From Pelagibacteraceae bacterium AG-426-L23 (GTDB lineage Bacteria; Pseudomonadota; Alphaproteobacteria; Pelagibacterales; Pelagibacteraceae), in contig QCNU01000001.1 in assembly GCA_003213115.1 (NCBI GenBank), positions 372,001 through 436,000 on the forward strand: a stretch of DNA of 64,000 bases, in the 5' to 3' direction. The translations under genes and the position numbers were made by a program. The notes below the pieces were generated by a model. It made no database searches, had not been told where the DNA came from, and was given only the letters and a program-made list of their open reading frames with translations. Positions 1 to 64,000 of the stretch are shown piece after piece; within the stretch, counting starts at the first letter, position 1, and every line of letters begins with the position of its first letter.

Positions 1-404
1 TTTACAATAGGTATTGCCCCAAGTTTAAATAAATTTTCAAAAGTTCTTCTAGCATTTAGTGCTCTTCTTCTTTGTTCAGTATCATCAGGAGTAATTAAAA
101 TTTGTCCTATATTAATTTTATTTTTATTAAATAATTTTTTAAACTCATCAACCAAATTAATTTGTCCCACAGATGCTATTGCTTGACTCATTTCAAGTTT
201 TATTTTACTTTTTTTAATCTTTAAATAACTCTGACCTAAAGCTATTGCGCCTGAGGAAACTATTACAATATCTCTGTTTTTTTTAATTTTTTTAATATCT
301 TTAATAAGAGAGGAAAACCATTTCTTTTTAAAAACTCCTTTTTTATCAACAATAGTTGAAGAACCAAGCTTCAATACTAATTTTTTTGTATTATCTAACA
401 ACAT
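1..404 (-). CDS. proB: Glutamate 5-kinase, N-terminal part (cut by window start)
   Basis: First enzyme of proline synthesis, phosphorylating glutamate to glutamyl 5-phosphate. Translating leftward from the ATG at 404-402 gives an open frame to the window edge, about 134 residues. It carries the amino-acid-kinase signatures KLGSS near residue 14, IVSSGAIALGQ near residue 60 and SQAIASVGQ further on. The C-terminal half lies outside the window. The start codon lies inside the last codons of obgE (14 nt overlap), so it is probably translationally coupled to that gene at the end of the rplU-rpmA-obgE operon. A TTG one codon downstream is a less likely alternative start. Confidence 0.9.
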   Translation of the reverse strand, partial: MLLDNTKKLVLKLGSSTIVDKKGVFKKKWFSSLIKDIKKIKKNRDIVIVSSGAIALGQSYLKIKKSKIKLEMSQAIASVGQINLVDEFKKLFNKNKINIGQILITPDDTEQRRRALNARRTFENLFKLGAIPIV

Positions 405-1377
405 TTTTTAGTAAAATTTTTTTAATATTTTTTAAATCCTTATCTAAAAAAACAGAAATTATTTCATATTTTTTTTTTATTTTATTTTTAAATATTCTTA
501 ATTTCTTATCTATTTCTGCTTTAGTTACAAGATCTGATTTATTGAATACAACCAATTCTTTTTTTTTAACAAGAGAATCATTATATTTTCCAAGTTCATT
601 TCTAATTTTTAGATAATTGTTAATCAAATTTTCTTCTGTTAAATCAATTAAATGCAGTAAAACTTTACATCTTTCTATATGTCTTAAAAATTTATCTCCT
701 AAACCAACGCCTTTGTGCGCTCCTTCTACAAGTCCAGGTATATCAGCTAAAGTCATTTCTTTATTATTTGTAAAGGCAACTCCAAGATTAGGGTTTATAG
801 TTGTAAATGGATAACTGGCAATTTTAGGTTTAGCTCTAGTCAGTGCAGATAGTAAACTAGACTTACCTGCATTTGGTAGTCCAACTATTCCAATATCTGC
901 GATTACTTTTAACTGCAACCAAATCCAAAATTCTTCTCCCATTTTACCACTAGTTTTTTTTCTTGGTGCTCTATTCGTTGAACTTTTGAAACGTAAATTT
1001 CCAAATCCTCCTTTTCCGCCAGAGGCAATTAAGTATCTTTCTTTATTTTTGGTAAAATCATAAATTAAAGTGTTATTGTCCTCCTCATAAACTTGAGTTC
1101 CGACTGGAATTTTTATAATACAATCTTTTCCATTAGCTCCAGTTTTATTTCTTTTACTACCAGCCTTGCCAGATCCAGCTTTGAAGTGCTGAGTATATCT
1201 AAAATCAATTAAGGTATTTAAATTACGTTCTGACTCTAGAATAATCGCCCCACCATTTCCACCATCACCTCCATCTGGACCACCAAATTCTATAAATTTT
1301 TCTCTTCTAAAACTAGAAGACCCAGGTCCTCCATCACCCGCTTTTATATAAATTTTTGCTTGATCTAAAAATTTCAT
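391..1377 (-). CDS. obgE: Obg/CgtA GTPase
   Basis: Essential ribosome-associated GTPase acting in 50S assembly and stress signalling. Residues 1 to about 158 form the glycine-rich Obg fold (repeated GG turns, for example GGPDGGDGGNGG). The G domain follows, with G1 GLPNAGKSS near residue 166, switch II DIPGLVEGAHKGVGLG, and G4 NKSDL. At 328 residues it is close to the short form of the family and lacks a long C-terminal extension. It lies downstream of rplU and rpmA, the classical bacterial arrangement. Its stop codon overlaps the start of proB. Confidence 0.97.
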   Translation of the reverse strand: MKFLDQAKIYIKAGDGGPGSSSFRREKFIEFGGPDGGDGGNGGAIILESERNLNTLIDFRYTQHFKAGSGKAGSKRNKTGANGKDCIIKIPVGTQVYEEDNNTLIYDFTKNKERYLIASGGKGGFGNLRFKSSTNRAPRKKTSGKMGEEFWIWLQLKVIADIGIVGLPNAGKSSLLSALTRAKPKIASYPFTTINPNLGVAFTNNKEMTLADIPGLVEGAHKGVGLGDKFLRHIERCKVLLHLIDLTEENLINNYLKIRNELGKYNDSLVKKKELVVFNKSDLVTKAEIDKKLRIFKNKIKKKYEIISVFLDKDLKNIKKILLKNVVR

Positions 1378-1387
1378 TTTGGAATAT

Positions 1388-1407
1388 AAAATAACTTAAG
1401 TTATTTT
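1388..1407. repeat. 20-bp perfect palindrome between rpmA and obgE
   Basis: The spacer between the rpmA stop and the obgE start contains a perfectly symmetric 20-bp AT-rich palindrome with centre TTAA and arms AAAATAAC and GTTATTTT. In RNA it would fold as an 8-bp stem with a TTAA loop, followed on the leftward transcript by ATATT. It could be a weak attenuator that lowers obgE relative to the ribosomal protein genes, an RNase processing point or a protein site. It could also be chance in an AT-rich spacer. Confidence 0.45.
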
Positions 1408-1410
1408 TTA

Positions 1411-1665
1411 TTAATTGGGAATTACAGAAACAAAAGTTCTATTTAACTTAGATTTTTTGAACTTTACTTTACCTTTTACTAATGAAAAAATTGAATGGTC
1501 TTTACCCATACCAACATTTTCACCTGGGTGTATTTTGGTACCTCTTTGTCTAACAATAATATTTCCTGGTATTACATTTTGGCTTCCATACTTTTTAACA
1601 CCTAGACGCCTTCCTTTACTATCTCGTCCGTTTCGCGATGATCCGCCAGCTTTTTTTGTTGCCAT
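1411..1665 (-). CDS. rpmA: 50S ribosomal protein L27
   Basis: Ribosomal protein bL27, whose N-terminal tail reaches the peptidyl transferase centre. The 84-residue product begins [20 protein letters not shown], the highly conserved L27 start, followed by the [20 protein letters not shown] core. Length is normal. It lies 9 bp downstream of rplU and 33 bp upstream of obgE. An equally long open frame on the opposite strand over the same bases is a shadow. Confidence 0.98.
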
Positions 1666-1674
1666 TTAAATTAC

Positions 1675-2109
1675 CTATTTTTTTATATCTTTTTTAACTT
1701 TAGCTTTTTTATCTTCAATTTTATCTTTTTCAACTTTTTGTGTAGGTTTAGTTAATTTTTTTTCAATTTTTGCTTCAGCAATTACTTTCCCCCCACCAGA
1801 TAAAATTTTCGTTATCTGTACTTTTGAATGAACTTGTCTATGACCATTTTTTTTTCTAGAATGTTTTCTTCTTCGCTTATGGAAAACTAAAATTGTTCTA
1901 TCTTTAATATTGTCAAGTAATTTTGCCTCGACTATAGCACCATTAATATTTGGGCTACCAATCTCAGTATTTTTGCTATCGTTTAAGAGTAGCACATTTT
2001 TAAATTGAACAGTTTTACCTTTTTCAATATTTAATTTTTCAACTTTTAAAATTTGGCTAGGAAATACTTTGTACTGTTTTCCACCTGTTTCTATAATTGC
2101 AAAAGACAT
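1675..2109 (-). CDS. rplU: 50S ribosomal protein L21 with Lys-rich tail
   Basis: Ribosomal protein bL21. Residues 1 to about 103 are the normal protein, starting MSFAIIETGGKQYKVFPSQ and ending in the basic HKRRRKHSRKKNGHRQ segment that contacts 23S rRNA. The remaining 40 or so residues form a lysine/glutamate-rich tail that the short E. coli protein (103 residues) lacks. Similar disordered tails occur on L21 of many alphaproteobacteria. It is the first gene of the rplU-rpmA-obgE-proB operon. A plausible promoter lies directly upstream at 2136-2163. Confidence 0.97.
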   Translation of the reverse strand: MSFAIIETGGKQYKVFPSQILKVEKLNIEKGKTVQFKNVLLLNDSKNTEIGSPNINGAIVEAKLLDNIKDRTILVFHKRRRKHSRKKNGHRQVHSKVQITKILSGGGKVIAEAKIEKKLTKPTQKVEKDKIEDKKAKVKKDIKK

Positions 2110-2135
2110 AAATAGTGTTCCTTTAATTTTAAGGC

Positions 2136-2163
2136 AATATAACTTGAAAGATTTTCAAGTCAA
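2136..2163 (-). promoter_or_regulatory. Putative rplU promoter with palindrome in the spacer
   Basis: On the minus strand a TTGACT box (2163-2158) and a TATATT box (2141-2136) are separated by 16 nt, a sigma-70 arrangement, about 27 bp before the rplU ATG. The spacer and the end of the -35 box form a perfect inverted repeat: ACTTGAAA, 3 nt, TTTCAAGT (2142-2160). Such placement would suit an operator that blocks RNA polymerase. The hairpin could instead be part of a weak gloB terminator, but no U-run follows it. Confidence 0.5.
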
Positions 2164-2174
2164 GATTAATGATC

Positions 2175-2939
2175 TCAAAATTGATCTTTTAAATTCCTTA
2201 ATTTTGTAAAAACTTCTAATTTTGAGGCATTATGCATTTGAAGTTTGCTTTTAATTTTTTCATTTTCGCATCTTAAAAAAATATTGGTATCTAATTCATT
2301 TTTTAAACTCACAGGTATAGAAGGTAGACCTTGTTTAATATTGCTTTTTACATTTTTAATTCTTTCTTTTAATATCTTATTTTGATCGTCAATTCTAACC
2401 GCGAACTCTCCATTTTTTTCTGTATATTCATGTCCACAGTAAATTAAAGTATCAGAAGGTAATTTTTTAATTTTTTCAATTGAGTTAAACATTTGTTCAA
2501 ATGATCCCTCGAAAATTCTTCCGCATCCTAACGAAAAAAGGGTATCGCCTGAAAATATAACTTTAGCGTTTTTTGAATAAAAAGCTACATGACCAAGGGT
2601 ATGGCCTGGTATATGTATTACTCTAAAATCAGTTTTACCAAATGAAAATATATCTCCGTCATTTAAGTTTATATCAGTATTTTTAATTATCTCTTTATCA
2701 TTAAAGGAACACACAATTTTTGAGTTATATTTTTCTTTTAATTCTAAATTACCACCAATATGATCAGCATGGTGATGTGTATTGAGAATAAAATCTAATT
2801 TTCTATATTTTTTTTTGATCTCTTTATCTATAGCTGCAAACTCTGATGGATCTACAACCCCAACAGTGTTTGTGTTTTCATCTTTTAGTAAATAACTGTA
2901 ATTATCAGACAAACATTTTATAATTGATATTTTTAACAT
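2175..2939 (-). CDS. gloB: Hydroxyacylglutathione hydrolase (glyoxalase II)
   Basis: Zinc metallo-beta-lactamase-fold hydrolase that splits S-D-lactoylglutathione to lactate and glutathione, the last step of methylglyoxal detoxification. The THHHADHIGG metal motif is near residue 54, with IPGHTLGHVAFY, FSGDTLFSLGCGRIFEG and GHEYT further on, all typical of glyoxalase II. The 254-residue length is normal. It directly abuts metW (0 bp), so it is probably read with the metX-metW transcript, although that does not imply a methionine role. Confidence 0.93.
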   Translation of the reverse strand: MLKISIIKCLSDNYSYLLKDENTNTVGVVDPSEFAAIDKEIKKKYRKLDFILNTHHHADHIGGNLELKEKYNSKIVCSFNDKEIIKNTDINLNDGDIFSFGKTDFRVIHIPGHTLGHVAFYSKNAKVIFSGDTLFSLGCGRIFEGSFEQMFNSIEKIKKLPSDTLIYCGHEYTEKNGEFAVRIDDQNKILKERIKNVKSNIKQGLPSIPVSLKNELDTNIFLRCENEKIKSKLQMHNASKLEVFTKLRNLKDQF

Positions 2940-3533
2940 TTATTTCAACAAAAAAATTCCAACTTTTGCAAAAAGATTTTTTATCTCAAGATTACTTTTT
3001 TTTATTTCTGATGTAGACTCCTCATTAACACCTACAACTTTGTTTATACTAATTTTTTTTTTTATACAAAAATCAAAAAAATCTTTAATTGTGCACATAT
3101 GTAAATTAGGAGTATCATACCATGAATTTGGTAAAGTCTTTGTTACTGGCATCTTACCGAAAAAAAGCAAACTTGTTCTTACCTTCCAATATCCAAAGTT
3201 TGGAATTGATATAATTACAGATTTTCCAATTCTCAATAAGTCTTTTAGAACTTTTTCAGGATTATAAAATGCCTGCAATGTTTGACTTAGTATAACGAAG
3301 TCAAAAGATTTAGTTGGAAATTGGTGAAGTTCAGTTTCTGCATTTCCTTCAATAACAGATAGTCCTTTATAAATACATTTTTTTACATTTTCCTCTATAA
3401 TTTCCAAACCTCTTGCCTCGATATTTTTTTCTTTAATAAGGTGGCTCATTAAAGATCCATCACCACAACCAACGTCAAGAACTCTAATATTTTTTGGTAA
3501 TAAATCTGCTATTACTCTAAATTCTTTTTTCAT
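2940..3533 (-). CDS. metW: MetW-like class I methyltransferase-fold protein
   Basis: Partner of MetX in many alpha- and betaproteobacteria, needed for or stimulating homoserine acylation. It has an SAM-binding fold with motif I LDVGCGDGS near residue 20, an acidic LEII strand end, and VILSQTLQAF and SIPNFGYWKVR, which are characteristic of MetW. The 197-residue length is usual. Its ATG overlaps the metX stop by 4 nt (ATGA type), indicating coupled translation. Confidence 0.92.
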   Translation of the reverse strand: MKKEFRVIADLLPKNIRVLDVGCGDGSLMSHLIKEKNIEARGLEIIEENVKKCIYKGLSVIEGNAETELHQFPTKSFDFVILSQTLQAFYNPEKVLKDLLRIGKSVIISIPNFGYWKVRTSLLFFGKMPVTKTLPNSWYDTPNLHMCTIKDFFDFCIKKKISINKVVGVNEESTSEIKKSNLEIKNLFAKVGIFLLK

Positions 3534-4657
3534 TTTTTTTCATTTTTAAATTTAATATGCATTGAGTCTATAAAACCCTTTAAGGTTTTAAGAAATTCAG
3601 GTTCATTTACCAAAAAAGAGTCATGCCCTTTATCAGTTTTTATTTCAGCAAAAGATACATCAGCCCCAGCAGAGTTGAGAGCAATCACAGTATCTTTATT
3701 TTCTTTTGTTGTATAAAGCCAATCAGATGAAAAAGATATAATTAGGAATTTTGTTTTTTGATTTTTAAATGCTTCTACTAACCCGCCTTTAAACTGTCTT
3801 GATAGATCAAAATAGTCCATTGCTCTTGTAATATATAAAATTGAATTCGCATCAAATCTTTCTACAAATGCAAAGCCCTGATGTCTTAAATAACTCTCAA
3901 CTTGAAAATCTGCGTCAAAACTGAATTCATAATCAGCTTTTTCTTGAAGTTTTCTTCCAAATTTTTCTTGCATACCCTTTTCAGACAGGTAGCTTATGTG
4001 TCCAACCATCCTTGCAACAGCCAATCCATTTTTTGGTTGAATATTTTTTTTAATATATCTTCCTTTGTCCCAGACTGGGTCAGCCATTATGGCTTGTCTT
4101 GCAAGTTCATTTAAAGCAATATTTTGTGCACTATGACTTGTACTACAAGCGATCGGTAGAGCTGAAAAGGCTCTATTTGGGAATGTTGCACAAAACTGAA
4201 GCAACTGCATTCCACCCATTGATCCTCCAGTAGCACATAAAAGTTTTTTTATTCCAAGATGATCCAATAATGTTTCTTGAGCTTTAACCATATCTTTTAT
4301 TGTTATTACTGGAAAAGTTAAACCATAAGGTTCATTTGTTTTTTTATTTATTTCCTTTGGCCCCCAGGATCCCATACAACCGCCAATAACATTTGCACAA
4401 ATTACGAAATACTTATTAGTGTCTATTGCTTTACCCGGTCCGACAGCTGATACCCACCAACCGTGTTTTTTAGTTATTGGATTTGTTCCACTAACGTATT
4501 GATCACCAGTCAACGCATGAAAAACCAAAATAGCATTATCTTTGTTTTCATTTAAGTTTCCATAGGTCTCATATGCTAATGGGAAATCTTTAATTGTCTC
4601 CTTACAATCAAGTAAAAGAGACTTTGATATTTTAAGTTTTTTAATTTCTTCACTCAT
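3530..4657 (-). CDS. metX: Homoserine O-acyltransferase
   Basis: Acylates homoserine, the first committed step of methionine synthesis. It is an alpha/beta hydrolase: oxyanion region FHALTGDQY, nucleophile elbow GGSMGG with Ser near 146, and the Asp/His end GHDSFLVNEPEF. The 375 residues match the MetX family. Whether the acyl donor is acetyl- or succinyl-CoA cannot be read from these motifs. The ATG follows a U9 tract directly, so there is no Shine-Dalgarno site. Upstream lie an intrinsic terminator and a SAM-II riboswitch, giving feedback control by SAM. It overlaps metW downstream. Confidence 0.95.
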   Translation of the reverse strand: MSEEIKKLKISKSLLLDCKETIKDFPLAYETYGNLNENKDNAILVFHALTGDQYVSGTNPITKKHGWWVSAVGPGKAIDTNKYFVICANVIGGCMGSWGPKEINKKTNEPYGLTFPVITIKDMVKAQETLLDHLGIKKLLCATGGSMGGMQLLQFCATFPNRAFSALPIACSTSHSAQNIALNELARQAIMADPVWDKGRYIKKNIQPKNGLAVARMVGHISYLSEKGMQEKFGRKLQEKADYEFSFDADFQVESYLRHQGFAFVERFDANSILYITRAMDYFDLSRQFKGGLVEAFKNQKTKFLIISFSSDWLYTTKENKDTVIALNSAGADVSFAEIKTDKGHDSFLVNEPEFLKTLKGFIDSMHIKFKNEKK

Positions 4658-4683
4658 AAAAAAAAAGCCCAGCTATACTGGGC
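4658..4683 (-). terminator. Intrinsic terminator in the metX leader
   Basis: The leftward transcript contains stem GCCCAG, loop UAUAG, stem CUGGGC, then nine U and at once the metX AUG. This is a classic rho-independent terminator fused to the start codon. It lies 5 nt past the end of the SAM-II aptamer. The CCC of the terminator could alternatively pair with the GGG that ends the aptamer, which would suit SAM-dependent termination. Confidence 0.9.
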
Positions 4684-4688
4684 AAAAA

Positions 4689-4740
4689 CCCTGTTTAGCT
4701 ACATTTGTTCCAACGCCTGCAATTCGGTTAAATCGGCGCT
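4689..4740 (-). promoter_or_regulatory. SAM-II riboswitch aptamer
   Basis: Reading leftward, the leader shows the SAM-II pattern: stem P1 AGCGCC (4740-4735) pairing with GGCGUU, loop GAUUUAACCGAAUUGCA between them, then AAAUGUAGCUAAACAGGG. These blocks match the SAM-II consensus as I know it from marine alphaproteobacterial metX leaders, including the GAUUUAACC and AAAUGUAGCUAAA elements. The loop ACC and the final GGG would form the pseudoknot. It senses S-adenosylmethionine and turns off metX. Confidence 0.95.
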
Positions 4741-4745
4741 CCGTA

Positions 4746-4774
4746 TATGTACTAAATAGACACAAACTTGTCAA
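4746..4774 (-). promoter_or_regulatory. Sigma-70 promoter of metX
   Basis: On the minus strand a consensus TTGACA box (4774-4769) is followed after 17 nt by TACATA (4751-4746). Transcription would begin about 6 nt later, at or next to position 4740, which is the first base of the riboswitch stem. The promoter, aptamer and terminator therefore leave essentially no unused bases in the leader. Confidence 0.8.
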
Positions 4775-4840
4775 TTTTTTATAAGAGTGAATTGAAATAT
4801 GGAAATAAAGCTACTTTTTATATATTAAATAAATAAATTT

Positions 4841-5923
4841 ATGAAACTACCTAAGCCTATAAATATAAAGACTAAGAAATACTCTAGTGATATGAGCCTT
4901 TTAAGGAAAAAATTAATTAAGGTTAAATTATCAGCTAATGAGTCTGCATTAGGACCGAGCCCTAAGGCATTAAAAGAATACCAAAAAGTATCAAAAAATC
5001 TTAAAAGATATCCAGACACTCAGGGAACTGTATTAAAAAAAACCTTAGCTAAAAATTTTAAAATTAATCCAAAACAAATTATTTTAGGTGCTGGATCTGA
5101 TCAAATATTTGAATTGATTTGTAGACTTTTTTTAAAAAAAAATGATGAGGTAATCGTCTCTCAATTCAGTTTCATAATATACAGAATGTACAGTATAATG
5201 AACTCTGCAAAGGTAAAATATGCTAAAGAAAATAATTATAATACTTCAGTCGATAATATATTATCGTGTGTAACGAAAAAAACAAAAATTGTATTTATTG
5301 CTAATCCCAATAACCCTACTGGTACATTTATTCCAAAAAAAGAATTACTTAAACTGAGAAAAAAGCTCAGAAGTAATATTTTATTAGTAATAGACGACGC
5401 ATACTTTGAATATGTAAATAAAAGTTCATTTTCATCTGGTTTAAAATTGTTTTCAAATTATAAAAATGTGATTGTAACGAGAACTTTCTCTAAACTATAC
5501 GGATTGGCTAGTTTAAGAGTTGGTTGGGCTTACGGGCCAAAAAATATAATGCAAAATTTAGAAAAAATAAAACCACCTTTTAATATCAATACCCCAGCAA
5601 TATTTGCGAGCAGTGCAAGCATAAAAGATAAGAAATGGATATATAAGGAAATCAAACATATAAACAAATGGAAAAAAATTTTCTTTAAAGTTTTTAAAGA
5701 ACTTGAAATTGAGACTAATGAAACTAACGCTAACTTCTTTCTATTGAATTTTAATAGAAAAAAAATTTCCTCAAATAGTGCATTTAAAGCTTTATTAAAC
5801 TCAGGAATTTTATTAAGAAGAATGAACATTTATAATATGAAAAACTCTCTTAGAGTTACAATAGGTAGTACTATAGAGAATAAAAAATTTATTTCTAAAA
5901 TTAAAAAGCTTTGTGATGTTTAA
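4841..5923 (+). CDS. hisC: Histidinol-phosphate/aromatic aminotransferase family
   Basis: PLP-dependent fold-I aminotransferase. Visible motifs are SANESALGPSPKA near residue 31, GAGSDQIFELI, ANPNNPTGTF near 150, DDAYFEY, and the PLP lysine in TRTFSKLYGLASLRVGW near 220. The 360-residue length is normal for HisC. Because the next gene, overlapping by 8-11 nt, is tyrA, it may act mainly as the aromatic aminotransferase that finishes Tyr/Phe synthesis. HisC enzymes often serve both pathways, so the substrate is an inference. Confidence 0.88.
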   Translation: MKLPKPINIKTKKYSSDMSLLRKKLIKVKLSANESALGPSPKALKEYQKVSKNLKRYPDTQGTVLKKTLAKNFKINPKQIILGAGSDQIFELICRLFLKKNDEVIVSQFSFIIYRMYSIMNSAKVKYAKENNYNTSVDNILSCVTKKTKIVFIANPNNPTGTFIPKKELLKLRKKLRSNILLVIDDAYFEYVNKSSFSSGLKLFSNYKNVIVTRTFSKLYGLASLRVGWAYGPKNIMQNLEKIKPPFNINTPAIFASSASIKDKKWIYKEIKHINKWKKIFFKVFKELEIETNETNANFFLLNFNRKKISSNSAFKALLNSGILLRRMNIYNMKNSLRVTIGSTIENKKFISKIKKLCDV

Positions 5924-6821
5924 TTGTATATCAATTATTGGGTGTGGTTTAATAGGCTCATCAATTTTAAGAGCAATTAATGAAAAAAAGATTTCAAAAG
6001 AAGTAAGAGTTTTTGACAAATCTAAAGAAGTACTTTCATTTATAAAACAAGAAAACCTTTGTCAAAATATTTTCAATGATATCAATAAATGTGTTGAGAA
6101 CTCTGATTTAATAATTATTTCTGCTCCTTTAAGTAGTTATAAAGAGATAATTTTGTCTATAAAAAATAATCTAAAAAAAAACGTAATATTAACTGATACC
6201 GGGTCAGTAAAAAAAGAGGTGAATAAAATTATAAAAAATCTAAATTTAAAAGATATTATTTGGATTAGCTCACATCCGATAGCTGGTACAGAGGAGAGCG
6301 GTCCAAGGTCAGGCTTTTCAAAACTTTTTGAAAATAGATGGTGTATTATTTCTACTGAAGAAGAAAGTAAAGTAGATGAAATTAAAAAGTTAAAAAAATT
6401 CTGGGAGCTGCTAGGAAGTAAAGTTAAAATTATGTCAATAGAAGAACATGACTATATTTTATCTTTAACTAGTCATTTACCACACGCTATAGCTTATAAC
6501 CTTGTAAAAACTGCCATTAGCAATGATAGCAAATTTAGAAATGATATTATTCAATATAGCGCAGGAGGCTTAAGAGATTTTACAAGAATAGCTTCTTCAA
6601 ACCCAATCATGTGGAGAGATATTTTTATTGATAATAGTGAAAATATTTTAAAGGTTCTAAATAAGTTTTCAGATGACCTTGAGGTGCTTAAAAAAGCAAT
6701 ATCATCGAAAAATAGAGAGGAATTAAGTAAAATATTTGCTTCAACCAAAGAAATTAGAAAAGATATTATAAAGGCTGGCCAAGACACCGACAAACCTGAT
6801 TTTGGAAGAAAGAAAAATTAA
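5913..6821 (+). CDS. tyrA: Prephenate/arogenate dehydrogenase
   Basis: NAD(P)-dependent oxidative decarboxylase of tyrosine synthesis. The N-terminal Rossmann motif is IIGCGLIGSSILRA, followed by TDTGSVKKEV, the substrate-site SSHPIAGTEESGP near residue 120, the SLTSHLPHAIAYNLV helix and SAGGLRDFTRIASSNP. The 302-residue length is typical and there is no fused chorismate mutase. The first possible start is GTG at 5913. ATG at 5916 is equally good. It overlaps hisC upstream and shares a TTAA with the convergent plsC stop. Confidence 0.93.
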   Translation: MMFNCISIIGCGLIGSSILRAINEKKISKEVRVFDKSKEVLSFIKQENLCQNIFNDINKCVENSDLIIISAPLSSYKEIILSIKNNLKKNVILTDTGSVKKEVNKIIKNLNLKDIIWISSHPIAGTEESGPRSGFSKLFENRWCIISTEEESKVDEIKKLKKFWELLGSKVKIMSIEEHDYILSLTSHLPHAIAYNLVKTAISNDSKFRNDIIQYSAGGLRDFTRIASSNPIMWRDIFIDNSENILKVLNKFSDDLEVLKKAISSKNREELSKIFASTKEIRKDIIKAGQDTDKPDFGRKKN

Positions 6822-7525
6822 TTTAGTTTATCAATAGATGAATAAATTACATTTTCTAAATCTTTTATAAAAATATTTTTATCTTTTCCGGGCTCAATAG
6901 GTTCCAAGAAAGATATTTTAATATCGTGATCATACTTTAAAAAACTATTTTTTGGCCATACTTTTCCAGTATTTAACGCTACAGGAATACAAGGTAAATT
7001 TAATGCTTCATAAATTCTCCCAACACCTTTTTTGAAAGGTAATCTTTCACCAATTTTTACTCTTGTTCCTTGAGGAAAAATTAATAAAGGTCTTTTACTA
7101 CTTTCGATATTACTCTTAACTTTTTCGAAAAAATTCAAATTGTCTTTTGTGGTGGTATCCCTAACAATATCAATCGAACCAATTTTTTTTAAATACCAAC
7201 CGAACAAAGGAATTTTAAGAAGTTCTTTTTTAATAATAAAAATAGGATATTGCAAAGGAGCTTGAAGTATAAATGTTTCAAGTAAAGATTGATGAGCACT
7301 TGCAACAAAAAATTTTTCATTTTTTTTTAAATTTTCAATCCCAGAAAAAGAAACTTTAACTCTTAATATAAATCTTAATAAAAAAATAATTATATGAGCT
7401 AATATTTTGCCACAAATTAACGTAGCTTTGCTTGGTAAAATTAAAGTTGGTATAGCTAATATAAAAACTAGTATTAAAGTCGCATAAAATAATATGGTAA
7501 ATAAGAGCGATCTTATAAATTGCAT
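6818..7525 (-). CDS. plsC: 1-acyl-sn-glycerol-3-phosphate acyltransferase
   Basis: Membrane acyltransferase making phosphatidic acid. An N-terminal hydrophobic stretch (residues about 8-35) and a second (about 40-60) anchor it. The catalytic block is SAHQSLLETF, an HX4E version of the usual HX4D. The second block is FPQGTR in place of FPEGTR. Both variants are, as far as I know, common in alphaproteobacterial members, so I read them as functional. At 235 residues the length is normal. It begins where lysA ends (1 nt overlap) and is the last gene of argH-lptM-lysA-plsC. Confidence 0.88.
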   Translation of the reverse strand: MQFIRSLLFTILFYATLILVFILAIPTLILPSKATLICGKILAHIIIFLLRFILRVKVSFSGIENLKKNEKFFVASAHQSLLETFILQAPLQYPIFIIKKELLKIPLFGWYLKKIGSIDIVRDTTTKDNLNFFEKVKSNIESSKRPLLIFPQGTRVKIGERLPFKKGVGRIYEALNLPCIPVALNTGKVWPKNSFLKYDHDIKISFLEPIEPGKDKNIFIKDLENVIYSSIDKLN

Positions 7526-8754
7526 TATTGATTGATTAAACTTTTTATATCTTGCTTTTTTCTAATTATTCTAGCTTTAGCTTTATTTATAATTATCTCA
7601 GCTATTAAAGGTTTAGTATTATAGTTAGAAGATAAAGAAGCACCGTAAGCTCCAACGTCAGCAATTGCAACATAATCAGTTTGGTTTAGACTTTGGTATT
7701 TTTTATATTTAACAAATTTACAAGTTGTTTCACATATTGGGCCAACAAATTCTAAAGGACCTTTATTTTTTTTACTATTCTTAATCACTGGAATTATATT
7801 ATGAACAGCATCATAAAGTGCCGTTCTCATAAAATCATTCATACCAGCATTTAGTATTGCAAATGTTTTATTTGAACCTTTTTTTAAATATTGAACTTTA
7901 GTTACTAAAATAGCTGTGTCACCTACAATTGCTCGTCCTGGCTCGAAAATAATATTACAATTATATTTTTTTCTAAACTTTTCTACTAAAATTGAATAAT
8001 TTTTTAGATTTATTTTCTTATCTTTTTTTTTATAAGAAATACCAAATCCACCCCCAAGATCTACAAACTTGAAGTTAATTGCTGTTCTTTTAATAATCTC
8101 CTCCAAAACTTTTAAAGTTTTTTTAAAAGGATTCTCACTCAATATTTGACTACCAATATGTACACTTATTGCATTAAGTTTTAAATTTTTTAACTTCTTA
8201 ACGTTTAGACAAAATGAAATCAAATTTGTTTTCGAAAGACCAAATTTATCCTCAGCTTTACCTGTGGAAATTTTTTTATGCGTAGGAGCATTGATATCTG
8301 GATTCAGTCTGATACCAATAGCAGTCTTTTTTTTTAATTTACCAGCAATTTTATTAATTAATATAGCCTCATTTTCTGATTCCACATTTATTAATAAAAT
8401 TTTTTTTCTTATCGCCAGTTTAATTTCATCCTCTGTTTTACCTACACCTGAGAAAACAATTTTATTAGGCTTTATACCAGATTTAATAGCTTTAAGTAAT
8501 TCCCCACCCGAAACAACATCTGCACCTGATCCCATTTTCTTTAAAATTTTTAAAATTTGAATATTTGAATTTGCTTTAACAGAAAAACAAATAAGCGGAT
8601 TAGATTTTTTGAAATTATTTGAAAACGATTTGTAATTTTCAATAATATTACCTTCTGAATAAAGATAAAAGGGGGAGCTAAATTTTGATACTAGCCTTCT
8701 TACAGAGACATTTTCTACAAATAGGTTATTATTTTTATATCTTATATAAGACAT
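7525..8754 (-). CDS. lysA: Diaminopimelate decarboxylase
   Basis: PLP-dependent fold-III enzyme converting meso-diaminopimelate to lysine. The PLP lysine is in ICFSVKANSN near residue 59. GIRLNPDINAPTHKKISTG, SVHIGSQ, the PLP-phosphate loop LGGGFGI, FEPGRAIVGD, GPICETTC and DVGAYGASLSSNYN are all in order. The 409-residue length is normal. It follows the lptM lipoprotein gene by 2 bp, the arrangement known from many proteobacteria. Confidence 0.96.
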   Translation of the reverse strand: MSYIRYKNNNLFVENVSVRRLVSKFSSPFYLYSEGNIIENYKSFSNNFKKSNPLICFSVKANSNIQILKILKKMGSGADVVSGGELLKAIKSGIKPNKIVFSGVGKTEDEIKLAIRKKILLINVESENEAILINKIAGKLKKKTAIGIRLNPDINAPTHKKISTGKAEDKFGLSKTNLISFCLNVKKLKNLKLNAISVHIGSQILSENPFKKTLKVLEEIIKRTAINFKFVDLGGGFGISYKKKDKKINLKNYSILVEKFRKKYNCNIIFEPGRAIVGDTAILVTKVQYLKKGSNKTFAILNAGMNDFMRTALYDAVHNIIPVIKNSKKNKGPLEFVGPICETTCKFVKYKKYQSLNQTDYVAIADVGAYGASLSSNYNTKPLIAEIIINKAKARIIRKKQDIKSLINQ

Positions 8755-8756
8755 AT

Positions 8757-8867
8757 TTAAATTATTTTTGTAAAACTATTAATTGACCCTTGGTACTGCG
8801 GATCTGATTTTTTTCCACATGATCCCAATACAAACATTAAAATTATGAGAGCAATAATTAACCTCAT
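8757..8867 (-). CDS. lptM: Small LptM (YifL)-like lipoprotein, 36 aa
   Basis: A short gene between argH and lysA. Translating from ATG 8867 gives a 36-residue protein with a charged N-terminus, a hydrophobic core (LIIALIILMFVL), the lipobox LGSC with Cys17, then GKKSDP and a polar tail. This is the layout of the LptM/YifL family, which lies at this same locus in many proteobacteria and is known in E. coli to assist LptD maturation. The start overlaps the argH stop by 4 nt (ATGA), and the stop is 2 bp from the lysA ATG. Function by family and position only. Confidence 0.82.
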   Translation of the reverse strand: MRLIIALIILMFVLGSCGKKSDPQYQGSINSFTKII

Positions 8868-10252
8868 CTAAGTTCCTTTTTGTATTTTTTTATCATATTT
8901 TTTATATTTCTTTCAGATGTTCCGCCATAAGAATTTTTTGAATTCATGGAGTTTTTTATATTAAAAATTTTTAAAACATTGTTATTCAAATTTTTATGAA
9001 ACTTTTTAATTTCATTTAATGTCAATTCGTCTAAATTTTTCTTATTTTTTTCTGCATAATTAACTATTTTTGATGATATTTTGTAAGCCTCTCTAAAAGA
9101 AAGTTTTTTATCTTTTACAAGGTAGTCAGCAAAATCAGTTGCTGTTGTATATCCAGTTTTTGCCATATCTGACATTCTATTTTTGTTTGGTTTTACATTT
9201 TTGATTAACTCATTGCTCATAATTAATGTATCTTTTAACGTATCAAAACCATCAAATACTAATGCTTTGTCATCTTGTAAATCTTTAAAATATGAAATTG
9301 GAAGTCCCTTCATTATTGTTAAAATAGAATTTAATTTTCCATAATTAATTCCAGTTCTACCTCTTATAAGTTCTGCAGGGTCAGGGTTCTTTTTTTGTGG
9401 CATGATAGATGACCCAGTAAGCATTTTATCATTGAAGCCAATCAATTTGTAAGCATCAGAATTTAATATTATAAAATCCTCGGCCAATCTTGATAAATGC
9501 ATTGCACACACTGCACAAGCATAAAGAAAATCTATTGCAAAATCCCTATCCGAAACTGTGTCGATTGAGTTATTAGTAGGCTTTTTAAAACCCAACTTTT
9601 TAGAAGTAAAATTTCTATCTATATTGTAAGATGTTCCAGATAATGCTGCTGCTCCAAGTGGAGACTCATCAATTAAGTCTAAATTATTTTTAAATCTTTG
9701 CTTATCTCTTTTGAACATTTCATAATAAGCCAAGAGATAATGAGCAAAAGAAACTGGTTGTGCGTTTTTTAAATGAGTAAAGCCTGGCATCACTGTACTC
9801 ACATTTTTATCTGCTTTGACTATTATATTTTTCATTAAATAGTTTAATTCTTTAATTAAAATTAAAGATGAATCCTTTACCCATAGCTTAAAATCTGTAA
9901 CTACCTGATCATTTCTTGATCTGGCAGTATGCATATAACCTGCTGAGTCCCCGATTATTTCATATAATTTTTTTTCGATATTTAAGTGAATATCCTCAAA
10001 TTTTTCTTTAAATATAAACTTACCTTTTCTAATTTGTCCTTTAATTTTATCCAATCCTTTAAGTATTTTTTTCCCCTTTTTAGCAGGAATAATTTTTTTT
10101 TTAATAAGCATCTGAGTATGAATTTTTGAGGCAAAAATATCTTGTTCGTAGAGTCTTTTATCTACGTTAATAGAAGCCCCAATTCTTTGAAATGATTTAG
10201 AAGTTGAGCTTTTGAATCTCCCTGACCAAACTGTTTTATTTTTATTTGTCAT
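8864..10252 (-). CDS. argH: Argininosuccinate lyase
   Basis: Last enzyme of arginine synthesis, splitting argininosuccinate to arginine and fumarate. It belongs to the fumarase/aspartase superfamily: N-terminal WSGRFKSSTSKSFQR, HTARSRNDQV near residue 108, TPGFTHLKNAQPVSFAH-type block, and the signature loop GSSIMPQKKNPDPAE near residue 283. The 462-residue length is normal. It is the first gene of the argH-lptM-lysA-plsC operon and is transcribed away from the esterase gene. Confidence 0.97.
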   Translation of the reverse strand: MTNKNKTVWSGRFKSSTSKSFQRIGASINVDKRLYEQDIFASKIHTQMLIKKKIIPAKKGKKILKGLDKIKGQIRKGKFIFKEKFEDIHLNIEKKLYEIIGDSAGYMHTARSRNDQVVTDFKLWVKDSSLILIKELNYLMKNIIVKADKNVSTVMPGFTHLKNAQPVSFAHYLLAYYEMFKRDKQRFKNNLDLIDESPLGAAALSGTSYNIDRNFTSKKLGFKKPTNNSIDTVSDRDFAIDFLYACAVCAMHLSRLAEDFIILNSDAYKLIGFNDKMLTGSSIMPQKKNPDPAELIRGRTGINYGKLNSILTIMKGLPISYFKDLQDDKALVFDGFDTLKDTLIMSNELIKNVKPNKNRMSDMAKTGYTTATDFADYLVKDKKLSFREAYKISSKIVNYAEKNKKNLDELTLNEIKKFHKNLNNNVLKIFNIKNSMNSKNSYGGTSERNIKNMIKKYKKELR

Positions 10253-10281
10253 AAACTATGTTATTTTCAATTTAAATTAAT

Positions 10282-10362
10282 ATGAAAATTAGTAAATCTT
10301 TTAATTTTCAAGATGTTGAACTAAATGGTAAAAAAGGCAATATCATGATCCTGTATTTATGA
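10282..10362 (+). pseudogene. 26-codon ORF before the esterase, possible redoxin remnant
   Basis: The spacer facing argH contains an ATG-started 26-codon frame whose TGA stop overlaps the next gene's ATG (ATGA). The translation (FNFQDVELNGKKGNIMILYL at its end) loosely resembles the first strands of a TlpA/thioredoxin-like protein, cut just where the active-site Trp-Cys would follow. Genes of that family are often found divergent from argH. It may be a decayed tlpA, a translated leader peptide coupled to the esterase, or chance. Weak evidence. Confidence 0.3.
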
Positions 10363-11012
10363 GTTACTCTTTAAAAAGTATAATTATTGATCCAATTTCT
10401 AAAGAAAAACCAGAAAGTGCAGTAATACTTTGCCATGGATATGGAGGTGACGGCAAAGATATATCTATTTTGGCGAATTATTGGAAAAATTATTTACCCA
10501 AAACTATTTTTATATGTCCAGACGCACCGGAGAAATGCAGTATAAGTCCAAGTGGATTTCAGTGGTTTGAATTAGGAGAACATTCAGAAGATCAGATATT
10601 AGCAAAATCTTTAGTTTCTGAAACTAAACTAAATAAACTAATTGATGAAGTTAAAGAAAGAAATAATATTAGTGCTAATAAAATTGTTTTATCAGGATTC
10701 AGTCAAGGATGTATGATTTCTTTACAAACTGGTATCAAAAGGAAAGATAAAATTAATTGTATTTTAGGCTACTCAGGAAGAATTATAAGCCCCAATTATT
10801 TAGCTAAGAATATTAATTCAAGACCAAATGTTATGTTAATGCATGGCGATAAAGATATGGTAGTACCTATTACATCTTTATTAGAGGCTAAAGATTTTTT
10901 TAATAAAAATAACTATACAATAGAAACAAAAATTTTTAAAAATTGTGAGCATCGTATACCAACAGAAGGTTCAAGCATTGGCTTAGAGTTTATTAAAAAA
11001 AATTTATATTAA
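10359..11012 (+). CDS. Phospholipase/carboxylesterase family alpha/beta hydrolase
   Basis: Serine hydrolase of the carboxylesterase/acyl-protein thioesterase-like family. It has an oxyanion-side ILCHGYGGDGKD near residue 24, nucleophile elbow SGFSQGCM (Ser near 114), and catalytic Asp in MHGDKDMVVP and His in CEHRIPTEG. At 217 residues it matches the family and has no signal peptide, so it is cytoplasmic. The physiological ester is unknown. It is divergent from argH and followed 65 bp later by an HNH gene. Confidence 0.87.
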   Translation: MSYSLKSIIIDPISKEKPESAVILCHGYGGDGKDISILANYWKNYLPKTIFICPDAPEKCSISPSGFQWFELGEHSEDQILAKSLVSETKLNKLIDEVKERNNISANKIVLSGFSQGCMISLQTGIKRKDKINCILGYSGRIISPNYLAKNINSRPNVMLMHGDKDMVVPITSLLEAKDFFNKNNYTIETKIFKNCEHRIPTEGSSIGLEFIKKNLY

Positions 11013-11077
11013 TATTTAATTCTACTGTAACAATTTTACATCTTGATATAACTGTTTTATTCAGTTAACTTTTTGAT

Positions 11078-11647
11078 ATGATTATTTCTGCCGATCAAAA
11101 AGTGCCTTTAGAAAAATGTCCAGCTTTAGTATTAAATGCTGACTTTAGACCTTTAAGTTATTATCCATTATCTTTGTGGTGTTGGCAAGATGCAGTCAAA
11201 TCTGTTTTTCTTGATAGGGTGAGTATTGTTTCTAATTATAAACGAAAAATAAGAAGCCCTTCGTTTGAAATGTCATTACCAAGTGTAATTGCTTTAAAAA
11301 GTTTTATAAAACCATCTGAAAATCCAAACTTTACTAGATTTAATGTTTTTTTAAGAGATAAATTCACGTGTCAATATTGTGGCGCAAAAAAAGATTTAAC
11401 ATTTGATCACCTTTTACCAAAGTCTAAAGGCGGCCTAACTGATTGGGAAAATGTTGTAACAGCCTGTTCTACATGTAACGTAAAAAAAGGTGGAAAACTT
11501 TTCAGAGATTGTGATTTGAAATTATTTAATAGGCCTTACAGACCTACCGTTGATGACCTACATAAAAATGGTAAAAATTTTCCACCAAATTTTCTTCACG
11601 AAAGTTGGATGGACTATTTATATTGGGATATTGAATTAGAGCCTTAA
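11078..11647 (+). CDS. HNH endonuclease domain protein
   Basis: A 189-residue protein with an HNH fold in residues about 96-135: zinc ligands CQYCGAKK, then LTFDHLLPKSKGG (first His), WENVVTACSTCNVKKGG (Asn and second Cys pair). The N-terminal 90 residues carry PALVLNADFRPLSYYPLSLW, which is typical of a widespread, conserved bacterial HNH family not linked to any mobile element. No substrate is known to me. It converges on coq7 with zero spacing. Confidence 0.88.
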   Translation: MIISADQKVPLEKCPALVLNADFRPLSYYPLSLWCWQDAVKSVFLDRVSIVSNYKRKIRSPSFEMSLPSVIALKSFIKPSENPNFTRFNVFLRDKFTCQYCGAKKDLTFDHLLPKSKGGLTDWENVVTACSTCNVKKGGKLFRDCDLKLFNRPYRPTVDDLHKNGKNFPPNFLHESWMDYLYWDIELEP

Positions 11648-12181
11648 TCAAATCTTTTCAGAAACTGTAATTGCTATTCTTGATGAAGTTTTAATAACTT
11701 TATCTAACAAACTGTATAATCCTTTTTTTGTTGCCCCTTGATCATAAGCTATATCTTTATGGTGTAATTCATCTTCCCTAAACTTCATAATTTTTTGTTT
11801 AAGATCTTTTTCATCATCTTTTAATTTATAAGTTTGATTCTTATAATGTTCATCAATTACTTCCTCAACTGAAGCAGTACATAGCATTGCTGCTTTTTTA
11901 CCTAACATTGCAGTTCCAAAACCAAGCGAAACTCCTAATAAATCCCAAAGAGGAAGTAACTTTGTTGGTTTAATATTTCTTTTTTGTATTTCTTTATCAA
12001 AGTATTCAAAGTGTTCAGACTCATGTTCTTTCATTTCTTCAATTTTTCTCTTAAGCTCTTCATCTTGTTTAAAAGTTTTTAAAGCAAGTAATTGACCTTC
12101 ATAAATTTTTATAGCTCCTCGCTCACCAGCATGATCAACTCTAATGATTTCCTCTAATGTTTTTTTATCGGTTTGATTCAT
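11648..12181 (-). CDS. coq7: Coq7-like ubiquinone hydroxylase
   Basis: Carboxylate-bridged di-iron monooxygenase for a late ubiquinone ring hydroxylation (demethoxyubiquinol hydroxylase family). Iron ligands appear as RVDHAGERGA with EGQ, then EHESEHFEYF, EEVIDEHY and EDELHHKDIAY. A longer reading frame opens at 12220, but those 13 extra residues lie inside dsbB, and the conserved protein begins at MNQTDKKTL. I therefore prefer ATG 12181 (177 aa). It overlaps the dsbB end by 17 nt. Confidence 0.92.
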   Translation of the reverse strand: MNQTDKKTLEEIIRVDHAGERGAIKIYEGQLLALKTFKQDEELKRKIEEMKEHESEHFEYFDKEIQKRNIKPTKLLPLWDLLGVSLGFGTAMLGKKAAMLCTASVEEVIDEHYKNQTYKLKDDEKDLKQKIMKFREDELHHKDIAYDQGATKKGLYSLLDKVIKTSSRIAITVSEKI

Positions 12182-12647
12182 AATTTTTATAAAGCATAAT
12201 AAATATACAGAATAATACAAAAGAAAAAATAGTATTTATTGAAGCAAGTGAAAAACCTAGAAGTGTAAAAGTAACATCCTTACAACTGATAACATTTTCC
12301 CTTAGTTGGCTTAAAATCTCCTCTTTATTCATTTCATTTACCAAATTACTGTCTTCACATATAAATGACTCATTAAAAAAACCTTGTTCTATCCCATAAT
12401 GATAAAATGCCAATGATGAGCCGACTAACATAATTAGTGATAAAATTAAAAGTGAAAATTTTTCATATTTTCTTATAAGCAATATATTAAAAATTAATAC
12501 TATTGAAAAAAAATATGGCAGACGTTGATAAAGACAAAGTTTACAAGGTTTATGACCCAGTCCGTATTCAATAAAATATGCCGCAAAGAGTGAGCCAATC
12601 ATTAAAAATAAAGTTACGTATAATATAATTTTGGAATTTTTCGACAT
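12165..12647 (-). CDS. dsbB: Disulfide bond formation protein B
   Basis: Inner-membrane quinone reductase that reoxidises DsbA. Four hydrophobic helices are visible in 160 residues. The first periplasmic pair is GHKPCKLCLYQRLPYF near residue 33. The second cysteines are FICEDS and VISCKDV near residues 98 and 118. Length is typical. It lies between yqaA (1 bp gap) and coq7. Pairing a quinone-dependent enzyme with a ubiquinone synthesis gene is consistent, but no direct coupling is implied. Confidence 0.92.
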   Translation of the reverse strand: MSKNSKIILYVTLFLMIGSLFAAYFIEYGLGHKPCKLCLYQRLPYFFSIVLIFNILLIRKYEKFSLLILSLIMLVGSSLAFYHYGIEQGFFNESFICEDSNLVNEMNKEEILSQLRENVISCKDVTFTLLGFSLASINTIFSFVLFCIFIMLYKNYESNR

Positions 12648-12648
12648 A

Positions 12649-13242
12649 TTAAACTAAAAAATAGATTAAACCTCCTATCATAACAATCATTATAGAAATT
12701 ATTATAGACCACTTTGTTCCACTTTTTTCTAAAAAAGGTCCAAAGCTTTCACCAAATTTATAAGTTAAAAACGCTACTAAAAAAAATCTTAAACCTCTAG
12801 TGAATACACAAATTATTATAAAAAAAAATATATTAAAATGAATAAAGCCACTTGATATGGTTAAAAGCTTAAAAGGCAAAGGTGTAAAACCAGCGGTAAA
12901 AAGAATCCCTAACCAGGAAAAAAAACCACCTTTCGTAGAAAATTTTTCTTTTAAAAAATTCGGGTCTTCATAGCCATACAATTCAAATATTTTATAGCCA
13001 ACTTCGTTAAAAAAAACATATCCAATCAGATAACCAAATAATGCTCCCAAAACTGAAAAAATTGTTGCAATTAAAGCTATGCGTAAAAATTCTTTTTTTT
13101 TCGCTACTACCATTGGAATTATCATCACGTCTGGCGGTATAGGGAAGAAGGAACTTTCTATAAAAGCTTCGAAAGCCAATAGAGGCTTAGCATACTTGTG
13201 TCCTGCCCAAGAAACACACTTATCGTATATTGTTTTTATCAT
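12649..13242 (-). CDS. YqaA/DedA-family membrane protein
   Basis: Polytopic membrane protein of the SNARE-associated/VTT (DedA-like) family, 197 residues. Features are the re-entrant-loop motif FIESSFFPIPPDVMIIPMV near residue 30, the GYLIGYVFF helix, and the second motif FTAGFTPLPFKLLTISSG near residue 118 with CVFTRGLRFFLVAFLTYKFG. Family members are linked to lipid scrambling and undecaprenyl phosphate recycling. The role of this subgroup is uncertain. First gene of the yqaA-dsbB-coq7 operon. Confidence 0.88.
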   Translation of the reverse strand: MIKTIYDKCVSWAGHKYAKPLLAFEAFIESSFFPIPPDVMIIPMVVAKKKEFLRIALIATIFSVLGALFGYLIGYVFFNEVGYKIFELYGYEDPNFLKEKFSTKGGFFSWLGILFTAGFTPLPFKLLTISSGFIHFNIFFFIIICVFTRGLRFFLVAFLTYKFGESFGPFLEKSGTKWSIIISIMIVMIGGLIYFLV

Positions 13243-13309
13243 CTTTTCTGTTGCGTCTTAAATTAATTCAAAACATAATGATTGTAAAAATATTAATTAA
13301 GAAAAATGT

Positions 13310-13396
13310 GGGCGAATGGTGGAACTGGTAGACGCGTCGGACTCAAAATCCGGTGGTAGCAATACCTTGAGAGTTCGAGTCTCTCTTCGCCCACCA
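13310..13396 (+). tRNA. tRNA-Leu(CAA)
   Basis: An 87-nt tRNA with acceptor GGGCGAA pairing with TTCGCCC, discriminator A and encoded CCA. The D-arm (TGGAACTGGTAGACGC) and the T-arm GAGTTCGAGTC are normal. The anticodon stem TCGGA/TCCGG encloses loop CTCAAAA, giving anticodon CAA (reads UUG). It has the long class II variable arm expected for leucine. The acyl-CoA synthetase ATG follows 6 bp after the CCA. Confidence 0.97.
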
Positions 13397-13401
13397 AAGT
13401 T

Positions 13402-15078
13402 ATGGATATAAGCAAATTAAACAGTTTAGTAGAACTTTATTTTAGAAAAGTAGAGGAAACTGACGGTAAAAAATTTTTTTTAAAATGGTTGAAACAAAGT
13501 AAACCAACTTACAACTGGGAAGATATAACTGAAAGAATTTTTAAACTTAGCTCAAAAATTAAATCTTTAATTAATGAAGGTGACAGATGTTTGATTTTGT
13601 CTGAGAATAGACCTTATTGGTTAATGGCTGATATCTCTATTATGAATGCAGGTGGAATTTCTGTTCCTATTTTTACTACTTACTCGGCCAATGATTATAG
13701 ATATATTCTAAATGACTGCAAACCATCTTTGATAGTTGTTTCAAATCAGGATCAATTTAAAAAAATTAAAAATTTTTTAAACAATGATGTTAAAAAAATT
13801 ATATCTTTTGAAAAAATAGAAGCAGACAGTTTATTAATAGAAGATATTTTAAATGAAGATATCAGTGAAAAAATAATTAATAAAAATCTTAAAAGAAATA
13901 TGCCCGCTTGTATTATTTATACCTCAGGCACTTCCGGAAATCCTAAAGGAGTAGTCTTAAGTCATGGTGGTATTTTATCTAATTGCGAGGGTGCCGTAGA
14001 ATTATTAGAGCCTTTGATAAATAAAAAAAATCCAGTGTTCCTTACTTGGTTACCTTTATCCCATTCTTATGAACATACTGTTCAATTTATTCAAATTATT
14101 GTTGGTGCTAAAGTTTTTTATGCAGAAAGCTTGGAAAAATTAATTTCTAATATGAGTTTAGCCAAACCTACAATCATGACTGCCGTACCAAGATTCTATC
14201 AAAACCTTTTTACGAAGATAAATATAAATTTTGAAAAACAAACTGGCTTTAAAAAAAAGCTAATCAAGCAAACTCTTAACTTAGGGAAAAAGATACTTAA
14301 AAAAGAAAGATTAAATTTAAAAGAAAAAATAATAAATTTTTTATGTGACAAATTAGTACGAAAAAAAATTAGAAATCAATTTGGCGGAAATCTTCAAGCC
14401 TTCGTGTCAGGTGGCGGGGCGCTAGATCAAAATATAGGTGAATTTTTGAATGCCGTTGGTTTACCCACTCTTCAAGGCTATGGTCTTACTGAGGCATCTC
14501 CAGTTGTTAGTTGTAATTTACCAGATTTAATAAAAGTTGAAACTGTTGGTCCACCGTTTAGGACAAATAAAGTCAAAATCGCTAAGGATGGTGAAATCCT
14601 GATTAAGGGTGAAAACGTTATGTTGGGGTATTGGAATTTAAAAGAGGATACTGAAAAAGTTATAAAAAATGGTTGGTTACACACAGGAGATATAGGTGAA
14701 TTAGATAAAAATAATTATTTAAAAATTACGGATAGAAAAAAAGATATTATTGTAAATTTAGGAGGCGATAACATTTCACCAAGTAAAATTGAAAATATTC
14801 TATGTTTAAATGAAAATATTAAACAATCTTTGGTTTATGGTGATAAAAAAAACTATTTAGTTGCGTTAATTGTTGCAGAAAAAGAAATTAATTATGAAAA
14901 AATTAAAGAAATATTGGAAAATATAAATAAAAACTTAACTTTAGTAGAAAAAATTAAAAAATTTGTATTAATTAATGAAGAATTTACAATTAATAATGGA
15001 ATGCTGACGCCAACTTTAAAGTTAAAAAGAAAAGAAATAATTAAAAATTATAAACAACAATTAGAAAATCTTTATTAA
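13402..15078 (+). CDS. Long-chain acyl-CoA synthetase (AMP-forming)
   Basis: ANL-superfamily enzyme that activates a fatty acid to acyl-CoA through an acyl-adenylate. The P-loop-like motif IIYTSGTSGNPKGVVLSHGG lies near residue 171. A5 is LQGYGLTEASPV. HTGDIGELD near 430 and DRKKDIIVNLGGDNISPSKIE follow at the hinge. The 558-residue length and the LPLSHSYEHT segment fit the long-chain (FadD15/ACSL-like) group. It may be read together with tRNA-Leu. The exact chain length cannot be read from sequence. Confidence 0.9.
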   Translation: MDISKLNSLVELYFRKVEETDGKKFFLKWLKQSKPTYNWEDITERIFKLSSKIKSLINEGDRCLILSENRPYWLMADISIMNAGGISVPIFTTYSANDYRYILNDCKPSLIVVSNQDQFKKIKNFLNNDVKKIISFEKIEADSLLIEDILNEDISEKIINKNLKRNMPACIIYTSGTSGNPKGVVLSHGGILSNCEGAVELLEPLINKKNPVFLTWLPLSHSYEHTVQFIQIIVGAKVFYAESLEKLISNMSLAKPTIMTAVPRFYQNLFTKININFEKQTGFKKKLIKQTLNLGKKILKKERLNLKEKIINFLCDKLVRKKIRNQFGGNLQAFVSGGGALDQNIGEFLNAVGLPTLQGYGLTEASPVVSCNLPDLIKVETVGPPFRTNKVKIAKDGEILIKGENVMLGYWNLKEDTEKVIKNGWLHTGDIGELDKNNYLKITDRKKDIIVNLGGDNISPSKIENILCLNENIKQSLVYGDKKNYLVALIVAEKEINYEKIKEILENINKNLTLVEKIKKFVLINEEFTINNGMLTPTLKLKRKEIIKNYKQQLENLY

Positions 15079-15209
15079 AGTATAAATAAAATCTTTATTT
15101 AATTGCTTAAAAAAACATTGGTATTGCTAACTTTTTTAAAATTTTACAAAAAATTAAAAATTAGATTAAATTTTTAAATTTGAATCAAAAATTAGAAATT
15201 ATTTAACAA

Positions 15210-15282
15210 TTGACATGAATCTTAAATTAATTAATGTTTACTTTAACAAACGAATCATAAAGATTTGTTTAAAAAATGGGAG
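15210..15282 (+). promoter_or_regulatory. Promoter, leader hairpin and SD of the 22-aa basic peptide gene
   Basis: A consensus TTGACA box lies at 15210-15215, with a weak -10 (TAATGT, about 15232-15237) after 16 nt. The predicted leader contains a 9-bp hairpin: AAACGAATC (15248-15256), 5-nt loop, GATTTGTTT (15262-15270), with one G-U pair. A GGGAG Shine-Dalgarno site follows at 15278-15282, 6 nt before the ATG. The mini-gene therefore has its own complete expression unit. The -10 is the weakest part of the call. Confidence 0.55.
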
Positions 15283-15288
15283 ATAAAG

Positions 15289-15357
15289 ATGGCTAAACGT
15301 AGAAAAAAAGCTAAAAAGAAAAAAAAGACTAAAAAAAGAAGAAGAAGAAGAAGATAG
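15289..15357 (+). CDS. 22-residue extremely basic peptide
   Basis: ATG to TAG gives 22 residues, of which 18 are Lys or Arg. The others are Met1, two Ala and one Thr, there is no acidic residue, and it ends in six Arg. A good SD (GGGAG), a hairpin leader and a strong terminator 15 nt after the stop argue that it is a real gene. It recalls protamine-like or tiny ribosomal proteins (bTHX-like), but I see no specific match, so the function is unknown. Binding to rRNA or DNA is the natural guess. Confidence 0.72.
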   Translation: MAKRRKKAKKKKKTKKRRRRRR

Positions 15358-15371
15358 TTTTTTTTAAAACC

Positions 15372-15413
15372 AAACGCCCTTTTTAATTCATAAGCTAAAA
15401 AGGGCGTTTTTTT
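15372..15413. terminator. Strong intrinsic terminator between the basic peptide gene and carD
   Basis: A perfect 14-bp stem (15372-15385 with 15396-15409, core CGCCC/GGGCG), a 10-nt loop and a T-run to 15413 on the plus strand. It ends the basic peptide transcript. On the minus strand the same hairpin follows the carD stop with a poorer U-tract, so it probably serves both convergent genes. Confidence 0.92.
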
Positions 15414-16095
15414 ATACTTCTGCTAAATTTTGATTTCTTCCTAAAGCTTTATCCATTTTTCTTTGAACGTCTTCAGGCTTAATCTTTAATACAGCTTCAA
15501 ACTCTGACTTGAGCCTTTCGTATGCTTTTTCAAAGAGTTGTCTTTCGCTATATGACTGATCTGCGATGATATCTGAATTTTTGTTTAAATCTTTTACTAC
15601 CTCGGCTAACTCATAAATTTTTCCCGAATTTATTTTTTGGTCATATTCTTGTGCCCTTCTACTCCACATAGTTCTTTTAATTTTAGGCTTACTTTTTAGA
15701 ATAGAAACACATTTATTTATTTGATTTATTGTTGCTATAGGTCTTAAATTAGACTGTTGGTTTATAGGCACCGTTAAAGTTAGTTTCTCTTTTTCAATTA
15801 AGATTTTATAAAACTGAATATCAATTTGGCCAATTTTTGCTTTTTCAACTGATAAAATTTTACCAACCCCGTGCTTTGGATAAACAACATAATCTTTAAT
15901 ATTGTATTGCCTTTTCTCGGTAGGTTGTTTTTTTACTTTTTTTATCTCAATTTTTTCTGTATCAGAAAAATTACCTGTTTTTTTCTCAACTAATTCAGAT
16001 TTATCCTTTATTTTTAGTTCCTTGGCTTTACTTTTTTTAATCTTAGGTTTTTTTGGTTTTTTACCTTTTTTAGTTTTTTTACCTTTTTTTTTCAT
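15412..16095 (-). CDS. carD: CarD-family transcription regulator with Lys-rich N-terminal tail
   Basis: RNA-polymerase-binding regulator that stabilises open promoter complexes at stable RNA and other promoters. The CarD/TRCF N-terminal domain begins about residue 64 (YNIKDYVVYPKHGVGKIL). The helical C-terminal domain contains RTMWSRRAQEYDQKINSG and AYERLKSEFEAVLKI. The first 60 or so residues are a low-complexity lysine-rich tail. The frame is open to 16134, but I choose ATG 16095 because it follows the fdxA stop by 4 nt with a GGTAAG-like SD, whereas the upstream ATG lies inside fdxA without one. Confidence 0.88.
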   Translation of the reverse strand: MKKKGKKTKKGKKPKKPKIKKSKAKELKIKDKSELVEKKTGNFSDTEKIEIKKVKKQPTEKRQYNIKDYVVYPKHGVGKILSVEKAKIGQIDIQFYKILIEKEKLTLTVPINQQSNLRPIATINQINKCVSILKSKPKIKRTMWSRRAQEYDQKINSGKIYELAEVVKDLNKNSDIIADQSYSERQLFEKAYERLKSEFEAVLKIKPEDVQRKMDKALGRNQNLAEV

Positions 16096-16099
16096 AAAT

Positions 16100-16441
16100 T
16101 TACTTACCAGGTTTTTCCGAAAAATATTTTTCATGTTTATTTTTCACCTCTTTAAACTCCTCTGCCTCAGGAAGAGGATCTTGTATTTTTGTAATTCTTG
16201 GCCATATTGCAGAATATTTTTTATTTAGCAATAGCCATTTTTCTTTGTCTTTTTCATTATAATCATAATCAGAAACTATTGCATTAACGGGGCACTCAGG
16301 TTCACAAACTCCACAATCAATGCATTCGTTTGGATTTATAACTAACATATTTTCACCTTCGTAAAAACAATCAACAGGACAAACTTCAACACATGTCGTG
16401 TGCTTACATTTAATACATTCATCCTTAACAATATACGTCAA
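16100..16441 (-). CDS. fdxA: 7Fe ferredoxin
   Basis: Small electron carrier with one 3Fe-4S and one 4Fe-4S cluster. Cysteines lie in [18 protein letters not shown] (residues about 9-25) and [15 protein letters not shown] (about 40-54), the FdxA pattern. The remaining 60 residues form the extension typical of alphaproteobacterial FdxA, giving 113 in total. Its start overlaps the end of the TerB-like gene by 4 nt. FdxA next to carD is a known alphaproteobacterial order. Confidence 0.94.
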
Positions 16442-16839
16442 ATTTTCTTCCTTTCTAAAGTTAAACTCATCTTAATTTCTCCGCTAAGTTTATCAGAAAA
16501 ATAAATTAAACCGCAAACTCTTCTCATAAGATTTGCTTCATACTCATCACTAATATCATTAGAAATGATTATTTTCCAAAGTTCTTTTACGATTCTTGCT
16601 TTGAAATCCTGAGAATTCTTTTTAATAATATTGGTAAAGTCTAGCAGTTGATTAGAATCATGCTCTAAATTTTCAGCTTCTTTTAGAATTTCCTCTACAA
16701 ATTCACTTTTTTCAGCAAAAGATTTTATAAATAGTAAGATTATCTTTTTTTCTTTCTCGCTATAGTGTTCATCAATTTTAGCAGCGTGAACTAATAATGC
16801 AGCTATACCAGTTAATTGTTTTTTATCTAGTTTATTCAT
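16438..16839 (-). CDS. TerB-like domain protein
   Basis: A 133-residue helical cytoplasmic protein. The repeated acidic-helix pattern ([24 protein letters not shown] near the N-terminus, then [23 protein letters not shown]) is that of the TerB/DjlA-type domain, known from tellurite-resistance proteins and possibly metal-sensing. A few proteins of this size stand alone in alphaproteobacteria. It is sandwiched between helicase and ferredoxin genes with 1- and 4-nt overlaps, so it is surely co-translated. The function is unknown. Confidence 0.75.
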
Positions 16840-19304
16840 TATTTAATATTTAAGGATAAAAGTTTTTCAAAAGGGCTTGTAATTTTCTTATTTTTTAAAA
16901 TTTTTTTATCTTTTTTTCTATCACCATAAAAAATATAAGTGTCTTTATTTTTATCTTTCTTGTAATTCATTAAATCCATTAATTTATAAAAATTTTCTTT
17001 TGAACATCCTAATAAATTCATCATATCTGAAGTAATTGTAAATTTACGATTTTTTGTTTTATCAAGAATGCTTATAAATAGTTTTTCTAGAATATCAACT
17101 CTAACAAAAAAATCTTTGAAATTTTCAAATCCGCATAATAAAAGAAATTTTTTATTGTAGTTATCATTTACTAAAAAGTTTAGGCCTGACTTTGGTATTT
17201 GGTTATTTGATGAAATATTATAAAAAAGCTTCCATAAATTCACTCTTAAATTTACCGCCTTGGGTTTTAACATTTTTGGTAAATAAATATGATATCTTCC
17301 TAATTTAATACCCATACCCCAAAGCTTCTTTCTCTCCTCTTTTGTTACTAAACTAATTATATTTTCTATTTTACTTCTTTTCATTACTCCGTTGTTTTCA
17401 TAGATTTGAAAAACTAGAGCTCTTAAGTATTGATTTGTGATCTTAATTTTTGTCAAGTTCAAAAGATCATCTAATTCTTCGTTGATGAAATTTGCTACCC
17501 AATTTTTTAAAAAAAAAGTTAAATCCTCTTTAGAATTCTCTGGTAGAGCATCATCTGCAATTATCTCAACTTCAGGAGCTAAGTAATTTTCCCCTTTTTT
17601 TATTCTAGCGATTGGGTTTTCATTCCAATAAATTTTGTGATCTTCTTTTAAAGTGATTTTTTTATCTTTTATTATTTTATTTACTCTTTCTATCAATTCT
17701 TTGTGAATTCCCCTTCTAGCAGCTTTTTTGATAGACTTAATGTCAGTATCAAGAGTGTTGGCAGTAAATTCTACAACAAATTTAAGCCCTCTAAGTTCAC
17801 CGATATCTTGACCATCTATTAGAACTTTATTTTCCTTACTTACCTCTGTTTTTAAAACGAGATCTTGTTTAAGTCCCTTCGATAAAATACTAATTTTTTT
17901 ATCAATAAAACTTCTTGTAAGTTCCTGGTGAAGCTTGTCAGATAAATTATCTTCTATATTTTTAGTAAACTGAATCCAATAATCAGAATTTTCTACCCAG
18001 TTTTTTTTATTTGCTACGTATGACCATGTTCTCACATTTGATATTCGATTAGCTAAGACATCAATATTACCGTGTTTTTTTTCTAAACCTTTCAATTGTT
18101 CTTTCATGTACTCATTAGGTATTCTCTTTTTTCTTGTAGATAAAAATTTAAAAACTGTATCTACAACATGGATGTGTTGACCATATGCTTTTTTTTCAAA
18201 GTCAGGAATTTGACAACATTCCCACAAAAGTTCTAAGTTTTTGCTGTATAAAGCATTATTTTCTCCTTTTTTTAAAAGATTTCTAAGTACACTTTCGTCA
18301 ACTGAGTCATTAATTCTAATTAAGTTTTTATTAATTGGTTTTAATTCTAGTGAAGAAATAAGATCCTCTTGACTTTTAAAGTCTAATTTTGAATTACGCC
18401 AAAAAAGCATTTTTGTTAAAGGTAAATCATGTTTTTCTATTTTTTCAATTTCATCTGAGTTTAAGCTTTCGCAGTCTCCAGTAGTTCCAAAATTACCATC
18501 ATTTTTGTATCTACCGGCTCTTCCAGCTATCTGAGAAATTTCAACTATATTTAATCTTCTGGTTTTTTTTCCATCAAATTTTTTAAGATTAGAAAAATAA
18601 ATTTGATTAATGTCCATATTTAAACCCATACCAATAGCATCAGTTGCAACTAAATATCCAACATCACCTGACTGATAAAGTTCCACTTGAGAGTTTCTTG
18701 TTTTCGGACTTAATGATCCCATTATAACAGCTGCTCCTCCTTTTTGCCTTCTCACTAATTCAGCAAGGGCGTATACTTCTTCAATTGAAAAAGCAATTAT
18801 TGCTGTTTTTTGATCCAGTCTTGATATTTTTTTATAACCTGAATAAGTAAGTTTTGAGAAGCGTTCTTGTCTAATAAATTCAACATTTTTAACTAGGTCT
18901 TCAATTATATTTTTCATTATTTGTGATCCTAAAAACATTGTGATTTTTTCTCCTCTCATATTAAGAAGTCTATCAGTAAAAATATGTCCTCTTTCTCTAT
19001 CAGCACACATCTGAACTTCATCTATAGCAACAAAATCTACTATTTTATCTTTCGGCATCGACTCAACTGTACAAATAAAATAATCTGCAGAACTTGGAAC
19101 AATTTTTTCTTCTCCAGTTATAAGCGCAACTTTTTCTTGCCCAATTTTTTTCACGCATTTATCGTAAACTTCTCTAGCAAGTAGTCTCAATGGTAGACCA
19201 AATATCCCACTTTCATATTGGAGCATTTTATCAATAGCTATAAACGTTTTGCCTGTATTAGTTGGCCCTAATAGCGCTACTACTTTTTTTGAGGATATGT
19301 CCAT
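16839..19304 (-). CDS. Suv3-like DExH RNA helicase
   Basis: ATP-dependent helicase related to mitochondrial Suv3 and alphaproteobacterial homologues. Walker A is GPTNTGKTF at residue 13, followed by GLPLRLLAREVY, TGEEKI, the Walker B box DEVQM near 94, MGSLSPKTRNSQ, ATDAIGMGLNMDI near 215 and QIAGRAGRY (motif VI). About 500 residues of less conserved helical C-terminal sequence follow, total 821. Suv3 unwinds RNA in degradation complexes. The bacterial role is inferred. First gene of the leftward operon helicase-terB-fdxA-carD. Confidence 0.9.
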   Translation of the reverse strand: MDISSKKVVALLGPTNTGKTFIAIDKMLQYESGIFGLPLRLLAREVYDKCVKKIGQEKVALITGEEKIVPSSADYFICTVESMPKDKIVDFVAIDEVQMCADRERGHIFTDRLLNMRGEKITMFLGSQIMKNIIEDLVKNVEFIRQERFSKLTYSGYKKISRLDQKTAIIAFSIEEVYALAELVRRQKGGAAVIMGSLSPKTRNSQVELYQSGDVGYLVATDAIGMGLNMDINQIYFSNLKKFDGKKTRRLNIVEISQIAGRAGRYKNDGNFGTTGDCESLNSDEIEKIEKHDLPLTKMLFWRNSKLDFKSQEDLISSLELKPINKNLIRINDSVDESVLRNLLKKGENNALYSKNLELLWECCQIPDFEKKAYGQHIHVVDTVFKFLSTRKKRIPNEYMKEQLKGLEKKHGNIDVLANRISNVRTWSYVANKKNWVENSDYWIQFTKNIEDNLSDKLHQELTRSFIDKKISILSKGLKQDLVLKTEVSKENKVLIDGQDIGELRGLKFVVEFTANTLDTDIKSIKKAARRGIHKELIERVNKIIKDKKITLKEDHKIYWNENPIARIKKGENYLAPEVEIIADDALPENSKEDLTFFLKNWVANFINEELDDLLNLTKIKITNQYLRALVFQIYENNGVMKRSKIENIISLVTKEERKKLWGMGIKLGRYHIYLPKMLKPKAVNLRVNLWKLFYNISSNNQIPKSGLNFLVNDNYNKKFLLLCGFENFKDFFVRVDILEKLFISILDKTKNRKFTITSDMMNLLGCSKENFYKLMDLMNYKKDKNKDTYIFYGDRKKDKKILKNKKITSPFEKLLSLNIK

Positions 19305-19458
19305 TTTTGTGTCAGATATTTTCTTTTATACTATATATAGATTAGCATTGAGAACAAAGTAAGATTAAAACATGACCGAATCAATTTGTCAAATGTTCTA
19401 ATTTAATATTTTAAAGATTTAAATGGACTTAAAACCCACACTCCCCGTATAGTTAAAA

Positions 19459-19479
19459 ATAACTTTTACTAAAAGTTAT
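19459..19479. repeat. Perfect 9-bp inverted repeat at the aminotransferase start codon
   Basis: The arm ATAACTTTT, a 3-nt spacer and the arm AAAAGTTAT end one base before the aminotransferase ATG, where a Shine-Dalgarno site would be. None is visible. It could be an operator or an mRNA hairpin controlling translation. The half-site ATAACTT is also found in the palindrome at 1388-1407, but such AT-rich matches can be chance. Confidence 0.5.
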
Positions 19480-19480
19480 A

Positions 19481-20716
19481 ATGAAAAATATAATAAAAAA
19501 AAAAGTAATTGGTCTTAAACCATCAGCCACATTGGCAATCAACGAGAGGTGCAAGGAACTTATTGCCCAAGGCAAGAAAATATATAGATTTGGATTTGGA
19601 CAATCTCCATTTCCAGTTCCAGAAAAGATTGTAGAGGTCTTAAAAAAAAATGCCCATAGGAAAGATTATTTATCAATACAAGGTCTACCAGAACTTAGGC
19701 AGGCTATAGCAACTCATCTAAGTAAACAAACTAAAAACAATTTTTCTAAAGAAAATATTTTAATAACGCCCGGATCAAAAGAAGCAATGTATTTGATGCA
19801 TGTTGTTTTTGATGGAGAAATTATTCTACCCTCATCAAGCTGGGTTTCTTATGCACCACAAGCAGAACTCGCCAACAATAAAACACATTGGCTTCAAACG
19901 TCTTACGAAAATAATTGGTTTCCAACTGCACAGGCATTAGAAAAAAAAATAAAATCTATTAAGAGTAATAAAATTCTTTTAATATTAAATTCTCCTAATA
20001 ATCCTTCTGGAACTACCTGTAATAATTTAAAAGAGTTAGCTCAAGTTGCTAGAAAAAATAAAATTATTGTTTTGTCTGATGAAATTTATACAGATATAAC
20101 TTTTAATAATAAATATGAGTCAATTTCAACTTACTATCCAGAGGGAACATTAATTAGCGGAGGCCTAAGTAAGTGGTGTGGGGCTGGTGGATGGAGGCTT
20201 GGTTTTCTTGCTGCTCCAAGTGAGTTACACGATTTCTTAATAAATGTAAAAGCTGTTGCTAGTGAAACTTACTCAACTGTTAATACTCCAGTACAGTACG
20301 CTGCAGTTGAGGCTTATAACGGCGATTATGAAGATTATAAGTTGAAAGTTAGAAATATATTAAATTCAGTGGGTCAGTATGTATATAAAAAACTTAAATC
20401 TAATAAAATTTTTATGAACCCTCCTCAAGGAGGACTTTACATTATGCCTGAGTTTGTTAACTCAAAATTTAAAACATCTTCAGAATTATGTGATATTATT
20501 TTAAAAGATACGGGCGTTGCAATGCTTCCTGGTTCAGATTTTGGATTTAAAAAAGATAAAATGGTTGCAAGATTAAGTTTTACAGATTTTGATGGAAAAA
20601 AATTTTTAGAGGGCATTAATACTTACAATCAACTAGAAGATGAAGTTATTGAAAAATACGCACCAAATGTTGTACAAGGCATTCAGAAGCTATCAAAATG
20701 GGCCAAGAATTTGTAG
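19481..20716 (+). CDS. Class I/II aminotransferase (aspartate aminotransferase-like)
   Basis: PLP-dependent fold-I aminotransferase of 411 residues. Motifs: YRFGFGQSPFPVPE near residue 38, LSIQGLPELRQAIATHL, TPGSKEAMYL, LNSPNNPSGTTCNN near 170, LSDEIYTDITF, the PLP lysine in SGGLSKWCGAGGWRLGFL near 232, and MVARLSFTDFDG near the end. The amino-group donor cannot be set from sequence. It precedes a TAXI-type TRAP transporter by 66 bp, suggesting that the transporter may carry an amino or keto acid it uses. That link is inference. Confidence 0.85.
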   Translation: MKNIIKKKVIGLKPSATLAINERCKELIAQGKKIYRFGFGQSPFPVPEKIVEVLKKNAHRKDYLSIQGLPELRQAIATHLSKQTKNNFSKENILITPGSKEAMYLMHVVFDGEIILPSSSWVSYAPQAELANNKTHWLQTSYENNWFPTAQALEKKIKSIKSNKILLILNSPNNPSGTTCNNLKELAQVARKNKIIVLSDEIYTDITFNNKYESISTYYPEGTLISGGLSKWCGAGGWRLGFLAAPSELHDFLINVKAVASETYSTVNTPVQYAAVEAYNGDYEDYKLKVRNILNSVGQYVYKKLKSNKIFMNPPQGGLYIMPEFVNSKFKTSSELCDIILKDTGVAMLPGSDFGFKKDKMVARLSFTDFDGKKFLEGINTYNQLEDEVIEKYAPNVVQGIQKLSKWAKNL

Positions 20717-20782
20717 TTTTCTCTTTACGCCAGTCTTACAAAATAGTTAAATCTTAAATTATCAAACAAACAAGGGGGATAA

Positions 20783-21787
20783 ATGAAAAAGATAATATCA
20801 ATAATCTCTGCAATTTTAGTAACTTTGGCTTTTTCAAGTCAGATTACTTCAGTTGCAAACTCAGCTGAGTTCTTCACTATTGGAACTGGAGGTCCTACTG
20901 GAGTTTATTTCCAAACTGGTAACGCAATATGTAAGATGTTACATAAATCAGCAATAAGTGCTGAGCACGGAAGAAAAAAGGGTACAGCTAAAGGATACAG
21001 ATGTACTGCTCCTTCAACTGGTGGTTCAAACTATAACATTGGACAAATTAAAGATGGCGAATTTCAATTTGGCGTAGCACAGTCCGACTGGCAGTTTCAT
21101 GCAGTGAATGGTTCAAGTAAATGGGAAGGAAAACAGTTCAGTAATTTAAGAGCTGTATTTTCAGTACACAACGAACCTTTCCAAATTTGGGCAAGTAAAA
21201 AATCTAAAATTAAAGATTTTAAAGGCCTAAAAGGGAAAGTAGTAAACATCGGTAACCCAGGTTCAGGTCAAAGAGGAACTATGGAAGAGCTTATGAAAGC
21301 GATGGGAGTAGACAATAGTTATTTTAAATCTACTACTGAACTAACTTCATCTGAACAAGTAAAAGCTTTATGTGACGGTAAGATAGACGCATTTGGATAC
21401 TCTGTAGGATTTCCTAATGGCGCTATGGAGCAAGCAGCAACTTGTAAAGCAAAAGCTAGCCCAATTAATTTAACCGGTGCACCTGTTCAAGGTTTAATCG
21501 ACGGGGCTGACTATTATGCAAAAGCTGTAATTCCAGCAGGGACTTACTCAAATCAAAAAAAGGATGCTACAACTTTTGGTGTTAAAGCTACAGTTGTTAC
21601 AAGTGCAGATGTTTCTGAAGAGCTTGTATACTTAGTTACAAAAGCGGTAATGGAAAACTTTGATGATTTCAGAGCACAACACCCTGCTTTTGGACCTCTG
21701 GAAAAGAAAAATATGATAGCTGATGGTTTATCAGCTCCATTACATCCAGGAGCGATTAAGTATTACAAAGAAGCTGGATTAATGTAA
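20783..21787 (+). CDS. TAXI-family TRAP transporter substrate-binding protein
   Basis: Periplasmic binding protein. The signal peptide is about residues 1-28 (KKIISIISAILVTLAFSS, ending in a SVANSA cleavage site). The mature protein begins EFFTIGTGGPTGVYFQTGNA, the TAXI-family signature. It includes VNIGNPGSGQRGTMEEL and ends LHPGAIKYYKEAGLM. The 334-residue length is normal. A strong GGGGG ribosome site precedes the ATG. TAXI proteins bind small acids such as glutamate or 2-oxoglutarate. The ligand here is unknown. A terminator follows, then the fused permease. Confidence 0.94.
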   Translation: MKKIISIISAILVTLAFSSQITSVANSAEFFTIGTGGPTGVYFQTGNAICKMLHKSAISAEHGRKKGTAKGYRCTAPSTGGSNYNIGQIKDGEFQFGVAQSDWQFHAVNGSSKWEGKQFSNLRAVFSVHNEPFQIWASKKSKIKDFKGLKGKVVNIGNPGSGQRGTMEELMKAMGVDNSYFKSTTELTSSEQVKALCDGKIDAFGYSVGFPNGAMEQAATCKAKASPINLTGAPVQGLIDGADYYAKAVIPAGTYSNQKKDATTFGVKATVVTSADVSEELVYLVTKAVMENFDDFRAQHPAFGPLEKKNMIADGLSAPLHPGAIKYYKEAGLM

Positions 21788-21807
21788 TTCAACTTTCTAT
21801 TTTAATC

Positions 21808-21842
21808 AAAAAAGGCCCAATATTTTTTGGGCCTTTTTTTTT
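21808..21842 (+). terminator. Intrinsic terminator between TRAP binding protein and permease
   Basis: A 13-bp stem (21808-21820 with 21827-21839, core GGCCCAA/TTGGGCC), a 6-nt AT loop and a run of nine T. It ends only 22 bp before the permease ATG. Partial readthrough would give many copies of the binding protein and few of the permease, as is common for binding-protein transporters. Confidence 0.92.
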
Positions 21843-21864
21843 AGAATAATGTATCCTACTTAAA

Positions 21865-24192
21865 ATGAATCAAACTTTTCAAAGTAAGATTAAAGATAAA
21901 ATTCAAGAAGATATTTCTCCAACTCGTAATCTATCTGGTTTGCATTTAAAAATAGTTTTTAGTATAGCAATTCTTTGGACCTTATTTCAACTTTGGTATG
22001 CGTCTCCATTTCCATTTTGGTTTAATTTTGGAATGTTTAAAGGTTTACCCGCAAGGGCAATACACCTGGGTTTTGCTTTAACCTTAACTTTTTTGATTTT
22101 TCCAGCGGTTAGAGGAAAAAAAATTTCAGCATTTGATATTTTAATTAGTATAGTCTCGGCGTTTTGTTGCTTGTATATTTATTTTTTTTATGATGATCTT
22201 GTCAATAGAGGCGGAATACTTTTAGTAAAAGAAATATTCGGATTTAAAGTTCCATTAGAACTAATAATAGGTGCTATTGGTATTATAATATTATTAGAGG
22301 CTACAAGGCGAGCTATAGGATTGCCTTTAGTTATAATTGCTATTTGCTTTCTATTATTCTCATATTTTGGAAAGTATGCACCTGATATTATTTCTCATGG
22401 AGGTCTATCTATAAAAAGATTGGTCGGATTTCAATGGTTCGATCAAGAAGCAATATTTGGGATACCAATTGGTGTTTCCGTAGATTTTATTTTCTTATTT
22501 GTGCTTTTTGGAGCATTACTAGAAACTGCTGGAGGGGGAAAATATTTTTTAGATTTAGCATTTGCTATGGTTGGTAAAATGAGAGGAGGACCTGCTAAGG
22601 CCGCAATTCTAGGATCCGGGATGACTGGAATGATTTCAGGTTCATCAATTGCAAACACAGTCACAACAGGAACTTTTACAATTCCAATCATGAAAAAAAC
22701 TGGTTTTTCAAAAGAGAAAGCAGGAGCTATTGAAGTTTCATCTTCAGTAAACGGGCAAATAATGCCCCCAGTCATGGGAGCGGCAGCATTTGTAATGGCA
22801 AGCTTCATTGGTGTTACTTATTTTGAAGTGGTAAAGCATGCCTTTTTACCTGCTGTAATTTCGTATATTGCACTGTTTTATATATCTCATCTTGAAGCAC
22901 TAAAATTAGGTCTTAAGGGTATGGATGATGCTGATGTCCCTCACTTAAAGAAAACTTTTTTATCTGGCCTTCATTTTTTAATACCCATTTTTGTTTTAAT
23001 TTTTTTACTTGTTTATATGAGATATACCGCAGGTTTTTCTATTTTTTATGCAACTATTTCTTTAATCCTAGTGAATTTGATAAATCGTGTTATTAAAAAC
23101 TCAGATTTCAAAATCGGTCTGATTGAGTGGTGGAATCAAACTATTGTAGGTTTGCAAAAAGGTGCAATTAATATGGTAGGAGTCGGGATTGCAATTGCAA
23201 CAGCAGGCATAATAGTAGGAGCAGTTGGTTCTACAGGACTAAGCACTAATTTAATTATAGTTATTGAAACAATAGCTAGAGACAATGTAATTATACTAAT
23301 TTTATTAACTATCATACTGTGCTTACTTCTAGGTATGGGCCTTCCAACCACTGCAAATTATGTTGTAGTTGCTTCCCTTATGGCTACTGTCCTAGTAGAT
23401 GTTGGAAATGCTTCAGGGTACATCTTCCCCTTAATAGCTGTTCACTTATTTGTATTTTATTTTGGTCTAATGGCTGACGTTACTCCCCCAGTTGGTTTAG
23501 CATCTTATGCTGCTGCTGCAATTTCTGGAGGTGATCCTCTAAGAACTGGACTTCAAGCAATTTGGTATAGTTTAAGAACCGGTATTTTGCCAATAGTATT
23601 TTTATTCAATCATGAACTTTTATTAATAGGTGTAGATAATTTGTGGCAAGCTCTAATGGTAATAGTCACCTCTCTAATTGGAATTTTGGTTTTTACATCT
23701 GCAACCCAACAATGGTTTATTAATAAATTAAGGTGGTACGAAATTATAGCTTTCTTAATTATTTCTTTATCCTTTTTAGCTCCAGATTATGTGCTAAGTA
23801 AATTTTATCCTAAATATAATGATCAAAAACTTACTGCTAAGAATATTCAAAGTTTATCATTAGACCCATCTAAAGAAGTTCATATTAAAGTTACAAGATT
23901 ATCAGAATACGGAGAAAGATATAAATTATTTGTTATAGATAAAGGAAAATTTAAAAATAAATATAACTTAGAAAAGTTTGGAGTAACGGTCTTTGAGGAA
24001 AATAACCAACTTAAAGTAGATAAATTAAACTGGAAAGGGGAAGCTAAAAAATCCGGAATACAAATAGGAGATATTATAAGCAATTTTAAAATTGAAAATC
24101 CTGAGCGCCCTAACAAAGCTATCGTCTATCCATTTGCCTCTGTTTTATTAATTATTTTTGGATATTTAAATTATAGAAGAAAAAAGAATTAA
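21865..24192 (+). CDS. Fused TRAP transporter permease (4TM/12TM)
   Basis: Inner-membrane part of the TAXI-TRAP importer, with small (DctQ-like) and large (DctM-like) subunits in one chain. Helices begin at residue 25. DctM features are GGGKYFLDLAFAMVGKMRGGPAKAAI near 225, GSGMTGMISGSSIANTVTTGTFTIP, SSSVNGQIMPPVMGAAAF and LLGMGLPTTANYVVVA. After about residue 620 comes a DUF3394-like soluble segment with a PDZ-like GEAKKSGIQIGDII, then a last helix. 775 residues. Its TAA stop shares TTAA with the convergent thioesterase gene. Confidence 0.93.
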   Translation: MNQTFQSKIKDKIQEDISPTRNLSGLHLKIVFSIAILWTLFQLWYASPFPFWFNFGMFKGLPARAIHLGFALTLTFLIFPAVRGKKISAFDILISIVSAFCCLYIYFFYDDLVNRGGILLVKEIFGFKVPLELIIGAIGIIILLEATRRAIGLPLVIIAICFLLFSYFGKYAPDIISHGGLSIKRLVGFQWFDQEAIFGIPIGVSVDFIFLFVLFGALLETAGGGKYFLDLAFAMVGKMRGGPAKAAILGSGMTGMISGSSIANTVTTGTFTIPIMKKTGFSKEKAGAIEVSSSVNGQIMPPVMGAAAFVMASFIGVTYFEVVKHAFLPAVISYIALFYISHLEALKLGLKGMDDADVPHLKKTFLSGLHFLIPIFVLIFLLVYMRYTAGFSIFYATISLILVNLINRVIKNSDFKIGLIEWWNQTIVGLQKGAINMVGVGIAIATAGIIVGAVGSTGLSTNLIIVIETIARDNVIILILLTIILCLLLGMGLPTTANYVVVASLMATVLVDVGNASGYIFPLIAVHLFVFYFGLMADVTPPVGLASYAAAAISGGDPLRTGLQAIWYSLRTGILPIVFLFNHELLLIGVDNLWQALMVIVTSLIGILVFTSATQQWFINKLRWYEIIAFLIISLSFLAPDYVLSKFYPKYNDQKLTAKNIQSLSLDPSKEVHIKVTRLSEYGERYKLFVIDKGKFKNKYNLEKFGVTVFEENNQLKVDKLNWKGEAKKSGIQIGDIISNFKIENPERPNKAIVYPFASVLLIIFGYLNYRRKKN

Positions 24193-24569
24193 GCCTTTAA
24201 GATTTTCCAAACACCCGAAGCCGTAGCGACCACATTTTCTGAACTACTTATTTCACTGGTTATAAATACAAGAGTATTTGTTTTCCTTTGTATTTTGACT
24301 TTTGTTAAAAGTTTTTGACCCAAACTAGCTGCTGTTATAAATTTCATTTCTAGAGAAATAGTTACACATCTTTTATTTCCTGAAACTTGATGAGCTGCGT
24401 TACCCATCCCTGTATCTGCCACAAACATCAAAAATCCACCATGAGCCATTTTTGCTGTATTAAGATGTATTTCTTTAACTTCACAATGATACTCATAATT
24501 TAAGTCATCCAATTTTTTCCCCACCAAACCACCAACGTGGGCAGAGTATCCTGACTTAGTTTCGTCCAT
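24189..24569 (-). CDS. PaaI-like hotdog-fold thioesterase
   Basis: Acyl-CoA thioesterase-like protein of 126 residues. The helix region is AHGGFLMFVADTGMGNAAHQ (hotdog catalytic segment), and CVTISLEMKFITAASLGQKLLTKVKI is the central strand. The frame opens at 24584, but ATG 24569 has a good AAAGGA site and is preferred. It overlaps the end of the DMT gene by 14 nt. Last gene of the E1-E2-DMT-thioesterase run. The acyl substrate is unknown. Confidence 0.85.
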   Translation of the reverse strand: MDETKSGYSAHVGGLVGKKLDDLNYEYHCEVKEIHLNTAKMAHGGFLMFVADTGMGNAAHQVSGNKRCVTISLEMKFITAASLGQKLLTKVKIQRKTNTLVFITSEISSSENVVATASGVWKILKA

Positions 24570-25458
24570 ATTTCCTTTTATCATACATTGGCGCTAGTTG
24601 AGAGAAAATAACAGCTGATAAGATTATAATTATTCCAAATATTTTATATTCATTAAGGAACTGATCTAAAATAAACCAAGCAGCTATCGATGCGAAAACT
24701 CCCTCTAACGAAAATATTATTGCAGCCGGCGCCGGCGATAAGTGTTGAAGAGCAATTATTTGAAGTAAAAATGCAAATCCACTAGATAAAATACCTGCAT
24801 ACATTAGCTCACCTGCTTCTAAAGATAAAAGTTTGAAAGAAATCAATTCTATCGAAGCTGCCGGTATAGCTGAAAATATTGCTGCGATTAAACATTGAAA
24901 GGCTGCAATAGTTATTGGAAAATTAAATATTTTTAAAAATTTTGATACATAAACAATATGAAGTGCCCAAAAAAAAGCGCCTATGACAACTAAAGAGTCT
25001 CCCATCCTTACTCTATAATTATCCAATTCACTTAAGAGCAATCCTCCAAGCAAACACATTATAACAGCTGGCCAAACAGATTTATGTATACTTTTTGAAA
25101 AAAGAAAGTAAGCAAGGACTGGTACTATTACTACATACAAAACAGTAAATACTGCTGAGTTAGCCACATCAGTATATAATAGAGAAATTTGTTGAAATAT
25201 ATTTCCTCCAGCTAAAAAGAAACCTAATAAAAACATATTTGCTAGAATAATTTTAAAATTAGATTTTATTTTTATTATTTTTTTAAATTCAAAAATAAAA
25301 AAAAAAGGCAATAAAGCAAAAAAACCCAAAAGTAATCTTGCTGCTGAAAAAGTCCAAGGACCTATGTAATCCATTCCAGTGTCTTGAGCAATAAAAGCTG
25401 TACCCCACAAAAAAGAACATGAAACTGCACAAATTAAGGAGAGTGTTTTCTTGCTCAT
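24556..25458 (-). CDS. EamA/DMT-family transporter
   Basis: Ten-helix drug/metabolite transporter, 300 residues, with two tandem EamA repeats. The first starts ICAVSCSFLWGTAFIAQDTGMDYIGP. The second covers about residues 150-290 with LQIIALQHLSPAPAAIIFSLEGVFASIAAW, the usual signature of the last helices. Substrates of this family (amino acids, nucleosides, others) cannot be predicted. It starts directly after the E2 stop codon (0 bp), so it belongs to the pyruvate dehydrogenase transcript. Confidence 0.9.
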   Translation of the reverse strand: MSKKTLSLICAVSCSFLWGTAFIAQDTGMDYIGPWTFSAARLLLGFFALLPFFFIFEFKKIIKIKSNFKIILANMFLLGFFLAGGNIFQQISLLYTDVANSAVFTVLYVVIVPVLAYFLFSKSIHKSVWPAVIMCLLGGLLLSELDNYRVRMGDSLVVIGAFFWALHIVYVSKFLKIFNFPITIAAFQCLIAAIFSAIPAASIELISFKLLSLEAGELMYAGILSSGFAFLLQIIALQHLSPAPAAIIFSLEGVFASIAAWFILDQFLNEYKIFGIIIILSAVIFSQLAPMYDKRKYGRN

Positions 25459-26373
25459 TTAAACTGCCAATTTGAAAGCAAAGTCTTTACCCAAACTTTC
25501 ACTTAGATGAACGCAAAATCTAGCACCCTCAGCACCATCAATTAATCTATGATCATATGACAACGATATTGGAAGTATTTTTCTTACAACGATTTTACCA
25601 TTAACTCTTTTTACTTTTTCAAAAGTTTTTCCTATTCCAAGAATTGAAACTTCAGGCGGGTTGATAATCGGAGTAAAAAAATTTCCTCCGATACCTCCTA
25701 AGCTTGAAATTGTCATTGATCCACCAAAAAATTCTTTTTTTTCTATTTTAAGTTCTCTACATAATTTACTTACTTTTTTTAATTCCTCAAAAATTTCTCT
25801 AAGATTCAATTGATCAACATTTCTTAGTTTTGGAACCATTAAACCATGAGGCGTATCTACAGCAAAACCAATATGGAAATACTTTTTAAAAATTATTTTG
25901 TTATTTCGGCTATCAAGAGACGCATTAAAGTTAGGATACTTTTTTAGTGCATTAACTACCGCTCTAGTTATAAAAGCTAGGGGACTAATTTTAATTTTTT
26001 CACCTGTGTAATGGTCTATTAATGATGTTCGGAAATGTTCCAACTCTGTTATATCAATTTCATCATGTTGAGTTACATGAGGAATTTCTGTCCAAGATTT
26101 AACAAGTTGCGGTCCAGATAATTTTTTTACTCTTGGAAGATCTTTTACTTCCACTAAACCAAAAGCTTCATGAGGATATTCTTCTACATCAATTTTTTTT
26201 TCAATTTTACCTTGATTAACAGAAACTTGCGATTTAACAAAATTTTTAATATCTTCTTCAGTTACCCTTCCAGACCTTTGAGTTCCAGAAACCTCATTAA
26301 TATTCGTACCAAGCTCTCGTGCAAATTTTCTTACTTTAGGGCTAGCAGATTTTACTTTTTTAGATTTAGACAT
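25459..26373 (-). CDS. aceF: Pyruvate dehydrogenase E2 (acetyltransferase) lacking a lipoyl domain
   Basis: Core dihydrolipoamide acetyltransferase. Only two domains are present. A peripheral-subunit-binding domain spans residues about 9-46 (SPKVRKFARELG, then GTQRSGRVTEEDI). The catalytic domain runs from about 75 to the end, with catalytic His near 275 in SYDHRLIDG. At 304 residues it is far shorter than usual E2 proteins, which begin with one to three lipoyl domains. The ATG lies 2 bp after the E1 stop, so the missing part is not upstream here. The lipoyl domain is encoded at the 5' end of the E1 gene instead. E3 is not in the window. Confidence 0.93.
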   Translation of the reverse strand: MSKSKKVKSASPKVRKFARELGTNINEVSGTQRSGRVTEEDIKNFVKSQVSVNQGKIEKKIDVEEYPHEAFGLVEVKDLPRVKKLSGPQLVKSWTEIPHVTQHDEIDITELEHFRTSLIDHYTGEKIKISPLAFITRAVVNALKKYPNFNASLDSRNNKIIFKKYFHIGFAVDTPHGLMVPKLRNVDQLNLREIFEELKKVSKLCRELKIEKKEFFGGSMTISSLGGIGGNFFTPIINPPEVSILGIGKTFEKVKRVNGKIVVRKILPISLSYDHRLIDGAEGARFCVHLSESLGKDFAFKLAV

Positions 26374-26375
26374 TA

Positions 26376-29126
26376 TTAAAGTTTAGTTGGAAATAATTTT
26401 TCCTGATTGATATTATATTTTTTTATTGCTTTTTTTGCGTCCGCAGAAGCAATTAATTGCTCATTCGCTAAAGCACTCAATGTATAGGCCACTATATGTT
26501 CTTTATCTACCTCAAAAAATTTTCTTAATTTTTTTCTAGTATCACTTCTTCCATATCCATCTGTTCCTAAGGCATAAAATTTTTTTTCGGTATAAGGTCT
26601 TATTTGGTCAGAGAAGGATCTGGTGTAGTCAGAAGCTGCAATTATAGGGCCATCTCTTTTTTCAAAACACTTTTGAACATAGGATTTTTTTCTTTTTTCA
26701 TTAGGATTTAAAAGATTCCATCTTTCAGTTTCCATGCCATCTTTTCGTAATTCATTAAAACTTGTTACGCTCCAAACGTCGGAGTCAATCCCATAATCTT
26801 TTGATAAAATTTTTGCTGCAGAGATGACTTCTCTTAAAATTGTTCCCGAACCCAACAATTGGACTTTTGTTTTTCCCTTATTATTGTTTTCTTGAAATAA
26901 ATACATTCCCTTGATTATACCTTCATCACAACCTTTTGGCTTTTCCGGATGAGAATAATTTTCATTCATAGCTGTGATGTAATAAAAAATATTTTCTTTT
27001 TTTTCATGCATTCTTTTAATTCCATCTCTAAGTAATACTCCCATTTCGTAAGCAAATGTTGGATCATAACTAACACAATTAGGAATGTTAGATGCTAACA
27101 AATGACTATGACCATCTTGGTGCTGTAAACCCTCTCCGGCTAAAGTTGTTCGACCTGCTGTAGCTCCAATTAAAAACCCCCTAGCTTGAGAATCTCCTGC
27201 TGCCCATGCTAAATCTCCAACTCTTTGAAAGCCAAACATAGAGTAGAAAATATAAATAGGAATCATTTCTAAATCATGATTTGTATAAGATGTTCCAGCC
27301 GCAATCCAAGATGACATTGCACCTGACTCAGTTATTCCTTCCTCCAATACTTGGCCACTTTTATCTTCTCTATAAGAGCTTAATTGTTCTGAGTCCACTG
27401 GCTCATATTTTTGTCCTTCATGAGCATAAATTCCTATTTTTTGAAAGAAACCCTCCATACCAAAAGTTCTTGCTTCATCAGGAATAATTGGAACCAATCT
27501 TGGTGAAAGATTTTTGTCTCTAAGAAGTGCAGTGAGCATTCGAACAAGCACCATAGTTGTCGACATTTCTTTATCACCTGTAGACTTCATAAAAGGCTCA
27601 AAAATATCTTTAGGTGGTGTTTTTATTGCTTTAGCAAAAGAAGATCTTTCTGGAATAAAACCTCCAAGTTTCAATCTTTTATCTTTTAAATATTTTATTT
27701 CCTCAGAATTTTCATCTGGTTTAAAATATTCAATATTTTTTACTTGTTTGTCGGTAAGCGGAACACCAAATCTATCTCTGTAGTAAAGCAAATCTTTTTC
27801 ATCGAGCTTTTTTTGTTGATGAGTAGTGTTCATACTTTCTCCAGATTTACCCATGCCATAACCTTTAATAGTTTTTGCCAGGATGACAGTGGGAGAACCT
27901 TTGTGCTGCATTGCCGCATAATATGCTGCATAAACCTTATGAGGATCATGCCCTCCTCTATTTAACCTCCAAATGTCTTTATCAGTCATTGCAGATACTA
28001 ATTCTTTTAATTCAGGATATTTTCCAAAAAATTTATCTCTTACATATGACCCGCCTTTTGCTTTAAAAGCTTGATATTCCCCATCTACACATTCATTCAT
28101 TCTTTTTACAAGTAATCCAGTTTTGTCTTTGGCTAATAACTGATCCCAATACGAACCCCAAATCACCTTAATTACATTCCAACCAGTACCTCTAAAACTT
28201 CCCTCAAGTTCTTGAATAATTTTTCCATTTCCTCTTACAGGCCCATCCAGTCTTTGAAGATTACAATTAATTACAAAAATTAAATTGTCTAGTTTTTCTC
28301 TTGCAGCTAACCCGATTGCACCAAGTGATTCTGGTTCGTCCATTTCACCATCACCTAGAAAAACCCAAATTTTTCTACCTTCGTCTTTTACTAATCCTCT
28401 ATTAATTAAATATTTTAAAAATCTAGCTTGATAAATTGCCATAATCGGTCCAAGCCCCATAGAAACGGTAGGAAATTGCCAGAAGTTAGGCATTAACCAT
28501 GGATGTGGATAGGAAGACAAACCACCAGCTGAAACTTCTTGTCTAAAACCGTCTAATTGTTTTGATGTAAGTCTCCCTTCTAGAAAAGCTCGAGCATACA
28601 TACCTGGGGCTGAGTGTCCTTGAAAATAAATTAAATCTCCTCCAAACTTATTATTTTTTGCTCTCCAAAAATGATTCATTCCAACATCGTAAAGAGTAGC
28701 CGCTGAAGCGAAAGTTCCGATATGTCCACCTAGTTCAGAACTTTTTTTATTTGCTTTTACAACCATAGCTGCTGCATTCCATCTAATGTAAGCTCTTATT
28801 TTTTTTTCAATATTTTGGTCACCAGGAGATTTTGTTTCTGTCTCAGGCGGTATAGTATTTATATAAGGAGTAGTTCTTGTGTCTGGTAAAACTAAACCAG
28901 ACTTATAAGCTTGATTTATAACTTTGTTTAATAAATAACTTGCTCTTGAAGGGCCATCATTTTCTATTACTGAGTTTAGAGAGTCAATCCACTCATTAGT
29001 TTCTTGAGGGTCTATATCGTCTTTTGAAGCTGGTGCCGCAAATACTTTTTTAACCTGTTTGACAGAGCTTTCAACCTGCTTAACAGTACTTTCAGTATGT
29101 AAATTTCCATTAGTTTGCTGTTCATC
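26376..29126 (-). CDS. aceE: Pyruvate dehydrogenase E1, homodimeric type; frame joined to lipoyl ORF by a shift
   Basis: Thiamine-diphosphate-dependent pyruvate decarboxylase. ELGGHIGTFASAATLYDV, the ThDP site GDGEMDEPES, and DPHKVYAAYYAA are clear AceE motifs. The first ATG in frame (28766) falls inside conserved sequence. Upstream codons still encode E1: DIDPQETNEWIDSL, TPYINTIPPE and RAYIRWNAA match the normal AceE N-terminus. The frame stays open up to a stop at 29186-29184 but has no ATG, GTG or TTG start. The upstream lipoyl ORF joins this frame if one A of the A9 run (29127-29135) is skipped, giving a fusion of about 1016 residues. Homodimeric E1 is unusual for alphaproteobacteria. Confidence 0.9.
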   Translation of the reverse strand, partial: DEQQTNGNLHTESTVKQVESSVKQVKKVFAAPASKDDIDPQETNEWIDSLNSVIENDGPSRASYLLNKVINQAYKSGLVLPDTRTTPYINTIPPETETKSPGDQNIEKKIRAYIRWNAAAMVVKANKKSSELGGHIGTFASAATLYDVGMNHFWRAKNNKFGGDLIYFQGHSAPGMYARAFLEGRLTSKQLDGFRQEVSAGGLSSYPHPWLMPNFWQFPTVSMGLGPIMAIYQARFLKYLINRGLVKDEGRKIWVFLGDGEMDEPESLGAIGLAAREKLDNLIFVINCNLQRLDGPVRGNGKIIQELEGSFRGTGWNVIKVIWGSYWDQLLAKDKTGLLVKRMNECVDGEYQAFKAKGGSYVRDKFFGKYPELKELVSAMTDKDIWRLNRGGHDPHKVYAAYYAAMQHKGSPTVILAKTIKGYGMGKSGESMNTTHQQKKLDEKDLLYYRDRFGVPLTDKQVKNIEYFKPDENSEEIKYLKDKRLKLGGFIPERSSFAKAIKTPPKDIFEPFMKSTGDKEMSTTMVLVRMLTALLRDKNLSPRLVPIIPDEARTFGMEGFFQKIGIYAHEGQKYEPVDSEQLSSYREDKSGQVLEEGITESGAMSSWIAAGTSYTNHDLEMIPIYIFYSMFGFQRVGDLAWAAGDSQARGFLIGATAGRTTLAGEGLQHQDGHSHLLASNIPNCVSYDPTFAYEMGVLLRDGIKRMHEKKENIFYYITAMNENYSHPEKPKGCDEGIIKGMYLFQENNNKGKTKVQLLGSGTILREVISAAKILSKDYGIDSDVWSVTSFNELRKDGMETERWNLLNPNEKRKKSYVQKCFEKRDGPIIAASDYTRSFSDQIRPYTEKKFYALGTDGYGRSDTRKKLRKFFEVDKEHIVAYTLSALANEQLIASADAKKAIKKYNINQEKLFPTKL

Positions 29127-29427
29127 TTTTTTTTTCTGGTAATTTTTCGGTTTTGATTTCTTCCTTAGTCTCTGTTTCAGAATTTATCGCCTTGGCATTG
29201 TCTATTGTTGCTAATAGACTTCCTTCTGAAACTTTATCTCCCACTTTAACTTTTACTTCTTTAATTTTTCCAGTTTCTGGAGAAGGAACCTCAACACTCG
29301 ATTTATCACTCTCTATAGTAACGATTGGATCATTTTTTTTAATTTGATCGCCTGGTTTTACAAGTATTTCAATAACCTCTACATCTTTAAAATCGCCTAT
29401 ATCTGGTACTGAAATATTTTGAGCCAT
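29122..29427 (-). CDS. Lipoyl domain, 5' end of the E1 gene (stops at A9 run unless frame shifts)
   Basis: ATG 29427 starts an 80-residue biotinyl/lipoyl domain: SVPDIGDF, KPGDQIKKNDP, then the lipoylation site ESDKSSVEVPSP with Lys42, and GDKVSEGSLLATID. A charged linker follows and ends EKKR-stop at 29122-29124, immediately after a run of nine A. Skipping one A continues into about 35 residues of Val/Ala/Pro-containing linker and then E1. It may be a free lipoyl protein, a fusion made by slippage, or an assembly homopolymer error. It supplies the swinging arm that the E2 lacks. Confidence 0.9.
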   Translation of the reverse strand: MAQNISVPDIGDFKDVEVIEILVKPGDQIKKNDPIVTIESDKSSVEVPSPETGKIKEVKVKVGDKVSEGSLLATIDNAKAINSETETKEEIKTEKLPEKKR

Positions 29428-29435
29428 ACAATTAC

Positions 29436-29441
29436 ATTATA
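29436..29441 (-). promoter_or_regulatory. -10 box of the pyruvate dehydrogenase operon, near-leaderless
   Basis: A perfect TATAAT on the minus strand lies 8 nt before the lipoyl-domain ATG (29427). Transcription would start about at the A of the start codon or 1-2 nt before it, so the mRNA would be leaderless or nearly so. No good -35 is seen 17 nt upstream (TTTAAA at best), which weakens the call. No other gene occupies 29428-29670. Confidence 0.5.
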
Positions 29442-29592
29442 AACGGGATTGGAACTTATTTAAAATTGATTTGATAATAAATAAAAAAATAACTGTTAAA
29501 ATTAACATTTTTGCCACATTTTAATCTTTTTTGAGCCCACTTGGTGACGGAGACTAGAATAGTGAATTGGTTGATAAACATTTTTTTTAAAA

Positions 29593-29620
29593 GGAAAAAA
29601 ATAAAGTCTAATGAGGCTTT
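29593..29620 (-). terminator. Possible weak terminator after the thiolase gene
   Basis: About 50 nt after the thiolase stop the leftward transcript can form AAAGCC / GACUUU (one mismatch, 6-nt loop) followed by AUUUUUUU. It is short and AU-rich, so only a candidate. It would separate the thiolase from the pyruvate dehydrogenase operon. Confidence 0.35.
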
Positions 29621-29670
29621 AATAACGCAAAAATTTTTACTCAAAAAATACTTGCTAAGATAAGTCTATA

Positions 29671-30852
29671 TTATCTTTCAACACACATAGCAATACCCAT
29701 GCCACCACCAATACACAAAGTGGCCAAACCTTTTTTAACATCTCTTTTTATCATTTCATGAATTAGAGTAACTAAAACTCTTGTACCTGATGCACCTATA
29801 GGATGTCCTAAAGCAATTGCTCCTCCATTAACATTAACCTTCTCTTCTGGAATCGAAAGTGTTTTTAAAACAGCTAAACTTTGTGCTGCAAAAGCCTCAT
29901 TTGCTTCAACCAAGTCTAAATCCTTTATAGACCATCCAGCTAAATCTAGTGCTTTTTTTGATGAAGGTATTGGACCAGTACCCATTAACGCAGGATCAAC
30001 ACCACAACTTGCCCAAGACTTTATTTTAACTAATTTTTTTAAACCTCTTTTATTAGCTTCAGCTTCATCCATTAAAACTACAGCGGCGGCACCATCATTT
30101 ATTCCTGAGGAATTTCCAGCAGTAACTGTTCCGTCTTTTTGGAATGCTGATTTTAAGCGTTTTAGAGACTCTAAATTTGTACTCTCTCTTGGATGTTCGT
30201 CTTTTACGAACTTTATTTCAGATTCTTTTGATTTAATTTTAAAAGCAGTTATTTCATCATTGAATTTATTTTTCTCTTGAGCTTTCAAAGCTTTAGTTTG
30301 TGAATTAAAAGCGAATTTATCTTGTTCATCTCTTGTTATTTGAAATTTTGTTGCAACATTTTCTGCAGTAATACCCATATGATAACCATTAAATGCATCC
30401 CAAAGGCCATCCTTAATCATAGTATCTACAAGCTCAGAATTTCCTAATTTTTTTCCGTTTCTTATAAAAACTGCATGAGGAGAAGTAGACATACTTTCTT
30501 GTCCTCCAGCTATAACTATTTTAGAATCTTTTGACCTAATACTTTGAAAACCTGAAGCTATTGATCTTAACCCGGAACCACAGACCTGGTTAACCAAGTA
30601 AGCCGGCTTTTCTTTTGGTAAACCACATTTTATTGCAGCCTGTCTAGCTGGATTTTGTCCAGCACCACCTGTTAAGACTTGACCCATTATAACTTCATCA
30701 ACTTCTTCATTCTTTAGTTTTGAATTTTTAATAACATCAGATATTACTCCGGCACCTAACTCATGTGCAGACACGCTTTTAAGGGAACCACCTAAAGAGC
30801 CAATAGCCGTTCTTTTAGCAGAAGTTATTACTATTGTATTTTTTTCAGACAT
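29671..30852 (-). CDS. Acetyl-CoA C-acetyltransferase (thiolase)
   Basis: Condenses or cleaves acetoacetyl-CoA; cytoplasmic thiolase of 393 residues. The acyl-enzyme Cys is in NQVCGSGLRS near residue 91, with GGQESMSTSPH, NDGAAAVVLMDE, EANEAFAAQSLA, the His of GGAIALGHPIGASGTR near 350, and the second Cys in LCIGGGMGIA. These fit the AtoB/PhaA group. No PHA or acetoacetate genes are adjacent, so the pathway (ketone-body type, fatty-acid end step or leucine breakdown) is open. Confidence 0.93.
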   Translation of the reverse strand: MSEKNTIVITSAKRTAIGSLGGSLKSVSAHELGAGVISDVIKNSKLKNEEVDEVIMGQVLTGGAGQNPARQAAIKCGLPKEKPAYLVNQVCGSGLRSIASGFQSIRSKDSKIVIAGGQESMSTSPHAVFIRNGKKLGNSELVDTMIKDGLWDAFNGYHMGITAENVATKFQITRDEQDKFAFNSQTKALKAQEKNKFNDEITAFKIKSKESEIKFVKDEHPRESTNLESLKRLKSAFQKDGTVTAGNSSGINDGAAAVVLMDEAEANKRGLKKLVKIKSWASCGVDPALMGTGPIPSSKKALDLAGWSIKDLDLVEANEAFAAQSLAVLKTLSIPEEKVNVNGGAIALGHPIGASGTRVLVTLIHEMIKRDVKKGLATLCIGGGMGIAMCVER

Positions 30853-30916
30853 GTTATTTATATTACAGATTTATAACCTTTATTTACAGGCTTTTTTTTG
30901 ATAATTGAATAGATAT

Positions 30917-30993
30917 GCGCCTGTAGCTCAACTGGATAGAGCGCTTGGCTACGGACCAGGAGGTTCTGGGTTCAAATCCTAGCAGGCGCGCCA
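30917..30993 (+). tRNA. tRNA-Arg(ACG)
   Basis: A 77-nt tRNA. Acceptor GCGCCTG pairs with CAGGCGC, discriminator G, encoded CCA. The D-arm contains AGCTCAACTGGATAGAGC. The anticodon stem CTTGG/CCAGG encloses loop CTACGGA, so the anticodon is ACG (A34 is normally edited to inosine). The T-arm CTGGGTTCAAATCCTAG is regular. Confidence 0.97.
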
Positions 30994-31031
30994 TTGATTT
31001 TATTAAATTTAAAATATAAGTAATTAATAAG

Positions 31032-31127
31032 ATGAAATTTTTAACCAATCTACCGCTTACAAAATCAGTTTTTGTTTTCTTTATACTTATCTTTATTATT
31101 TTGGTAATTTTAACTGTAGTTTTATAA
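31032..31127 (+). CDS. 31-residue single-pass membrane peptide
   Basis: Between tRNA-Arg and uppP an ATG-TAA frame encodes 31 residues: a short polar start with one Lys at residue 2 and one at 11, then an unbroken hydrophobic helix (residues about 13-31) ending at the stop. The ribosome site is weak (AATAAG). The stop region overlaps the convergent uppP end by 6 nt. It could be a small membrane subunit or simply a chance AT-rich frame, since TTT/ATT-rich DNA reads as hydrophobic. No family recognised. Confidence 0.35.
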   Translation: MKFLTNLPLTKSVFVFFILIFIILVILTVVL

Positions 31128-31880
31128 ATAAGCGATAAATAGAATAAGAGCCCCTAATAAGATCCTATATCCTACAAAAATATTAAGATTAAATTTTTTT
31201 ACATATTTCAAAAAATATTTAATAGTTAGATATGAAGTTATGAAAGATAAAAAAATAGCAAATAAGTTTATTAAGGAAAAACTTACGTTTTTAGATACTA
31301 AAATATTTTGTAAACCATATATACTAACTGCTGCTAAAGTAGGTATTGATAATAAAAATGAAATTTTTGAAGATTCAACTCTTTCAAATTTAAGCGTCCT
31401 AGCCGCAGTGATTGCTATTCCAGAACGACTTACACCTGGAATTAGCGCTAATACCTGCAATAAACCTATATATAAAGCAGATTTAAATCCAAAGCCTTCA
31501 TTAATTTTTTTTGTATTTTCAAACTTATCACTTATATAAAGTAAAATACCAAAAATAATAGTTGTCCAACCAATTACTTCCATATTTCTTAGTTGTTCAA
31601 TTAAATTAAATTTGACTAAAAAATAACCAGCAACCATAATAGGAATGGAAGAAATAAAAATTTTTAAAAATAATTCTTTATTTTGAAAAAAGTTAAAAAT
31701 TTCTTCTCTAAAATAAAAAATAATTGCAAAAAAAGATCCAATATGAAGACTAACTTCTAATGAGAGGCTTTGATTAGAAAAATTAAAGTATTTAGATATT
31801 ACAATTAAATGAGATGAAGAACTCACGGGCAAAAATTCTGTAATTCCCTGCACTATGGACAGAATAAATATCTCAATCAT
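31122..31880 (-). CDS. uppP: Undecaprenyl-diphosphatase
   Basis: Membrane phosphatase (BacA/UppP) that recycles undecaprenyl diphosphate, the lipid carrier of cell-wall synthesis. The catalytic motifs are both present: QGITEFLPVSSSSHLIV near residue 12 and the PGVSRSGIAITAARTL phosphate-binding motif near 143. About eight hydrophobic helices are visible. The 252 residues are slightly short but normal for the family. Confidence 0.94.
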   Translation of the reverse strand: MIEIFILSIVQGITEFLPVSSSSHLIVISKYFNFSNQSLSLEVSLHIGSFFAIIFYFREEIFNFFQNKELFLKIFISSIPIMVAGYFLVKFNLIEQLRNMEVIGWTTIIFGILLYISDKFENTKKINEGFGFKSALYIGLLQVLALIPGVSRSGIAITAARTLKFERVESSKISFLLSIPTLAAVSIYGLQNILVSKNVSFSLINLFAIFLSFITSYLTIKYFLKYVKKFNLNIFVGYRILLGALILFIAYL

Positions 31881-31930
31881 TTCACATATATTTACATTTT
31901 AAGATTGTTTTTTTATAGGCAATCTAAAGC

Positions 31931-32001
31931 GCATATCAGCTATGCACAAAATAACTCACATTTTACTTAGTTTTTTAAAAAATAGGTAATAAACTATTAC
32001 C
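31931..32001. promoter_or_regulatory. Two inverted repeats upstream of gltD
   Basis: The 165-bp spacer before gltD holds two perfect inverted repeats: GCATA, 5 nt, TATGC (31931-31945), and GGTAAT, 5 nt, ATTACC (31985-32001). Glutamate synthase genes are usually regulated by nitrogen state, so either could be an operator. Neither matches the NtrC consensus I know. No Shine-Dalgarno site precedes the gltD ATG. Otherwise nothing is recognised in this spacer. Confidence 0.35.
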
Positions 32002-32045
32002 CATTTTCGCTTTAATTTTTAATTTTTTTATATATTTTTACCAAT

Positions 32046-33494
32046 ATGCCAAAAGAAAAAATGTTAAAATTTACCAATATTACTCAGGAAACCCCTGATA
32101 AGCGTTCAACAGATAAGCGCAAAGAAGATTTTCATGAAATTTATAAAGAATATATCAATGCAAAAGCTCAAGAACAATCAAGCAGATGTTCGCAATGTGG
32201 AGTTCCTTTTTGCCAAGTCCACTGTCCTCTTCATAACAATATTCCTGACTGGTTGAAACTGACTGCAGAAGGCAGACTAAAAGAAGCATATGAACTCTCT
32301 CAAAATACAAACAATATGCCAGAGGTTTGTGGAAGAATCTGTCCGCAAGACAGGTTATGCGAAGGTAATTGTGTAATTGAACAGTCAGGGCACGGCACTG
32401 TTACAATTGGTTCGGTAGAAAAGTACATTACAGAAACAGCATGGAAAGAGGGTTGGATCAAACCAATAAAAATTAAAAGTGAAAAGAAGCAATCAATAGG
32501 TATCATTGGTGCAGGACCTGCCGGGTTAGCATGTGCAGAGGAATTAAGAAAGTCTGGGTTTCAAGTTACGATATACGATAGGTATGATCGTCCAGGAGGA
32601 TTATTAATTTATGGTATACCCAATTTTAAATTAGAAAAACATGTAGTTGAGAGACGAACAAAACTTTTGAAAGACTCTGGTATTAAATTTAAACAAAACT
32701 TTGAAGTAGGTAAAAATTCTAGCTTAAAACAACTAAGAGAAAAACATGATGCAATTTTAATTGCTACAGGAGTTTATAAACCCCGTGAAATTAATCTACC
32801 TGGAAATAATCTTAAAAATATTTTTCCTGCAATGGATTTTTTAACTGCATCAAATCGGAAAGGCCTTGGAGATAATGTAAAAATCTTTGACGACGGGACT
32901 TTGAATGCCGAAGGTAAAGATGTAATAGTTATAGGGGGAGGAGACACAGCAATGGATTGTGTAAGAACTGCAGTTAGACAAAAAGCTAAATCAGTAAAAT
33001 GTCTTTACAGAAGAGATAGAGAAAATATGCCTGGCTCAGCTCGAGAAGTAAGTAACGCAGAAGAAGAAGGAGTAAAATTCATATGGCTTTCTAGCCCAAA
33101 GGAGTTTTTGGGTAATTCTTCTGTAGAGTCAGTAAATATAGATAAAATGATTTTAGGAAAACCTGATGCCTCAGGTAGAAAAAAACCTGAGATACAAAAA
33201 GGATCAGAATTTAAAATAAAAACCGATTTAGTTATTAAAGCTTTAGGATTTGATCCTGAAGATATTCCTAAACTTTTTGGGGAAAGTGATTTACATGTCT
33301 CTAGGTGGGGAACAATCCAAATAGATTTAAAAACTATGCAAACTAATGTCGAAGGTGTATTTGCAGCAGGAGATATCGTCAGAGGTGCATCTCTAGTCGT
33401 TTGGGCAATAAGAGATGGAAGAGATGCAGCAAAACAAATAGAAATTTTTTTAAAAAATAAAGAAAAGTTTGACCAAATTGAAAAGGTTGCTTAA
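32046..33494 (+). CDS. gltD: Glutamate synthase (NADPH) small subunit
   Basis: FAD- and NADPH-binding beta chain of GOGAT, passing electrons to the large subunit. The N-terminal Fe-S cysteines lie in CSQCGVPFCQVHCPLHNNIPDWL near residue 47 and CGRICPQDRLCEGNC near 95. The FAD-binding motif is IGIIGAGPAGLACAEELRKSG, the NADPH motif is VIVIGGGDTAMDC near 298, and the C-terminal FAD segment is GVFAAGDIVRGASLVVWAI. The 482-residue length is normal. It precedes gltB by 3 bp, the reverse of the E. coli order. Confidence 0.96.
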   Translation: MPKEKMLKFTNITQETPDKRSTDKRKEDFHEIYKEYINAKAQEQSSRCSQCGVPFCQVHCPLHNNIPDWLKLTAEGRLKEAYELSQNTNNMPEVCGRICPQDRLCEGNCVIEQSGHGTVTIGSVEKYITETAWKEGWIKPIKIKSEKKQSIGIIGAGPAGLACAEELRKSGFQVTIYDRYDRPGGLLIYGIPNFKLEKHVVERRTKLLKDSGIKFKQNFEVGKNSSLKQLREKHDAILIATGVYKPREINLPGNNLKNIFPAMDFLTASNRKGLGDNVKIFDDGTLNAEGKDVIVIGGGDTAMDCVRTAVRQKAKSVKCLYRRDRENMPGSAREVSNAEEEGVKFIWLSSPKEFLGNSSVESVNIDKMILGKPDASGRKKPEIQKGSEFKIKTDLVIKALGFDPEDIPKLFGESDLHVSRWGTIQIDLKTMQTNVEGVFAAGDIVRGASLVVWAIRDGRDAAKQIEIFLKNKEKFDQIEKVA

Positions 33495-33497
33495 ATA

Positions 33498-36400
33498 ATG
33501 AAAAGATATATCAAGAATAAAAATTTTTTAATTAAGAACTTAGCTTATGATCCTTCTACAGAACACGAAGCGTGCGGCGTTGGACTTATTGCTTCTACAG
33601 ATGGTAAAAAATCTAGAAAAATTGTTGAGTATGGAATTCAAGCATTAAAAGCAGTTTGGCATAGAGGCGCTGTGGACGCTGATGGTAAATCCGGAGATGG
33701 CGCTGGAATCAAACTAGAAATTTCACCAGACTTTTTTAAAGAAAAAATATTGTCCACAGGTCATTCTCATAATGAAAATAGCAGAGTTTGTGTTGGTATG
33801 ATTTTTTTACCTAGAAATGATTACTCTAACCAAGAAAAGTGTAGATCTATAACAGAGAGTGTTTTGCTTGAGGAAAATTATTATATTTATGGTTGGAGAC
33901 AAGTCCCAGTTAACCCTAAAGTTTTAGGTGAAAAAGCTGAAATGAGCAGACCAGAGATCACTCAAGTTTTGTTTAGAAAAAATGAGCATTTAGAGACAGA
34001 TGATCTTGAAAGAGATCTTTTCGTTGTCAGAAAAAAAATAGAAAAATTAGCCCGTGAGTCTCAACTTAAAGAGTTTTATATTTGCTCTTTAAGTTCTAGA
34101 TCTATTGTCTACAAAGGAATGTTTTTAGCTGAGGCTTTAGCGGACTTTTATCCAGATCTGAAAGATAAAAATTTTAAATCAAGATTTGCAATTTTTCACC
34201 AAAGATATTCTACTAATACTTTTCCTAGCTGGGACTTAGCTCAGCCTTTTAGATCTTTAGCACACAACGGGGAGATAAATACAATTAAAGGAAATATTAA
34301 TTGGATGAAAATTCATGAACAGGATATGTCTAGTTCACTTTTTAAAAATGTTAATGACCTTAAACCTGTAATTCGAAGCTCATCGGATTCCGGTGCTCTT
34401 GATAATGTTTTTGAATTATTAACTCATTCTGGAAAATTGGCACCGTTAATCAAACTTATGATGATACCAGATGCGTGGTCTAAAAGAAGCAAAACAGTTC
34501 CAAAAAATCATCAACAGCTTTTTAATTTTTTAAACAGTAGTATTGAACCTTGGGATGGACCAGCAGCTATTTGCGCTACAGATGCAAAATGGGTAATAGC
34601 AGCTACAGACAGAAATGGACTAAGACCCCTTAGATATACCATAACATCTGACAATCTTGTTTTTGCAGGTTCAGAAACAGGAATGATAGAAATTCCAGAG
34701 GAAAAGATAATTTCAAAAGGCAGATTAGGTCCAGGACAAATTATTGCTATAGAGTTAAAAAAGGGTAAACTCTTTAAAGACGAAGAACTAAAAGATTATA
34801 TTTCTAAAGAGTATAAAAAATTCAATAAACAAATCATCGATTTAGATAAAAAATTTTCGAGCACTAAAGAGACACCAAGTTTTGTGAGTGATGAGTTAAG
34901 AAGAAGACAATATCTTTCCGGCTTTAGTATAGAGGACTTAGAGCTAATTCTACATCCAATGGTTGAGGATAGTAAAGAAACCACTGGTTCGATGGGGGAC
35001 GATACTCCTGTAGCTGTCTTATCGAGTCATTTTAGGCCAGTTGCTCATTATTTTAGGCAAAACTTTAGCCAAGTTACGAATCCACCTATCGACTCACTGA
35101 GAGAAAATAAAGTAATGAGTTTAAAAACTAGATTTGGAAATTTAGGAAACATTCTTGATTTTGACAATTTAACTGAGGACAATATTTACGTTTTAGATAG
35201 CCCTATTTTGTCAAATTCACAATTTAATAAATTTAAAAAATTATTTCAAAAAGATATAAAAACTTTGGACTGTACTTTTAATGTTAACTCTTCATTAAAG
35301 GATAGAATAGAATCTATAAGATTTGAAGCTGAAGTAGCGGTCCGAGAAGGGAGTAAAACTTTAATCCTAAGTGATATTAAAGTTTCTAAAGATCGTGCGA
35401 ATATTCCAATGATTCTAGCTGTTGGCGCTGTTCATTCTCATTTAGTCAAACTGGGTTTAAGAGGTTACTGCTCAATAAATGTTGAAACTTCTGAAACATT
35501 AGACACTCATTCTTTTGCAGTTTTAATTGGTGTAGGTGCCACAACAATTAATCCGTACTTAGCAATTGACAGTATTTATCAAAGATTTGAAAAAAAACTT
35601 TTTGGAAAACTAGATTTTGATACTTGCGTGAAGAGATTTAAAAAATCTATTGAAAATGGACTATTGAAAATAATGTCTAAAATGGGAATTTCAGTCATTA
35701 GCTCTTACAGAGGTGGTTGTAATTTTGAAGCTGTCGGCTTAAGTCGGGCTATTGTTTCAGACTATTTTCCTGGAATGGTATCACGTATTTCAGGGATAGG
35801 GATTACTGGGTTTGAAGAAAAAATTAAAAAACTTCATCAGAAAGCTTATGAAAAAAATGTATTTGTTTTACCAATTGGCGGAATTTATAAATATAGAAAA
35901 CTAGGAGAGGAACATCAATTTCAAGGGAATTTAATACACGTACTACAAACTGCTGTTGGAAACAAATCTTACGAAATATATAAAAAATACTCAAAAGGAA
36001 TACATAATTTATCTCCAATAAATTTGAGAGACTTATTAGAATTTAAAAAAGAAGGAAGTTCAATTGATATAAATGAAGTAGAAAAAGTTGAAGATTTGAC
36101 CAAAAGATTTGGAAGCGGAAGCATGTCACATGGCGCATTATCAGAGGAGGCCCATGAGACGTTAGCTATTGGTATGAACAGAATAAAAGGTGCATCGTGT
36201 AGTGGAGAAGGTGGCGAAGACTCAAAAAGATTTAAAAAATTAGAAAATGGTGACACTGCTAACTCTAGAGTTAAACAGGTAGCATCCGCAAGATTTGGAG
36301 TAACTATAGATTATTTAAATAATTGCAATGAAATAGAAATTAAAATTGCTCAGGGCGCAAAGCCTGGAGAAGGAGGTCAGTTACCTGGTTTTAAAGTTAC

Positions 36401-37994
36401 AAAAGATATTGCAAGGTTAAGACATTCAACTCCTGGTGTGACATTAATTTCTCCACCACCACATCATGACATTTATTCTATAGAAGATTTAGCGCAATTA
36501 ATTTACGATTTAAAACAAATCAATCCAAAAGCTAGAGTGGGTGTAAAACTAGTTGCTTCAACTGGTATTGGGACCATTGCTGCAGGAGTTGCTAAAGCTA
36601 AAGCAGACATAATATTAATTTCTGGTCACTCTGGTGGGACTGGTGCAAGCCCTCAAACTAGCATTAAGTATGCTGGAGTTCCATGGGAGATGGGTCTAAC
36701 AGAGGCTAATCAAATTTTGACACTTAATAATCTAAGACACAAAGTAACACTAAGAGTTGATGGTGGCCTAAAGACAGGCAGAGATATAGTAATGGCAGCA
36801 ATGATGGGAGCAGAGGAGTTTGGTATGGGCACTTCCTCATTAATAGCTATGGGCTGTATAATGGTTCGTCAGTGTCATTCTAATACATGTCCAGTGGGCG
36901 TTTGTACCCAAGATGAAAAATTAAGGGAAAAATTTACTGGCACACCTGAAAAAGTTGTGAATTTTTTTCAATTTGTAGCTCAAGAAGTTAGAGAAATACT
37001 TGCTGGATTAGGATTTAAAAATTTGAGCGAGGTAATTGGTAGAACAGATTTACTTACTCAAATCAGTAGAGGCTCACCAAATTTAGATGATTTAGATTTA
37101 AATCCTTTACTAGTACAAGCTGATCCAGGAACTAATAAAAGATATTGTGAGCAAAAAATAATTAACAAGGTCCCAGATACACTAGATGAAAAAATTTGGT
37201 TAGATATAAAAGATAAGTTTTCTGGCGATAAAAAAATTTCATTAAGCTACAACTCAAAAAATACTTATAGAGCTATAGGAACAAGATTATCTCATTATGT
37301 ATATAAGAAATTTGGCAAGGATAAATTAGATGATGATATTATTGAAATCAGATTAAATGGTTCGGCAGGTCAATCTCTAGGAGCTTTTCTATCAAAAGGC
37401 ATTAAAATTTTAGTTGAAGGAGACTCCAATGATTATGTTGGCAAAGGTTTATCGGGAGGTAAAATAGTAATTAGGCCTCCAAAAAACTCTAATTTAATTT
37501 CAAAAAAAAATGTTATAATTGGAAACACAGTACTTTATGGGGCTACTAAAGGAAAAATTTTTGCTAGAGGCCAAGCGGGCGAACGTTTTGCAGTAAGAAA
37601 TTCAGGAGGCATAGCTGTTGTAGAGGGTTGCGGGTCAAACGGTTGTGAGTACATGACAGGCGGAATTGTTGCAATATTAGGTGATGTGAGTGATAATTTT
37701 GCTGCTGGAATGACTGGTGGAATGGCTTTTGTTTACGACCCAGAAAATAAATTTGAAAATTTTGTAAATAATGAGTCAGTTGTTTATCAGATTCCCGAAA
37801 GTCTATATTGGATTGATCAACTTAAAAAGTTAATAGAAGAGTATTATGAAGAAACCAGCTCCGAAATTGCTGGAACAATACTTAATAATTTTTTATCAGA
37901 AATTAAAAAATTTAAACAAGTTTGCCCTATAGAGATGCTTGATAAGCTAGAAAATCCAATCTCATTAAAAACAAGTAAATCTAAATCAGCTTAA
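33498..37994 (+). CDS. gltB: Glutamate synthase large subunit
   Basis: Alpha chain of GOGAT, forming two glutamates from glutamine and 2-oxoglutarate. A short propeptide of about 24 residues precedes the catalytic Cys of EHEACGVG (class II amidotransferase, to about 430). FAIFHQRYSTNTFPSW and LAHNGEINTIKGN belong to it. The FMN/synthase domain contains EGGEDSKRF, KPGEGGQLPG, SGHSGGTGASP and the 3Fe-4S cysteines in CIMVRQCHSNTCPVGVC near 1130. The C-terminal beta-helix (GXXGXXXG repeats) is about 1250-1430. The 1498-residue length is normal. Confidence 0.97.
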   Translation: MKRYIKNKNFLIKNLAYDPSTEHEACGVGLIASTDGKKSRKIVEYGIQALKAVWHRGAVDADGKSGDGAGIKLEISPDFFKEKILSTGHSHNENSRVCVGMIFLPRNDYSNQEKCRSITESVLLEENYYIYGWRQVPVNPKVLGEKAEMSRPEITQVLFRKNEHLETDDLERDLFVVRKKIEKLARESQLKEFYICSLSSRSIVYKGMFLAEALADFYPDLKDKNFKSRFAIFHQRYSTNTFPSWDLAQPFRSLAHNGEINTIKGNINWMKIHEQDMSSSLFKNVNDLKPVIRSSSDSGALDNVFELLTHSGKLAPLIKLMMIPDAWSKRSKTVPKNHQQLFNFLNSSIEPWDGPAAICATDAKWVIAATDRNGLRPLRYTITSDNLVFAGSETGMIEIPEEKIISKGRLGPGQIIAIELKKGKLFKDEELKDYISKEYKKFNKQIIDLDKKFSSTKETPSFVSDELRRRQYLSGFSIEDLELILHPMVEDSKETTGSMGDDTPVAVLSSHFRPVAHYFRQNFSQVTNPPIDSLRENKVMSLKTRFGNLGNILDFDNLTEDNIYVLDSPILSNSQFNKFKKLFQKDIKTLDCTFNVNSSLKDRIESIRFEAEVAVREGSKTLILSDIKVSKDRANIPMILAVGAVHSHLVKLGLRGYCSINVETSETLDTHSFAVLIGVGATTINPYLAIDSIYQRFEKKLFGKLDFDTCVKRFKKSIENGLLKIMSKMGISVISSYRGGCNFEAVGLSRAIVSDYFPGMVSRISGIGITGFEEKIKKLHQKAYEKNVFVLPIGGIYKYRKLGEEHQFQGNLIHVLQTAVGNKSYEIYKKYSKGIHNLSPINLRDLLEFKKEGSSIDINEVEKVEDLTKRFGSGSMSHGALSEEAHETLAIGMNRIKGASCSGEGGEDSKRFKKLENGDTANSRVKQVASARFGVTIDYLNNCNEIEIKIAQGAKPGEGGQLPGFKVTKDIARLRHSTPGVTLISPPPHHDIYSIEDLAQLIYDLKQINPKARVGVKLVASTGIGTIAAGVAKAKADIILISGHSGGTGASPQTSIKYAGVPWEMGLTEANQILTLNNLRHKVTLRVDGGLKTGRDIVMAAMMGAEEFGMGTSSLIAMGCIMVRQCHSNTCPVGVCTQDEKLREKFTGTPEKVVNFFQFVAQEVREILAGLGFKNLSEVIGRTDLLTQISRGSPNLDDLDLNPLLVQADPGTNKRYCEQKIINKVPDTLDEKIWLDIKDKFSGDKKISLSYNSKNTYRAIGTRLSHYVYKKFGKDKLDDDIIEIRLNGSAGQSLGAFLSKGIKILVEGDSNDYVGKGLSGGKIVIRPPKNSNLISKKNVIIGNTVLYGATKGKIFARGQAGERFAVRNSGGIAVVEGCGSNGCEYMTGGIVAILGDVSDNFAAGMTGGMAFVYDPENKFENFVNNESVVYQIPESLYWIDQLKKLIEEYYEETSSEIAGTILNNFLSEIKKFKQVCPIEMLDKLENPISLKTSKSKSA

Positions 37995-38857
37995 TGAAAA
38001 ACAAAGATAAATTCTTTTTTTTTGGTTTTGGTCAGACCGCCAAGTATCTCGTTAACAACTTAGTGCAATCAAAAAAAAAATTCTCTTTTAACGCCACTAA
38101 TACAAAAAGAACAAGTCTTAAGACTTTTGGTAAAAAAAAATTTAAATCTTTCAAGTTCCGAGATAAATTTTATGATAGAAAATTGATCAAGAAATTAATT
38201 CAAGCTGATTATATACTAATTTCAATACCCCCTCGAAAAAAGAGAGATGTTGTTCTCGGAAGTTTTAGAAATTTATTAAAAAAATCAAGGTTTAAAAAAC
38301 TTATTTATTTATCAGCTACAAGTGTTTATGGAAATCATAATGGGAAATGGGTAAATGAAAATTCTAAACTTAAAGGCAGGACTAAACTTGGTTTAGGAAG
38401 AAAAATCGCAGAAAAGGCTTGGTTAAAATTTAGAGATCAAAACAAACTTGATATCAACGTATTACGTGTATCTGGTATTTATTCAAAAGAAAATAACGTT
38501 TTAAAAAAAATTTCTAGAACAAACATTTATGTAAAAGAGAAAAAATATTTTTCTAGAATTCGAATAGAAGATTTAGCTCAAATTCTTAAAAAAATGTTTT
38601 TTTCACAAAAAAAGTTTATGGTGCTCAACGCTTCTGATGATAAACCGGCAACAAATAAAGAGGTAGCAAATTTTGCAGCAAAACTTTTGAAAATTAAAAA
38701 TTTAAGACCTGTTCCAATAGCAAAATTTAAAAATAAAATGATTAAGGAATTTTATAAAGATTCAAAAAAAGTAAGTAACAAAAACATGAAAAATAAATTA
38801 CAGATTAAATTAAGGTTTCCTACATACAAAGAAGGATTAAAAAATTTGTTTAATTAA
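37994..38857 (+). CDS. NAD(P)-binding epimerase-like protein
   Basis: Extended-SDR/Rossmann protein of 287 residues. FFFGFGQTAKYLVNNL at the N-terminus is the dinucleotide fold, followed by ILISIPPRKK, LIYLSATSVYGNHNGKWVNE near 110, an ISGIYS-like strand (VLRVSGIYSKENN) and RIRIEDLAQIL near 195. It resembles the YeeZ/SDR_a4-type nucleoside-diphosphate-sugar epimerase group. The substrate is unknown. The ATG overlaps the gltB stop by 1 nt. The end overlaps the convergent hydrolase gene by 21 nt. Confidence 0.8.
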   Translation: MKNKDKFFFFGFGQTAKYLVNNLVQSKKKFSFNATNTKRTSLKTFGKKKFKSFKFRDKFYDRKLIKKLIQADYILISIPPRKKRDVVLGSFRNLLKKSRFKKLIYLSATSVYGNHNGKWVNENSKLKGRTKLGLGRKIAEKAWLKFRDQNKLDINVLRVSGIYSKENNVLKKISRTNIYVKEKKYFSRIRIEDLAQILKKMFFSQKKFMVLNASDDKPATNKEVANFAAKLLKIKNLRPVPIAKFKNKMIKEFYKDSKKVSNKNMKNKLQIKLRFPTYKEGLKNLFN

Positions 38858-39598
38858 TTTTTTAATCTCAGTATTTATTTTTTTAAGATTTATTTTTTTT
38901 GATAAACTATGATCTCCATTTTTAATAACAAACAATTTTTTCTTTTTATTATTAAATAATTTTAAGGTCCTTTTCGAAAAAATAATTGGAACAGTTTTAT
39001 CATTTGTGCCATGAAATAAAATAGCAGGAATTTTTAATCTTATGTTTGAAAACACTTTATTTTTTCTTCCATCAAATATTAATTTTTTTGTAATTGGATA
39101 AGTAGATTTATAATCATTTTCTAGCTCAACAATATTATTTTTTAAAATTTGATTTCTCATTTTTTGCGTGAAATGCCTCCACATTATTTTTTCAGTAAAT
39201 TCAGGCGCTGAAGCTATTCCAACAAATCCCACCAACTGTTTTTTAAAATATTTTGCTAAATTTAAAGCTATCCAACTACCCATACTTGATCCTATAAAAA
39301 TAATCTTTTTATTTTTAGGAATTTTATTTTTTATTAAATCTTTAGCGTCATCGCTCCATTCAGAAATAGATCCGTTAATGAATTTTCCACTAGATTTTCC
39401 GTGTCCAGAGTATTCGAATCTTAGAAAACCAATTTTTAATTTCTTAGCAAAAAGTTCAAAACTTAATGGCTTTTCTCCAACCATGTCAGACATAAAACCA
39501 TGAAAAAAAATTAAAACTAATCCTTTTTCCCGGTTTATTAAAGAATATCTAATTCTTCTATTTTTACTCGTTAAATAAAATTTAATTTTTTTTTTCAC
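38837..39598 (-). CDS. Alpha/beta hydrolase
   Basis: A 253-residue alpha/beta hydrolase. The oxyanion-side motif is LIFFHGFMSDMVGEKP near residue 30, RFEYSGHGKSSGKF follows, the nucleophile elbow is GSSMGSWIALNLA (Ser near 105), and the C-terminal LFHGTNDKTVPI and NGDHSLS supply Asp and His. It resembles the YqiA/BEM46-like group. The substrate is unknown. It has its own promoter region in the 59-bp gap shared with galE and overlaps the convergent epimerase gene. Confidence 0.85.
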   Translation of the reverse strand: MKKKIKFYLTSKNRRIRYSLINREKGLVLIFFHGFMSDMVGEKPLSFELFAKKLKIGFLRFEYSGHGKSSGKFINGSISEWSDDAKDLIKNKIPKNKKIIFIGSSMGSWIALNLAKYFKKQLVGFVGIASAPEFTEKIMWRHFTQKMRNQILKNNIVELENDYKSTYPITKKLIFDGRKNKVFSNIRLKIPAILFHGTNDKTVPIIFSKRTLKLFNNKKKKLFVIKNGDHSLSKKINLKKINTEIKKLIKQIF

Positions 39599-39657
39599 AA
39601 TTCTAAATATATAGATATATAATAAGTATTCTATAATTTTGAACGTAAACTTATTTA

Positions 39658-40632
39658 ATGAATATTCTACTTACTGGTGGAGCTGGGTACATAGGAAGTC
39701 ATACATCGCTTTTATTAATTGACAAAGGTCATGAAGTCACGATTGTAGATAATTTAATTAGCGGAAATTCTAAATTGGTTCCCAAGAAAGCTAATTTTAT
39801 TAATTCAGATATATCAGATGAAAAAAAGATTAGAGATCTTCTAAAAAAAGAAAAATTTGATCTCATTATGCATTTTGCAGGCTTGGTGAAAGTAGAGGAG
39901 TCACTCTTACACCCAGAAAGATATAAACTTAACAACGTCGATAAAGCTAAAACTTTTATGAAGGTCTGTATGGAGTGTGGTTTAAATAAAATTATTTTTT
40001 CTTCCTCCGCTGGTGTTTACGGGAATACTCCTAGCATGGAAAAAGTCAATGAGAGTAGCGAGCTGATGCCTACTAATCCATACTCTAAAACAAAACACGA
40101 ATTTGAAAAATATTTGTTAAATTTATCAAAGGAAAAAAAAATAAAATGTATAATTTTGAGATATTTTAATGTAGCTGGAGCAGATGAGAAAAAAAGATCA
40201 GGGCTTGTTGCAAAAAAATCAAATAATTTAATTAAATCAATATGTGAAGTTGCTACAAACAAAAGATCAAACATTGTTATTAATGGAGATGATTACGATA
40301 CTCAAGATGGCACCCCAGTAAGAGACTTTATTCATGTTACTGATTTAGCTGAAATGCATACAATAGCTGCTGAAAATTTAAATAAAAAAAACTCAGAAAT
40401 TTATAACTGTGGTTATGGCGAGGGTTACTCAGTAAAACAAGTTGTATTAGAAATGGAAAAAATTCTTAACCGTTCTTTAAATAAAGAAATTGGTAGAAGA
40501 AGAGAAGGCGATATACCTTACTCCGTTGCAGACACCACAAAATTTAAAAAAGAATTTGATTGGAATCCGAAATATAATAGTCTTAATTATATTTTGAAAA
40601 CAGCTTTAGAATGGGAGAAAATTTTTGAGTAA
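39658..40632 (+). CDS. galE: UDP-glucose 4-epimerase
   Basis: Interconverts UDP-glucose and UDP-galactose for surface glycans. NAD motif TGGAGYIGSHTSLLLIDKGH at residue 6, IMHFAGLVKVEESL near 80, the catalytic SSSAGVYG and YSKTK near 120-145, ILRYFNVAGAD, and GTPVRDFIHVTDLAEMH near 215. The 324 residues are normal for GalE. It overlaps the glycosyltransferase gene by 8 nt and heads the rightward run that continues through thrS to lepA. Confidence 0.93.
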   Translation: MNILLTGGAGYIGSHTSLLLIDKGHEVTIVDNLISGNSKLVPKKANFINSDISDEKKIRDLLKKEKFDLIMHFAGLVKVEESLLHPERYKLNNVDKAKTFMKVCMECGLNKIIFSSSAGVYGNTPSMEKVNESSELMPTNPYSKTKHEFEKYLLNLSKEKKIKCIILRYFNVAGADEKKRSGLVAKKSNNLIKSICEVATNKRSNIVINGDDYDTQDGTPVRDFIHVTDLAEMHTIAAENLNKKNSEIYNCGYGEGYSVKQVVLEMEKILNRSLNKEIGRRREGDIPYSVADTTKFKKEFDWNPKYNSLNYILKTALEWEKIFE

Positions 40633-41776
40633 AATGAAAATTCTACAAGTTATACCTAAATTAGGTTATGGTGGTGCAGAAACAGGTTGCTATGACTTAG
40701 CTCATTTTTTATACGAGAAAGATTGTAAATCATTTATTATTACTAGCGGTGGACAACTGCTAAAATATGTAAAAAAAAACAAAGTAAAAATTTTTAGACT
40801 TCCAGTTCATTCTAAAAATATAATATTAATGCTTTTTAATACATTAATAATTTCTTTAATAGTTTTGATTTACAATATAGACATAGTTCATGCTAGAAGT
40901 AGAGCGCCAGCATGGTCATGTTTATGGGCTTGTTTTTTAACGAGAAGAAAATTTGTAACTACGTTTCACGGAACTTATAATTTTTCAAATGCATTTAAAA
41001 AATTTTATAATAGTGTTATGGTCAAATCTAAGTTGATTATTGCTGGCTCAAATTTTATTTTTAATCATATAAATGAAAATTACGAAAAATTTTTAAATTC
41101 AAAAAATAAATTAATGGTAATTTTCAGAGGAATTAATCTAGAATATTTTGATGAAGGAAATATTACAGATAATAAAAGAAAAAAATTAATTTCGGACTGG
41201 AACTTAGACTTAGAAAAAAAAACTATACTTCTGCCTGGGAGACTGACAAGTTGGAAAGGTCAAAATATCCTAATTGAAGCATTAAACATTCTTATAGAAG
41301 ATTATAATAAAACGAATTTTCAGGCTATAATATTAGGTTCTGATCAGGGTAGAAAAATTTATTCAAAGAAACTTTTTAGTTTAGTAGAGAGATATCAACT
41401 TAATCAAAAAGTCAGATTTATAACCCATGCAAAAGATATGCCCGTTGCTTATTCTGTGGCTGATATAGTTGTTTCAAGCTCAATTGAACCCGAAGCTTTT
41501 GGAAGAGTAGCAGTTGAAGCTCAAGCTATGAAAAAACCTATAGTTGCGAGCGACATAGGAGGTTCAAAAGAAACTGTTCTTCATGAAAAATCTGGAATAT
41601 TATATAAAGCAGGAGATGCAAGAGAATTGGCTAAAGTACTTAATAAACTCATAGAACTAGATAAAGAAGCATTGTATTCAATGGGAAACGAAGGTAGAAA
41701 AAACGTAACAAAAAAATTTAATGTTGAACAAATGTGTCAGACAACTTTTAATGAATATAAAAAATTACTTAAATAG
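40625..41776 (+). CDS. Family 4 glycosyltransferase
   Basis: GT-B glycosyltransferase of 383 residues. N-terminal VIPKLGYGGAETGCYDLAHFL (acceptor domain start), VHARSRAPAW, TTFHGTYNF, and the C-terminal donor domain LLPGRLTSWKGQNILIEAL near 205 with SSIEPEAFGRVAVEAQAMKKPIVASDIGG near 285, the EX7E motif of GT4. A role in lipopolysaccharide or another surface glycan is likely from the galE neighbour. It ends 4 bp before thrS. Confidence 0.9.
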   Translation: MSKMKILQVIPKLGYGGAETGCYDLAHFLYEKDCKSFIITSGGQLLKYVKKNKVKIFRLPVHSKNIILMLFNTLIISLIVLIYNIDIVHARSRAPAWSCLWACFLTRRKFVTTFHGTYNFSNAFKKFYNSVMVKSKLIIAGSNFIFNHINENYEKFLNSKNKLMVIFRGINLEYFDEGNITDNKRKKLISDWNLDLEKKTILLPGRLTSWKGQNILIEALNILIEDYNKTNFQAIILGSDQGRKIYSKKLFSLVERYQLNQKVRFITHAKDMPVAYSVADIVVSSSIEPEAFGRVAVEAQAMKKPIVASDIGGSKETVLHEKSGILYKAGDARELAKVLNKLIELDKEALYSMGNEGRKNVTKKFNVEQMCQTTFNEYKKLLK

Positions 41777-41780
41777 TTAA

Positions 41781-43700
41781 ATGCCTGATATAAAACTTTT
41801 AGACGGAAAAAAGATACCATTCACAAAATCAATAAACGGATTCGAATTAGCTAAAAAAATTAGTAAAACTTTAGAAAAAGAAGCATTAATTATGGAGGTA
41901 GACGGAGAATTAAAAGATCTTAGCTACCAAATTAAGAAGAACTCTGTAGTTAAAATTGTTACCTCTAAAGATAAAGAGGGATTAGAAGTTTTAAGACATG
42001 ATGCCGCCCATATTATGGCAATGTCAGTACAAGAGCTATTTCCAGGTACTCAAGTAACTATTGGCCCAGTTATAGAGAATGGTTTTTACTACGATTTTGC
42101 AAGAAAAGATCCGTTTACTAGCGATGACTTAAAAAAGATAGAAAAAAAAATGTCTGAAATAATCGATCGAGACGTAAAAACAAAAAGAGAAGTTTGGGAG
42201 AGAGGCAAGGCGATTGCACACTTCAAAAAGATTGGAGAGAAATATAAAGCCGAGATCATTGAAAGTATACCAGCTAATGAGGAGCTATCTATTTATCACC
42301 ATGGCGATACTTGGCATGATTTATGTAGAGGCCCCCATTTAGCTTCCTCAGGTAAGATCGGAAAAGCTTTTAAACTCACAAAAGTATCTGGAGCTTATTG
42401 GCGTGGAGACTCAAAAAATGAAATGCTACAAAGGATATATGGAACTTGCTGGAATTCAAAAAAAGATCTTGATGATTACCTTAATAGACTGGAAGAGGCT
42501 GAAAAAAGAGATCATAGAAAATTAGGAAAAGAGATGAATCTTTTTCATTTTAGGGAGGAGAGTCCCGGTGCAGTTTTTTGGCACGAAAAAGGATGGATTT
42601 TATTTCAAAGATTAATCGAATACATGAGGTTAAAACAAAGACTGGCAGGTTATAAAGAGATTAATACTCCTGAAATTTTAGATAAGTCTCTGTGGGAAAA
42701 ATCCGGACACTGGGAAAAATTTGGAGAAAATATGTACACATCAGAAACTCCAGATGAGAAAACTTTTGCTATAAAACCTATGAATTGTCCTGGATGTGTT
42801 CAAGTGTTTAATCAAGGACTTAAAAGTTATAGAGACCTGCCACTTAAATTATCTGAATTTGGAAAAGTTCACAGGTATGAGGCGTCCGGTGCCTTACACG
42901 GATTATTAAGAGTGAGAGCTTTTACTCAAGATGATGCACATATATTTTGTACTGAAGAACAAATAACTGAGGAGTGTTTAAGCGTTACTAACTTGATACT
43001 AGAAATTTATAAAGATCTAGGTTTTAAAGATGTTTTACTTCAATTTTCTGATCGTCCAGAAAAAAGAGTTGGAGATGATAAAATTTGGGATAAATCAGAA
43101 GCAGCTTTACTAACTGCAATAAAAAAATCAAAATTAAAATATGAAATTAATAAAGGTGATGGCGCCTTTTATGGACCAAAAATAGACTTTGTTCTTCGTG
43201 ATGCTATCGGTAGAGACTGGCAATGTGGAACTTTACAAGTAGATCTAAATTTACCTGGTAGGCTAGGAGCAAGTTTTGTAGATAAAGATGGATCAAAAAA
43301 AATTCCGGTAATGTTACATAGAGCATTATTTGGTTCACTCGAAAGATTTATAGGAATACTTATCGAGCATTATGCAGGCAAATTACCTTTGTGGTTATCT
43401 CCAACACAAGCTGTAGTACTACCTATCTCGGAAGAGAACAATAATTACTCAAAAAAGTTGTTTGAAGATTTATTTAAAGAAGGTATAAAATGCGAAGTGG
43501 ATTTAAAAAATCAAAAAATTAATTACAAAATTAGAGAACATTCTTTATCAAAGGTTCCCATACTTTTAATTTGTGGTAAAAAAGAAGAAGAAAAAAATAC
43601 AGTTACTATTCGAAAGCTAGGATCTGAAAAGCAAGAAACAATCAAAAAAGAAAAGCTAATTAATGATCTGATTATGTTAAATAAATTTCCTTTAAATTAA
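41781..43700 (+). CDS. thrS: Threonyl-tRNA synthetase
   Basis: Class II synthetase of 639 residues. TGS domain at residues 1-60 (PDIKLLDGKKIPF). The editing domain has HDAAHIMAMSVQELFPG near 74 and the second zinc-type motif HDLCRGPHL near 180. The catalytic core covers 240-530, with MNCPGCVQVFNQG, VHRYEASGALHGLLRVRAFTQDDAHIFC and LHRALFGSLERFIGILIEHY. The anticodon-binding domain covers the last 100 residues. It leads into infC-rpmI-rplT, the classical order. Confidence 0.98.
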   Translation: MPDIKLLDGKKIPFTKSINGFELAKKISKTLEKEALIMEVDGELKDLSYQIKKNSVVKIVTSKDKEGLEVLRHDAAHIMAMSVQELFPGTQVTIGPVIENGFYYDFARKDPFTSDDLKKIEKKMSEIIDRDVKTKREVWERGKAIAHFKKIGEKYKAEIIESIPANEELSIYHHGDTWHDLCRGPHLASSGKIGKAFKLTKVSGAYWRGDSKNEMLQRIYGTCWNSKKDLDDYLNRLEEAEKRDHRKLGKEMNLFHFREESPGAVFWHEKGWILFQRLIEYMRLKQRLAGYKEINTPEILDKSLWEKSGHWEKFGENMYTSETPDEKTFAIKPMNCPGCVQVFNQGLKSYRDLPLKLSEFGKVHRYEASGALHGLLRVRAFTQDDAHIFCTEEQITEECLSVTNLILEIYKDLGFKDVLLQFSDRPEKRVGDDKIWDKSEAALLTAIKKSKLKYEINKGDGAFYGPKIDFVLRDAIGRDWQCGTLQVDLNLPGRLGASFVDKDGSKKIPVMLHRALFGSLERFIGILIEHYAGKLPLWLSPTQAVVLPISEENNNYSKKLFEDLFKEGIKCEVDLKNQKINYKIREHSLSKVPILLICGKKEEEKNTVTIRKLGSEKQETIKKEKLINDLIMLNKFPLN

Positions 43701-44246
43701 GTGTCAAATTATAAAAATAATTATTTTCAAAAAAGATCTAAACCTCAAGGACCAAGAGTAAATGAGAAAATAAGAGCTTTAGATGTTCAAGTTATTGGAA
43801 GCGAAGGTAACAATCTTGGTGTTTTAACATTAAAGAAAGCTATTGAAATTGCAAAAGACGAAAGTTTAGATTTAATCGAAATCTCACCAAATGCTAATCC
43901 TCCAGTATGTAAAATAATGGACATTGGTAAATATAAATATGATTTACAAAAAAAGGCGAGTTTAGCTAAAAAAAAACAAAAAGTGGTTTCCCTAAAAGAG
44001 CTGAAGTTGAGACCTGGAACTGAAATTCATGATTACAATTTTAAACTAAAAAATGCGAAAAAATTTTTAGTTAAAGGAGATAAAGTGAAGTTTACTGTTA
44101 AATTTAAAGGCAGAGAAATGCAACATATTCAATTAGGCAAAGATTTAATGAATAGGATTATTGAAGACACAAAAGAAGTTGGAAAAATAGAAACACACCC
44201 TAAATTTGAAGGCAAACAAATGATAATGGTGATACAGCCTATTTAA
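43701..44246 (+). CDS. infC: Translation initiation factor IF-3
   Basis: Binds the 30S subunit and checks start-codon pairing. Residues from about 18: RVNEKIRALDVQVIGSEGNNLGVLTLKKAIEIA (N domain), linker KYDLQKKASLAKKKQKVVSLKELKLRP, then the C domain GDKVKFTVKFKGREMQH. 181 residues. The start is GTG immediately after the thrS stop (0 bp). Many bacteria use a rare AUU start for IF-3 autoregulation. Here it is GTG. Confidence 0.97.
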   Translation: MSNYKNNYFQKRSKPQGPRVNEKIRALDVQVIGSEGNNLGVLTLKKAIEIAKDESLDLIEISPNANPPVCKIMDIGKYKYDLQKKASLAKKKQKVVSLKELKLRPGTEIHDYNFKLKNAKKFLVKGDKVKFTVKFKGREMQHIQLGKDLMNRIIEDTKEVGKIETHPKFEGKQMIMVIQPI

Positions 44247-44303
44247 TAAAGACAATATTAACTTGTAAACTTAATTTATTATTTGTATAAAACCAAAATA
44301 TTT

Positions 44304-44504
44304 ATGCCAAAATTAAAAACAAAAAGTTCAGCAAAAAAAAGATTTAGATTTACAGCTTCAGGCAAAGTAAAGATGCCCCAAGCAGGAAAGAGACATGGCA
44401 TGATTAAAAGAACTAATTCTCAAATAAGAAAACAAAGAGGTACTACGATAATGTCAAAACAGGACTCTAAAATTGTAAAATCGTATATGCCTTACAATTT
44501 ATAA
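44304..44504 (+). CDS. rpmI: 50S ribosomal protein L35
   Basis: Ribosomal protein bL35, 66 residues, [20 protein letters not shown] at the N-terminus and [21 protein letters not shown] at the end, both family hallmarks. The frame can be extended to a TTG at 44283, but those seven residues are not part of L35 and the ATG at 44304 gives the exact conserved start. It lies between infC and rplT (9 bp before the latter). Confidence 0.97.
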
Positions 44505-44513
44505 AGCAAACAA

Positions 44514-44870
44514 ATGTCTAGAACTAAACGTGGCGTAATTACAAAGGCGAAACATAAAAAAGTTTTAAAGCTTGTCAAAGGACAATATGGCAGGAGAAAA
44601 AATACTATTCGTATTGCTAGACAAGCTATGGAAAAAGCCATGCAGTATGCTTATAGGGATAGAAGAGCTAAAAAGAGAGATTTTAGGTCTTTATGGATAC
44701 AAAGAATTAACGCAGGTGTGAGACCTGAGGGTTTAACCTACTCAAAATTCATTAATGCTTTAAATAAGTCGAAAATTAAATTGGATAGGAAAGTATTGGC
44801 AGAATTGGCCTATAATAATCCAGAAGTCTTCAAATCTATTGTTAAAAAGGCTCAATCCTCCCTTAACTAA
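44514..44870 (+). CDS. rplT: 50S ribosomal protein L20
   Basis: Ribosomal protein bL20, an early 50S assembly protein and in some bacteria the repressor of its own operon. The 118 residues contain [43 protein letters not shown] and [14 protein letters not shown], all standard. The 57-bp gap between infC and rpmI is too short to show a clear L20-binding pseudoknot by eye. pheS follows after 50 bp. Confidence 0.98.
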
Positions 44871-44920
44871 TAAGAATCTTTCATTTATTCTATATAAAGC
44901 GAAAGAATCAAATTATTTTA

Positions 44921-45988
44921 ATGACTGACTTAAATAAAATAAATTCTGTTTTTATCGAAAAATTAAAAACTATAAAATCTAAGGATGAGCTTCAATATTT
45001 AAAAACTGAATTTTTTGGTAAAAACGGTGAGATAACTAATCAGTTTAAAAAGCTTTCCTCATTACAAGATCAGGAGAAAAAAAAATTTGCTTCCTCTCTT
45101 AATAAATTAAAAAATGATTTTACTAATTTAATAAATAAAAAATTTTCTGAATTTGAGTCTCAAGAAATAAATAAAAAATTAAAAGATGAAAAAATTGATA
45201 TTTCACTTCCTATAAGACCCTTTAGCCAAGGCAAAATACATCCTGTGTCTCAAGTAATAGATGAAATCTCATCAATTTTTTCTGAGATAGGTTTTTCTGT
45301 TGCTGAAGGTCCTGATGTTGAGAGTGAATACAATAATTTTACTGCTTTAAATACTCCCGAAAATCATCCTGCAAGAGATTTGCATGATACTTTTTATTTA
45401 GAAGAAAACAAAAAACTACTATTAAGGACCCACACTTCACCCGTACAAATAAGGACTATGTTAAATGGTAATCCACCTTTTAAAATAATCGTTCCTGGTA
45501 GAACATATAGATCAGATAGTGATCAAACACATACTCCAATGTTCCATCAATTGGAAGGTTTGCATATTGATAAAAATATCAACATGGGTCATTTGAAAGG
45601 GTGCCTTAATTATTTCGTTAATGAGTTTTTTGAAATTAAAAATGTTAAAATGAGATTTAGACCAAGTCATTTTCCATTTACCGAACCTTCTGCGGAAGTT
45701 GATATAAGATATAAAATTAAAGAAGGAAAAATAGTAATAGGAGAAGGGGATAAATGGCTAGAAATTTTAGGCTGTGGGATGGTGCATCCTAATGTCTTAA
45801 GTAATGTAAAAATTGACTCAAAAAAATTTCAAGGTTTTGCCTTTGGTATGGGGATTGATCGATTAGCAATGCTCAAATACGGAATTAATGATTTGAGATC
45901 TTTCTTTGATAGTGACTATAGATGGTTAAATCATTTTGGTTTTGATCCTTTAGATGTTCCAACTAATTACAGAGGCCTTAGTAGATGA
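44921..45988 (+). CDS. pheS: Phenylalanyl-tRNA synthetase alpha subunit
   Basis: Catalytic subunit of PheRS, 355 residues. An N-terminal coiled-coil (residues about 1-90) binds tRNA. The class II core shows [19 protein letters not shown], motif 2 [22 protein letters not shown] near 205, [18 protein letters not shown] and motif 3 [18 protein letters not shown] near 315. It overlaps pheT by 4 nt (ATGA), as subunits of one enzyme often do. Confidence 0.98.
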
Positions 45989-48387
45989 TAATTACTCTTT
46001 CTTGGCTCAAAAATCATCTCAATACTCAAGCCAGTCTAAACAAAATTATTGAGGGACTAACCAATATCGGACTTGAGGTAGAAAATGTAAAGGAAAACCA
46101 AAATAATTTAAATGACTTTAAAATAGCTAAAATTTTAAATGTTGAAAAACACCCTAATGCAGATAAATTAAAACTTTGTGATGTAGATTTGGGAGAAGGT
46201 AAAAAAGCAAAAGTAGTTTGTGGTGCTACGAATGCAAGAAAAAATCTACTAACAATATATGCCCCACCTGGATCAATAATACCTAAATCTAAAATGAAAC
46301 TTAAAATAGTAAAGATAAGAGGTGTAGAGTCTCACGGAATGCTTTGTTCTGAGTCAGAACTTAATATGTCGGATGAAAGTGCAGGAATTATTGAGTTAAA
46401 AAACAAAGATAATATGGTCGGTAAAAATTTTTTTAAAAGCGGAGGTGAAAAAGCTATTGATATTGCTGTAACACCCAATCGTCCAGATTGTTTAGGAGTG
46501 CGTGGTATAGCTAGAGATCTAGCATCATTTGGTATAGGAAGATTGAAAAGTCAACCACCTATAAAATTAAAAGAGAAATTTCGACAATCTATTAAAGTTT
46601 CAATAAAAAAAGAAAAAAATCAAGGCTGCGGTACTTTTGGAAGCGTTTATATAAAGAATGTCAAAAACAAAGAAAGCCCTGAATGGTTAAAGAAAAAAAT
46701 AATTTCTTTAGGATTAAAACCTATTTCAGCTATTGTTGATATTACAAATTATGTGATGTTTGATATAAATCGACCACTACACGCTTATGATGCCGACAAA
46801 ATAAATAAAGAAATAATAGTCAGAAATTCAAAAAAGGGTGAGAGCTTTGAGGCATTAGATAATAAAAAATATACATTACAAAATGGAATGTGTGTTATCG
46901 CAGATAAATCTGGAGTTCTTGGTCTAGGGGGAATAATTGGAGGCGTAAGATCTGGGACTGAATTATCAACAAAAAATTTATTATTAGAGTCTGCTTATTT
47001 TCATCCTGACTCAATAAGAAAAACAGCTAAAAAATTAAATATTAATACTGATGCTAAATTTAGATTTGAAAGAGGCATTGATCCTAATTCAATAGAATCA
47101 GGACTAAAGCTAGCGACATGTATGATTTTAGATATATGTGGAGGAGAATCAAGTAAAATTTCAATTACCGGAAATAAAAAAAATAATAATAAATCAATAA
47201 TTTTAAAATCTGGTACCTTTGGAAAAATTATAGGAACATCAATTTCAAGTAATGAAATTAAAAAAATTTTGTCTTCATTAGGTTTTAAAGTTATGATTAG
47301 TAAAAATCAATATAAAGTAGAAGTTCCATCTTGGAGACCAGACATAAATCAAGAAATTGATTTAGTTGAAGAATTAATAAGGATTAAGGGCTTTGACAAA
47401 ATTAAAATAATTGCGCCAGAGAAAATAAGGAATCAAGAGACATTAAATTATAAACAAAAGTTATTTCACTTATCTCAAAGAGCTATAGCTTCCAAAGGTT
47501 ATTTAGAAACAGTTACTTGGTCATTCACGGATGCCAAAGTTGATCAATTATTTAACCAAGGATCAGAAGAAATAGGTATTTTGAATCCAATCTCTAGTGA
47601 TTTAAATGTCTTAAGACGATCTATATTTTCAAATATATGTCTTCATTTAAAAAGAAATCAGGATCGAGGATATGAAGACCTAGGAATTTTTGAAGTTGGA
47701 CCAATTTTTTTTGGCAAACAACCTGGCCAACAATTAACAGTTGCTGGTGGAGTTAAGACCGGTTTAATAGGAAGAAAAAGTTGGATTGATAAACCTAGAA
47801 AATTAGATGTTTTTGATATTAAAAGTGACGTTATTAGAACTTTATTTGAATTAAATTTAAAAGAGCCTGAGCTACTGATTACAAAAGAAGCTAAAAATTA
47901 CTATCATCCTGGCAGATCAGGATCAATATGTCTAAAATCTGATAATAAAAAAACCTTGGCTTATTTTGGCGAAATTCATCCCGCGATTATAACCACCCTT
48001 GATTTTAAAGAAAAAAATGTCTTTGGATTTGAAGTTTTTTTGGACAACATTCCTGAATTAAGAAACAAAATTAGAAACAATAAGGCCAAATATAAAGTTT
48101 CAGATTACCAAAAATCTGAAAGAGATTTTGCTTTTGTTATTGATAAAAATTATAGCGCTAATGAAATTGAGATTTTAGTTAAAAACGTTAATCCAGATCT
48201 CATTCAAAGCGTTAAAACATTTGATGTTTTTGAAGGGCAAAACTTACCTGAAGGGAAAAAATCTTTAGCTATTAATGTAATTTTACAGTCTGTGAGCAAA
48301 ACTTTGACTGATAGTGATTTAGAACAGATTAGTAATAAAATTATAGAAACAGTAAAAGAAAAAACTGGCGCAACAATAAGATCCTAA
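45985..48387 (+). CDS. pheT: Phenylalanyl-tRNA synthetase beta subunit
   Basis: Editing and tRNA-binding subunit, 800 residues. Domains in order: tRNA-binding OB fold near 40-150 ([29 protein letters not shown]), the B3/B4 editing domain near 210-380 ([35 protein letters not shown]), the B5 domain near 400-475 with [17 protein letters not shown], the inactive class II-like fold, and a C-terminal anticodon-binding domain ([16 protein letters not shown] to the end). It overlaps lepA by 1 nt. Confidence 0.98.
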
Positions 48388-50195
48388 TGTCTGAAATAAA
48401 TAGAATACGTAACTTTTCTATAATTGCGCATATAGATCACGGAAAATCAACTATTGCTGACCGAATAATTCAAAAGTGTGGCGGCCTTACTGAAAGAGAG
48501 ATGAAAACTCAAGTTCTTGATTCTATGGATATAGAAAGAGAAAGAGGTATTACAATTAAAGCACAAACTGTAAAGTTAAAGTACAAAGCTAGAGACGGAA
48601 AAAATTATATTTTGAACATAATAGATACACCAGGTCATGTAGATTTTGGTTACGAGGTAAGCAGATCATTGTTAGCATGTGAAGGATCTTTGTTAATAGT
48701 TGATAGCACCCAAGGTGTTGAAGCTCAAACTTTAGCAAACGTATATCAAGCTTTAGATATAAATCATGAAGTAATACCAATTTTAAATAAAATTGATTTA
48801 CCTGCTTCAGATATTGAAAAGACAAAAAAAGAAATTGAAGATGTGGTTGGAATTGAAACCGCAAATGCAATACCTTGTTCTGGAAAGACAGGTGAAGGAA
48901 TAGATGAAATCCTAGAGTCAATTATAAATAATCTTCCACCCCCAAAAGGAGATGTGGACGATAAACTAAAATCTCTTTTAGTTGATAGTTGGTATGACAG
49001 CTATTTAGGCGTTGTTATTTTGGTTAGAATTATAAATGGCAAGATCAAGAAGGGCATGAAAATAAAGTTAATGTCTAATGATCGGGAATACGAAATTGAA
49101 AAAGTTGGTGTCTTTACTCCAAAACCTGAAGATATTGATGAATTAAATTCAGGGGAAATTGGATTTATTATCACAGGAATTAAGTCTTTATCTGAAACAA
49201 AAGTTGGTGATACTATTTGTGACTCTAACAATCCCATAGATGTACCTTTACCAGGTTTTAAACCAAGCAAACCAGTAGTTTTTTGTGGACTATTTCCTGT
49301 TGATAGTTCTGAATATCAAAAGTTAAAAGACGGATTAGCAAAACTAAAATTAAATGATGCTAGCTTCTCTTATGATCCAGAGTCGTCTAGTGCATTAGGT
49401 CTCGGATTTAGGTGTGGTTTTTTAGGGTTGCTTCACCTTGAAATTATCACAGAAAGATTAGAAAGGGAGTTTGATGTAAACCTTATCACAACTACACCAG
49501 GAGTTATTTATAAAGTACATAAAATCAAAGGTGAAGTTTTAGATTTGCAAAACCCATCTAATATGCCTGATCCATCTCAAATAATTAAAATTGAAGAGCC
49601 TTGGATAAAATCAACAATAATTACTCCAGATGAATATCTTGGTTCAATAATTAAAATTTGCCAAGATAAAAGAGGTATTCAAACTAATCTAACTTACTCC
49701 GGTAAAAGAGCTGTCCTTTCTTATGATCTTCCGCTCAATGAGGTTGTTTTTGATTTTAATGATAGATTAAAATCTGTTTCAAGTGGCTATGCTAGTTTTG
49801 ATTATGAAATCTCTGGTTACAGAGAAGGAGATCTTGTTAAGCTTGGTATCTTAGTAAACACCGAACCAGTTGATGCTCTAGCAATGATAATTCATAGAGA
49901 TTTTGCACAAAAAACTGGTAGACAAGTTTGTGAAAAGTTAAAGGATTTAATTCCAAGACATAACTTTATGATTCCTGTTCAAGCAGCGATCGGCGGTAAG
50001 ATTGTTGCTCGAGAGTCTATTAAGGGCTTTAAAAAAGATGTTTTAACAAAAATTCATGGTGGTGGTGCTACGGATAGAAAAAGAAAACTACTTGAAAAAC
50101 AAAAAAAAGGTAAAGCGAGATCAAAACAATTTGGAAAAGTTGAAATCCCACAAGAGGCATTTATTGGTGTCCTTAAAATTAATAAAGAAACATAA
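48387..50195 (+). CDS. lepA: Elongation factor 4 (LepA)
   Basis: Ribosome-associated GTPase related to EF-G. G1 is [15 protein letters not shown] at residue 11, followed by [13 protein letters not shown]3 [16 protein letters not shown] near 78 and G4 NKIDLP near 132. The LepA-specific C-terminal domain includes [38 protein letters not shown]. The 602-residue length is usual. It overlaps the following glycosyltransferase start by 1 nt. Confidence 0.98.
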
Positions 50196-51214
50196 TGAAA
50201 AAACTAGTTATAATCTCAAATGAGAGCACCTTTGAAAATGACGGGAAGTACTTTTGTGATAATCTAGACATGAAATCCACTCCAGAAGAATTAAGCAATC
50301 ATTACGAAGTATATCTTATTGCAAGAAAATCCAACAAGGTAAGATCACATGAGATTAAAGTTAAAAATATAAAAATTTGTAATTCATTTTTTACTTTTTT
50401 ATTTCAGATTTTAAGATTAGTTAAAGACGGTGATACAAAATTTTTATTAATTTCTATTACTCCTTATACTTTTTTAGCTTGTATTTTTTTGAGATTATTT
50501 AAAAAAAAACCAATAGTTTATTTAAGGAGCGATGGATATGGGGAGTACAAAGTTATTCTAGGATTTATTGGTCCAATTATATACCATATAATGTTTTCTA
50601 CAGTATCCAAAATTTCACATTTAATAAGTTGTAGGGATTATATTTTAAAGGGTAAAAAAGGGAGTCTAGTTTATCCATCTCAACTAAATAGTAGCTGGCT
50701 ATCAAACATAAAAACTTCTAATTTTAAAGATATCAAACTTCTTTATGTTGGAAGGATTAGAAAAGAAAAAGGCATCTTTTCTCTTGTCAAATTAATAGAA
50801 AGCCTACAAGAAATTTCTTTAACAATAGTTGGGGCTGAGAAAAATTCTAAAGAAACAATAAATCAAAATAATGTGAATATTTATGAAATAGAAAGTAAAA
50901 CTCAAAATCTTATTAAATATTACGACGACCATAATATATTTATTTTACCTTCCTTTACTGAGGGTTATCCAATGTCTCTATTAGAGGCACTTGCTAGAAT
51001 GAGACCGGTAATTGTATTTGAGGAAATTAAGCATGTGATAGGTGATAAAAAAGGAATTTTTGTCTCCAAAAGAAACTCAAATAACTTACTTGAAACTATT
51101 AATTACATTAAGGAAAATATTTTAGAGATACAGGAAGAAATGAAAAAAAATAACTTACCAACTAACAAAGATTTTATTAAAGAAATGAGTAATTTAATTT
51201 TTAAATTAAACTAG
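50195..51214 (+). CDS. Glycosyltransferase (GT4-like)
   Basis: Likely GT-B glycosyltransferase of 339 residues. The N-terminal half is weakly conserved ([20 protein letters not shown]). The donor-side half contains [23 protein letters not shown] near 185 and [30 protein letters not shown] near 250, the GT4-type EX7E segment. A surface glycan role is likely. It overlaps lepA by 1 nt, and its TAG stop is directly followed by the first base of tRNA-Ser. Confidence 0.82.
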
Positions 51215-51304
51215 GGAGAGGTGGCCGAGCGGTTGAAGGCGCACGCTTGGAAAGCGTGTATACTGTTAAAGGTATCGTGGGTTCGAATCCCACTCTCTCC
51301 GCCA
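51215..51304 (+). tRNA. tRNA-Ser(GGA)
   Basis: A 90-nt class II tRNA. Acceptor GGAGAGG pairs with TCTCTCC (one G-T), discriminator G, encoded CCA. The anticodon stem CACGC/GCGTG encloses loop TTGGAAA, so the anticodon is GGA (reads UCC and UCU). The long variable arm (TATACTGTTAAAGGTATC) and T-arm GTGGGTTCGAATCCCAC are regular. It starts at the base after the glycosyltransferase stop codon. Confidence 0.97.
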
Positions 51305-51315
51305 AAAAAATATGA

Positions 51316-51346
51316 TATAATTAAACCTCGAATCAAAAAGGAGGTT
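51316..51346 (+). promoter_or_regulatory. -10 box and SD-masking hairpin before the 20-aa peptide
   Basis: A perfect TATAAT lies at 51316-51321. After it AACCTC (51324-51329) can pair with GAGGTT (51341-51346) across an 11-nt loop. The second strand contains most of the AAGGAGG Shine-Dalgarno site (51338-51344). On a transcript starting upstream (for example with tRNA-Ser) the hairpin would hide the ribosome site. On one starting about 51328 it could not fully form. Confidence 0.45.
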
Positions 51347-51350
51347 ATTT

Positions 51351-51413
51351 ATGAGTGGTTGGGAAATTTTAGCTGTAGTAGCAGTTATCTACTACCTTGC
51401 TAATAATATGTAG
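51351..51413 (+). CDS. 20-residue hydrophobic membrane peptide
   Basis: ATG to TAG encodes 20 residues: a start MSGWE, a hydrophobic helix (ILAVVAVIYYLA) and a polar end. A full AAGGAGG Shine-Dalgarno site lies 6 nt upstream, the best-matching one I noticed in this window, where most genes have weak or none. A promoter -10 precedes it and a 7-bp inverted repeat spans its stop codon. That supports a real small gene. No family is recognised. It may be a small membrane regulator or a toxin-like peptide. Confidence 0.65.
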   Translation: MSGWEILAVVAVIYYLANNM

Positions 51414-51425
51414 AAAAATTCTACA
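51409..51425. terminator. Inverted repeat over the end of the 20-aa peptide gene
   Basis: The arm TGTAGAA, 3 nt and the arm TTCTACA form a perfect 7-bp stem that includes the peptide's stop codon. An AT-rich stretch follows, but not a clean T-run, so it is at best a weak terminator or an RNA-stabilising 3' hairpin. Confidence 0.4.
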
Positions 51426-51458
51426 ATTAAAAAATACTTATTTTAAACAAACTTAAGT

Positions 51459-52235
51459 TTAGTCTTTAGTTTTATTAAAAAACCTTAGCAATTTAAGAAT
51501 TTTTTCTAGAGATAAGTTTATAAGTTTATAAAAAAAGCTATTGTTAACTTTGCTCAAAGCCTGATCAAAAGATAGAATTTTATCCTGATTTTTTTCAATA
51601 AAATTCTTAAAATTTTTGAAATCTTTTTCCTCCCAATAGTTTAAGTGAATTTGTGTAGACTGAACACCGAATGGTAGTATTAAAATTTTATAAAATAATT
51701 GAGGAATAAAGCTAAGACCATCTTTTTCATAAGGCATTAATCCGTAGCCATCAACAATGTTTCTAATATTACATTTTTTTAAAGCTTTAAAAGTGTTTAA
51801 ATCATAAGTGTGATTAGGAGCATAAAATGTTCTGATTTTTATTTTTTCATTATCAAATTTTTCTAATCCATTCTTTATTTTTAAAATTTGTTTTTCAAGT
51901 TCAATACCAAAAAATTCAGATTTTCCTCCATATCCGAAGTAATCTTTTTTTTTAGTTGATTGACTATATACATGTGAATATCCATGCATTGATATTTCCC
52001 AACCTTTTCTTTCCCAACCTCTAACAAGTTCCCAAAAATTTTCTTTTTTTGGGTATTTCAAAAGCTCCTCATCTTTGTTATTTGGAATCACACCCAAAAC
52101 AGGTTTAATATTATATTTATCAAACAATTCCTCGCATTTTTCCATTAATTGCCAATTCATATTTTCGGCAATATCATCAATTCTTATAATAATGCCTGTA
52201 TTATCTGATATAAATCTTTTTATTAAATTTGACAT
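51459..52235 (-). CDS. DUF2334-like polysaccharide deacetylase-fold protein
   Basis: A 258-residue protein with the NodB-like barrel. The metal-site aspartates are in IIRIDDIAENMNW near residue 16, LGVIPNN is strand 2, ISMHGYSHVY near 82 carries the metal His pair (HXXXH), and TFYAPNHTYD near 128 is the next motif. These fit DUF2334, related to carbohydrate deacetylases. No signal peptide is visible. It lies between a possible glycan cluster and the small peptide gene, transcribed leftward alone. Confidence 0.78.
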   Translation of the reverse strand: MSNLIKRFISDNTGIIIRIDDIAENMNWQLMEKCEELFDKYNIKPVLGVIPNNKDEELLKYPKKENFWELVRGWERKGWEISMHGYSHVYSQSTKKKDYFGYGGKSEFFGIELEKQILKIKNGLEKFDNEKIKIRTFYAPNHTYDLNTFKALKKCNIRNIVDGYGLMPYEKDGLSFIPQLFYKILILPFGVQSTQIHLNYWEEKDFKNFKNFIEKNQDKILSFDQALSKVNNSFFYKLINLSLEKILKLLRFFNKTKD

Positions 52236-52280
52236 TTTATAAATAATATTATTTTTTAAATTAATTTATAATAGATAATT

Positions 52281-53000
52281 ATGAAAAATTTTATAAAAAA
52301 CAAGCTTTTATCTCTTCTTTATTTCATTGAGGTATATTTTAAGCCCAGAACTAGAAACAAAACTAGCCCAATAGATATTTATTATGAAAATCTATCTTTA
52401 GATTGTTATAAATTTTTTGAAAAAGAAATGAAAAACTCTTCTATTTTTCTAAAACCAATTGATATAAGAAAGTTTGCAATTTCTCAAAGTTTAAAAAAAG
52501 CCAATACTTCAAATGATTTATTTTTAGAATTTGGAGTTTTTAGAGGGGACTCAATTAACCTTTTCTCAGAATTTTTAAGAAAAAAAAATTTAACAATTTA
52601 TGGCTTTGACTCATTTGATGGATTAGAGGAAGAGTGGAGTATGAATGAATATAATCCGATTGGCACTTTCTCACTAAATAAAAAAAAACCTAAAGTTTCA
52701 AACAATGTAAAGTTAATAGTTGGGAAAGTCCAAGAGACATTAGAAAATTTCTTAAAAGAAAACTATGGTAAAAAAATAACTTTTGCTCATTTAGATATGG
52801 ACACTTACACCCCAACCAAATTTACTTTAGAAAAAATTAAGCCTCTTTTAACCAAAGGATCTATCTTGTTATTTGATCAATTTTATGGATTTCCTAATTG
52901 GCAAGATCATGAGTTTAAAGCTTTTAAAGAAGTTTTTAAAGAAGGTGAATACAGATACATTGCTTTTTGTGAGTCAGAAGTAGCAATAGAGATGCTCTAA
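52281..53000 (+). CDS. TylF-like class I SAM methyltransferase
   Basis: A 239-residue methyltransferase-fold protein. Motif I is FLEFGVFRGDSINLFSEFL near residue 74. YGFDSFDGLEEEW is the second strand with its acidic end. AHLDMDTYTPTKFTLEKIKPLL and GSILLFDQFYGFPNWQDHE are typical of the macrocin-O-methyltransferase (TylF) group, which often modifies sugars of glycans. It is divergent from the deacetylase gene and 5 bp before the GNAT gene. Confidence 0.8.
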   Translation: MKNFIKNKLLSLLYFIEVYFKPRTRNKTSPIDIYYENLSLDCYKFFEKEMKNSSIFLKPIDIRKFAISQSLKKANTSNDLFLEFGVFRGDSINLFSEFLRKKNLTIYGFDSFDGLEEEWSMNEYNPIGTFSLNKKKPKVSNNVKLIVGKVQETLENFLKENYGKKITFAHLDMDTYTPTKFTLEKIKPLLTKGSILLFDQFYGFPNWQDHEFKAFKEVFKEGEYRYIAFCESEVAIEML

Positions 53001-53005
53001 GCTTA

Positions 53006-54031
53006 ATGTTAAACTATATCATTAAAAAGATTACGCAAGTTGATAGAAGAGACTTAGAAGATTTTTATAAACTAGTCTTTAAAAATAAATACAAAAGTTT
53101 AATCCAAAATTTAGAGTGGTGGTATAGATTAAATAATACTAAATGTGAGCCAATCGTTTTAATTTTAAATAATAAAATAATCGGTCATTTGGGTTTATTG
53201 CCAACTAAAATAAAATTTAATGGTAAAATTAAGAATGCATCTTGGTACATAGATTTTGCTGTTTTACCTGAGTTTCAAGGCAAGGGTGCTGGCTCGACGC
53301 TAGTCAAAGCTGGTACTAATTTATCAGACATTCAATTAGCATTTTGTAATCAAGCAGCTTTAAAAGTTTACAAAAAGTTAAATTGGAAAATTAATTACTT
53401 AACCCAGCGTTTGGCAAGACCTATTAATCCTATCAAATGGGTACCTCTACTAAAAAAAACTAATTTAAAAATTTTAAAAAAAATTTATAATTTTTCTTTA
53501 ATAAAAAAAACTAAAGAATTATCCTTTGTTGAGCCAATTAATTTTACCCAGAATATGAAAGCTATTGAGAAAAATTTTTCTAATAGAAAAAATGATGTAT
53601 CTAATAACTTAATCTTTGTAAGAGACTCGAGCTGGTTTGAGTGGAGATTTAGCAAATTTCCTTACAGGGAAAATTTAAGGGTTTTTCAATACAAAGATAA
53701 TTATTTGATCACTCATTTTCAAAATTCAAAAGGTATAAAAAGGTTCCATGTTTTATTCCACTTTTATTTAAACGAGTCATATGAAGTTGAAATGTATTAT
53801 CTTGCAACTAAGTGGGCAATTGAAAATAACTTTGATTTAATATGGTCATGTTCAGCAAATAAAAACTTAACAAATAAATTAAGGTCAATTTTTCCGAAAA
53901 TTTTTCATAAACCTATAATTATTGCTTCTAACAGCGGTGAAGAAACAATTTACAAAAAATTAGAGCTGGGGGTACAAAACATACAAGCTGCCGATAGCGA
54001 TATGGACACCTTTTTTTTGGGAGATAATTAA
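53006..54031 (+). CDS. GNAT-family N-acetyltransferase
   Basis: A 341-residue protein whose first 150 residues form a GNAT domain: IIGHLGLLPTKIKFNGK, the acceptor strand ASWYIDFAVLPEFQGKGAGSTLVKAG (Q/RxxGxG/A loop), FCNQAALKVYKKLNW. The second half, containing VRDSSWFEWRFSKFPYRENL, is seen in acetyltransferases of surface-glycan clusters. The substrate is unknown. Its TAA stop overlaps the convergent NlpC/P60 gene stop in a shared TTAA. Confidence 0.8.
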   Translation: MLNYIIKKITQVDRRDLEDFYKLVFKNKYKSLIQNLEWWYRLNNTKCEPIVLILNNKIIGHLGLLPTKIKFNGKIKNASWYIDFAVLPEFQGKGAGSTLVKAGTNLSDIQLAFCNQAALKVYKKLNWKINYLTQRLARPINPIKWVPLLKKTNLKILKKIYNFSLIKKTKELSFVEPINFTQNMKAIEKNFSNRKNDVSNNLIFVRDSSWFEWRFSKFPYRENLRVFQYKDNYLITHFQNSKGIKRFHVLFHFYLNESYEVEMYYLATKWAIENNFDLIWSCSANKNLTNKLRSIFPKIFHKPIIIASNSGEETIYKKLELGVQNIQAADSDMDTFFLGDN

Positions 54032-54768
54032 ACTCTTTTTATACCTTTAACCTCAAGATTTGCAGTATTTTTTATTCTTTTAATAGTTTTTGCAATATCC
54101 ATAACCACTGTTTTTTTCATAGGTCCATACGCGTGAATAAGTTTCTTTTTAGATAGTGCAATTGCTACATGACCCTTCCAGAAAATTAGATCATTTTTTT
54201 TTATATTTTTTAATTTAATTTTTTTTTTGAAGTACTTAACTTGATCTTTTGCATCTCTAGGACAAAACTGATTATTAAAATTTAAAAATAATTGTATCAA
54301 AGCTGAGCAATCTATTCCTTTAAAAGATTTTCCACCCCATTTATATTTTATATTTTTAAATATAAAGATTTTTCTGAAGGGATTTTTTTCTTTATATGAA
54401 ATTGGTTTTACATCATTTTTACTTATCCATCCTTTTGAAAATTTAAAAAATTTTGCTCTATTATCTAAAACTTTTATTTTTGAACCAAATGAAAGTTCAT
54501 TTATTTTGTTTTTTTTATTTGGAAACTTATAAACTTTTGATTTTAAAATATTTACTTTATGTGTTGGTTTTAAAAAATTGGGAAAATTTTTATTTTTTAT
54601 ATAACCTTTGTAACCATCTTCTTTGATCTTGATTTTGAGCCATTTTCTACTTTTTTTAGACACTAGAAAGCTATCCCCATAAATCATTTGAGTTACCATT
54701 TCAGATTTGATTGAGGGTTTTTTGTACAGATTTACAAACGTAAAAAAATTTGTGAAATATCTATTCAT
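54028..54768 (-). CDS. NlpC/P60 peptidase with SH3 domains
   Basis: Cell-wall peptidase of 246 residues. Two bacterial SH3-like domains (about 10-65 and 70-120, with SEMVTQMIYGDSF and KINELSFGSKI) precede the NlpC/P60 domain. The catalytic Cys is in SFKGIDCSALIQLF near residue 152. The His is in FWKGHVAIALSKKKLIHAYG near 200. It probably cleaves gamma-D-Glu-diaminopimelate bonds in recycled muropeptides; with no evident signal peptide it may act in the cytoplasm. It overlaps an AmpG-like permease gene by 8 nt. Confidence 0.86.
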   Translation of the reverse strand: MNRYFTNFFTFVNLYKKPSIKSEMVTQMIYGDSFLVSKKSRKWLKIKIKEDGYKGYIKNKNFPNFLKPTHKVNILKSKVYKFPNKKNKINELSFGSKIKVLDNRAKFFKFSKGWISKNDVKPISYKEKNPFRKIFIFKNIKYKWGGKSFKGIDCSALIQLFLNFNNQFCPRDAKDQVKYFKKKIKLKNIKKNDLIFWKGHVAIALSKKKLIHAYGPMKKTVVMDIAKTIKRIKNTANLEVKGIKRV

Positions 54769-56134
54769 TCAGCTTAAGTTTATCTTTAATCATATAAAGA
54801 AATATAAGAGATGGTATTACCATCACTGCTGTAATTATAAAAAAAATTCCCCAGTCTCCATTTAACCAGTCAACCAAAGCTCCTGAAGATGCAGCCAAAG
54901 TAGTTCTTCCAGCAGTTCCAATTGATGCAAGCAAAGCATACTGTGTAGCAGTGTACGTTCTGTCGACAAGCATTGAAATAAAAGCAACAAATGCTACAGT
55001 TGCAAAAGCTGCCGCCATGTCATCAAATATTACAGCGATAGCAAACAATAACTCAGATTTTCCTGACCAGGCCAGTAAAGAAAACAGTAAGTTTGTTGAA
55101 GCCATTAATATTCCAGATAAAAACATTGCTTTAATTACTCCAGAACGAATTGCAAATATTCCACCTAACAAAGTAAAAACGACAGTTGTGACCCAACCAA
55201 GTCCTTTAGAATAAAGCGCAATATCTGACTTAGTAAATCCTATTTCTTTATAAAAGATAACTGACATTCTACCCAAGAAAGCTTCTCCAATTTTAAAAAG
55301 GAAGACAAAACCCAAAATTGCTATTGCAATTTTAAAACCATTTTTTTTGAAAAAACTGATTACAGGACCAATTATTGTTCCTGTTAACCATGCAACTACT
55401 TTTGTCATTATGTTAGAAGATCCTAACTTATCTTCAATCATTTTATCTGTTTGTCTTTGGTTCTCTGCTCTATCAGTGGGTTGTGGCTCATTCACAAATA
55501 GTAGACCAATATTGCAAGCGATAATAACTATACCTAAAATCAAAAAAGTTATTTGCCAGTAGTTTTCAAAACCTGCTTGCTGAAAAAATTCAGCAGCGTT
55601 AAGAGCTACAACGCCGCCTAATTTATATCCAGTCCACCAACCAACAACTGCGATTGCTGCACCAGCTTGCATTGATTTACCTTCGTGCTCACCAATTTGT
55701 TCAATTCTTAAAGCATCAACAGTAATATCTTGTGTTGCAGATGCGATTGCAATTATTAGACCTATACTTATTACTAAAGTTAAATTTGTGGTTGGATTTG
55801 CAAAACTCCAGCAAACAAGACAGATTAAAATTAAAGTTTGCATGGTTATGATCCACCCACGCCTATGACCTACTTTTTCTGTTAACCAAGGAATTCTTAT
55901 TCTGTCTATAATTGGTGCCCAGAGATAATTAAAAGCATATACTGCAAAAATTAAACCTGCCCAACCTATAGTACTTCTACTTAAACCATCTTCTTTTAAC
56001 CAAAGACTTAAGCTACTGCCAATTAAAACCCAAGGGAAACCACTTATTGCGCCCAGAAGAAGGATCCTTAACATTCTTTTATCAAAGTAAACTGAAAAAG
56101 ATTCAGACAGAGTTTGTTTTTTGTAAATTTCCAT
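54761..56134 (-). CDS. AmpG-like MFS permease
   Basis: Twelve-helix MFS transporter of 457 residues. The N-terminal SGFPWVLIGSSLSLWLKEDGLSRSTIGWAGL and VGHRRGWII loop, then SATQDITVDALRIEQI near 140, are characteristic of the AmpG/acetyl-CoA transporter family, which imports anhydro-muropeptides. The neighbouring NlpC/P60 peptidase supports peptidoglycan recycling, an inference. The second half includes FDDMAAAFATVAFVAFIS. Confidence 0.85.
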   Translation of the reverse strand: MEIYKKQTLSESFSVYFDKRMLRILLLGAISGFPWVLIGSSLSLWLKEDGLSRSTIGWAGLIFAVYAFNYLWAPIIDRIRIPWLTEKVGHRRGWIITMQTLILICLVCWSFANPTTNLTLVISIGLIIAIASATQDITVDALRIEQIGEHEGKSMQAGAAIAVVGWWTGYKLGGVVALNAAEFFQQAGFENYWQITFLILGIVIIACNIGLLFVNEPQPTDRAENQRQTDKMIEDKLGSSNIMTKVVAWLTGTIIGPVISFFKKNGFKIAIAILGFVFLFKIGEAFLGRMSVIFYKEIGFTKSDIALYSKGLGWVTTVVFTLLGGIFAIRSGVIKAMFLSGILMASTNLLFSLLAWSGKSELLFAIAVIFDDMAAAFATVAFVAFISMLVDRTYTATQYALLASIGTAGRTTLAASSGALVDWLNGDWGIFFIITAVMVIPSLIFLYMIKDKLKLNE

Positions 56135-56143
56135 AAATAATTA

Positions 56144-57592
56144 TTAATCTTTCCAAAAAGAAGGAAAAAACAAAACTAGCACAGCAAATAATTCTAGTCT
56201 ACCCAGTAACATCCCAAATGATAAAAGCCACTTTGAAATATCTGAGACTTCCTTAAAATTACCATTAGGACCAATCATTTCTCCAAGTCCAGGTCCTACA
56301 TTTGAAATAGAGGTAGCAGCCCCAGAAATTGCAGACAAAAAATCTAAACCAGTTATTGATAAAAGAATTGCTAATAATAAAAATAGAAAAAGGTAAGAAA
56401 AAATAAATATAATAATTGAATGAATGAAACTATTAGAAATTTTTTGATTATTATATTTTATTACTGAGATACTATTAGGATAAAATAATTTTTTAATTTG
56501 GTTACCTATAAATATGTATAAGAGTTGAAATCTAAATATTTTAATCCCACAAGTTGTTGAGCCAGCACATCCTCCGACAAACATTAAAAAAAGAAAAAAA
56601 ATTAATGGGAATTCTCCCCATAGACCAAAATCATCTGTGACATAACCTGTGCCAGATAGAATTGAGACTACATTAAAAGAAGAAATTCTTAACTTATCAA
56701 CTAAAGGTATTTCACTATTGCTAAATAATAAATAGAAAAACATTACAAGAATTGATACAAAAATTAAATAAACAAACCCTCTTATTTGAACGTCGTTAAA
56801 AAAAATTTTTCGATTACCTTTAATAAATTTTAAATAAGAAATAAAAGGTATACTTCCTAAAATTATAAAAATAGTTGCAATAATTTCTATATTTGAACTT
56901 TTAAAATATTCTATAGAGGTATTATGTGTCGAAAATCCCCCAGTCGCAATTGTTGTCATCGAGTGAGCAATACTGTCAAAAATAGACATATCAAATACCC
57001 AATATAAAACAGCGCATAAAAAAGTTAAAAGCAAATATGTAAGAATAATAATTGAAGCAACCTCAGCAGTTCTTGGCAAAATCTTTTCAGTGCTATCTGA
57101 TCCTTCCATTTTAAATAATTGCATTCCACCAACTTTTAACAGCGGCAACACAGTAATTGCCATTACAATTATTCCAATACCTCCGAGCCATTGCATAATT
57201 GCCCTCCAAATTAAAATACTTTTTGGACTATTATCCAAATCATTAATAACAGTTGATCCAGTTGTAGTGATCCCAGACATACTTTCAAAAAAAGCCTCAC
57301 TAAAAGATAATTCAAGAACAGATAGATGAAATGGTATACTTCCGAAAAGAGCAGCAGAAATCCAGGCTAGAGATGAAAATAAAAAAGTCTGTTGAAGATT
57401 TAGTTTATAATCTTGATCTAAATTTGCCAGAATAAATAATACGCCAATAAAAATTGTTATAAAGGCTGATGATAAAAAACTATGACTATTTTCATCATAA
57501 ATCATTTGAACAATATAGGGAATCAACATAAATGCTCCTAGAATTACTAAAAGGACACCGATTATAAAAAAGATTGTTTTGTTTATGGCCAT
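56144..57592 (-). CDS. trkH: Trk potassium uptake protein TrkH
   Basis: Membrane subunit of the Trk K+ channel-like importer, 482 residues. The four pore-loop selectivity regions are visible: MSGITTTGSTVI near 106, TIATGGFSTH near 212, SGTGYVTDDFG near 310 and SNVGPGLGEMIG near 430. About ten helices. The cytoplasmic partner TrkA is not in the window. It lies 9 bp upstream of the permease gene and divergent from lysS. Confidence 0.94.
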   Translation of the reverse strand: MAINKTIFFIIGVLLVILGAFMLIPYIVQMIYDENSHSFLSSAFITIFIGVLFILANLDQDYKLNLQQTFLFSSLAWISAALFGSIPFHLSVLELSFSEAFFESMSGITTTGSTVINDLDNSPKSILIWRAIMQWLGGIGIIVMAITVLPLLKVGGMQLFKMEGSDSTEKILPRTAEVASIIILTYLLLTFLCAVLYWVFDMSIFDSIAHSMTTIATGGFSTHNTSIEYFKSSNIEIIATIFIILGSIPFISYLKFIKGNRKIFFNDVQIRGFVYLIFVSILVMFFYLLFSNSEIPLVDKLRISSFNVVSILSGTGYVTDDFGLWGEFPLIFFLFLMFVGGCAGSTTCGIKIFRFQLLYIFIGNQIKKLFYPNSISVIKYNNQKISNSFIHSIIIFIFSYLFLFLLLAILLSITGLDFLSAISGAATSISNVGPGLGEMIGPNGNFKEVSDISKWLLSFGMLLGRLELFAVLVLFFPSFWKD

Positions 57593-57686
57593 AAAGAAAT
57601 GAGATTATTTAAATAGTTATAAAATTCAACTTATTATCTTGTATTTATATCTGTATTTTATATATAAAAGTTAATAAACCATTGTT

Positions 57687-59249
57687 ATGCTTGATAAGGA
57701 CTTAATTCAATCAACTTCTTCATGGCCTTTTGTTGAAATTAGAAAGCTTTTAAAAGAAAGAAAAAATTTAATTCAATCTAAAAAAAAGGTGGTGTTTCAA
57801 ACTGGTTACGGACCAAGCGGATTACCTCATATAGGTACCTTCGGAGAGGTAGCTAGAACAACTATGATGATTAATGCTTTAAACCATGTTGAGAAAATTG
57901 ATACTGACTTAATAACATTCTCTGATGATATGGACGGTCTTAGAAAGGTTCCCGAAAACATTGATAATAAAGAGGTCTTAAAAGCAAATTTAGGTAAGCC
58001 ACTTACAAGTATTCCAGACCCATTTGGTAAATTCAAAAGCTATGGTGAACACAACAATGAAAAATTAAAAGAATTTCTTAAAAAGTTTAATTTTAAATTT
58101 AATTTCATAAGCTCAACCGAGACTTATAAGAAAGGTCATTTTAATAGTTCAATTTTAAGAGTTCTTGAAAAGTATGATGATATTATGAATATAATTTTAC
58201 CTACTCTTGGAACTGAAAGAAGAAAAACTTACTGTCCTTTTCTACCAATATGTCCTGATACTGGAAAAGTTTTAGAAATTCCTATGTCTGAAATAAACAA
58301 AAAAAAAGGTACGTTGATTTTTGATAATGATGGAAAAAAACTAGAAACAAAAATTACAGACGGAAAATGTAAACTACAATGGAAGGTGGATTGGGCAATG
58401 AGATGGTTTACTTTTGATGTAGATTTTGAAATGTATGGAAAGGATTTGACTGAAAGTGCAATTCTGTCTAATAAAATTTGTAAAGCACTAGGCAAAACAC
58501 CTCCTAATGGATTCGCTTATGAACTTTTTTTGGATGAAAAAGGTGAAAAGATCTCAAAATCAAAAGGCAATGGCATTTCTATAGATGAGTGGTTAAGATA
58601 CGCTTCACCTGAAAGTTTAGCTTTATATATGTATCCCAACCCCAAGAGAGCCAAAAAATTATATTCTGAAGTGGTTCCAAAAACTGTTGATGAGTACCTT
58701 TCATTAATTGAAAAATATCAAAATCAGAGCAAAAGTGAACAGTTGTTAAATCCCGTATGGCATGTTCATAATGGAAAACCACCAAAGGAAAAAATTGTTA
58801 TGCCATTTTCAATGCTTCTAAATTTAGTTGGATCAAGTAATGCAAAGTCAAAAGATATTCTCTGGAAATTTATTCAAAGATTTCATGAGAACATAAAATC
58901 TAAAGATCACCCAATCTTAAATGATCTCACAAAATATGCAATTAATTATTTTAATGATAAAGTACAGCCAAATAAAAAATTTAAAGTTCCTAACCAAAAA
59001 GAAAAAAATGCATTAAAAAATTTAGCAGAAAAATTAAAATCAATTCCTCAAGATATGAAACCCGAAGATATACAAACAATCGTTTATTCAACAGGTAAAG
59101 AACAAGGTTATGATAAAAATTTAAGAGATTGGTTTAAGTTAATTTATGAAGTCTTATTTGGCGAAAAAGATGGTCCTAGAATGGGATTCTTTATAAGTTT
59201 TTTTGGTGTAAAAGAAACAATTAAATTATTAGATGATAAAATTAAATAA
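57687..59249 (+). CDS. lysS: Lysyl-tRNA synthetase, class I
   Basis: Class I LysRS of 520 residues, the type found in archaea and alphaproteobacteria. The HIGH motif is in TGYGPSGLPHIGTFGEVART near residue 45. FSDDMDGLRKVP and VDWAMRWFTFDVDFEMYGKD follow. The KMSKS motif reads KISKSKGNGI near 290. The helical anticodon-binding region covers the rest. The 6-bp gap to pyrD suggests co-transcription. Confidence 0.95.
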   Translation: MLDKDLIQSTSSWPFVEIRKLLKERKNLIQSKKKVVFQTGYGPSGLPHIGTFGEVARTTMMINALNHVEKIDTDLITFSDDMDGLRKVPENIDNKEVLKANLGKPLTSIPDPFGKFKSYGEHNNEKLKEFLKKFNFKFNFISSTETYKKGHFNSSILRVLEKYDDIMNIILPTLGTERRKTYCPFLPICPDTGKVLEIPMSEINKKKGTLIFDNDGKKLETKITDGKCKLQWKVDWAMRWFTFDVDFEMYGKDLTESAILSNKICKALGKTPPNGFAYELFLDEKGEKISKSKGNGISIDEWLRYASPESLALYMYPNPKRAKKLYSEVVPKTVDEYLSLIEKYQNQSKSEQLLNPVWHVHNGKPPKEKIVMPFSMLLNLVGSSNAKSKDILWKFIQRFHENIKSKDHPILNDLTKYAINYFNDKVQPNKKFKVPNQKEKNALKNLAEKLKSIPQDMKPEDIQTIVYSTGKEQGYDKNLRDWFKLIYEVLFGEKDGPRMGFFISFFGVKETIKLLDDKIK

Positions 59250-59255
59250 AATAAA

Positions 59256-60302
59256 ATGTTCCCTTTTTTAAAACCTTTCATTTTTGGTTTAGACCCGGAA
59301 GTAGCCCATGATTTAGCAATTAAGTCGTTAAAACTTAATGTTATTCCTGAGAATTTTTTTAAAGTTGAAAATGAAAATATATTAGAAACAAATATGTTTG
59401 ATAAAAAATTAAAAAATCCAATAGGTATGGCCGCAGGCTTTGATAAAAGTGCTGAAGTTTATAATTCACTTTATAAAATTGGCTTTGGTTTTGTTGAAGT
59501 TGGCACCATTACACCAAAAAGACAATTTGGAAATCCAAAACCAAGAATATTTAGGTTAGAAAAAGACCAAGCTTTGATAAATAGACTTGGTTTTAATAAT
59601 GATGGTTTAGAAAAAATATCTAAAAGAATTTCAAAAAACAAACCCAGTAAAATCTTGGGTGTAAACATTGGTCCAAACAAAGATACCAGAAATAAAATTG
59701 ATGACTTTATTATTTGTTTATCTGAACTTCATAGTCAAGCAGATTATATAACTATAAATATTTCATCACCCAACACTGAAGGTTTAAGAGATTTCCACGA
59801 AAAAAAATCATTATCTAAATTATTGGAACAACTTAATAGTCTAAAGTTAAAAAAAAAAATTAATAAACCAATATTTATAAAGATTTCACCAGATATTGAT
59901 GATGAAGACACTAGCCAAATAAATGAAATAATTCTTAAACATAATATAAGTGGAATAATTATATCAAATTCAACTGATAGAAATAGAGCTGGCTTATATG
60001 ATAATAATAAGAATGAGGAAGGAGGGCTTTCTGGTTTGCCTTTAAAAAATTTGTCAACAAAGTTGATTAAAAGATTTTATAGAGAAACTAAAGGAAAAAT
60101 TCAAATTATTGGAGTTGGAGGAGTTGACTCTGGTCAAAGCACTTTTGAAAAAATTATATCTGGAGCAAATGCTGTTCAACTTTATACTGGAATGATTTAC
60201 AAGGGTCCAGGAATCGTGAAAGAAATTAAAAAAGAACTAATTGAAATTTTAAAGAAAGAGAAAATTAAAAATATTACGGCAGCGATAGGAATTAACTCAT
60301 AG
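59256..60302 (+). CDS. pyrD: Dihydroorotate dehydrogenase (quinone), class 2
   Basis: FMN enzyme oxidising dihydroorotate to orotate with ubiquinone, in pyrimidine synthesis. The N-terminal membrane-association helix is PFLKPFIFGLDPEVAHDLA. IGMAAGFDKSAEVYNSL, FVEVGTITPKRQFGNPKPR and the LINRLGFNNDG segment follow. NISSPNTEGLRDFH near 172 contains the class 2 catalytic Ser. GVGGVDSGQSTFEKIISGANAVQLYTGM binds the FMN phosphate. 348 residues. Confidence 0.96.
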   Translation: MFPFLKPFIFGLDPEVAHDLAIKSLKLNVIPENFFKVENENILETNMFDKKLKNPIGMAAGFDKSAEVYNSLYKIGFGFVEVGTITPKRQFGNPKPRIFRLEKDQALINRLGFNNDGLEKISKRISKNKPSKILGVNIGPNKDTRNKIDDFIICLSELHSQADYITINISSPNTEGLRDFHEKKSLSKLLEQLNSLKLKKKINKPIFIKISPDIDDEDTSQINEIILKHNISGIIISNSTDRNRAGLYDNNKNEEGGLSGLPLKNLSTKLIKRFYRETKGKIQIIGVGGVDSGQSTFEKIISGANAVQLYTGMIYKGPGIVKEIKKELIEILKKEKIKNITAAIGINS

Positions 60303-60322
60303 TTTTTCTGCTTTTTAATGTC

Positions 60323-60353
60323 TTGACCAATAACAATTCAGGAACTATATAAT
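60323..60353 (+). promoter_or_regulatory. Promoter of rpmB
   Basis: TTGACC at 60323-60328 is followed by TATATAAT at 60346-60353 (spacer 17 nt to TATATA or 19 to TATAAT). Transcription would begin about 60360, only some 10 nt before the L28 ATG, so the leader is very short. It lies in the 67-bp gap after pyrD. Confidence 0.65.
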
Positions 60354-60369
60354 TGCAGAAATTTATATT

Positions 60370-60648
60370 ATGTCTAAAAGATGCGAACTTACTGGAAAAT
60401 CACCTTTGAAGGGTCATAATGTTAGCCACTCTAACAATAAGACTAAAAGAAAGTTTTTTCCCAATCTTAAAAAGGTAAGTTTTAAAAGTGATATTTTAAA
60501 AAAAAATATAAGATTAAACGTTACTAATTCTGCTTTAAGAACTGTAGATTTTAAGGGAGGACTAGACAAATTTCTTAAAAACGCCAAAAATAAAAATCTT
60601 TCTAAAAAAGCAAAAAAAATAAAAATTTCAATAATAGCTAGAGCATAA
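60370..60648 (+). CDS. rpmB: 50S ribosomal protein L28
   Basis: Ribosomal protein bL28, 92 residues. MSKRCELTGKSPLKGHNVSH at the N-terminus is conserved, followed by NNKTKRKFFPNLKKVSF and NVTNSALRTVDFKGGLDKFL. Length is typical of alphaproteobacteria. It has its own promoter and is followed 12 bp later by the transporter gene. Confidence 0.97.
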   Translation: MSKRCELTGKSPLKGHNVSHSNNKTKRKFFPNLKKVSFKSDILKKNIRLNVTNSALRTVDFKGGLDKFLKNAKNKNLSKKAKKIKISIIARA

Positions 60649-60660
60649 TCGTATTAATTT

Positions 60661-61254
60661 ATGAAAATTAATAAGTTATTTTTAATACTTTCATTTTTAA
60701 TGGGTTTAGTAGTTATAGTATCTAATTACCTAGTTCAGTTTCCTTTTAGACATTATGGACTTGATAAAATACTAACTTATGGTGCCTTTAGTTATCCGAT
60801 AACTTTTTTGATTACTGATCTAGCTAATAGAGCATTCGGAAAAACTATCGCAAAAAAAATTGTTTATATAGGTTTTATATTAGGTGTTTTACTTACATTA
60901 TTTATTTCAACAAATTTTTCTGATCTGATTTCAATTAGAATAGCAATAGGATCTGGAGTTGCATTTTTCGTTTCTCAAAATCTAGACGTCTCAATATTTG
61001 ATAAATTGAGAAATAATCGTTTATGGTATGTAGCCCCTTTTACTTCCTCGGGAGTAGGGTCGATAGTTGATACTTTTTTATTTTTTTCAATTTCATTTTA
61101 TAAAACTGGTATAAATTGGGTTCCTTTGGCTTTTGGAGATTTGTGCGTTAAATTTATAATAGCTTTAGTTATGTTAATACCATTCAGAATATTGCTTTCA
61201 AAAATATCAGATGTTTCTAAATATAGAGTTAAAACAGGACTGAATAAAATTTAA
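60661..61254 (+). CDS. YhhQ/VUT-family (queuosine precursor) transporter
   Basis: A 197-residue membrane protein with about six helices. [22 protein letters not shown] near residue 40, [25 protein letters not shown] near 100 and [18 protein letters not shown] near 125 are signatures of the VUT family. E. coli YhhQ imports queuosine precursors. Here import of a 7-deazaguanine or queuine precursor is the likely role. The stop codon is shared within TTAA with the convergent cobT gene. Confidence 0.85.
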
Positions 61255-63038
61255 TGAACTGTATTATTTTTTTTTGCAAATAGGTCTGTTAATTGATTAA
61301 TCATAACATCTCCTAAATCTTGAACATCAGTAATTTTCACTGCTCTCTCGTAATATCTAGTTACGTCATGACCTATACCGATGGCAAGTAATTCAATATT
61401 TGAATTTTTTTCAATCCATTTAACCACATTTTTTAGATTTGTTTCCAAGTAATCACTTGAGTTAGAAGATAAAGTGGAGTCATCTACTGGTGCACCATCC
61501 GAAATAACCATTAGTATTTTTCTCTCTTCTTTTCTTTTACTCATCTTATTATAAGCCCACCTTAAAGCCTCTCCATCAATGTTTTCTTTTAGAAGACCTT
61601 CTTTTAACATTAAACCCATATTTTTTTTTGCTTGTCTCCAGGGAGTATCAGCAGACTTATAAATTATATGTCTCAAATCATTTAATCGTCCAGGAAAAAT
61701 TGGTTTGTCATTGTTCATCCATTTCTCTCTACTTGATCCACCTTTCCAATGTTTTGTTGTAAAACCTAAAACTTCAACTTTCACTGAGCATCTTTCTAAA
61801 GTCCTAGATAAAATATCAGCACAAATAGCTGCCACAGATATAGGTTTGCCTCTCATTGAGCCAGAATTGTCAATCAGAATTGTTACTAAGGTGTCCTTAA
61901 AATCAATATCTTTTTCTTTTTTGAAAGAGAGTGAATTGAAGGGATCAATTATAACTCTTGTGAGCTTAGAAGTATCAAGAATTCCTTCTTCTAAATCAAA
62001 TTCCCAAGATCTATTTTGTTTTGCTAAAAGTTTTCTTTGTAATTTATTTGCTAGTTTAGATATAAAATTCTTAAGTTGTAAAAGCTGTTGATCTAAATTT
62101 TGCCTTAGTCTTATCAACTCATCCTCAGACTCTAATTCTTCAGCTTGAATGATTTCATCATATTCATCAGTAAAAATTTTATATTTTTTATCACCAAAAT
62201 TACCGATAGTTCTTTTTTTTTGATTTTGACTATCAAAAAATTTTTCTATTTCTAATATATCTGAGTCTTGATCATCTTCTTCGGCTAAGTCCTCCATAAC
62301 CTCAGCGCTTGTTTCTATAGCCATTTCATTATTTTGATCTTGGTTTTCTTGTGTTATTCGGTCATTATCCTCAGTCTGGCTACTCCTAGTGTCTTGTTCA
62401 TTTTTACTCTCTTTTTTGCGCTCATCATTAGCATCTTCCTCAATTTCCATTTCAGATATAAGTTCTGAAATCATAGAATTAAATTTTAATTGATCTTCAA
62501 CTAAACTATTAAGAGGCTTGAGACTTTTCTTTAATTTTTCATCAAATTCTTTCTTGAAAGATTTATAATTTTTATTATTTTTATAATTAAAAATATTTGA
62601 TCTTAAATAATTTTCAAATGCATCGACATATTTATTTTCATTTTTTTCAAAATTAGTTTTTTCTAATTTTTCATTATAGAATTCATCAATATTATTTTTG
62701 ATTCCTTTAAACTCTACTGAACCCAATTTTTCATATCTAATTTTTTCTGCAATATGATATAATTTTTTTGAAATATTTCCCTCTGGCTCGTAAGTTTTAA
62801 GAATTTTTTCGTTACTATACCTTATTTTAAGAGCCTCTGAGTCAGCTAAAGCCCTAGCTTTTGTATAGTCAATCTTTTCATTGATATTTTCTAAATCTGG
62901 AAGTTTAATTATTTTTTTATTTGTTTTGAGTTTTTCATTGCCAAAAATAACTTCAATATCTTTGACATTTGAGACTGATTTAGTTGTAGATGCAATAGCT
63001 GTTTTAAAATTTTGAATTAATTCTTCTTTTTTTTGCAT
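61251..63038 (-). CDS. cobT: CobT-like vWA protein
   Basis: Large subunit-like partner of CobS, 595 residues. An acidic, low-complexity middle (about residues 200-270, rich in Asp/Glu/Gln) separates a helical N-terminal part from a C-terminal von Willebrand A domain. The metal site (MIDAS) is in [20 protein letters not shown] near 395, with [15 protein letters not shown] further on, typical of CobT. CobST with CobN inserts cobalt into corrin rings. Whether that is the role here is doubtful because no other cobalamin gene is in view. Confidence 0.87.
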
Positions 63039-63039
63039 T

Positions 63040-64000
63040 TTACGAAATAGTTACATTTATCGAGGACTCTGGTAAATCTTCACCAAAACATCTTTGATAA
63101 TATTCAGATATAATTTTTTTTTCTATTTCATCGCATTTATTTAAAAAAGTAACTCTAAAAGCATATCCTGTATCATTAAAGATTCTAGTATTCTCAGCCC
63201 AATGAAGAACTGTACGAGGGCTCATTACAGTAGATATATCACCATTAATAAAACCTTTTCTAGTCATATCTGCAACTTTGATCATATTTGAAATTTTCTC
63301 TTTTCCTTCTTTATTATTAAAGTTTTTATTTTTAGCTAAAATTATTTCTAATTCCTTTTCGTACGGTAGATAATTTAAAGTAGAAACTATGTTCCATCTA
63401 TCCATTTGGCCCTGATTGATTTGTTGAGTTCCGTGGTAGAGTCCGCTAGTGTCACCTAGTCCAATGGTATTTGTAGTTGCAAACATTCTAAAATAATCGT
63501 GTTGATGTAGAATTTTATTTTTGTCTAATAAAGTAAAATTACCGTCACTTTCAAGAACTCTCTGAATTACAAACATTACGTCAGGTCTACCAGCATCATA
63601 TTCATCAAATACTAAAGCGACTGGATTTTGTATTGACCAAGGTAATATTCCTTCTTTGAACTCAGTTATCTGCTTTCCATCTTTTAATACAATTGCATCT
63701 TTTCCAATCAGATCTATTCTACTGATATGACTATCAAGATTTACTCTAACACATGGCCAATTCAATCTTGCAGCTACTTGCTCAATATGAGTTGACTTTC
63801 CTGTACCATGATATCCTTGAATTAAAACTCTTTTATTAAATGCAAATCCAGACAGGATTGCCAATGTAGTATCTCTATCAAACTTATAATCTTGATCAAT
63901 TTTCGGAACATACTCATTTTTTTTTCCAAATCCCTCTATTTCCATTTCAGTGTCAATTCCAAAAGTTTGTCTTACTGAAATTTTAATATCAGGCTTTTGT
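63040..64000 (-). CDS. cobS: CobS-like AAA+ ATPase (N-terminus cut by window end)
   Basis: MoxR-type AAA+ ATPase. The frame continues through the ATG at 63945 to the window edge, and the added codons read [16 protein letters not shown], the conserved N-terminal part of CobS, so the true start lies beyond 64000. Walker A is [13 protein letters not shown], Walker [15 protein letters not shown], sensor 1 [11 protein letters not shown]. The C-terminus ends 1 bp before the cobT start. CobS and CobT form the chelatase motor. Confidence 0.9.

Follow-up and report, generated by a model that had tools for sequence, protein, structure and literature searches.

We have found that a frame of only 22 codons in the genome of the SAR11 bacterium Pelagibacteraceae bacterium AG-426-L23 (assembly GCA_003213115.1) is a real, unannotated protein-coding gene. 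The window that we analyzed is a stretch of 64,000 nucleotides (contig QCNU01000001.1, positions 372,001 to 436,000), and the mini-gene, which encodes the peptide MAKRRKKAKKKKKTKKRRRRRR, occupies positions 15289-15357 of its forward strand. On balance, sequence comparisons make it probable that the mini-gene stands on its own and encodes a minimal, DNA-condensing polycation of the histone-H1-tail type, with a promoter site methylated by CcrM and read by GcrA and a terminator in common with the convergent carD gene. This probably gives SAR11 cells a DNA-packing protein that ranks among the smallest known.

A conserved expression unit of 22 codons

The mini-gene lies within a compact unit at window positions 15210-15413. 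Sequence and fold calculations bear out the original prediction that it is framed by a consensus -35 box, a 9-bp leader hairpin, a GGGAG Shine-Dalgarno sequence and a strong terminator. The -35 box TTGACA (15210-15215, forward strand) is invariant in an alignment of 27 loci, and TTGACA or TTGAC is positioned 38-42 bp upstream of the leader sequence CGAATC at every locus where it was found. A probable -10 element, TAATGT (15232-15237, forward strand), follows after a 16 bp spacer; its position shifts slightly between genera in the same alignment. The arrangement points to a sigma70-type promoter with a predicted transcript start near 15245. The leader hairpin AAACGAATC-ATAAA-GATTTGTTT (15248-15270, forward strand) is located at or just past this predicted start and has nine pairs, one of them G-U, with a folding energy of -7.2 kcal/mol (z -4.2) that none of 200 shuffled sequences equaled. 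Beyond it lie the Shine-Dalgarno sequence GGGAG (15278-15282, forward strand), again invariant in the 27-locus alignment, the ATG at 15289 and the stop codon at 15355-15357. The unit is closed by a conserved terminator (15372-15413), whose hairpin (15372-15409) and T-tract fold with -17.5 kcal/mol on the forward strand (z -5.2) and with -19.2 kcal/mol on the opposite, carD strand. Since the two genes converge on this structure and it can fold on either strand, it is probably common to both, a small correction to the original description. A simple promoter and terminator scan of the window had listed neither signal, the -10 element being weak and the terminator having a 10-nt loop.

The upstream neighbor of the mini-gene encodes an AMP-binding acyl-CoA ligase (PF00501; 13402-15078, forward strand). 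The convergent neighbor is carD (15412-16134, reverse strand), which encodes a CarD/TRCF RNA-polymerase-binding protein (PF02559, PF21095) and is followed by fdxA. The CarD frame adjoining the mini-gene has a Lys-rich N-terminal extension (KKKGKKTKKGKKPKKPKIKKSKAK; 15960-16134, reverse strand) that falls outside the CarD domain models.

As originally described, 18 of the 22 residues are Lys or Arg, none is acidic and the final six are Arg; there is no proline and there are only two alanines. This composition, together with the conservation of the whole unit in relatives, shows that the frame is not a product of chance, since we compared 4503 short ATG frames, drawn from 798 kb of this genome, and the mini-gene alone has a K+R content of at least 57%. 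In all 178 complete loci, with 97 distinct coding sequences among them, the frame is preserved along with its start and stop. They vary between 20 and 41 residues in length by in-frame changes only, and after Met1 contain nothing but K, R, A, T, P, S and G. Between close pairs of sequences, AAA-AAG changes (304) and AAA-AGA changes (151) are frequent and AAA-GAA changes do not occur, so that there is no Lys-to-Glu change among the 455 scored at AAA codons. The ratio pN/pS is 0.11 across the whole set and 0.13 for 35 independent sister pairs. Every complete locus retains the frame while the 3' arm of the leader hairpin drifts between genera, the opposite of the lost frame within a preserved RNA structure that the original prediction had named as its refutation. 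The mini-gene thus has its own expression unit, and the peptide that it encodes is real and conserved.

Within the genus, a DNA search detected the whole unit in 29 of 37 genomes, that of the window included. A covariance model of the leader matches 120 of 197 genomes of the order and none of the genomes sampled from elsewhere in the class. When GTDB species genomes were scanned for the pattern, 120 loci matched, and the 80 that were listed with titles are all from Pelagibacteraceae, Pelagibacterales single-cell genomes or Candidatus Pelagibacter, that is, from SAR11. A class-wide search with the long form of the protein gave no matches but missed known relatives as well, and is therefore uninformative. 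Gene order is almost completely fixed, with a convergent carD at 170 of the 171 loci with room for it and the acyl-CoA ligase gene upstream at all 145. In the 20 unit-less genomes tested, carD was undetectable in 18, about 200 bp from a contig end in one (G110) and represented by a partial match only in another (G193). Absence of the unit is thus mostly a matter of incomplete assembly, since a missing unit coincides with a missing or cut carD. Two other candidate interpretations were discarded: a phage origin, as no phage record matches, and a second tandem copy, suggested by weak extra matches about 190 bp upstream in some relatives, which proved to be the A-rich end of the ligase gene when positions were compared by hand.

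The leader hairpin and its CGAATCA core

The invariant core of the leader is the heptamer CGAATCA (15251-15257), which reads TGATTCG on the reverse strand and is identified by its conservation and its intergenic enrichment. It is retained in the same genus, in other genera of the family and in the sister family. Its first six letters, 38-42 bp downstream of the start of TTGAC, never change and are nearly always followed by A, even where CGAA, or most of the site, falls outside the stem. The hairpin arms hardly vary in the genus of the window and among Pelagibacter-like genomes, variation there being found in the loop. This invariance stems partly from the search patterns used, and the covariance-model search also recovered loci with altered outer pairs. 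Covariation in g1 and g6 is uninformative, the arms being constant apart from G-U/G-C exchanges. In g5, g7 and g8, by contrast, the 3' arm differs without losing complementarity, and at two pairs both partners have changed (U-A to A-U and G-C to A-U), from which we conclude, by sequence comparison, that the hairpin is under selection. In the genus of the window the second arm reads GATTTG, leaving a single GANTC site. In g5 and g8 (loci L227, L228, L230-L233 and L245) an upstream CUCC segment pairs with the Shine-Dalgarno sequence, which suggests an extra translational control or switch of the longer H1-like forms in these groups; this pairing is absent in the genus of the window, where the Shine-Dalgarno sequence is largely free. 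Rfam covariance models detected three tRNAs in the window and nothing at the mini-gene, and none of the Pelagibacter RNA motifs of Meyer et al. 2009, including the four extra ones, is reported at carD (PMC2704228). The weaker second matches of the leader model (L089-L094) belong to a different, strongly conserved leader in Pelagibacter-like genomes (GATAGTCCTTAAAAACCGGGAGCTAAAGATGGCTAAAAAG..), which usually opens a frame of no more than 8-24 codons ahead of sequence encoding ..FFKYKGFMKKKGHRPVTRVKNPEP.. and looks like a leader peptide or RNA element.

CGAATCA is the complement of TGATTCG, an instance of the extended GANTC motif (YGAKTCK) reported for GcrA activation in Caulobacter (PMC7987155). 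The promoter thus carries a conserved GANTC with GcrA-type flanks, as is found in GcrA/CcrM regulons. The original prediction saw the leader hairpin as a possible means of self-regulation. The hairpin is indeed maintained, but a DNA site plausibly accounts for the leader better than self-regulation by the peptide does, because the invariant core is a GANTC site with the flanks of GcrA/CcrM promoters. In Caulobacter activation the GANTC typically lies between -35 and -10 (PMC4287350). The SAR11 site is instead at about +6 relative to the predicted start, and for this reason repression or timing by methylation is as likely as activation.

The same heptamer is distinctive across the genome. We compared the intergenic fraction of TGATTCG with that of all 420 permutations of its letters in three SAR11 genomes, and it ranks 1 of 420 in each, with 6 of 14 occurrences intergenic in G062, 8 of 13 in 798 kb of G000 (the genome of the window) and 3 of 6 in 400 kb of G061, against a background of 4-5% intergenic DNA. 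With the mini-gene's own sites removed, binomial p values are 0.001, 1e-7 and 0.02, respectively. TGATTCG is enriched in both orientations and is also first among all NGANTCN heptamers, two of those that follow being, we infer, what tRNA T-loops would give. Sites are found just ahead of clpX and recA (G000 and G062), ftsK (G000 and G061), and clpP and acs (G062), no more than tens of bases from the gene starts, among them those at G000:C1:565055, 632959 and 272615 and G062:C1:385437, 537049, 537742 and 369186; ftsK was assigned by profile and the other four genes were named by us from their sequences. The genes preceded by TGATTCG are candidates for a SAR11 GcrA/CcrM regulon. GcrA (PF07750) is encoded in G000 and in 9 of 12 relatives. 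CcrM is encoded in the relative G062, as a protein with N6_N4_Mtase and RAMA domains that matches NF050803 below its curated cut-off; a scan of G000 that covered 798 kb detected no CcrM.

Two further elements were seen in the course of this survey. Beside the TGATTCG upstream of recA (G000:C1 around 565020 and G062:C1 around 385400) is the sequence GAAC-N7-GTAC, which we take to be a LexA-type box of Alphaproteobacteria. Another conserved CGAATCA (window 19377-19383; G000:C1:391377) lies inside GAACA...GTTC-like half sites between a divergently oriented SUV3-like helicase gene and an aminotransferase gene, and a similar element is seen in G061 and in the sister family (L234-L242).

Longer orthologues and possible roles of the peptide

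Orthologues of 31-91 residues with typical H1-tail repeats (KRKPAAKKKAPAKK) occupy this position in the family's other genera and in the sister family, and all of them carry the TTGAC, the CGAATCA leader and the convergent carD. Those of g7 have 31 residues, those of g5 have 36-38 from an inner ATG, and those of g8 have 34-58 (MAKKRKKAAKKK..KPAAKKKAPAKKRKPAKKKTAKKRKR); MAKKRKKAAKKKVAKKPAKRKVAKKKPAAKKRKPAAKKKAPAKKRKPAKKKTAKKRKR is an example from these three groups. The sister-family form, MEELKVIFAKARKKAKKKAAPKKK.., has 40-91 residues and an extra N-terminal MEELKVIF. These proteins have the low-complexity Lys/Ala(/Pro) repeats of an H1 tail, free of acidic or bulky residues and built in the long forms from KPAA-like units. 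Length varies with repeat number, from 20-41 residues in close genera to 31-58 in g5, g7 and g8 and 40-91 in the sister family, and the length of Hc2 likewise differs by repeat number (PMC2848022). The composition of the long forms matches that of AlgP/PhaF and eukaryotic H1 tails, and the KPAA-type H1-like tails of AlgP and PhaF bind DNA (PMC9239181). It is on these orthologues that the H1 likeness of the 22-mer rests, and they favor a nucleoid peptide among the products originally suggested. Pfam, NCBIfam and PDB yielded no family match to the peptide, and the curated profiles for H1-like proteins (Hc1/Hc2 in Pfam/NCBIfam) matched neither short nor long forms, although low-complexity sequence and the filters applied to it weaken such searches. 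Since the profile libraries recognize neither form, we assign the peptide to no named family. Its gene has the look of an H1-like gene that has shrunk, a direction of change suggested by the small size in the streamlined genera and not by a dated tree.

We propose that a peptide of 20-30 residues would be unstructured and bind DNA through charge alone, coating and neutralizing it and so helping to condense the small SAR11 chromosome. It would descend from, or share ancestry with, the longer (31-91 residue) K/A/P-rich H1-like protein found at the same place in other Pelagibacterales. RNA polymerase would start a short mRNA, of about 150 nt, from the sigma70-type promoter just upstream of CGAATCA, the 5' hairpin would probably protect or tune this transcript, and translation from the strong Shine-Dalgarno sequence would be followed by an end at the terminator common with carD. 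CcrM probably methylates the TGATTCG site and GcrA probably reads it; passage of the replication fork would then leave the site hemimethylated and change expression of the mini-gene. Digestion with trypsin would reduce so basic a peptide to pieces that escape identification, which could account for its absence from standard proteomes. Tentatively, one may go further and imagine a cell-cycle-timed switch of nucleoid compaction in SAR11, in which the hemimethylated site acts through GcrA to give a burst, or a stop, of a protamine-like peptide of 20-30 residues whose gene was shrunk from that of an H1-like protein by streamlining.

Other roles for the peptide have to be weighed against this proposal. 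Very small ribosomal peptides such as bTHX, bS22 and bL37 have 20-40 residues and a high K/R content and are thus alike to the mini-gene peptide in size and charge, and its strong Shine-Dalgarno sequence and terminator point to abundant expression. That the peptide is a ribosomal or rRNA-binding protein is nonetheless unlikely: lengths that range over 20-41 residues in the family and reach 91 in the sister family, through what look like repeat expansions, are not those of a peptide held in an rRNA pocket, no residue is position-specific apart from K, R and A, and a PDB search with a genus variant found no match, to known ribosomal peptides or otherwise, at E values up to 10, which for 23 residues is a weak test. 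The peptide might instead organize another polyanion, in polyphosphate granules, RNA condensates or at the membrane, much as AlgP, with its H1-like tail, associates with polyphosphate granules as well as the nucleoid (PMC9239181). We regard this as improbable, given that no polyphosphate gene is linked to the locus and that the genes sharing its site are clpX, recA, ftsK, clpP and acs. That the product is a secreted antimicrobial is hard to credit even though it is short and cationic and many predicted antimicrobial peptides in AMPSphere come from Pelagibacter (PMC10491242), for Ala is its only hydrophobic residue, it lacks a signal peptide, and the adjoining genes are the ligase gene and carD and not export or immunity genes.

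The remaining alternatives concern the RNA. The compact unit with a hairpin at each end is what might be expected of a non-coding small RNA whose frame is a by-product of purine-rich sequence. This reading, which the original prediction had kept as its alternative, is rejected on the grounds of the conserved frame and the codon test, with in-frame length changes only and a pN/pS of about 0.12, and we give it next to no weight. Better placed, but still doubtful, is the idea that the leader hairpin is an RNA regulatory element, either a 5' mRNA stabilizer or an autoregulatory site, to which the match with GANTC is incidental. A 5' hairpin is found in all groups, with compensatory pairs in g5, g7 and g8 and the CUCC pairing in g5 and g8. 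Against it, CGAATCA is constant even when mostly outside the stem, intergenic DNA is enriched for this heptamer in either orientation, and in the leader of the window the Shine-Dalgarno sequence is largely unpaired.

Relation to known systems

In the sea, SAR11 bacteria rank with the most abundant of all cells. Their genomes are very compact, yet they keep at this locus a complete expression unit for about 22 codons, and the gene escapes all curated family models searched. If the product is H1-like, it is among the smallest H1-like DNA-packing proteins, with sizes that can be followed from 91 down to 20 residues. Through the conserved TGATTCG, a putative GcrA/CcrM regulon in SAR11 gains a sequence handle, and cell-cycle control becomes testable there.

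The ribosomal peptides bTHX, bS22 and bL37 have fixed non-basic residues and fixed lengths, whereas the SAR11 family is free in length and uses only K, R, A, T, P, S and G. With protamine-like Arg-rich peptides the mini-gene product has in common an Arg run and near-pure positive charge, but its family is bacterial and Lys predominates in most members, and we know of no evolutionary link between the two. The likeness to the GcrA/CcrM promoters of Caulobacter (mipZ, podJ and ctrA P1; PMC3667746) consists in a GANTC with TGATTCG flanks near a sigma70-type promoter and, at the level of the system, in the presence of GcrA and CcrM genes in SAR11 and of sites near the division and DNA genes ftsK, recA and clpX. 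The systems differ in that the SAR11 site is downstream of the predicted start and not between -35 and -10, and in that an earlier survey reported the ctrA orthologue missing in Pelagibacter (PMC2877005). Compared with the bacterial H1-like K/A/P-rich proteins, that is, the AlgP and PhaF tails of Pseudomonas and Hc2 of Chlamydia with its Bordetella-type relatives, the SAR11 family has no folded N-terminal domain and no Pfam match, and the form in the window has just 22 residues, mostly Lys and Arg, and is fixed beside carD. What the family shares with them are low-complexity repeats of Lys, Ala, Pro and Arg, a length that varies by repeats as in Hc2 (PMC2848022), a basic part free of acidic residues and, in the long orthologues, the KPAA-type units of AlgP (PMC9239181).
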